Shown here one piece after another: positions 1 through 29,025 of a stretch of 29,025 nt of DNA. The first letter of the stretch is position 1. Each line of letters starts with the position of its first letter. The notes below the pieces were generated by a model. The model was not told the DNA's origin. It saw only the letters and a list, made by a program, of their open reading frames with translations, and made no database searches. Origin of the DNA: a virus; IMG/VR virus record IMGVR_UViG_3300027977_000152, positions 1 to 29,025 of that record. One strand, 5' to 3'. Position numbers and translations under genes: made by a program.

Positions 1-3000
1 GTCAAATTTTAAGATCAGACGGCCAAGAACCGGAATGGGCCACATTTGGTCTAGTCGATCATGTCTACTTTGTTGCCGGCCACGGTGTAGACCTGCCAAG
101 CCCTATACATGGTAGAACCTGGGACAAGCCATTCAAGACCATACGATATGCGTGTGAACAGGTAGAGCGCGGTCCTAGAAATCCTGATGCCACATATCTA
201 CTAGAACTAAATCGTGTGTTTATACAACGTGAAACCACAGAGTTCATACAAAATCAGATCACCAACAACATCGCACCATTCACTTCAGCTTTTGTCTATG
301 ATGACTTCAAGTGCGAAAGAGATGTGGGATTTGTTGTTGATGCACTGATTTATGATCTAAGACACGGCGGTAATGTTAAAATCAGAGGAGCAGCCAATGC
401 TCTCATAGGTGGACTCAGCGCAGAAGAAACAGAAGCTTATCCAGGACTTGCTGTAGAATCAGACGAATCTATCGCAGCCTATAACTACATGGTCACTGTG
501 CTTGAAGATGTGCTGGCACAGACAGCTCCAGCAGTGAATTATCAGACTCTGAACGGTGACAATTCAACTGCTACAGTAGCGCAGTATTTCAATGCAGATC
601 TCACAGCAGAATCAGGAGCCTATACCACAGCAGCTGGATTAGTTGAAGTGATTACTGACGCAATCACTGCTCGTGCAGCAGCGGTAACCGCTCCACAGAT
701 TGCAGCAGCATTGGCCAGTGTGCCAGCTCGCGTAAGTCCTAACAATCTTATCCGCATAGCTACTGGTCAGTACAGAGAAACACTGCCGATTATTGTTCCA
801 GAACAGACCTGTGTGATTGGAGACGAATTAAGATCCACAAATGCTGGTCCCGCAGGCAGCTTGACTAACCTTTCGGATGTCAAATACTCAATGGGTGCTC
901 TGTCAAGACTAGAAACTGTAGTCGGCCAGATTATCGCCGGCACCAATGTCACAGAAAGCGCAGGAAATACAGAAGTACAAAGTTCAGTATTTCCATATGC
1001 CAGCGCAGATGAACAAGCAGATATCACACAGCTGGTTAGAGTCATACAACATCAAATTGACTACCGTGTCAGTGCCACACACATGGTATCAAACGCAGAC
1101 CCTACAGGATATAACAGTGCATATCTCGTAGGCTACGGTGATGCAAGAACACTTATAAAAGAAAACAAAGAATTTATCAAAGCAGAAATCATCGCTTACA
1201 TCACGGTGAACTATCCTGCGGTGAAATATTCTAAAACCATATGCAAAAGAGACACAGGATTTATCGTCGATGCAATGGTCTATGATTTAACCTATGGCGG
1301 ATTTACCCAGACACTGAATGCAGGATTGGCCTATTTTGACGGCACTACAGGACTGGAAATTGATGCATCGGAAGTTACTGCTACTGTGGCAGCTTATGGT
1401 AGATTAAAAACTGTGATGCAACAGATTGCTGCCAACACCGCAGTGACAAAATCCACAGGCAATGCTGCTACTCAATTCACCGATGCTACCAACCTCACAG
1501 GTGGTGCAGCAGCCAGCGCATTCATCGGCGCCAACATTGATAACATCACCAACCTGTTGGCAGGTGACTCAACAGCAGCCACACCTCCCATAGTCACGGT
1601 GACTTCAATCACAGGCACCAATACTTTTGTTACAGCTGGCCACAGCCTCGAAGAAGGAGACTTGGTAGTTCCTATAGAAACACAGAATGGACTGACAGCT
1701 GGTACACGTTATTATGTTTCCGCTACAGGTCTAACTGCTACTGAATTTAGAGTAGCTACCTATTACGCTGGCGGCACACAATCAGGATTTACCAACGGTT
1801 CAGGATTGACCTTGGTGATGACCTATGAAGATCGTCCAGTGGCTACTAATGCAGTGACTACTACTACATCCCTGCGAAATGCTTTTATAACATTACAACA
1901 ACAGGTAAGCACCATTGTTACAGCAATGACTGCGTATATCGCTGCTAATTTTCCAACATTGGTCTATGACTCTGCTAAATGCGAACGTGATGCTAAGATC
2001 ATACTAGATGCAGTAGGCTATGACTTCATGTTCAATGCCAACGGGCAAACTAGAAACGCTGCATTGGCCTATCTAAGAGCCAGCTCATCGGATGTGTATA
2101 GTCTAGGACAGAAGGCAGCCACAAGAGCAGCTTTCACTTTTGTTAAAACACAGGCTCTAGCCAACGTAGGCGGAGATACCACTGCACAGGCTCGCATTGA
2201 AACACTAATGACACTGTTGGACGACATCATTTATGGTGCTACCAATGAAGGCAGTCGTTGTGCCACAGGCAACAGAATGGTTGACTACGCAGTTCTGCAG
2301 TTAGAAAGAAACAGAGACTATATTGTAGCAGAAATTGATGCCTATATAGATTCTACATATACTACTACTGTGACCAACGTCACAGCAACTACAGATGTAC
2401 TCACTTGTTCTAGCACAGCTTGGATGCAGCGTAATGCAGCTATTAGATTCACAGGTACTGTATTTGGTGGCATCAGCACAGGAACCACCTACTACATACA
2501 GAACGTAGTTAGTGCAACCGCATTTAAGATCGCCACCACTAGAGATTCAAACACAGCATTAGATATTGCATCTAATGCTGCAGGATCTATGACCGTGAGC
2601 TTGTATTACAGCAGTACAGCATGTCTACGAGATGTTGGTACCTATATTGATGCATTAAAATACGATTTGAAATATCCAGGCAACTACAAATCAAGATATG
2701 CTGCTAGATACTATGGCAACAGTGTGGTAGGCAGCCTAGAAGAAGACATGTACTATCTACGTGACGGTACTGGGGTTAGAGATCAAACTCTACAAGGACT
2801 TACTGGCGATCTACTTGCACCTAATGAATTTGGTACTTCAAGGGTTTCAGCCGGAGCCTATTGCTCCTTAGATCCAGGTTGGGGTCCAGAAGATTATCGA
2901 GTATGGATCAACACTCGTTCACCGTATGTACAGGGAGTGACCACACTGGGTACAGCAGCTATTGGACAGAAAATAGATGGCGCATTGCACAATGGAGGTA

Positions 3001-5999
3001 ATGATTCGATTGTTTCTAATGACTTCACGCAGGTTATATCAGACGGTATTGGAGCTTGGATCACCAACAACGGTCGTGCAGAACTGGTATCAGTATTCTC
3101 ATATTATGCACACATTGCATATCTTGCAGAAAACGGCGGCAGAATACGTGGTACCAACGGCAACAACTCTTATGGTGATTTTGGATCTGTGGCAGAAGGA
3201 TTTGATGCTACAGAAATCCCAGACACAGGAGTGGTAGACAATCGACTGAGTTTTGAAGCTGTGATAGATAGAATCATATCAACTGGTTCCTCCCTCATAC
3301 AAGTTGAATATCAAAACGCAGGTATAGACTACACAGAAGTGACCTACACAATCACAGGAGGCGGCACCGGAGCTGTGGTTATCGCTGATGAATTCCGCGA
3401 TGAGGCTGTATATGAAGTAAGAATGTTAGATCTTATCGACGACAGCACTAATGCAGAAGAAGCTCAAGGTAACCTCGGTGGGTTTGGTTATATAACCAAT
3501 TCAAACACCGCACAGGGTGGTACATCAACATCAGTAACCATAGCTGCCACAGACGGAGAAATCAGCACTGCTTACATAGGCATGAAGATAGTGTTAACTG
3601 GTGGCGCAGGTGTTGGACAGTTTGGTATCATCAACACCTATAACTCCGGTACTAAAGTGGCAGGCTTAGTAAAAGAATCTGACGGTACAGCAGGATTTGA
3701 TCACATGATTGCAGGCACTGGTATAGTAACACCAGATGCTTCATCAACATATATCATTGAACCCACAGTCACATTCGCAGCACCGGGATATACTAGCACA
3801 GCTAGTACACTGCCAACTTCAGGAGACTGGGTTGCAGTGAAATACGGTGAAACCGCAGCAGTATACGCATCGGTCACCGGCACCTACAGTGGTGCAGGTG
3901 TTGGTGCTACATTTACTGTGATACGCAACGGATGGAAATATACACCTTCCTTACAGGCGGCAGGTACAGGATATGTGAGATTACAAACCATTACCATATT
4001 AGGAACCAGTCTCGGCGGATTAAGCACAGCCAACGACCTAGTGATAACTATCACTGCGGTCAATGTTGCAACTGGTGCTATTTTAGAATTTGATCACGCA
4101 GGATACGGCATAGGTGGTAGATATGTAGCTCTACGTGGTGCTAGCACAGTTGGTGCAACATCCGAAGATGGAGTTTTGTGGACCACTAGAACCAGCTTGA
4201 TGCCCAGTGCGGCAACCTGGTCATCAATGGCTGCAGGCCTGTTTGACGACGGATCCACAGTGGGCAAGGTCAGCAAATTTGTAGCAGTGGCTGGTGTCGC
4301 TGCCAACACCACCGGAGCATACAGTTCGGATGGTATCACTTGGTCAGCAACCAGCATGCAGACTTCTGCGGTATGGGTTGATGTAGCGTTTGGTGCTCAA
4401 AAATTCGTAACTGTTAGTAGTGATGTAACCACAGTGAGAATCAGCAATGACGGCGAAAACTGGGATCAAACTGGAACATTGACCACTACTGGATTTACAG
4501 CTATTGCCTACGGTAAAAACCGATTTGTTGCTATAAAGAGAGGCACCTCAGTGGCCAATTATGCAACTTCGACCACAGTCACAGGCACATGGACTGCAAG
4601 TGCATTGCCAAGTTCGTCAAACTGGGAGAGCATAGCCTACGGTAACAACAGATTTGTTGCTATTTCAAACACCAACGGCGCAATTGCAGCTTATAGTTTT
4701 GACGGGATAACTTGGGCAGCAAGTACATTACCAGCCACAGCAGATTGGTACAAAGTCACATATGGACAGGGAGTATTCCTTGCTGTTAGCGAATCCACAG
4801 TGGCAGCAACATCACCAGATGGCGTTACTTGGACTCTAAGAGCCACATCTACAGCAGCCAGCGGATTCAACGCAATCACCTTCGGTAACAGAGATAGATA
4901 CGGATTGTTCGTAGGTGTCGGCGGCGGAACAGGACAAGTAGCTACATATATCAGAGCAGGGGCCACTGCTAAAGGCCGTGCTCTAGTAGCTGCTAACAAA
5001 CTGTTCCAAGTCAACATTACAGAACCAGGTTCAGGGTACGACACTGTGCCTACTATCACATTTGTAGATCCCAACAACACATTTGAATCGCCAGTAGAAG
5101 TGAGACTCAACAGCGGAGTGCTGTCAAACCCCACGTTTGTCAATCGCGGGGTGAATTACACCACAGGCAGTGGAGAAGTAGATACGGGAGATGGATATTC
5201 AGATCTATATCAGCCGGGGTCATTTGTATCTGTACGGAGATTGACTCAGCAGCCTACTCCAGGCGCTAACGTGGTATTCAGTCATTTGCCAAATGATGTT
5301 TTCAAATTGGTAAATGTGATCACGTTCTTAGGTGTCAACGATGGCGCTTATTCAGCATTCTTCCAAATAAGCCCTGCACTTACTATTAATCAAGCACCCA
5401 ATCATCTTACCACAGTGACTACACGGCTACGCTATAGTCAGGTAAGACTTACTGGTCACGATTTCTTGGACATAGGCACAGGCAGTTTTATAGAAACCAA
5501 CTATCCTGGATTGTCTACCCAACCAGCTATACCAGCAAACGAAACCGTTGAAAATGGCGGAGGTAGAGTGTTCTTTACCGCCACAGACCAAGATGGTAAT
5601 TTCCGAGTAGGCGGATTGTTCAACATTGAACAAAGCACAGGAATCGCTACACTGAATGCAGATGCATTCAATATTTCAGGTCTGCAGGAACTTAATCTGG
5701 GCAATGTAACATTGGGCGGCGGATCTGCTACGATCACTGAATTTTCAACAGATCCGTTCTTTACCGCAGATTCAGACAACCTTGTGCCCACTCAACGTGC
5801 GATCAAGGCCTTTATCGCTGGTCAGATCGGCGGAGGAGGAGCTAGTTTGAACGTGAACTCAGTCACAGCTGGCAGCATATTCATCAGTTCAAACATCATA
5901 ACCACTACCACCCTCGCAGCTATCAACATCAATGCTACTGTTGAATTCCGTGGGGGAGTAATTGGCCTTCCGATAGCGTTCAATTACTTTTTAACATAA
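1..5999 (+). CDS. Giant modular virion structural protein (fibre/adhesin type), 5' partial
   Basis: The frame is open from the first full codon at nt 3 to TAA at 5997, giving 1998 visible residues; the true start lies upstream of the window. The first visible residues (VYFVAGHGVD, then GRTWDKPFKTIRYACE) resemble the large structural proteins of marine T4-like phages. The N-terminal half carries four copies of a C-x-RD-x-G-x3-DA-x2-YDL-like motif (Cys codons at 312, 1242, 1980, 2622), separated by beta-rich linkers such as GTRYYVSATGLTATEFRVAT. Nucleotides 4113-4920 encode about six repeats of the form F-V-A-x(n)-S-x-DG-x-TW, which reads as a BNR/kelch-like beta-propeller. The C-terminus (GGRVFFTATDQDGNFRVGG, then DNLVPTQRAIKAFI) is a typical marine-phage fibre ending. 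I infer a tail- or baseplate-attached host-contact protein. No enzymatic motif is evident. Role confidence is moderate; reality of the gene is near certain. Confidence 0.85.
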   Translation, partial: QILRSDGQEPEWATFGLVDHVYFVAGHGVDLPSPIHGRTWDKPFKTIRYACEQVERGPRNPDATYLLELNRVFIQRETTEFIQNQITNNIAPFTSAFVYDDFKCERDVGFVVDALIYDLRHGGNVKIRGAANALIGGLSAEETEAYPGLAVESDESIAAYNYMVTVLEDVLAQTAPAVNYQTLNGDNSTATVAQYFNADLTAESGAYTTAAGLVEVITDAITARAAAVTAPQIAAALASVPARVSPNNLIRIATGQYRETLPIIVPEQTCVIGDELRSTNAGPAGSLTNLSDVKYSMGALSRLETVVGQIIAGTNVTESAGNTEVQSSVFPYASADEQADITQLVRVIQHQIDYRVSATHMVSNADPTGYNSAYLVGYGDARTLIKENKEFIKAEIIAYITVNYPAVKYSKTICKRDTGFIVDAMVYDLTYGGFTQTLNAGLAYFDGTTGLEIDASEVTATVAAYGRLKTVMQQIAANTAVTKSTGNAATQFTDATNLTGGAAASAFIGANIDNITNLLAGDSTAATPPIVTVTSITGTNTFVTAGHSLEEGDLVVPIETQNGLTAGTRYYVSATGLTATEFRVATYYAGGTQSGFTNGSGLTLVMTYEDRPVATNAVTTTTSLRNAFITLQQQVSTIVTAMTAYIAANFPTLVYDSAKCERDAKIILDAVGYDFMFNANGQTRNAALAYLRASSSDVYSLGQKAATRAAFTFVKTQALANVGGDTTAQARIETLMTLLDDIIYGATNEGSRCATGNRMVDYAVLQLERNRDYIVAEIDAYIDSTYTTTVTNVTATTDVLTCSSTAWMQRNAAIRFTGTVFGGISTGTTYYIQNVVSATAFKIATTRDSNTALDIASNAAGSMTVSLYYSSTACLRDVGTYIDALKYDLKYPGNYKSRYAARYYGNSVVGSLEEDMYYLRDGTGVRDQTLQGLTGDLLAPNEFGTSRVSAGAYCSLDPGWGPEDYRVWINTRSPYVQGVTTLGTAAIGQKIDGALHNGGNDSIVSNDFTQVISDGIGAWITNNGRAELVSVFSYYAHIAYLAENGGRIRGTNGNNSYGDFGSVAEGFDATEIPDTGVVDNRLSFEAVIDRIISTGSSLIQVEYQNAGIDYTEVTYTITGGGTGAVVIADEFRDEAVYEVRMLDLIDDSTNAEEAQGNLGGFGYITNSNTAQGGTSTSVTIAATDGEISTAYIGMKIVLTGGAGVGQFGIINTYNSGTKVAGLVKESDGTAGFDHMIAGTGIVTPDASSTYIIEPTVTFAAPGYTSTASTLPTSGDWVAVKYGETAAVYASVTGTYSGAGVGATFTVIRNGWKYTPSLQAAGTGYVRLQTITILGTSLGGLSTANDLVITITAVNVATGAILEFDHAGYGIGGRYVALRGASTVGATSEDGVLWTTRTSLMPSAATWSSMAAGLFDDGSTVGKVSKFVAVAGVAANTTGAYSSDGITWSATSMQTSAVWVDVAFGAQKFVTVSSDVTTVRISNDGENWDQTGTLTTTGFTAIAYGKNRFVAIKRGTSVANYATSTTVTGTWTASALPSSSNWESIAYGNNRFVAISNTNGAIAAYSFDGITWAASTLPATADWYKVTYGQGVFLAVSESTVAATSPDGVTWTLRATSTAASGFNAITFGNRDRYGLFVGVGGGTGQVATYIRAGATAKGRALVAANKLFQVNITEPGSGYDTVPTITFVDPNNTFESPVEVRLNSGVLSNPTFVNRGVNYTTGSGEVDTGDGYSDLYQPGSFVSVRRLTQQPTPGANVVFSHLPNDVFKLVNVITFLGVNDGAYSAFFQISPALTINQAPNHLTTVTTRLRYSQVRLTGHDFLDIGTGSFIETNYPGLSTQPAIPANETVENGGGRVFFTATDQDGNFRVGGLFNIEQSTGIATLNADAFNISGLQELNLGNVTLGGGSATITEFSTDPFFTADSDNLVPTQRAIKAFIAGQIGGGGASLNVNSVTAGSIFISSNIITTTTLAAININATVEFRGGVIGLPIAFNYFLT

Positions 6000-6002
6000 A
6001 TA
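5996..6002 (+). promoter_or_regulatory. T4-like late promoter motif ATAAATA
   Basis: CATAAATAC overlaps the stop codon of the giant structural gene and lies 18 nt before the ATG at 6021. A GGAG ribosome-binding site (6009-6012) sits between them, so transcription from here would give a normal short leader. The motif matches the T4 late consensus TATAAATA at all but the first base. Confidence 0.55.
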
Positions 6003-6020
6003 CATCATGGAGAATACATT

Positions 6021-6347
6021 ATGCCAACAGGAAGACTAGGCGCAGCTACTTTACTAGCTACGACAGATACATCGATTTACACAGTGCCCAGCAACACGTT
6101 CACAGTGGCCACAGTTTCTATCTGCAATAGAAATGCCACAGCAGTCACTGTGCGGCTGGCCTTAGCGGCAGCAGCAACTCCCGCTGCCAACGGTTCAGAA
6201 TATTTGGAATTCGGAGTCACAATATCAGCCAACTCTGTGCTAGAGAGAACTGGTATCGTGATGAAAGCCACAGAACAATTAGTGGTTTACAGCAGCACGG
6301 CCAATGTCAGTGCTGTGGCCTACGGAATTGAAACAAGCACAGCTTAA
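6021..6347 (+). CDS. Small beta-rich virion structural protein
   Basis: 108 aa, rich in Ala, Thr, Val and Ser, with alternating hydrophobic strands (TDTSIYTVPSNTFTVATVSI) and no membrane segment, Cys cluster or catalytic motif. The pattern suggests a small beta-sandwich, such as a fibre collar, trimerisation or decoration protein. The ATG at 6021 is supported by GGAG eight nt upstream and by the late promoter motif at the end of the preceding gene. It sits between the giant fibre gene and the two Gly/Cys-rich genes, which argues for a structural role. No specific family is recognised. Confidence 0.7.
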   Translation: MPTGRLGAATLLATTDTSIYTVPSNTFTVATVSICNRNATAVTVRLALAAAATPAANGSEYLEFGVTISANSVLERTGIVMKATEQLVVYSSTANVSAVAYGIETSTA

Positions 6348-6362
6348 TAGGGAATAGATATT

Positions 6363-7964
6363 ATGGGACGGTTTGTACCAATAGAATTTACAACTCAGGT
6401 CGCTGAAAAACAACAGCCAAAGATTGCTAACGCTAGAGCCAGCTACGATGGCAAGCAGTGTTGGCAGTACAGGGCAATCTATGAGAGACCAGGATCATAC
6501 ACATTTACTGTTCCGTCGGGTGTGACCTGTGTAAAAACTGTGGTTGTAGGAGGCGGTGGTAAGCCATCATATGGCACCAATGGAAATTGTTGCTCGTTCG
6601 CAGGTGCCGGCGGCGCATACAGTGAAAAGTGTATGACTGTTACCAGTGGCGCAGCATTGCAGATACAGGTAGGCCGCCAACAACAAGATTCGGCAGTGTG
6701 CTGTAATACTGTGTTGGTGCATACAGCAGGAGGTGCATCAGCACAAGTTCCAGGAGTTGCCACAGGCGGAGATTGGAACAGTCGAGGCGGCTGTAGTGGA
6801 TATAGTTGCAACTATTGTAGCGGATCAGTCAGTCATTATTGCGGATCATGCAAATATTTTAGTACTACCAACTGTTGCGGATACTGTTTTGTTTATCAAT
6901 ATGATGATGTTCAAATGGGCAGCTCAAACTGCTGTAATGCTATATTTGTAGGCGGCGCTAGTGCTGGATCACCACGCAACAGTTGTGGAGGCTGTTCCAG
7001 TGATATGTGCGGATATCTGCACAGTGGAATTGCAGGAGGCGGTGCTGGCATCGGCGACCAGTGTAGGCAAACTATTTGGCACTATAACTGCTGCTCTTGC
7101 GTTTGCGTAGTATGGCAAGGCGATGGCATGACCATGAGCACTAACCATCCAACATCAGCTGAAGGCGGTGGCGGCAGTGAAGGTCGTAGACGGAAAATGT
7201 GTCGCAGCATAACATATGGAGCCTGTGACTATTCTGTATGGGCCAGCGGTGCTGCCGGAACGGGAGGTCCTGAAGGAGACAGCCAGACCAACTTTCAGTT
7301 TGAATGGGGTTACGAAAGCATCTGCGCATACCCATACGGCGGTGGATACCAAATGCCTCAAGCCAGAATGCAGGTACAACGTGAGGCTCCCTGCAGAATC
7401 AACTGGTGGGATATCACTGACATCTGTGGATCAGGCAGTCCAGGACACAGTCAAGAACATAATTACAATCAATGCGGTTATATGGTGGGCGGAATCAGTG
7501 TTCCGGTCTGGCCTGAAAATTCAGGAGAAGGTGCAGGCACCGGCGGCATTATCACATACTGTTGTAATCCAGACCAAATGGGCATGGGTTATGGAAATGC
7601 ATCAAACAGCGGCGGCCCTTCAGTTAACTGGACACTGTTGTGCCACTTGGGTGTGTGTAATAAAACGGAACAGGCATGGTTGCCTGGCATGCAAAATGCA
7701 TTGTTTCCATTCTTTATTACCTGCGCAGGTACACTAGGCGGTTCAGGCGGTGTTGGTTGGTGCGGATTCACCAGCAAGGCTGGCAAGGGTGGCGGTGGCG
7801 GTCAAGCCAAGTGCCAATTCTTATGCGTGTGCTGGGGTGGAACCTTTGACCGTTGCAATAACAGTGGTGCAAATCCGCTACTGGCTTTTCCTCCATGTTT
7901 ATTGGATCAAATGGTCAGCAACGCAGGCACTGGTATAGCCATAATATATTACAGGGAAGCATAA
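6363..7964 (+). CDS. Gly/Cys-rich virion protein A (putative fibre-tip adhesin)
   Basis: 533 aa with 42 cysteines and many glycine tracts. A beta-rich N-terminal module (GSYTFTVPSGVTC then VVVGGGG, about residues 47-73) resembles glycine-rich phage fibre domains. The middle holds a dense cysteine cluster of the form C-x4-C-x2-C-x(n)-SHYCGSC-x(n)-CCGYC. The C-terminal third has glycine runs (GEGAGTGG, GTLGGSGG, AGKGGGGG) and ends in GTGIAIIYYREA. It is a paralogue of the next gene, which starts one nt after this stop. Glycine-lattice adhesins such as phage S16 gp38 offer a structural analogy, but cysteine at about 8% is not part of that family description. The ATG at 6363 follows AGGGA at 6349-6353. 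A role in receptor binding or a cross-linked fibre tip is inference. Confidence 0.75.
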   Translation: MGRFVPIEFTTQVAEKQQPKIANARASYDGKQCWQYRAIYERPGSYTFTVPSGVTCVKTVVVGGGGKPSYGTNGNCCSFAGAGGAYSEKCMTVTSGAALQIQVGRQQQDSAVCCNTVLVHTAGGASAQVPGVATGGDWNSRGGCSGYSCNYCSGSVSHYCGSCKYFSTTNCCGYCFVYQYDDVQMGSSNCCNAIFVGGASAGSPRNSCGGCSSDMCGYLHSGIAGGGAGIGDQCRQTIWHYNCCSCVCVVWQGDGMTMSTNHPTSAEGGGGSEGRRRKMCRSITYGACDYSVWASGAAGTGGPEGDSQTNFQFEWGYESICAYPYGGGYQMPQARMQVQREAPCRINWWDITDICGSGSPGHSQEHNYNQCGYMVGGISVPVWPENSGEGAGTGGIITYCCNPDQMGMGYGNASNSGGPSVNWTLLCHLGVCNKTEQAWLPGMQNALFPFFITCAGTLGGSGGVGWCGFTSKAGKGGGGGQAKCQFLCVCWGGTFDRCNNSGANPLLAFPPCLLDQMVSNAGTGIAIIYYREA

Positions 7965-7965
7965 C

Positions 7966-9615
7966 ATGGGACGGTTTATAAGCACAGGTACCACACAGGT
8001 AGGAACAAATTGCTGTCAAGCAGTGATAAATTCAACCTGCTATCAGGTGAATACGCATCGCTACAACTACGATAATAATGCATGTTGGCAAAACAGAGTA
8101 ATTGTTGACACCCCAGGCTCATATTCATTTACAGTACCAGCGGGAGTCACTTGTCTGCGCACCATTGCTGTAGGTGGTGGCGGAAAAAGCTATATCAACT
8201 GTTCGGCATGCTGCGGCACAGCCGGTGGCGGTGGTGGATACGCAGAAAGACAAGACACTGTGGCTTCTGGCTGCGTAGTCACTGTGGTTGTTGGGCGTCA
8301 ACAACAAGACACAACCATAAGTTATACCAATTCAGCAGGCACAGCAAGAGTGCTCACAGGAGGCGGCGCAGTTGGTCCAGCAGGAGGAGTCGCATCCGGA
8401 GGAGACTGGAACAGCAACGGCGGTAACGGCGGTATTAATTGTAACTACTGTGGTGGCCTAAGCCACTATTGCGGCAGCTGTATCTATCAATATGCTACCA
8501 CATGTTGTGGATACTGCGTGGTTTGGTCAGGAGTGTCTGCAAGACAACTCGATCCGCCGCATGGCAGCAACGACTGTTGTGTGGCTAGATATTCAGGTGG
8601 CGGCAGTGCAGGTTCATGGATCTGGAGCACAGGTGGCATGGGACAATGTGCTGGCAATGCTGTGCCAGTGTTTAGTTTGGGGTATGGAGCCTCAGCAGGC
8701 GGCGGTGGAGGAATTGGAGTTATAGGAAGATCAGTAATCCGCAGTCCGTGGTGCACTTGTACCTGCCACAAAAACGGTTACAACGGCACCGCCGGCGGAA
8801 ATCAATGGCGCAACGTAGATTGCCCCAATGCTGCAGGCGGCGGTGGGGGCACAAAATGGATGTGCTGCTTCCGTTGCGATTGCCAAACATGGGAAGGCAC
8901 TTGCCAGCAAGGCCGCTATAGAAACGGTCCCGGTGGATGGGGCGGACGATGCAACAATGAAGGTCGAGGTGCTTATCAGTATTGGGGCTATAGAACTGCT
9001 CCAAACGGTCACGGTTTACCTTACCACATTGACGTGCCTCAAGGCCCTAGTCCTTGCAAATACGAATGGCACGACATCCACGAAATGCAAGGCAGTGGAA
9101 CCAGTGGCAGATCAATGATGGGTGTATGTTGGCCTAATCAAGACTTTATGAACTCTACGTTTGATTGCATGCCTGATCCTATTGCAGGCGAAGGTGCAGG
9201 CACTGGCGGCATGTCCTATCATTGTTGTGCATTGACTTTTCACTATCCAAACTGCTGTACAGGCGGAGTTGATGCCTGTGGCAGTATTCACTGGCCGTTG
9301 ATATGTTGTCTAGGGACAACAAATAGAATGTGCTGCGCTGACAAGATGTCGCAGGCGCTGTTTCCATACATCGTGAGTTGTGCTGGAACACTAGGCGGGT
9401 CAGGCGGAACAGGTGTGTGCCACCTAGCCAGCAAAGCAGGCAAAGGTGGCGGTGCCGGAGTAAACAGAAGTTATATCTTGTGTATCTGTTGGGGCGGTTC
9501 ATTTAACCTCTGTAACGGATCAGGGGCAGCATTGGCATTTCCGCCTTGCGATTTAGATTGGAGAGCCAGTACTGCCGGCACTGGCATGGCAATAATCTAC
9601 TGGAAAGATGCTTAA
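7966..9615 (+). CDS. Gly/Cys-rich virion protein B (paralogue of the preceding gene)
   Basis: 549 aa with 47 cysteines. It is collinear with the upstream protein: both begin MGRF, share GSYxFTVPxGVTC, GRQQQD, GGDWNS, SHYCGSC, CCGYC, GEGAGTGG, SCAGTLGGSGG and SKAGKGGG, and end with AFPPC followed by GTGxAIIYxxxA. Its cysteines are often paired (CC) or in CxC and CxxC arrangements. Several glycine tracts are longer than in copy A (AGGGGG at about residue 240, AAGGGGG at about 290). The start follows AGGGA at 7953-7957 with 8-nt spacing, and the one-nt gap implies cotranscription with copy A. This is evidently a tandem duplication that has diverged mostly between the conserved blocks. The receptor-binding role is inferred from position and composition only. 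Confidence 0.75.
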   Translation: MGRFISTGTTQVGTNCCQAVINSTCYQVNTHRYNYDNNACWQNRVIVDTPGSYSFTVPAGVTCLRTIAVGGGGKSYINCSACCGTAGGGGGYAERQDTVASGCVVTVVVGRQQQDTTISYTNSAGTARVLTGGGAVGPAGGVASGGDWNSNGGNGGINCNYCGGLSHYCGSCIYQYATTCCGYCVVWSGVSARQLDPPHGSNDCCVARYSGGGSAGSWIWSTGGMGQCAGNAVPVFSLGYGASAGGGGGIGVIGRSVIRSPWCTCTCHKNGYNGTAGGNQWRNVDCPNAAGGGGGTKWMCCFRCDCQTWEGTCQQGRYRNGPGGWGGRCNNEGRGAYQYWGYRTAPNGHGLPYHIDVPQGPSPCKYEWHDIHEMQGSGTSGRSMMGVCWPNQDFMNSTFDCMPDPIAGEGAGTGGMSYHCCALTFHYPNCCTGGVDACGSIHWPLICCLGTTNRMCCADKMSQALFPYIVSCAGTLGGSGGTGVCHLASKAGKGGGAGVNRSYILCICWGGSFNLCNGSGAALAFPPCDLDWRASTAGTGMAIIYWKDA

Positions 9616-9638
9616 GAATCACTTAGGAGAATAAAATT

Positions 9639-10130
9639 ATGTGGGCAAAAGTAGTTAATGACGAAATATTTCAAACTTGGGATGAAGATCCAACAGGATT
9701 GTGGCATCCAGATCAACTGGTATATTGGCAAGAAGTTCCAGACCATGTTAATGTTGGATGGAAACGCAAAAACAACGTTTGGATAAATGGCGCAGATTGG
9801 TTAGAACAGCATCAAGCTGAAAATCCCCTGCCACCTCCAGGGCCTCCCACAGCAGGAATTAGTGTGAGCCCGGTGGATTACCTGGACAGAATTGAGTTTA
9901 TCTTTGAAGTACATAACGGCGGAATGGTAGACAGTTATGAATGGACCATCCAAGGAAAAACCTATGATACTGAACGAGTGGAGTTAACTGTTAATAAAAT
10001 ACCATTTCAAGAACAGGTTATCGCAGTATCGTTGACAGCTGTTGGGCCAGGTGGGTCAAATACACTTACGTTAGAAGGTGACACTGCTGTTAAAGTGGGC
10101 ATGGTTTCATATCCAGGAGATAAGCCCTAA
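9639..10130 (+). CDS. PKD/Ig-like small fibre-associated protein
   Basis: 163 aa. Residues 1-60 are Trp-rich (WAKVVNDEIFQTW, YWQEVP, VWINGADW), followed by a proline hinge (PLPPPGPP, about 64-71). The remainder reads as a PKD/Ig-like beta-sandwich, with DSYEWTIQG and then AVSLTAVGPGGSNTLTLEG matching the YxW and V-x-LT-x(n)-G pattern of PKD domains. A TAGGAGA ribosome-binding site precedes the ATG. It is the last gene of the first fibre block and ends tail-to-tail with the minus-strand oxygenase gene, overlapping its stop by 4 nt. It may be a small fibre subunit, a fibre chaperone or a head/tail decoration protein; I cannot distinguish these. Confidence 0.65.
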   Translation: MWAKVVNDEIFQTWDEDPTGLWHPDQLVYWQEVPDHVNVGWKRKNNVWINGADWLEQHQAENPLPPPGPPTAGISVSPVDYLDRIEFIFEVHNGGMVDSYEWTIQGKTYDTERVELTVNKIPFQEQVIAVSLTAVGPGGSNTLTLEGDTAVKVGMVSYPGDKP

Positions 10131-10639
10131 CGCCAGTCTGGGCCGAGGAAAAAACCAAATACACAATATCTAGTTCCTGCAGTTATTTTACTTACTGCAT
10201 GTAATAAAAAAGAAGGGAAGACTAACAATCTTCCCTTCTTTGCCTCTAGTGTATGATCATGCACACAAAATTCTCCACCCTCATACTGGTCATTCAGTGT
10301 TAGTGTAAACGATATTTTTCGTTGCAGCATATGATCTAGGCCAGATTTGCAGTCCATATGCATGGTATCATAATGGCTGCCTGTGGGATACTTGGCAAAA
10401 TAACATTCTACGCTGTTACCTAGCTGAAATTTAAAAAATTTTTCGTTGGCATGCAGAACAGAGCCTAATAATTCTGGATATTCATTTATATCGATAGTTT
10501 TGATATATACATCTCTGCTTTGATAATCTTCTGTTTCTTGCACCAAGTGATGTAGATCACAATCGTGTTTAGCAATAATACTGCTACAGTATTCATCGTT
10601 GACTATGTCCACCCACTTCAGTTGGAATTGATCAAACAT
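10127..10639 (-). CDS. 2OG-Fe(II) oxygenase (HxD...H type), third gene of a minus-strand operon
   Basis: 170 aa from the ATG at 10639. The frame can be extended to a TTG at 10669, but the ATG gives only an 8-nt overlap with the upstream gene and is preferred. The double-stranded beta-helix iron site is visible: H89-Y-D91, distal H147 in FPSFLLHAV and R157 in the expected 2-oxoglutarate-binding position (GTRYCVFGFF). This is the prolyl-4-hydroxylase/PKHD-like pattern. The expected reaction is Fe(II)- and 2-oxoglutarate-dependent hydroxylation of a protein side chain or small molecule, with the substrate unknown. It lies downstream of two other oxygenase genes. A strong terminator-like hairpin lies inside its 3' coding part (10206-10241). 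Confidence 0.8.
   Translation of the reverse strand: MFDQFQLKWVDIVNDEYCSSIIAKHDCDLHHLVQETEDYQSRDVYIKTIDINEYPELLGSVLHANEKFFKFQLGNSVECYFAKYPTGSHYDTMHMDCKSGLDHMLQRKISFTLTLNDQYEGGEFCVHDHTLEAKKGRLLVFPSFLLHAVSKITAGTRYCVFGFFLGPDWR
10206..10241 (-). terminator. Intrinsic-terminator-like hairpin inside the oxygenase coding sequence
   Basis: A perfect 13-bp inverted repeat, AAAGAAGGGAAGA (10209-10221) paired with 10229-10241, has a 7-nt loop. Read on the minus strand it is followed directly by six T residues (10211-10206). It lies about 80 nt before the stop of the last minus-strand oxygenase gene, over the codons for the KKGRLLVFPSF segment. On the plus strand the stem is not followed by a T-run. The structure is certain; its use as a terminator is inferred. 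Confidence 0.55.
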
Positions 10640-11225
10640 GGGGAGCAAGTTTTTTAAAAATTGTATCAACGAGATAATAATCGTCGACTGATTCTATAGT
10701 GGCAATCTCCATATTAATAGACACTCTATTTTGCAAAGAATCAACAGGCATAGGCTCGTGAGGCAGCCAACTAGGCATAATTATAAGATCCAAATTTTCA
10801 GGAATAAAAATTGTATCTTGATCTTCATACACAAGCCGTAACCCGCCATCTGTTTTTGAGGGAATATTTACATAAAATATTCCATTCACTGACGATGTTC
10901 GTAAATGATGATGTAGATTAGAACGATAAGTGTCTTTGTTATACACATTGGCCCAACAATAGTTTCGCTGCTTGGTGCTGAGATTGAAAGGGCCAAATGT
11001 ATCAGAGACTATGGAAAAAAATGTATTATAGACCTTGGCAAAATCGTGACACGGATCTTTAACTTCGAAGGTGTAGCCGCCATGATAACTTGGATTTCTA
11101 GTCAATTGTTGTTCAATACAAGCAAGCATTCTTTCTTGTAATAGGAGGTCTGGAGATTTAATTTTAGTGCTTAACACATACGGAATCTCTATATGATAAT
11201 TAATGGTTTCAGTTTCACATATCAT
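10632..11225 (-). CDS. 2OG-Fe(II) oxygenase-like protein (HxH...H variant), second gene of the operon
   Basis: 197 aa. The segment NLHHHLRTSSVNGIFYVNIP followed by LDLIIMPSWLPHE and NRVSINMEI matches the family of putative 2OG-Fe(II) oxygenases with an HxH first pair (H105/H107), distal H156 and R167. The central S-V-N-G-I-F-Y-V strand corresponds to SGVYYV in its neighbour. The ATG at 11225 overlaps the upstream stop as ATGA, indicating translational coupling. The substrate is unknown; hydroxylation of a protein or nucleotide/sugar compound is possible. H-x-H instead of H-x-D is seen in this group, so I do not treat it as inactivating. Confidence 0.75.
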   Translation of the reverse strand: MICETETINYHIEIPYVLSTKIKSPDLLLQERMLACIEQQLTRNPSYHGGYTFEVKDPCHDFAKVYNTFFSIVSDTFGPFNLSTKQRNYCWANVYNKDTYRSNLHHHLRTSSVNGIFYVNIPSKTDGGLRLVYEDQDTIFIPENLDLIIMPSWLPHEPMPVDSLQNRVSINMEIATIESVDDYYLVDTIFKKLAPHV

Positions 11226-11866
11226 ACGTCATACCTGTGTTGATTTGATCTATCAGTTGTGATATTAAAACTAATTATTATTCTATCTTTGTCTACTTCA
11301 TTGGGATTGGTTTCGTGTTTTAAATAACTGGGAAATACCACCAACATGCCTGATTTTGGTGTGATAATATTTTTAAAAACTCCTCGACGTAGAGTTTGCT
11401 CTGGCTCATTTTGCAGTGCATATTCCTTTGGATCAGTGAATAGCAAATCTCCACACTGGTCGTGCGCAGCCACATAATATACTCCGCTCCACTGCATGGG
11501 TTTGTGATCATGTAAAGGAACAAAAGCACCTTTTGGATATACACTTATCCAGGAATTTACAAATGTCCAATCACCTTGATAATCAAGCTGGTGAAAAAAT
11601 TCCTGGATTTTTTCAGCTATACAATCGTGGAAAAAATTAAAATTAGCATTTTCGGTCAAACTTCCTCCCATAAACGAAGTGTATCCCAATTGATCTTTTT
11701 GATCTGTGATAACATTAGAATTCCATTTATGGCTGAGCACACGTTTTTTGTCTAAGTTGTCAAAGACCTTGTGAATTTCCGGCATTAATTTTTGATTTAG
11801 ATACTCATGATTGTCTATGATGCTTTCAAGCACTACTACAGGAAATAAGTTAAGTATTTTGTTCAT
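11222..11866 (-). CDS. 2OG-Fe(II) oxygenase (HxH...H type), first gene of the operon
   Basis: 214 aa. The N-terminus NLFPVVVLESIIDNH is typical of putative 2OG-Fe(II) oxygenases common in marine phages. Iron ligands are H119-D-H121 in VPLHDHKPMQWSGVYYV and H184 in VVFPSYLKHETNPN; R195 in DRIIISFN is the likely 2-oxoglutarate ligand. All three oxygenase genes of this operon share the strand order and the (F/M)PSxLxH element but are strongly diverged, pointing to separate substrates rather than recent duplication. No convincing Shine-Dalgarno sequence precedes the ATG. The upstream 79-nt gap is shared with the divergent sulfotransferase-like gene. Confidence 0.82.
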   Translation of the reverse strand: MNKILNLFPVVVLESIIDNHEYLNQKLMPEIHKVFDNLDKKRVLSHKWNSNVITDQKDQLGYTSFMGGSLTENANFNFFHDCIAEKIQEFFHQLDYQGDWTFVNSWISVYPKGAFVPLHDHKPMQWSGVYYVAAHDQCGDLLFTDPKEYALQNEPEQTLRRGVFKNIITPKSGMLVVFPSYLKHETNPNEVDKDRIIISFNITTDRSNQHRYDV

Positions 11867-11932
11867 AAATTTTTTAGTAAATGTTGTGTGTATATACCGC
11901 GGTAATAAAATATTTAAGCAATTCTATGCATT

Positions 11933-11940
11933 TATAAATA
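11933..11940 (+). promoter_or_regulatory. Perfect T4-type late promoter TATAAATA
   Basis: TATAAATA is an exact match to the T4 late consensus. Only 4 nt separate it from the GTG start at 11945, and no ribosome-binding site fits, so a transcript from here would be leaderless or nearly so. Confidence 0.6.
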
Positions 11941-11944
11941 GAAT

Positions 11945-12709
11945 GTGAAAACACTTACAGAACTTCCAATAATTTTTGTTTCATATCCTTTAGGTGCTGG
12001 CGGATGGTTTTTATCCTCATTGATACAAAAATGGTATGATCCTTTACTTGAGTTAGTCATTGACAAAAAAGGTTCAGGGCATGCCAACACGTTTATATAT
12101 CATATCAATAACTTTTACAAAGACTATGTACATAGTGATATCGGAGTAAGTATAATTGATGATTCAAATCATGATAGATACACTAAAGATCAACGAGTAG
12201 AATATTTGAAAAACAGTATAAAAATCAATAATCCCAATAACTACACCATAGTAATATCCTTGCATTGTGCGGACTTAGGAATATTTCTCGAATCGTTTCC
12301 CGATGCTAGATTTATTTGTATCAATATCAAGACCGAAGAAATACCAAGATGTAGATTTAATTTTTTATATAAAGCTATCACAGCAAGACCTGAATTATTT
12401 GAAGGCATGGCTAAAACTCACAATAAAAATTTAAATGAATCGTTGTCTAAAATATACAACTTAAATAAAGAAAATCTAGAACATTTCAGTTGGACTGATG
12501 CTGAAATAATAAAGTTTATGCCTAAGGAATTTTATGATTCAAAAAACGTCTTAAATATTGCTTATAGTGAATATATTCATGGTAACGAAATTGTATTTTT
12601 AGACAGAATTGCTGAATTTTTAAATGTAGATATTGATCAAGAACAGTTTGATGATGCGGTATCGTCACTGATCACTTATCGATTTAGTCAACCTCCTATG
12701 CCACAATGA
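11945..12709 (+). CDS. P-loop sulfotransferase-like protein 1
   Basis: 254 aa. IIFVSYPLGAGGWFLSSLI (residues 9-27) looks like the 5'-phosphosulfate-binding loop following the first beta strand of PAPS-dependent sulfotransferases. The C-terminal part (EIVFLDRIAEFLNVDID) resembles the conserved helix that ends many sulfotransferase domains. The expected reaction is transfer of sulfate from PAPS to a sugar or other hydroxyl; the acceptor is unknown. The start is forced: an in-frame TAG at 11939-11941 leaves the GTG at 11945 as the only usual start that keeps the P-loop. The 3' end overlaps the next gene as ATGA. The gene is markedly AT-rich. A different P-loop kinase function cannot be excluded. 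Confidence 0.6.
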   Translation: MKTLTELPIIFVSYPLGAGGWFLSSLIQKWYDPLLELVIDKKGSGHANTFIYHINNFYKDYVHSDIGVSIIDDSNHDRYTKDQRVEYLKNSIKINNPNNYTIVISLHCADLGIFLESFPDARFICINIKTEEIPRCRFNFLYKAITARPELFEGMAKTHNKNLNESLSKIYNLNKENLEHFSWTDAEIIKFMPKEFYDSKNVLNIAYSEYIHGNEIVFLDRIAEFLNVDIDQEQFDDAVSSLITYRFSQPPMPQ

Positions 12710-13827
12710 ATGTTTTAATTTTAACACCGGATAGAGTAGGGTCAACGTTGTTACAGCGTTATCTTACAGTAATAATGCAGGAGTATGACTACAAAAAACC
12801 AGTTATAAATCTGCATGAACTTACTAATGGGTTAGAATTAAAATATAGTTTGAAATTTGACCAGAATATTTTAACGAAACCCGCAAAGAATCAGTGGGGA
12901 TATTATCAGAGCCTGGCCGAAGTTGCTGATTTGTTAGATCAAGCAGATCATTATAAAACCAGCAGACTTGCTCTATACCATATTGTTAACAGAAAAGATA
13001 CACTATCAGACCAATTGAGTTTTTACGAATACTTAAACAAAAACTTTTATATTATAAGCGCCAGACGTAATAATTTATTTGAACATGCACTAAGCTGGTG
13101 CATAGTGGCTGCATCAAAACATCTAAATGTATATTCTCCGGAAGAAAAAACCGCAGTATTTCAAAGAATATATCAAAATGGTATTACTGTAAATTCTGAA
13201 GTATTTGTAACATATTTAGGAAGATACTTTAATTATATACAATGGGTAAATGATCATTTTAATGTTAATAGCGTATTCAATTACGAATCAGATTTAAAAA
13301 ATCTAGATCATTTTGCATCAACTCTTGACATATTTCCAACTTCGACTCCTCCTAAATCTTGGAAAGAAATTCACGGAATATCTTGGGATCAATGGAATGC
13401 CTGTCATTATTTGACCAGCGCAAAACATCAAGCATTTACATATTCAATGCCTCAATTAGAAAGTGATAACAAAGAATTATTACCGTTGAATAAAGAAACA
13501 CAGTATGAAATAGAAAGAATTCACAGCGGTGCTCTTAGCACTCAGTCTATTGAATTTTTAGAAAAACATACTGACCTATATCAAATCACCAACAACAAAA
13601 TAAATCAAATGGTTAACGAAGATATTATGGTTACTCCTGTGCCCATAAAATTACAAACATTGGCAGAAAAAGCAATGATTGTAAAAAACTTTAAACAGAT
13701 AGTAGATGTTTTTAATCAGTGGTGTATTAAACATAATATACCTATGACAACTTCAGAATCAGATCTTGCAAACTCTGCTATGCAAGAGCTTACACAATTA
13801 TACAATACCATTTATGATACTAGATGA
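12706..13827 (+). CDS. P-loop sulfotransferase-like protein 2
   Basis: 373 aa. The N-terminus MNVLILTPDRVGSTLLQRYL places a P-R-x-G-S-T-like loop (residues 7-16) exactly where sulfotransferases bind the 5'-phosphosulfate of PAPS. FYIISARRNNLFEHALSW is the likely 3'-phosphate-binding strand and helix (R-x-N-x(n)-S). It is translationally coupled to the preceding sulfotransferase-like gene by an ATGA overlap, and the next gene starts 14 nt before its stop. The C-terminal 150 residues are helical and unassigned. I infer that the pair act on a common glycan or lipid acceptor, but the sequence shows only the nucleotide-binding elements. Confidence 0.6.
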   Translation: MNVLILTPDRVGSTLLQRYLTVIMQEYDYKKPVINLHELTNGLELKYSLKFDQNILTKPAKNQWGYYQSLAEVADLLDQADHYKTSRLALYHIVNRKDTLSDQLSFYEYLNKNFYIISARRNNLFEHALSWCIVAASKHLNVYSPEEKTAVFQRIYQNGITVNSEVFVTYLGRYFNYIQWVNDHFNVNSVFNYESDLKNLDHFASTLDIFPTSTPPKSWKEIHGISWDQWNACHYLTSAKHQAFTYSMPQLESDNKELLPLNKETQYEIERIHSGALSTQSIEFLEKHTDLYQITNNKINQMVNEDIMVTPVPIKLQTLAEKAMIVKNFKQIVDVFNQWCIKHNIPMTTSESDLANSAMQELTQLYNTIYDTR

Positions 13828-14551
13828 ACTGTACTTAGGACATTTTGCTGACGAAGCATACTCTCACACCGGATTAGATACTGCAGAACAATGTTTAGAT
13901 CGAGCACATTTTTACAATTATAAAAAACTAGTTATCTATCAACACAACTCTAGAGGATTTAGAGACGACGAATGGCCCAGCGACTTGATACAGATTTATA
14001 ATAATATATGGTGCGTCGGCGATAGTTTTACCATGGGATTGGGGCAACCGCAGGAAGAAATTTGGCCTTATTTGCTTAAGGACCTAGTGCCTGAATTGAT
14101 ATTCAACGTCAGTTTAAATGGTGCCAGCAACGATTGGATCTCAAGAAAAATTGCCTACATTTGTGCATTCGCCCAACCAAAAAGAATATTTGTACAATGG
14201 ACTTACCTTCATCGTCGAGAGCATCCAGATTATAATCTAAGTGACGAGGATCGTAGGTTGCACTATGTACCATCTGATATTGTTGATCCCAATGTCGACA
14301 GTCGAAACTTTGAAAATTTTATGAAAAATATCGATTTGTTATCTCGACACACAGAAATAGTTCATTCGTTTATTCCAGATTTTGCTGAGTGTAACTCCGA
14401 ACAAGAACAAAAAATATACAATGAACTAGAAAAAAGAAAGGCATTATATTTTCCAAGTATCACTCCATTGGATAGATCTCGTGACGGCCATCACTACGAT
14501 GTAATGACTGCAGCCAAGTACGCTGAAAATTATTTGTCCAAAATAATATAA
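13814..14551 (+). CDS. SGNH/GDSL-family hydrolase
   Basis: 245 aa from the ATG at 13814. An upstream in-frame ATG at 13766 would overlap the preceding gene much more and adds residues outside the domain. Block I is GDSFTMG (residues 69-75, nucleophile S71), an N-containing block is SLNGASND, and the C-terminal block is DGHHY with D224 and H227. This is the SGNH catalytic layout of esterases and carbohydrate O-acetyl-esterases. Lying between sulfotransferase-like and glycosyltransferase genes, it plausibly removes or transfers acyl groups on a surface glycan, though the substrate is unknown. No signal peptide is visible, so it would act in the cytoplasm or on virion components. Confidence 0.75.
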   Translation: MILDELYLGHFADEAYSHTGLDTAEQCLDRAHFYNYKKLVIYQHNSRGFRDDEWPSDLIQIYNNIWCVGDSFTMGLGQPQEEIWPYLLKDLVPELIFNVSLNGASNDWISRKIAYICAFAQPKRIFVQWTYLHRREHPDYNLSDEDRRLHYVPSDIVDPNVDSRNFENFMKNIDLLSRHTEIVHSFIPDFAECNSEQEQKIYNELEKRKALYFPSITPLDRSRDGHHYDVMTAAKYAENYLSKII

Positions 14552-14587
14552 AAAAATCCACAATTATTATCTAGACAACTGCGGAGT

Positions 14588-14595
14588 TATAAATA
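14588..14595 (+). promoter_or_regulatory. Perfect T4-type late promoter TATAAATA
   Basis: TATAAATA followed by TTCAG, 29 nt before the ATG at 14625, with AAGGA at 14615-14619 as ribosome-binding site. It sits in a 73-nt intergenic gap and would drive the glycosyltransferase, carbamoyltransferase and oxygenase genes as one late operon. Confidence 0.65.
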
Positions 14596-14624
14596 TTCAG
14601 TCATTACGCACATTAAGGAATCGT

Positions 14625-15551
14625 ATGAAAAAAGTCGTGTTCGTTAACGGGGGTGCTGGAAGAGTAATTGCCAGTGTTCCGGCATTGGAAGAATTAGATC
14701 GACGAGGAGAATTGGCCGGAATTATCTGCGAAGGCGGACTGGAAATTTTCTTAGGGCATCCTACACTGCAAGATAAAGCATGGGACGTTAATCATAAAGG
14801 ACTTTTTGAAACTCTTGTCAAAGACAACATATGTGTGTCGACTGAACCATACAGAGATCATGAATACTATAATCAACGATCCAGCCTACAACAGAGTTTT
14901 TGGTGGGAAATTCTTGGTGAAAGAACGACCGAACACCGAAAACCACTAATTAAACTCAACAAGAATGAAGAAATAGCGGCTGTAGGTTTATTGTCACAAG
15001 TAAAAGAAACGTACAAAAAGGAAAAGACCATAGTAATACAACCATTTGGAAGAAGCAGTCAAATGGGTCCAGGATTGGTATTTGATGCAAGCAGTAGAAG
15101 TTTAGAACAGGCCACTTTTACCGACCTTGTTGGAGATTTAAGCAAAGACTACAATATAATTTATATGGGCGAACATAAACTACAGGTTGTTAATCTTCCA
15201 ATTTTTCAACCAGAAGAACAAATACCGTTGCGTGTTTGGGCGGCTGTTATTGAATCATCTGATTATTTTATTGGATGTGACAGTGTAGGACAACATTTAG
15301 CCTATGCTTTTGATAAACCGGGCACTGTGATCTGTGGCAGTACATTTCCGATCAATATAACATATCCTGACCATTTTAATATTGTCGAAAAGCAAAACAC
15401 TGTTAGACACTACAGTCCGATTAGAATTGCAGGATTTGCTGCTGAAGAAGCAGATAGACTTAATGACACCATAATGGATTTTAGCAAAGATGAATTAAAA
15501 TCCATAATTATCAGTATTAGAGAACATATTAAAAAAACTACAAAGGGTTAA
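14625..15551 (+). CDS. GT9/heptosyltransferase-like glycosyltransferase
   Basis: 308 aa with a GT-B-like layout. The N-terminal Rossmann start is KKVVFVNGGAGRVIASVPALEEL. The C-terminal donor-binding half contains DYNIIYMGEH, SSDYFIGCDSVGQHLAYAF and KPGTVICGST. The D-S-x-G-x-HLA-x-A-x-x-KP-x(4)-G-x-T pattern is characteristic of ADP-heptose LPS heptosyltransferases (GT9). The length is close to the family's usual 310-350 aa. It is the first gene of a tight operon behind a perfect late promoter, and the carbamoyltransferase follows after one nt. I infer transfer of a sugar, possibly heptose, to an envelope or virion glycan; the donor is not provable from sequence. Confidence 0.72.
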   Translation: MKKVVFVNGGAGRVIASVPALEELDRRGELAGIICEGGLEIFLGHPTLQDKAWDVNHKGLFETLVKDNICVSTEPYRDHEYYNQRSSLQQSFWWEILGERTTEHRKPLIKLNKNEEIAAVGLLSQVKETYKKEKTIVIQPFGRSSQMGPGLVFDASSRSLEQATFTDLVGDLSKDYNIIYMGEHKLQVVNLPIFQPEEQIPLRVWAAVIESSDYFIGCDSVGQHLAYAFDKPGTVICGSTFPINITYPDHFNIVEKQNTVRHYSPIRIAGFAAEEADRLNDTIMDFSKDELKSIIISIREHIKKTTKG

Positions 15552-15552
15552 C

Positions 15553-17247
15553 ATGTGGCTATTAGGCATAAACATTGGACATAACGGCAGTGCAGCATTA
15601 TTTCATGATAAAGAATTAATTTTTTACATTGAAGAAGATCGTCTCAGCAGACTGAAATATGATGGAAATCCCTACCTTGGTATGGAAATGGCATTCAATT
15701 ATACCGATCATGTAGATTTTTTAATCTTGTGCGGTACAAGAAATGCATTTGGAAAAATGCCGTGGACCGGTGAAGATCCGTATACCTGTTATGCAAGAAA
15801 AAAACAACCCAAACACAAACTTGAGACTATTAAACTAGCCGACGACCACCATCTAACACATGCACTGACTGCGTTTTATAATTCTGGATTCGATGATGCA
15901 GCCGCCTTGATTATAGATGGTGCTGGTAGTGGTTGCAGGATTGAGGAGGGAGTGGTGCAACAAGAAACATGGGAAGTTGAATCAATCTGGTCAATGTCAT
16001 ATCCTGCGATATTTGAATGTCAATATAAAAATTATGGCACCAATGTTGTTGATAGTTTCAATGTTGAAGAAGATGGGTTCCCTATAGAAATATCAGACGG
16101 ACACGGAATTGTAAAAAGTTATGAAGCTGTAACACAATTTTTAGGATTTCATGCGATAGAAGCTGGAAAAACTATGGGGTTGGCACCTTACGGTAGTGCC
16201 AACGACAGTATCAAAATACACGAGGGTCGATTTAACAATAGATCGTTTATAAAACCTAAGTTTCCAGCCGGAAATGTATTGAGAACAGATTTATATCCAG
16301 AACTACGAGAATTAGAAAAAAACACAGAGTGGCACAACGACCCCGATAAAATTTCTCAGTATCACAAAGACATTTCGTATGCTGTGCAGAAGTCTGCAGA
16401 AGAACGAGTGTTTAACTTGATCCGAAAAACCATAGAGATGACTGGCAAAAAACAAATTGTAATTGCTGGCGGATTTGGATTAAATTGTGTAGCTAACTAT
16501 GAATACCTAAAAGAATTTCCAAATATCGAATTTTATCATGAACCGGTGAGTCATGATGGAGGCAACACGATGGGAGTGTGTCAATACATTTACCGTTCAG
16601 TTACCGAAGATTCCGAAAAATCTCCGCTGACCAGTTTATATTTGGGGCCTGATAGATCAGTATCCTATGAAAACACATTTGACGGCTTTTGTGTCGAGGA
16701 TACGTCTGCTGCAGATGTAGCAAAACTGTTGGTCGACCAAGAGATTGTTTGTTTATATCAGGGTCGCAGTGAAGCCGGTCCGCGAGCATTAGGCAACCGC
16801 AGCATATTATTTGACCCCACAGTGGTAAATGGCAAAGATATTGTCAACGAAGTAAAACGTCGTGAATGGTTTAGACCTTTTGCCGGCACCGTGATGGCTG
16901 AACATGCAACTGAGTGGTTTGATTTCCGTTCAAGAACAGATAGTCCATTCATGATGTATGCTGTAGATGTATTAGCGGAAAAGCGCGATATTATTCCGGC
17001 TATCACTCACGTCGATGGTACCTGCAGAATTCAAACAGTGACCAGTGAACAAAATCCACACTACTATGAATTGATCAGCGAGTTTAACAAAATTAAGAAT
17101 GTGCCTATCTTGTTTAATACTAGTTTTAACCTAGCAGGAGATCCGTTGGTTGAAACTGTAGCAGAAGCATTAGATACTTTGAAAAAATCTGATCTCAAAT
17201 ATCTTTGGTTGCCTGAAATTGGCAAATTGCTCACTAAGCAATCATGA
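15553..17247 (+). CDS. Carbamoyltransferase, NodU/CmcH/TobZ family
   Basis: 564 aa, the normal full length. The N-terminal Kae1-like domain begins LLGINIGHNGSAALF and carries DDHHLTHALTAFYNSGF (H99/H100 and H103, metal-binding region) followed by LIIDGAGSG. KTMGLAPYG is also typical. The C-terminal domain has QGRSEAGPRALGNRSILFDP (about residues 403-422), REWFRPFAGTVM and VPILFNTSFNLAGDPLVE, all hallmark motifs. The enzyme makes carbamoyl-adenylate from carbamoyl phosphate and ATP and transfers the carbamoyl group to a hydroxyl, usually on a sugar. The neighbouring glycosyltransferase and the ATGA-coupled oxygenase suggest one tailoring pathway. All visible key residues are intact. Confidence 0.92.
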   Translation: MWLLGINIGHNGSAALFHDKELIFYIEEDRLSRLKYDGNPYLGMEMAFNYTDHVDFLILCGTRNAFGKMPWTGEDPYTCYARKKQPKHKLETIKLADDHHLTHALTAFYNSGFDDAAALIIDGAGSGCRIEEGVVQQETWEVESIWSMSYPAIFECQYKNYGTNVVDSFNVEEDGFPIEISDGHGIVKSYEAVTQFLGFHAIEAGKTMGLAPYGSANDSIKIHEGRFNNRSFIKPKFPAGNVLRTDLYPELRELEKNTEWHNDPDKISQYHKDISYAVQKSAEERVFNLIRKTIEMTGKKQIVIAGGFGLNCVANYEYLKEFPNIEFYHEPVSHDGGNTMGVCQYIYRSVTEDSEKSPLTSLYLGPDRSVSYENTFDGFCVEDTSAADVAKLLVDQEIVCLYQGRSEAGPRALGNRSILFDPTVVNGKDIVNEVKRREWFRPFAGTVMAEHATEWFDFRSRTDSPFMMYAVDVLAEKRDIIPAITHVDGTCRIQTVTSEQNPHYYELISEFNKIKNVPILFNTSFNLAGDPLVETVAEALDTLKKSDLKYLWLPEIGKLLTKQS

Positions 17248-17852
17248 TTCTAGACTATGCCAGCGGCATACATCCGGATAGTGGAAAAAATCCTATCGTA
17301 GATCAAGACATCGTCTCAGTGCCTTTTTGGACCGAAGAATTTTGCCAGCAACTGATTGCAGTGGCCGATTTTTATGACAATCGATTCAAATCGCATGAAC
17401 AAAAAAACATAGATTCCAGTGATCTTAGCTATGACGCACTTTACTTTTCACAAATCAATCAATTTTTGTTTGAGGATTTTACCAGACATTATAAAAAAGA
17501 TATAATTCCAATCATTAATAAAATTTGGCCTTTCACTAGAATTTCTGGTTGGCAAAGCCCGTTCATACTAAAATATTCTACAACAGGAAAAAAAAGTTTA
17601 GCTCCACATCACGATCTCAGCGAAGTATCTATGAATATTAAGTTAAATGTAAATTATCAAGGCGGCGAACTGGCATTTCCTCGCCAGGGCATCGATAATC
17701 AAAACACACCTGCAGGATATATGCTACTGTGGCCGTCTACGGTTACACATTATCATCAAGCCAATCGTATCAGTAATGGCGTGAAATACTCTGTGACTGG
17801 GTGGACTTGGCCGTCAGGTGCTAAAGAATGGCATGGTATAAAAAATGTCTAA
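17244..17852 (+). CDS. 2OG-Fe(II) oxygenase (prolyl/lysyl-hydroxylase-like)
   Basis: 202 aa. APHHDLSEVSMNIKLN supplies H-x-D (H122-H-D124). YQGGELAFPRQ is the strand typical of P4H/PLOD-like phage oxygenases, and LLWPSTVTHYHQANRISNG supplies the distal His (H169). The usual 2-oxoglutarate Arg is replaced by Lys in NGVKYSVTGWTW (K181), a substitution known in related dioxygenases. The ATG overlaps the carbamoyltransferase stop as ATGA, so the two are translationally coupled. It converges with the minus-strand HAD-like gene with a 4-nt overlap. It differs clearly from the three minus-strand oxygenases. The substrate is unknown. Confidence 0.82.
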   Translation: MILDYASGIHPDSGKNPIVDQDIVSVPFWTEEFCQQLIAVADFYDNRFKSHEQKNIDSSDLSYDALYFSQINQFLFEDFTRHYKKDIIPIINKIWPFTRISGWQSPFILKYSTTGKKSLAPHHDLSEVSMNIKLNVNYQGGELAFPRQGIDNQNTPAGYMLLWPSTVTHYHQANRISNGVKYSVTGWTWPSGAKEWHGIKNV

Positions 17853-18427
17853 ATGCTATTGGCAAATGCTAATAGACTATCAAATTCTTTTACTTTTATC
17901 TGGTGAGTTAACTCAAAAGCCTTGGTTTTGGTTTCGCTATTCTTGGACTTGATTAAAATCGGAGTAGTTTTAATTTTAGTAGCAGCCTTGATATCTGTGA
18001 CATCTGATCCGATGTAATATGTTTCGTTCCATTTTATCATACCCTCGTTCTGAGCTCGTTCAAACATGCCAATGTTGGGTTTTACAAAAGGATCGTTCTT
18101 GTCAGTGCTAGGTGCGTAATAGGCGTTTTTGATACGCCCTCCTAATTTTTCTATTCCATCTTTTGTGGCTGCTAATATATTTTCAAAATCTTGAATCTCT
18201 AAATTTTTGGTTTTATTAGTAGGCTGCCCGGAAATAATTAAAAAATCGTAACCCTTGTTCGATAAGATTTTTATTGCAGTTTCTACACCTTCTGCTAATT
18301 GAAGTTGATCACCAGGAGTGAACGGTTTAGAATTATCAAAAAAAACTCCAAACAATGTAATTCCTAATACTTTTCTGTTGGCCTGAATAGCCCAAATGTC
18401 TCGCATATAATCACTGTATCGACCCAT
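17849..18427 (-). CDS. GmhB-like HAD-superfamily protein with lost catalytic motif
   Basis: 192 aa. The order of elements follows GmhB/histidinol-phosphate phosphatases (HAD-IIIA): a first beta strand at about 20-28, PFTPGDQLQLAEGVETAIKIL, NKGYDFLIISGQ (S66, motif II), GGRIKNAYYAPS, a VKPNIGMFERA segment with K116 (motif III) and YYIGSDVTDIKAA (D142/D145, motif IV). Where the DxDGT nucleophile motif should be, the sequence reads T-L-F-G-V, so both catalytic aspartates are absent. The Cys/His zinc loop is also missing. It is probably an inactive phosphatase-fold protein, perhaps a sugar-phosphate binder. The start is supported by AGAGG upstream of the ATG on the minus strand. Confidence 0.65.
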   Translation of the reverse strand: MGRYSDYMRDIWAIQANRKVLGITLFGVFFDNSKPFTPGDQLQLAEGVETAIKILSNKGYDFLIISGQPTNKTKNLEIQDFENILAATKDGIEKLGGRIKNAYYAPSTDKNDPFVKPNIGMFERAQNEGMIKWNETYYIGSDVTDIKAATKIKTTPILIKSKNSETKTKAFELTHQIKVKEFDSLLAFANSI

Positions 18428-18504
18428 AATAACCTCTATTTTAAACTACTTAGCAGTAGCGAACGAATCAACTTAAATTTCTGGAAACTTGTTTAAGCTA
18501 GAGC

Positions 18505-18511
18505 ATAAATA
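18505..18511 (+). promoter_or_regulatory. T4-like late promoter motif ATAAATA
   Basis: CATAAATAC lies 8 nt before the ATG at 18520 in a 92-nt intergenic gap, with no Shine-Dalgarno sequence between. If used, initiation would fall at or just before the start codon. The same CATAAATAC nonamer is found at 5995-6003. Confidence 0.55.
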
Positions 18512-18519
18512 CTATACCT

Positions 18520-19974
18520 ATGTCAAACTCTAACTTTTTTAAAACCCTCAGGGTAGATCCCAAAGAAACTGAATATCTTGATCGACAAACTGCATCAAAT
18601 GGTGATATCGCCTATGACAAGCAGGTAAAAACTCTACGAGTGTTTGATGGAACAACCAAGGGCGGTGCAGCTCTATCTCGAGCAGATTTAGCCAACGTTT
18701 CAGAAACAGACTTTGTCAGCCTAGCCACAAGCTCTGGACTGTTTGGTCCGAATATTCACATACATAATACTGTTGTAAACAGCAACTCTATATCAGGCGA
18801 CAAAGACTATGTAACATTTACAGTGGGTACAAATGATATCACAGCATTGTATCTAACAAAGTATGTAGGCGTTGACCTAAAAGCATTCTTTGCCATTCAA
18901 CAAGGCACAGCATGGACTGCTGGTCAAGATGTAAATCAAATGTTAATCTACGGACATCTTGGTCCATGGGACCCATCGCTTGCTGTTGGAAGTAACGTAT
19001 TAGCCGGCAACCCATTGCATCCCGGGGCTGTCACATTGGCAGCAAACACTACATATACTGTGTGGATTCAGCAAACTGGGTCAAACATTACAGAATATGC
19101 CCTTAGCACAAATCCTTATTGGGTACCGGCAACCGCAGATCTTCCTGCAGACTATTCGAGTGATCCAGCAACTCCAACTATCCTGTATCAAGACGGAGCA
19201 GGCACTGGTACTGGCGGAGTGTCAGTAGAAGACAGTGTGCCTACTACTACAGATTCAGGCAGCTTATGGTTAGATACAAACACTGGCATATTATATGTTT
19301 ATTACGACGACGGTACTTCCGGACAATGGATCCAACCAACGTTTCCTTATCCCGATGTTACAAACCTAGCCACTATTTCATCTCTATCAGCTGTAGCAAC
19401 TTCTGGCAATTACAATGATCTAGTCAATGCTCCATCCCAATTTACGTTAAGTGTAGCTGCTGATGATTCTACGCAGATATCTATTTCTTCGGGAGAAACA
19501 ATACAATTTATAGGAGCAGGTGGATTAACCACTACCGCCGACGACGACGGAACGATCACTATAACAGGTGGCGCAACTACAGGTAACGTTACATTTTCAA
19601 CAACAACTATAGATTCCATCGATTCATCTGCTATAATCTTTACTCCTGCTGTGGTCATGCAATCGGATCTCACAGTAGAGAACGAGTTAACAGTCAGCAA
19701 TTTGTTGACTACTGCGTCTCTCACTGTAGCTAATCTACTGTTAACAGGTAATCTAACAACGCAGGGATCAGGCACCCCTGAAATTGTTTCAGATAATGAA
19801 ATATTACTAACGGCAGGTACCCGTGTGCAAATAACTTCAAGTCCTATAAAACTAGCATCTTTCTCTTCGGCAGCGCGAGACCTACTCACTGCATCCAATG
19901 GTGATATGATTTATAACACAACAACCAACAAGTTTCAAGGCAGAGCTGGTGGCGCTTGGGTAGATTTACATTAA
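18520..19974 (+). CDS. Tail fibre/virion structural protein
   Basis: 484 aa. The N-terminus (FFKTLRVDPKETEYLDR, then ASNGDIAYDKQVKTLRVFDG) resembles the attachment end of marine T4-like phage fibre proteins. The C-terminus (LLTASNGDMIYNTTTNKFQG, then GGAWVDLH) repeats the same ASNGD-x-x-Y idea and is a common fibre ending. In between, residues about 90-210 form a beta-rich domain (DYVTFTVGTNDITALYL, later AANTTYTVWIQQTGSNITEY) that resembles a PPC or jelly-roll domain. A module around SIDSSAIIFTPAVVMQSDLTV is shared with the fibre at 22033. No Cys cluster and no catalytic motif. It follows a late promoter motif and precedes the subtilisin-like gene by 7 nt. Confidence 0.75.
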   Translation: MSNSNFFKTLRVDPKETEYLDRQTASNGDIAYDKQVKTLRVFDGTTKGGAALSRADLANVSETDFVSLATSSGLFGPNIHIHNTVVNSNSISGDKDYVTFTVGTNDITALYLTKYVGVDLKAFFAIQQGTAWTAGQDVNQMLIYGHLGPWDPSLAVGSNVLAGNPLHPGAVTLAANTTYTVWIQQTGSNITEYALSTNPYWVPATADLPADYSSDPATPTILYQDGAGTGTGGVSVEDSVPTTTDSGSLWLDTNTGILYVYYDDGTSGQWIQPTFPYPDVTNLATISSLSAVATSGNYNDLVNAPSQFTLSVAADDSTQISISSGETIQFIGAGGLTTTADDDGTITITGGATTGNVTFSTTTIDSIDSSAIIFTPAVVMQSDLTVENELTVSNLLTTASLTVANLLLTGNLTTQGSGTPEIVSDNEILLTAGTRVQITSSPIKLASFSSAARDLLTASNGDMIYNTTTNKFQGRAGGAWVDLH

Positions 19975-19981
19975 CGTTGTT

Positions 19982-22012
19982 ATGGAAAAATATTATCAAT
20001 TAGGCACACATACCGAAGCAGAATGGGATGAATTAAATGCTGAACTAACTGCGGCAGGTCATGTCAACCAATCTGTTCCTGTTCGAGAAATAGAATGTGT
20101 AGATGATCAATTGCATAGCCCTACTCGCGGCACATATCTGTTAACTGATGCAGAAGCAGATGAATTAAGAAACGATCCTAGAATACGATTCATCAATATT
20201 GATTACAAAAGGTACGATGAATTTACACCACCACCTGACGAACTGCATTCAGTAAGACCAGATTTAGTAAACAGATACACTGCTGCGGTAAAAAATTACA
20301 GAGAATTTGAAGCTTCCAACACACTAGCTGCAACACCTAATACCTCAGACGTCAACAGAACCGGATATCAGCTTTATAGATGCACACAAAAATTAGATCC
20401 CTGGGTAGATACTGCGCTGGCAGACAATGCAGTGGTCAATACCAACATCCCACAATACGGGACAGGCAAGCACGTAGATGTTATAGTTGCAGATGACGGC
20501 ACCTGGATCGGCCATCCAGAATTTCAAAGCAATGCTGTGTCCGATTCTAGTCCGTTCGCAGCTGTGCCAAAGCCCAGCGGCTATGTTGGCGGCAATGTCT
20601 TACCAGGCAGCGGCACCTGTGATCTATTAGATCTAGTTCTAGACGCTCCATATTATTTAGATCCTGATTGGTTCAATGCTAATCCTGCGACAAGATTAAT
20701 CACCAGATGGGACGGCACTACGGTTCCTGTGGAATCGGTAGCAAGATCGTGGTGGTCAAACAGCGCCCTGCGCAGCGCACAGTTTGCCAATGCAGGCACA
20801 GTGAGTGTTTCTGCTTCGTATACTAGGGCAAACTGTAATGGCACCAACGCTGCATTATCTAGTGAAGGCGACCACGGAACTTGTTGTGCTGCACTAACCT
20901 ATGGAAGAACACAAGGATGGGCATATAACTCTAATAAATGGGTATTGGATCTCTACGGCGCTTACGGTACGAATATAGAACAGGGATTTGATATTCAAAA
21001 AATATTTCATCAATTAAAACCTGTAAATCCTTTGTACGGAACCAAGAATCCTACTATCATGTCCAACAGTTGGGGGTTTCGAGCCAACAAAGATCCCGGC
21101 GGTTTAACGTATTATTACACTCATAGATCAACAAGCAACACTGCCTACACCACCGAAGTAGGAATAAATTGGTTGAGTCATATGGGCACCCAAGGTGACG
21201 ACGGCCGCTGGAAATCAGAAATGAAAACCAATTCATTGACCACAGCGCAAGATGAATTGATTGATGCGGGAGTAATTTTTGTTGTGGCAGCTGGAAATTC
21301 AAATCAAAAACAGGTCAACTACGGGCATCCTGATTTTAACAATTTTATTACCACTACCAACGGAGGAAGTCTAGCCAATTCTACATTCAATGAGTTTGGA
21401 TATGCGGTATTTGGCACAACGAATAGAAGAGGATTTCCGCAACAAGGTGGAAAATATACCAAGGCAGACGGCTCTATAGATTACAAAACCATCAACATAG
21501 GTGCCCTTGATGACGATTTTAAAACTTCAAAAGAGGCCAAAGTTAGTTACAGCGATAGAGGAAACGCTATAGACGTATATGCTCCTGCAGATGGCACCTT
21601 GGCAGCAAATAGAGGATATGGCACAAACTGGCCAAGACCAGATACCTATGCTGCTCTCAGCTACAATTCCGGAAATACCACTGATGCTTCCTTTAGCGGT
21701 ACCAGTGCTGCCTGTCCTGTGGCTGCAGGTTTTTTAGCCACGGTGTTAGAGTGGAACAGAGACTGGACCTGGGTAGAAATCAAAACATGGTTGCAAACCC
21801 TAGAAACACAAGACGCTGCTAATTTTTACTTCGGCACAGAATCAACTACTACTAATACAGCTAATTGGCTGGACTATGAGAGTCTCGAAGGAGGCGATGC
21901 TCGAGTGCTTTATCAGGGACCGTTTGATGCTAGATTCAGGTCTGGACCAAGAATACTATCATCGGAATCATCGGGATTTATTATAAGAGGTCTTCGAATT
22001 AGGAACCGATAA
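19982..22012 (+). CDS. Subtilisin-like serine protease (S8) with I9-like N-terminal domain, probably virion-associated
   Basis: 676 aa. The S8 catalytic triad is complete: D171 in VDVIVADDGTWIGHPEF, H298 in EGDHGTCCAAL and S575 in FSGTSAACPVAAG. N439 in FVVAAGNSN is the oxyanion-hole Asn, and MSNSWG is another conserved segment. Residues about 1-80 (GTYLLTDAEADELRNDPRIR, then FINIDYKRY) read like an I9 inhibitor/propeptide fold. There is no secretion signal. The gene is sandwiched between two fibre genes with 7- and 20-nt gaps, so I infer a virion-borne protease that processes fibres or degrades host surface protein. About 70 C-terminal residues beyond the protease core are unassigned. No ribosome-binding site is evident. 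Confidence 0.85.
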   Translation: MEKYYQLGTHTEAEWDELNAELTAAGHVNQSVPVREIECVDDQLHSPTRGTYLLTDAEADELRNDPRIRFINIDYKRYDEFTPPPDELHSVRPDLVNRYTAAVKNYREFEASNTLAATPNTSDVNRTGYQLYRCTQKLDPWVDTALADNAVVNTNIPQYGTGKHVDVIVADDGTWIGHPEFQSNAVSDSSPFAAVPKPSGYVGGNVLPGSGTCDLLDLVLDAPYYLDPDWFNANPATRLITRWDGTTVPVESVARSWWSNSALRSAQFANAGTVSVSASYTRANCNGTNAALSSEGDHGTCCAALTYGRTQGWAYNSNKWVLDLYGAYGTNIEQGFDIQKIFHQLKPVNPLYGTKNPTIMSNSWGFRANKDPGGLTYYYTHRSTSNTAYTTEVGINWLSHMGTQGDDGRWKSEMKTNSLTTAQDELIDAGVIFVVAAGNSNQKQVNYGHPDFNNFITTTNGGSLANSTFNEFGYAVFGTTNRRGFPQQGGKYTKADGSIDYKTINIGALDDDFKTSKEAKVSYSDRGNAIDVYAPADGTLAANRGYGTNWPRPDTYAALSYNSGNTTDASFSGTSAACPVAAGFLATVLEWNRDWTWVEIKTWLQTLETQDAANFYFGTESTTTNTANWLDYESLEGGDARVLYQGPFDARFRSGPRILSSESSGFIIRGLRIRNR

Positions 22013-22015
22013 ATA
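22009..22015 (+). promoter_or_regulatory. T4-like late promoter motif ATAAATA
   Basis: GATAAATAT overlaps the TAA of the protease gene and lies 17 nt before the ATG at 22033. A TTAGGA ribosome-binding site at 22021-22026 sits between, allowing a conventional short leader. Confidence 0.5.
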
Positions 22016-22032
22016 TGTTATTAGGATAAAAC

Positions 22033-23472
22033 ATGCCATTAAATTTTCCAGGTTCTCCTGCAGTCAACCAAGTTTATACCGAAGGTCAAAAATCTTGGCG
22101 ATTTACCGGCTCTGCATGGAATTTAATTACCAGTGGATTTGATTTTTCTACTGCCCCTAGTTTCACCAATATAGCTGTAGCTGGACAATCTACCATAGTA
22201 GCAGACACTGCGACGGATACCCTTACCCTAGTGGGCGGAGCCGGAATCACAATTACCACCAATTCAGGCACAGATACAGTGACAATTAATTCAACTGTGT
22301 CTGGTATAGGATCTTTAACATTTGTAGGAACTACTGTAGATAGTGCAGACAGCTCCGCGATCACATTTATACCTGCAGTTGCCTTTAACAGTAATGTGGT
22401 AGTAGGCAATGAAATAGTTTTTGCAGACGGTACAACACAGGCCACAAGCGCGGTAGGTGTTCCTGGGCCGCAGGGGCCGCAGGGGCCGCAAGGGCTTTCA
22501 GGAGCTGGATCAGGCGACGTGCTAAGTTCAGGTGGCGGATATGTAGACAACCGGATCGTTCGTTATGATGGCGCAACAGGTACAATAATACAGGTCAGTA
22601 GTGCTAGTGTATCAGATGCAGGATTATTAACTGCTATCAGCTTCAGCGGTGACGGTAGTTTGATTACTGCATTGAACGCTACCGAACTAACTTCGGGCAC
22701 CGTACCAAATGCATGTTTTCCAGCCACACTGCCAGCGGCCAGTGGTGCTAACCTCACAGCACTTAATGCCACACAATTGACTTCGGGTACTGTACCTGTG
22801 CTGAGATTGGGAGCTTCTGGTACTAGAGATGCTACTACCTATCTCAGAGGAGATAATACTTGGGCCACAGTTTCTGGTGGCTCAGCATCAGACAGCTTTG
22901 CTACTATAGCGGTAGCAGGGCAGAGTAATGTGGCGGCCGATTCAGCCACAGACACTCTTACGCTAGCAGCCGGTACAGGTATCTCAATTACTACTAACGC
23001 CGGCACAGATACCGTGACTATAACCAGTACAGTTTCAGCAGGCGCTACTGCATTTACTGGTTTAAGTGACGCAGCGGGATTGACCGTGGATAGATTTTAT
23101 CTTCCAGCAATCACCATGTTGGATGTCACTGCCTATGGTATATCGGCCTACAGATTCGATCAGTATGGAACCGCAGACGACCCTACCATATACGCCATCA
23201 ATGGCACTACTATTGCATTTAATTTGGCAGGAGTTACCAGCCCCAGTCACCCATTCTTAATTCAAACCAGTGGCGGCTCAAATTACGACACTGGCTTGGT
23301 GCATGTCAGCACCGCAGGTGTAGTGACTACAGGATCGGCAGCTCAAGGAAAAAACTCAGGAACACTGTATTGGAAGATTCCCGACTCTATATCAGGCAAT
23401 TACAGATATCAGTGTCAATCACATGGTCTTATGTTTGGAACTATAACCATCAAGAACTTCAGTGCTATCTAA
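22033..23472 (+). CDS. Tail fibre with collagen-like repeat and C-terminal cupredoxin-like domain
   Basis: 479 aa. The N-terminus (NFPGSPAVNQVYTEGQKSWR, then FTGSAW) is a fibre-attachment type motif. A 47-residue module occurs twice (residues 44-90 and 289-335). G-P-Q triplets at 145-154 form a short collagen-like element. ALNAT-x-LTSGTVP occurs twice (213-225, 243-255), a known fibre-shaft repeat. Residues about 355-479 read as a plastocyanin/amicyanin-like domain: DPTIYAINGTTIAFNLAG, then H406 in SPSHPFLI, and C461-x2-H464-x2-M467 in YRYQCQSHGLMFGTITI. The C-x2-H-x2-M spacing equals that of amicyanin, so all four type-1 copper ligands are present. The copper domain would lie at the distal tip of the fibre. 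Actual metal binding is inferred. Confidence 0.8.
   Translation: MPLNFPGSPAVNQVYTEGQKSWRFTGSAWNLITSGFDFSTAPSFTNIAVAGQSTIVADTATDTLTLVGGAGITITTNSGTDTVTINSTVSGIGSLTFVGTTVDSADSSAITFIPAVAFNSNVVVGNEIVFADGTTQATSAVGVPGPQGPQGPQGLSGAGSGDVLSSGGGYVDNRIVRYDGATGTIIQVSSASVSDAGLLTAISFSGDGSLITALNATELTSGTVPNACFPATLPAASGANLTALNATQLTSGTVPVLRLGASGTRDATTYLRGDNTWATVSGGSASDSFATIAVAGQSNVAADSATDTLTLAAGTGISITTNAGTDTVTITSTVSAGATAFTGLSDAAGLTVDRFYLPAITMLDVTAYGISAYRFDQYGTADDPTIYAINGTTIAFNLAGVTSPSHPFLIQTSGGSNYDTGLVHVSTAGVVTTGSAAQGKNSGTLYWKIPDSISGNYRYQCQSHGLMFGTITIKNFSAI
22162..22302 (+). repeat. Intragenic module, copy 1
   Basis: Encodes 47 residues starting FTNIAVAGQS and ending INSTVS. About 35 of 47 residues match the copy at 22897-23037 in the same fibre gene. 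Confidence 0.85.
22465..22491 (+). repeat. Three tandem 9-nt units encoding collagen-like GPQ triplets
   Basis: GGGCCGCAG, GGGCCGCAG, GGGCCGCAA in direct tandem. This short, locally GC-rich tract could vary in copy number by slippage, changing fibre length. Confidence 0.9.
22897..23037 (+). repeat. Intragenic module, copy 2
   Basis: Encodes FATIAVAGQS to ITSTVS, the second copy of the module at 22162-22302, placed just before the cupredoxin-like domain. Confidence 0.85.
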
Positions 23473-23481
23473 TTAAGATAG
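23465..23481. terminator. Possible weak bidirectional terminator at a convergent junction
   Basis: CTATCT and AGATAG form a 6-bp stem around AATTA, exactly between the convergent ends of the cupredoxin fibre gene (+) and the coiled-coil gene (-). A T-rich tract follows on the plus strand. The stem is short and AT-rich, so the call is tentative. Confidence 0.3.
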
Positions 23482-23483
23482 TT

Positions 23484-23747
23484 CTAGCCTATATTTTTAA
23501 GTTTAGTGTCCAACTTTTGTCTAATAGACAAAATATTTTGTCTCATGTCCGAGCCCATAGAAGGTATCTGTTTAGTAATAACCATTTCAATGTGCATACT
23601 GTCTAGTTTTTTAACTTCGGCAACTAGTTTGTTCAACAGTCCGTTGGCTTCTTGTTTAAATTCGCCTTCTGGAATTTGTTGAATTTTATCTAGATACCGT
23701 TGGTAGTCTTGTTGAAATCTATTAGATTTCTGTAATAGGTTTGACAT
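23484..23747 (-). CDS. Small coiled-coil protein of unknown function
   Basis: 87 aa, almost wholly helical and charged (NRFQQDYQRYLDKIQQI, NGLLNKLVAEVKKLDSMHIEM, NILSIRQKLDTKLKN), with heptad-like spacing of Leu, Ile and Met. No Cys and no catalytic motif. The ATG at 23747 has GGAG seven nt upstream and overlaps the end of the Nudix-like gene by 26 nt, so it is the last gene of the minus-strand gp14/gp15 cluster. I do not recognise the family. A small tail-assembly or structural helper would fit the position. Confidence 0.65.
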   Translation of the reverse strand: MSNLLQKSNRFQQDYQRYLDKIQQIPEGEFKQEANGLLNKLVAEVKKLDSMHIEMVITKQIPSMGSDMRQNILSIRQKLDTKLKNIG

Positions 23748-24117
23748 TTTCTAACTCCATGATAGTTTCGATTTTAATTCTAATCACTTGATTGTTCAGC
23801 GTGGTTTTCAACCCCAAGTGGAGTTGTTTGGGAAGGTCGTCGAGATCGGCCCAGCACACAGTCTTCACAGCAGAGTTCAAAAACTCTTGATTCACCACAC
23901 ACACATAGGTACCGTATTCAAACCCTCGGTCCTCTGACAGATATAATTCAATAGGTAGAATCCTACCGGTAGTATACTCGTCTAGCAGATTTTCAGCATC
24001 TTCCAATAAAGGTCCCGATCTTACGAAGGTGGGCACAGTCCATCGTTGATCCTCGAGAATCAGCAGAATTCTACCTGTGGTTTTAGCTAAAAATAATAGT
24101 CCGGCACGCTGTTGCAT
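23722..24117 (-). CDS. Nudix-fold-like protein with degenerate Nudix box
   Basis: 131 aa. RAGLLFLAKTTGRILLILED followed by RWTVPTFVRSG and later FEYGTYVCVV, VCWADLDDLP and LHLGLKTTL gives the strand/helix order of a Nudix domain (AGxLFLAxxTGRxLLxL-type start, W-x-x-P, and late W-x-x-x-D-x-L-P-x-x-L-H). The catalytic box G-x5-E-x7-R-E-U-x-E-E is absent. Around it the sequence reads SGPLLEDAENLLDEY, retaining E39/E42 but not the REXXEE core. It probably lacks pyrophosphohydrolase activity and may be a binding or structural derivative. It lies 14 nt downstream of gp15 in the same transcript. Confidence 0.55.
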   Translation of the reverse strand: MQQRAGLLFLAKTTGRILLILEDQRWTVPTFVRSGPLLEDAENLLDEYTTGRILPIELYLSEDRGFEYGTYVCVVNQEFLNSAVKTVCWADLDDLPKQLHLGLKTTLNNQVIRIKIETIMELENVKPITEI

Positions 24118-24131
24118 CTGTGTACTTAGTG

Positions 24132-25685
24132 TCAGATCAACCTAAAGTTCCAACGTCCTGGCGCATACTCACCTTCAAAGGCCTTGAGCCATTGTTCCCC
24201 ATCCCACTTGTATTTGATACCTGTACGTATGTTTTGGATATAGGTCGCTGTGAAATCTTGGCCGGCAACAGCAGCATCCTGTAAAGTATTATCATCGGGA
24301 TCCCATATTGTAGACCAGGTAGCTCCAGCCCATTCTATAATTGAGTTTGCTTTGATTATAGGGTCGGTACCATCTTGGTTTTCCCACGACGAGTCGTTGT
24401 TACTGGGGTCTCTCCATGCCTGGGGCCCGCGATAAGGTATGTTAGTGCTGTCTGCGGGATTGCTTGGGTATTCGATGAATCCTCCACGATTAGCACTATT
24501 GTTGACATCCTCTAACATGAGGAATCGTAAGCCTACAGGTATCGCTGCGTAACTGCCATATACTTCTAATGGATTGTACTTATAGGGATCGATAATAGCA
24601 TCTACGGTACCTCTAGTTTCTATCGCGCTTTCAATATCAGTGTTGGCAGGATAAGTATCCGGATCCAGAGTCACCGATAACACAGTCCTATCTAAAGGAT
24701 TGATCACAAATGTACCAACGATTTCACTGTCATCCTCTTTGAGAAAAAACACATCGCTGCCTGCAACATATCCGCCTTGTACTTCTAGGATACGATCCCA
24801 TTCTATAGGTTCACCATTTTTATATTCTTGAGCATCTAGTCCCAATGAGAGAACTGCTGCGTCAGGATTGACCAGTGTGAGATCATACTGATTATCTGTA
24901 AGATTGCCTGTGTTGGATTTGAACAGCAGCACACGATATCTATTAGTGGTTGTGGCAAATGCACCTTTTGCACGATTATATACTAAGCTTTCTAGATCCA
25001 CTATATCGCCGCTATCCATAAACACGTTTGAAACAATAGTCTGTACGATACCTAATTTTTTCACTTTAGCAGGAGCAGTGATATAGATTGGAATCTCAAA
25101 ATCTAAAGTGCAGACATCTATTTCACTTTCTGCACCGGCAGGAATAGTTCTGGCAGTAAAGTTAGTGCCGGTAAGATACAGTGTGCTAAGACTGGTCCAG
25201 TCTAGATAGTTGTCTGTGGTCTGCAGTTCCAAACTGGGATTAAACAATACCAAAATCTGTTCTAATAACTGCAGTTTTTGATCTGTGTTTGAAGTCCATA
25301 TGTCTGCTTTCATGGTCATCTTGAAAGGTGTTGGTGCCAGTCTTTCTACTGTATAGTTGCCGCCCTGCGCATTTTGATATTCTCTAGTTCCCGAAGCATC
25401 TGTGAATCTACGTTCCCTTACATGAACCTTAGAAACAAATGTAGGATCACTGAGCCGCGATGTATCCATTTCTAGAGCACTGATATAACAGCTGATCTTG
25501 GGCACTGACGGCATTTTATTTTCTGAATTTTCTTTGATTATGGCAGCTACCTGGCGGGTCATGTCACCGTAGCTCACAGGCACACTGATCTCATCACCAT
25601 TGCCTGCCTTGTATTTGAAACCTATGAACACACGCATGAACTGCGTGACATAGCGCCTTATTTGCCCGTCATAGAAAAAATCCAT
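24132..25685 (-). CDS. gp15: gp15-like proximal tail sheath stabiliser / tail completion protein
   Basis: 517 aa. The N-terminus (FFYDGQIRRYVTQFMRVFIGF, then ISVPVSYGDMTRQ) aligns by eye with T4 gp15 (FYN-x3-RRYATL, then RVPITYAS). Residues to about 200 continue that similarity (TPFKMTMKADIWT, LEQILVLFNPSLE, DFEIPIYI). The protein is far longer than T4 gp15 (about 270 aa), with a long C-terminal extension ending WDGEQWLKAFEGEYAPGRWN. gp15 forms the tail terminator ring that stabilises the sheath and joins tail to neck. It is coupled to gp14 by a one-nt overlap (TAATG). It lies on the opposite strand from gp13 and gp18, unlike the T4 order. Confidence 0.82.
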   Translation of the reverse strand: MDFFYDGQIRRYVTQFMRVFIGFKYKAGNGDEISVPVSYGDMTRQVAAIIKENSENKMPSVPKISCYISALEMDTSRLSDPTFVSKVHVRERRFTDASGTREYQNAQGGNYTVERLAPTPFKMTMKADIWTSNTDQKLQLLEQILVLFNPSLELQTTDNYLDWTSLSTLYLTGTNFTARTIPAGAESEIDVCTLDFEIPIYITAPAKVKKLGIVQTIVSNVFMDSGDIVDLESLVYNRAKGAFATTTNRYRVLLFKSNTGNLTDNQYDLTLVNPDAAVLSLGLDAQEYKNGEPIEWDRILEVQGGYVAGSDVFFLKEDDSEIVGTFVINPLDRTVLSVTLDPDTYPANTDIESAIETRGTVDAIIDPYKYNPLEVYGSYAAIPVGLRFLMLEDVNNSANRGGFIEYPSNPADSTNIPYRGPQAWRDPSNNDSSWENQDGTDPIIKANSIIEWAGATWSTIWDPDDNTLQDAAVAGQDFTATYIQNIRTGIKYKWDGEQWLKAFEGEYAPGRWNFRLI

Positions 25686-27106
25686 TATTCGTCCGCCTGT
25701 GGTCTAAGTGCCTTGGTGAGGCTTTGTTTTTCTTCTGTCTCATGTCCATCTATAGTAGTAACTGTAGTATTATTCACAAATGTGGCCTTTTGTGTCTGAC
25801 GAATATCTTTGCCAGCATAGGTGCCACCTGCAGCCACATCACTGGCTCCGAGATTGTTCATGGTCATACGCACATTGTCTTCAAATTTAGTCCAACGTCT
25901 GCCATCAAATCTAAACAGTCTGTTGGGTAGATAATCGGTCCTAAGAGCAAACTGTCCTACAGTAGGATTGATAGGAAATGCAATACCTGCAGCTAAATTC
26001 ACTGCAGTAAATGGAGCACCGTTAGGTGGCAGGCCATCTTTGGTTAGATATCCATTATAGCCATCTCCGTCTGCAGGCATTAACACTGAGCTAGCAGTCT
26101 GTCCTGCGTAGATAGGATTGCCGTCCGTATCAAGCAACGGTGTGCCATTTATGTCAGTGGCCTGCGTCTCAGTATCCACAGTTACAGCAGTGGCATCCAC
26201 AGAAGTTAATTCTGCCGTACCATCTTCTGCTCTCTGCAAGGTGTAGAACTTGCCGGTGTCATATCCACTCTTAGGAGCATCTGCTTCTGCTTGATTTAAA
26301 ACAGCCGAAGTGATCTGCATTTCTTTGTTATAGGTTGATATGATATCTTTCAGCGTGTCAGCAATCATATAGTAGGGATTATTTAATGAACCTGGCGGTG
26401 CTATTCCAGTGACTTCTTGAGTTACTTGATATTTCTTGCCGTCTGTTCCTGTAACAATATCTCCAGGATAGTATGTGATGTCAGCATTGTAGGCGCCTCG
26501 GTCTGAGTCTGTGTTGGCGATACCGTCTAGGATCTGCTTGTATTCTTGGCTGTCTACCAATGGTTTGCATTTGGCTCTGTACAGATGTGGATACCATGTC
26601 ACAGAAAATCCTTCTGCAGCCCTAGAAACTTCTTCTATAACATAGAATCTTTTCAGCGCATACTGCAGATCATTCAGAGCATACTCGTCAGTGAGATGCG
26701 GCAGTTCTATCACATCACCTGCTATGATTTTACGACCGATTTTTTCCACAGTGTCTGTGATGTGGAAGGTGATAAAAATAGTGTCGTTCTGTAGAAACAG
26801 TCCAAATTGACTGAGATTGAAATCTATGTCTGAAAGATTGTACACCCCGCGCAGCAGATAAACGTCTGGATCATATTTACGATCACGATTTTCTAAGAAC
26901 AATAGATCCTGTATGTTAAAAGGATCGTCTGTATTGTATGTGGGCGTAGAAGGTGTGTTACCCTGTACCGCAGCATCGGGCCCAAGATATTTGTGCACCA
27001 GCACATCCGTGCCGCCAACCTGGAACATTTCCCAAACGGTATTATTGATAAATTTATAATCATTGCCTTTTTGAGGCCGGTAGAGACTGAGTCTTGGCAT
27101 AGTCAT
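25685..27106 (-). CDS. gp14: gp14-like neck protein
   Basis: 473 aa from the ATG at 27106, or 471 from the ATG at 27100 (MPRLSLYRPQKGNDYKFINN). The open frame runs further upstream, but that part crosses the promoter and gp13 start. Recognisable elements are MFQVGGTDVLVHKYLGP, VYNLSDIDFNLSQFGLFLQN and the C-terminal RLFRFDGRRWTKFEDNVR, typical of neck protein gp14 in marine T4-like phages. A central insertion (YYPGDIVTGTDGKKYQV) looks carbohydrate-binding-like. T4 gp14 is about half this length. With gp13 it forms the neck that closes the DNA-filled head and receives the tail. A TAAATA motif lies immediately upstream. Confidence 0.82.
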   Translation of the reverse strand: MTMPRLSLYRPQKGNDYKFINNTVWEMFQVGGTDVLVHKYLGPDAAVQGNTPSTPTYNTDDPFNIQDLLFLENRDRKYDPDVYLLRGVYNLSDIDFNLSQFGLFLQNDTIFITFHITDTVEKIGRKIIAGDVIELPHLTDEYALNDLQYALKRFYVIEEVSRAAEGFSVTWYPHLYRAKCKPLVDSQEYKQILDGIANTDSDRGAYNADITYYPGDIVTGTDGKKYQVTQEVTGIAPPGSLNNPYYMIADTLKDIISTYNKEMQITSAVLNQAEADAPKSGYDTGKFYTLQRAEDGTAELTSVDATAVTVDTETQATDINGTPLLDTDGNPIYAGQTASSVLMPADGDGYNGYLTKDGLPPNGAPFTAVNLAAGIAFPINPTVGQFALRTDYLPNRLFRFDGRRWTKFEDNVRMTMNNLGASDVAAGGTYAGKDIRQTQKATFVNNTTVTTIDGHETEEKQSLTKALRPQADE

Positions 27107-27107
27107 A

Positions 27108-27113
27108 TATTTA
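27108..27113 (-). promoter_or_regulatory. Late-promoter-like motif for gp14 (TAAATA)
   Basis: On the minus strand GGTAAATAT abuts the ATG at 27106 and ends 7 nt before the second ATG at 27100, with no ribosome-binding site. It lies 8 nt from the plus-strand motif for gp13, forming a compact divergent pair. Confidence 0.45.
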
Positions 27114-27121
27114 CCGCTGCG

Positions 27122-27128
27122 ATAAATA
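27122..27128 (+). promoter_or_regulatory. T4-like late promoter motif for gp13 (ATAAATA)
   Basis: GATAAATAC, 5 nt before the ATG at 27134, with no Shine-Dalgarno sequence between. It would give a leaderless gp13 mRNA if initiation occurs at T4-like spacing. Confidence 0.55.
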
Positions 27129-27133
27129 CTATC

Positions 27134-27892
27134 ATGAGCACAACTGATCAAGCAAAACAACAGGTTTTCGACTACTGTAAGGCCATGCTGGGCGACGGCA
27201 TGATCGACATAGAACTAGACCCTATACACTACGAAACAGCACTTAACCGCAGCCTAGCGGTATTTCGACAGCGCAGCGACAACGCCGTAGAGGAAAGCTA
27301 TTGTTTTCTAACACTAACCGAAAGCGTCAACGAATATATCCTGCCTAAAGAAATACAACAGGTTCGTCAGATATTCCGTCGTTCAGTGGGATCTAGAACT
27401 GGCAACGGTACTGGGGGCACAGTATTCGAACCATTTAACTTGGCCTACTCTAATACCTATCTGCTAAGTTCTACCAACATGGGCGGATTAGCCACATATG
27501 AATTATTCTCACAATATCAGGAACTGGTAGGTAAGATGTTTGGGTCTTTTATAAACTTCACATGGCATCCGCAGAGCCATAAATTGATCATACATCAAAG
27601 ACCTAGGGGTGAAGAGTCAGTGATGCTACAGGTCTATAACACCAAACCAGACTTTGCCATCATAGATGACGTGTATTCTGGACAGTGGATCAAGGACTAT
27701 ACCTTGGCCAACTGCAAGATGATGCTGGGCCAGGCTCGCGAAAAATTCGCACAGATAGCAGGACCACAGGGCGGATCAGGTCTCAACGGTGCTGCCATGA
27801 AAACTGAAGCTACTGCAGAAATGGAAAAACTAGTGGATGATCTAATGAAACTAGTGCCCGGCGGCAGTGGTTATTCTTTCGTAATTGGCTAA
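27134..27892 (+). CDS. gp13: gp13-like neck protein
   Basis: 252 aa from the ATG at 27134. An upstream in-frame ATG at 26993 lies inside gp14 and before the promoter, so it is rejected. The N-terminus (QAKQQVFDYCKAMLGDGMID, then IELDPIHYETALNRSLAVFRQRS) and FINFTWHPQSHKLIIHQRPRGEE match gp13 neck proteins of marine T4-like phages. The C-terminus ends GGSGYSFVIG. gp13 sits on the portal and, with gp14, completes the head and provides the tail-docking site. It is divergent from gp14 with 27 nt between the start codons. Confidence 0.82.
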   Translation: MSTTDQAKQQVFDYCKAMLGDGMIDIELDPIHYETALNRSLAVFRQRSDNAVEESYCFLTLTESVNEYILPKEIQQVRQIFRRSVGSRTGNGTGGTVFEPFNLAYSNTYLLSSTNMGGLATYELFSQYQELVGKMFGSFINFTWHPQSHKLIIHQRPRGEESVMLQVYNTKPDFAIIDDVYSGQWIKDYTLANCKMMLGQAREKFAQIAGPQGGSGLNGAAMKTEATAEMEKLVDDLMKLVPGGSGYSFVIG

Positions 27893-27898
27893 AAACTC

Positions 27899-27927
27899 TT
27901 GACTCCGTGATTGATCTATAGTATACT
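27899..27927 (+). promoter_or_regulatory. Strong sigma70-type promoter (TTGACT-N17-TATACT)
   Basis: The -35 TTGACT (27899-27904) and -10 TATACT (27922-27927) have the optimal 17-nt spacer, one mismatch per hexamer from TTGACA/TATAAT. AAGGAG and the ATG at 27948 follow. It is located in the 55-nt gap between gp13 and the dNMP kinase and suggests early transcription by unmodified host polymerase. Confidence 0.7.
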
Positions 27928-27947
27928 GTCTTTGTAAGGAGACATTT

Positions 27948-28619
27948 ATGATTATAGGGGTATGTGGTTTTATTGGCAGCGGCAAGGACACAGTCGCAGA
28001 CTATCTAGTTAACTTTCACGAATTTAGACGAGAATCATTTGCCAGCACACTGAAAGATGCGGTAGCAGCAGTATTTGGTTGGGACAGAACCATGCTGGAA
28101 GGTCGTACCAAAGCCGCACGTGAATGGCGAGAGCAGGTGGATCCGTGGTGGGCCAAACGACTGGACATGCCTACACTGACTCCTCGATGGGTCCTGCAAT
28201 ATTGGGGCACAGAAGTCTGTAGAAAATCCTTCCATGATGACATATGGATAGCCAGCCTAGAAAACAAACTACGAAATTCACAGGATCATGTGGTAATCTC
28301 AGACTGTCGTTTTCCTAATGAAATTACCAGTATACGTAATGCAGGTGGCAGAATCATCTGGGTACAACGTGGTCCATTGCCTGAGTGGTATGATACTGCC
28401 GTGGCAGCTAATCAAGGCTATAATTGGGCACACCAAGATCTCAAAATGAGAAAGATACACGCTTCGGAAACTGCTTGGGTAGGCACAGAGTTTGATCATG
28501 TCTTGATCAACGATCACAGCATAGACGAGCTCTACGACACAGTGAAATCAATAGTCAGCAACGAGATCACCTTGACGCCAAGTGACTCCCTCTTTGCTCA
28601 AAACGCCAGCACAGTTTAG
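27948..28619 (+). CDS. Deoxynucleoside monophosphate kinase (T4 gp1-like)
   Basis: 223 aa. The Walker A loop G7-F-I-G-S-G-K13-D-T is followed by VADYL, and SFASTLKDAVAAVFGWD is the helix seen after the P-loop in phage dNMP kinases. WVLQYWGTEVCRKSFHDDIW (81-100), ISDCRFPNEI (117-126), HASE (171-174) and LINDHSIDELY (186-196) complete the family pattern. The enzyme phosphorylates dNMPs to dNDPs for phage DNA synthesis in the cytoplasm. It has its own sigma70-type promoter and an AAGGAG ribosome-binding site, unlike the late genes beside it. Its last 72 nt overlap the 3' end of the convergent HNH-like gene. Confidence 0.88.
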   Translation: MIIGVCGFIGSGKDTVADYLVNFHEFRRESFASTLKDAVAAVFGWDRTMLEGRTKAAREWREQVDPWWAKRLDMPTLTPRWVLQYWGTEVCRKSFHDDIWIASLENKLRNSQDHVVISDCRFPNEITSIRNAGGRIIWVQRGPLPEWYDTAVAANQGYNWAHQDLKMRKIHASETAWVGTEFDHVLINDHSIDELYDTVKSIVSNEITLTPSDSLFAQNASTV

Positions 28620-28883
28620 ACATACAGTTTTTAGATTCGCAGGACGACAGTTGTCTAAATTGCCGTCCATGTGAAACACTCTAAATACTTCCGCATGCGG
28701 CGACCTGAATCCGCATTTCTCACATTGAGATTTCATCTTATAGCCACTGCGCAACCACCGTGGTACTCCTGCATATACACCATGAGTCAAGCAGATTTCA
28801 CAAAGACTTCTGTAATAGGTCTTGGAATTTTTCTTGTAGTTCACAGCACAGGGTCTTGCACCGCACTTGCATAATGGTCGCAT
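28548..28883 (-). CDS. HNH-like / multi-zinc-finger protein, possibly nuclease-inactive
   Basis: 111 aa. Cysteine pairs at C5/C7, C28/C31, C54/C57 and C88/C91 frame an HNH-like core: CEKCGF, then FHMDGNLDNCRPANLKTVCLNC (residues 70-91). H71, D73, N75, N83 and the zinc cysteines are present. The first His of the canonical HH pair is Phe (F70), and the His expected after the last Cys is Ala (A92), so cleavage activity is doubtful. The arrangement recalls a small conserved protein of cyanophage genomes. The ATG follows TTAAATA by 5 nt on the minus strand. Free-standing homing endonuclease relative and DNA- or RNA-binding regulator are both possible. Confidence 0.72.
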   Translation of the reverse strand: MRPLCKCGARPCAVNYKKNSKTYYRSLCEICLTHGVYAGVPRWLRSGYKMKSQCEKCGFRSPHAEVFRVFHMDGNLDNCRPANLKTVCLNCAGVLSKEGVTWRQGDLVADY

Positions 28884-28888
28884 ACAGA

Positions 28889-28895
28889 TATTTAA
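28889..28895 (-). promoter_or_regulatory. Late-promoter-like motif TTAAATA
   Basis: On the minus strand GTTAAATAT lies 5 nt before the ATG at 28883, the same spacing as the motif before gp13, again with no Shine-Dalgarno sequence. It is a variant of the ATAAATA consensus. Confidence 0.4.
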
Positions 28896-28958
28896 CGCTT
28901 CTGTACCTTTTCCACCCCTTTTGACCTTGTATTAACCATCCATTTTTGTTGCGCACGG

Positions 28959-28965
28959 CTAAATA
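28959..28965 (+). promoter_or_regulatory. Late-promoter-like motif CTAAATA upstream of gp18
   Basis: CTAAATATT lies 31 nt before the gp18 ATG at 28997, leaving room for a leader with AGGAGA (28984-28989). This 113-nt gap (28884-28996) contains only the two divergent late motifs and the ribosome-binding site. Confidence 0.5.
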
Positions 28966-28996
28966 TTATGAGCAACTATTACCAGGAGAAAATGGG

Positions 28997-29025
28997 ATGG
29001 CACTACAATCACCAGGCGTACAAGT
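28997..29025 (+). CDS. gp18: gp18-like tail sheath protein, 3' partial (start only)
   Basis: Only MALQSPGVQ is visible before the window ends. This N-terminus is what I associate with the tail sheath protein gp18 of marine T4-like phages. AGGAGA lies 7 nt upstream of the ATG and a CTAAATA late motif further upstream. Its place after gp13 fits the T4 order of neck and sheath genes. An ATG at 28992 in another frame is less well spaced. The call rests on nine residues plus context. Confidence 0.65.

Follow-up and report, generated by a model that had tools for sequence, protein, structure and literature searches.

A tandem pair of cysteine- and glycine-rich proteins, predicted fibre-tip adhesins of an uncultured jumbo T4-like phage

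We analysed two adjacent genes, ORF A and ORF B, in a 29,025-nucleotide stretch of viral DNA (hereafter the window), and found that they encode paralogous proteins with an unusually high content of both glycine and cysteine. From their predicted fold and their place behind a long tail fibre gene, A and B are probably fibre-tip adhesins, with the cysteines serving as structural braces of some kind.

Results

A tandem pair behind a long tail fibre gene

ORF A (6363-7964) encodes 533 amino acids, of which 42 are cysteine (7.9%) and 92 glycine (17.3%); ORF B (7966-9615) encodes 549 amino acids, with 47 cysteines (8.6%) and 105 glycines (19.1%). The coordinates, lengths and cysteine counts given in an earlier note on this DNA proved exact on recount. 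The parts of the locus, all on the plus strand, are as follows.

3..5999, plus strand: C-terminal 1998 aa of a long tail fibre protein, its reading frame running off the edge of the window (best tail fibre match among the PHROGs, E 2.3e-73)
6021..6347, plus strand: 108 aa ORF between the fibre gene and A (phrog_11338, a tail-fibre PHROG, E 1.2e-10; conserved position)
6363..7964, plus strand: ORF A, predicted Cys/Gly-rich tip adhesin, copy A (own clade in the tree; Pam3 fibre fold match)
6459..6728, plus strand: A residues 33-122, predicted first strands of the TNF-like beta-sandwich, including glycine motifs 1 and 2 (AlphaFold2 strands 36-122, mostly high pLDDT)
6729..7802, plus strand: A residues 123-480, predicted lattice of glycine motifs 3-12 (out of 12) with long, variable loops that carry cysteines (motif segmentation of the 34-row family alignment; entropy profile)
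7803..7961, plus strand: A residues 481-533, predicted C-terminal strands closing the sandwich (AGTGIAIIYY; AlphaFold2 strand 525-532; family-conserved)
7966..9615, plus strand: ORF B, predicted Cys/Gly-rich tip adhesin, copy B (own clade; Pam3 fibre fold match)
8083..8361, plus strand: B residues 40-132, predicted first strands of the TNF-like beta-sandwich, including glycine motifs 1 and 2 (AlphaFold2 strands 43-132)
8362..9459, plus strand: B residues 133-498, predicted lattice of glycine motifs 3-12 (out of 12) with long, variable loops that carry cysteines (motif segmentation; entropy profile)
9460..9612, plus strand: B residues 499-549, predicted C-terminal strands closing the sandwich (AlphaFold2 strand 541-546)
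9639..10130, plus strand: 163 aa ORF directly after B (position kept in most relatives; family alignment)

Cysteine makes up 0-3.3% of the window's remaining likely gene products, mostly 0-3%. The exception is a small ORF of 111 aa at 28548-28883 (minus strand) with 9% Cys, which by eye resembles an HNH endonuclease-like zinc protein and is unrelated to A/B.

The two proteins share 47% sequence identity, and 29 cysteine positions coincide in their alignment. The same note had pointed to many CC, CxC and CxxC pairs. When we compared the proteins with shuffles of the same cysteine content, CC doublets were in excess, clearly in B (9 versus 3.9+-1.8) and weakly in A (6 versus 3.2+-1.7), but CxC and CxxC stood at or near chance in both proteins. 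The proposed core, SHYCGSC...CCGYC, does occur in both A and B; however, SHYCGSC is absent from several homologues, whereas CCGYC is retained in the aligned rows of the family alignment. Histidine is scarce, with 8 residues in A and 12 in B.

Distribution and gene order

When IMG/VR was scanned with patterns derived from a profile, 26 contigs proved to carry the family; some are near-duplicates, and two measure 356 kb and 280 kb. One further family contig, of 12 kb, had been binned in an actinobacterial MAG. Searches with the A and B sequences against 50,697 phage records gave no match to any isolate phage, and a sequence search of the PDB returned no true relative. The structural genes of the window are closest to those of jumbo T4-like myophages (Phosso, PA5oct, Atu_ph07, CBB, RaK2), at about 30-50% identity, and on this sequence evidence the source is an uncultured jumbo T4-like phage.

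At all loci long enough to be read, A is directly followed by B, in the order long fibre gene, ORF of about 108 aa, A, B; at most of them an ORF of the 163 aa type comes after B. Exactly two copies were present in 12 of the 12 records searched whole, and on this count we rejected a larger multi-copy array. In a maximum-likelihood tree, all A and all B sequences separated into two clades with full support, indicating that the duplication is old and that both copies have been retained. At one locus (L019:9527-11226), the coding sequence of copy B is divided between two frames, owing either to a sequencing error or to a real disruption.

In most pairwise comparisons the 163 aa ORF shows lower conservation than A/B, with 30-52% identity between distant pairs. 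By position only, it is a possible fibre chaperone; an adjacent TFA-type chaperone gene would be expected for a Pam3-type tip. That identity was unsupported, however, as the 163 aa ORF matched no chaperone or otherwise informative family. Adjoining the A/B cassette, three consecutive 2OG-Fe(II) oxygenase-like ORFs occupy 10127-11866 (minus strand); they are kept in most relatives but were unrecognised in the flanks of L023 and L025, and thus are no obligate partner. Elsewhere in the window, an ORF cluster between fibre genes includes a Nol-like carbamoyltransferase (15553-17247; phrog_1601, E 6.4e-155) that is kept in many relatives, and a subtilase-type (Peptidase_S8) ORF of 676 aa (19982-22012) is flanked by two tail fibre-like ORFs.

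Cysteine is conserved at the amino-acid level

The earlier note expected cysteine to be conserved above average among homologues. We found that it was second only to glycine in conservation rank, within A, within B and between A and B. Mean entropy at cysteine positions was 0.62 bits in A and 0.88 bits in B, compared with 1.43 and 1.42 bits at residues other than cysteine and glycine. Restricted to the third of the sequence that varies most, the corresponding values were 0.68 (A) and 1.02 (B) bits for cysteine versus 2.21 and 2.12 bits for the others. Twenty cysteine columns are invariant in A and 15 in B, and among homologues whose median pairwise identity was 54% (A) or 52% (B), both TGT and TGC were used in every one of them (20/20 in A, 15/15 in B). 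The use of both codons throughout indicates that conservation acts on the amino acid. Many further cysteines, outside these columns, differ between lineages.

We also looked for homologues in which the cysteines had been freely replaced, which the earlier note would have counted as a refutation. None was found: every intact family member contains 7.6-9.9% Cys, a range outside which only the frame-split copy B of L019 and truncated ORFs fall. Low-cysteine family members were sought in viral contigs through the motif GEGAGTGG, and again there were none; the other ORFs that bear this motif are not family members. Judged from these alignments, the high cysteine content is kept by selection on the amino acid.

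Predicted fold and glycine motifs

AlphaFold2 models built from the 34-row family alignment reached a pTM of 0.81 for A and 0.83 for B, with a mean pLDDT of 76 and low-confidence loops. In both predicted models, strands from the N-terminal region form a TNF-like beta-sandwich that is closed by a strand at the C-terminus. The best fold match was the Pam3 fibre (7ypx), with Z scores of 11.1 (A) and 11.4 (B) and 26% identity over about 160 residues. The Bxb1 tail-tip chain, the glycine-rich wing-brush protein gp33, matched at Z 9.8 (A) and 9.9 (B), and the ALK/LTK glycine-rich domain at Z 7-9.6 to A and 6-8 to B, whereas the next, unrelated rows of the comparison scored Z <=4.

Twelve glycine motifs are conserved in the alignment under an operational definition, a count that depends on the threshold. 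The segments between them run from 6 to 90 residues; the long ones are variable and carry most of the cysteines. Neither A nor B has a predicted helix within its first ~40 residues, where an N-terminal helical domain might lie; either the separate fibre or the product of the 108 aa ORF may serve for docking.

Profile comparisons related the family to known glycine-rich proteins as well. Against Pfam PF21722 (Gly_rich_2), with a curated cut-off of 24.3 bits, two family members scored 25.7 and 26.7 bits and ORF A of the window, with a match starting at residue 43, scored 21.6, while ORF B was not among the reported matches; 9 of the 34 members matched at E<0.01. The family profile aligned with P-SSM2 gp126 over 65 columns (hhalign probability 91.6%, E 8e-7).

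By these models, A and B look like a glycine-lattice fold of the TNF-like/glycine-rich type. The earlier proposal of a glycine-lattice tip adhesin thus gains support, since the models match the glycine-rich PPII/PGII lattices of Pam3, Bxb1 gp33 and the ALK glycine-rich domain. The earlier note had named S16 gp38 as a known example; among known structures, Pam3 gp24 and Bxb1 gp33 come closer to A and B.

Comparison with known glycine-rich proteins

Pam3 gp24 has a TNF-like domain and a glycine-rich domain, in which 12 motifs form a four-layer lattice with a variable distal tip, held to recognise the receptor (PMC9608196); S16 gp38 and ALK contain glycine-rich PPII bundles too (PMC6851490, PMC13243192). 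With this cyanophage tail fibre (PDB 7YPX/7YFW), A and B share the TNF-like sandwich, as predicted, and putatively the glycine-rich lattice, with 12 motifs in Pam3 and 12 conserved in A/B. The glycine-rich domain of Pam3 gp24, however, is ~125 residues long and 39% Gly, whereas the A/B insert spans ~360 residues at ~21% Gly and includes long loops and about 30 Cys. At its N-terminus Pam3 gp24 also carries a helical domain, used in docking and trimerisation; none is predicted in A/B.

The tail wing brush protein gp33 of mycobacteriophage Bxb1 (PDB 9D93) is a glycine-rich fold match and passes Gly_rich_2, but it has 1 Cys in 267 aa, 30% Gly and a siphophage tail-tip context. Salmonella phage S16 gp38 (PF05268) resembles A/B in being encoded after the distal fibre gene and, going by the predicted models, in its polyglycine-II lattice with hypervariable distal loops, but is built on a beta-helix base rather than a TNF-like sandwich and has 2 Cys in 249 aa. 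The gp38 models PF05268 and PF21721 matched neither A, B nor any of the 34 members, whereas S16 gp38 itself matches in the same library. The extracellular glycine-rich (TG) domain of ALK/LTK also has a TNF-like sandwich with a glycine PPII-helix insert; it is an animal receptor domain, about 15-18% identical to A/B, with far fewer cysteines. P-SSM2 gp126 (PSSM2_126), a glycine-rich protein from a structural gene region, matches the first sandwich strands at the sequence level but has 2 Cys in 485 aa and 27.6% Gly.

Together with Bxb1 gp29 (3 Cys in 617 aa), the phage proteins gp33, gp38 and gp126 contain 0.4-0.8% Cys; A/B contain about ten times more. Known members of the fold have short loops and nearly pure glycine motifs, whereas A/B have long loops and cysteines. 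Our literature search, which covered few subscription journals, found no precedent for cysteine-rich, glycine-rich phage tips. The novelty of such members is judged from a small, hand-picked comparison set and from the lack of database and literature matches. The best reading of the predicted models is that the A/B family is a cysteine-laced variant of the known TNF-like/glycine-lattice tip.

A receptor-binding tip

In pairs of loci with close fibres, A and B diverge faster than the fibre C-terminus. Between L010 and L021, the fibre C-terminus is 89% identical, compared with 64% for A and 63% for B; between L010 and L026 the values are 82%, 64% and 55%, and between the window and L004, 79%, 56% and 62%. 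No such contrast was seen where the fibres differ strongly, nor between the nearly identical L004 and L009. Given the position behind the fibre gene, the fold, the variable loops and this faster divergence, A and B are best read as a receptor-binding tip. Fold, gene order and divergence lead us to infer that A and B reside on the virion and bind a receptor, and the long tail fibre protein (3..5999), whose gene also lies upstream of A in relatives, would be the carrier of the tip.

Alternatively, A and B could be glycine-rich structural or assembly proteins off the fibre tip, for instance part of a baseplate or wing, or a folding factor that stays outside the virion. The close fold matches include a tail wing brush, Bxb1 gp33, and three family members match phrog_863, 'tail fiber assembly'. 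However, the position of A/B behind the long fibre gene is fixed, much like that of gp38 after gp37 in S16, and variable loops and rapid divergence suit receptor contact; we consider an off-tip role distinctly unlikely.

We propose that the long tail fibre of the phage is tipped by A and B, two paralogous proteins that bind the receptor. In each, the N-terminal ~90 residues and the last strands would form the TNF-like beta-sandwich, from which some 12 glycine-rich motifs would extend and pack as a polyglycine/PPII-like lattice. The long, highly variable loops between motifs would contact the host, and the conserved cysteines would brace loops and lattice, most likely as disulfides that form at lysis, when the virion is released from the reducing cytoplasm.

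What the cysteines may do

The disulfide step is the least-supported part of this proposal; granted the rest, we put it slightly above an even chance. Co-loss of cysteine column pairs on the trees was not significantly more frequent than that of matched non-cysteine columns (p 0.3 in A, 0.08-0.13 in B, with 15-17 sequences per clade). The total cysteine count is odd in most full-length homologues, and even counts per segment were no commoner than chance. With so few sequences per clade the co-loss and parity tests are underpowered, and they neither support nor exclude disulfides. In the relatives' records, neither DsbA nor thioredoxin was matched, so no dedicated oxidation machinery was detected there. 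Glutaredoxin, ordinary in T4-like phages, appeared only in the two largest records; an Erv1/Alr search carries no weight, as control genomes gave no match. Disulfides formed after release are nevertheless our first choice, because the extracellular ALK glycine-rich domain, of the same fold, contains disulfides and because CxxC motifs of the metal type are not enriched in A and B.

The main rival to disulfides is that the cysteines of the same tip adhesin coordinate metal (Zn or Fe-S) taken up in the reducing cytoplasm and so stabilise the loops without oxidation. Synthesis in that compartment, with neither DsbA nor thioredoxin detected, would suit such a tip; odd cysteine counts and the absence of pair co-loss fit clusters of three or four ligands at least as well as pairs, and the near-invariant CCGYC contains a CxxC. 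Yet neither CxC nor CxxC clearly exceeds the shuffles, histidine is scarce, no metal-site family matched A, B or the family members, and SHYCGSC, the other half of a would-be four-cysteine site, is lost in several homologues. Metal binding is in our view unlikely. We give only a slim probability to another arrangement, in which many free thiols of the tip adhesin exchange with host surface thiols or disulfides, or link A, B and neighbouring chains covalently through intermolecular disulfides. It would accommodate the odd counts and the two paralogues of similar cysteine load that always stand side by side, but exposure of the thiols is hypothetical, and the literature search described above found no precedent for it.

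Discussion

Taken as a whole, the locus tentatively suggests a self-hardening display of variable loops, an idea that we hold at somewhat less than even confidence: a glycine lattice whose long hypervariable loops are secured by cysteines, 15-20 of them invariant and many more semi-variable, present as two paralogues per fibre, made reduced and locked by oxidation (or metal) on release. The phage glycine-lattice tips compared here are nearly free of cysteine, whereas the A/B family keeps about 45 cysteines per protein under strong selection. This raises the question, directly testable, of how a tailed phage that assembles in a reducing cytoplasm uses cysteine on the surface that touches the host. 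Oxidation of the tip on release would couple the hardening of the fibre to lysis, whereas with bound metal the phage would carry a metal-loaded tip. Either way, A and B would offer a framework for long variable loops, with a bearing on host recognition and on protein scaffolds.
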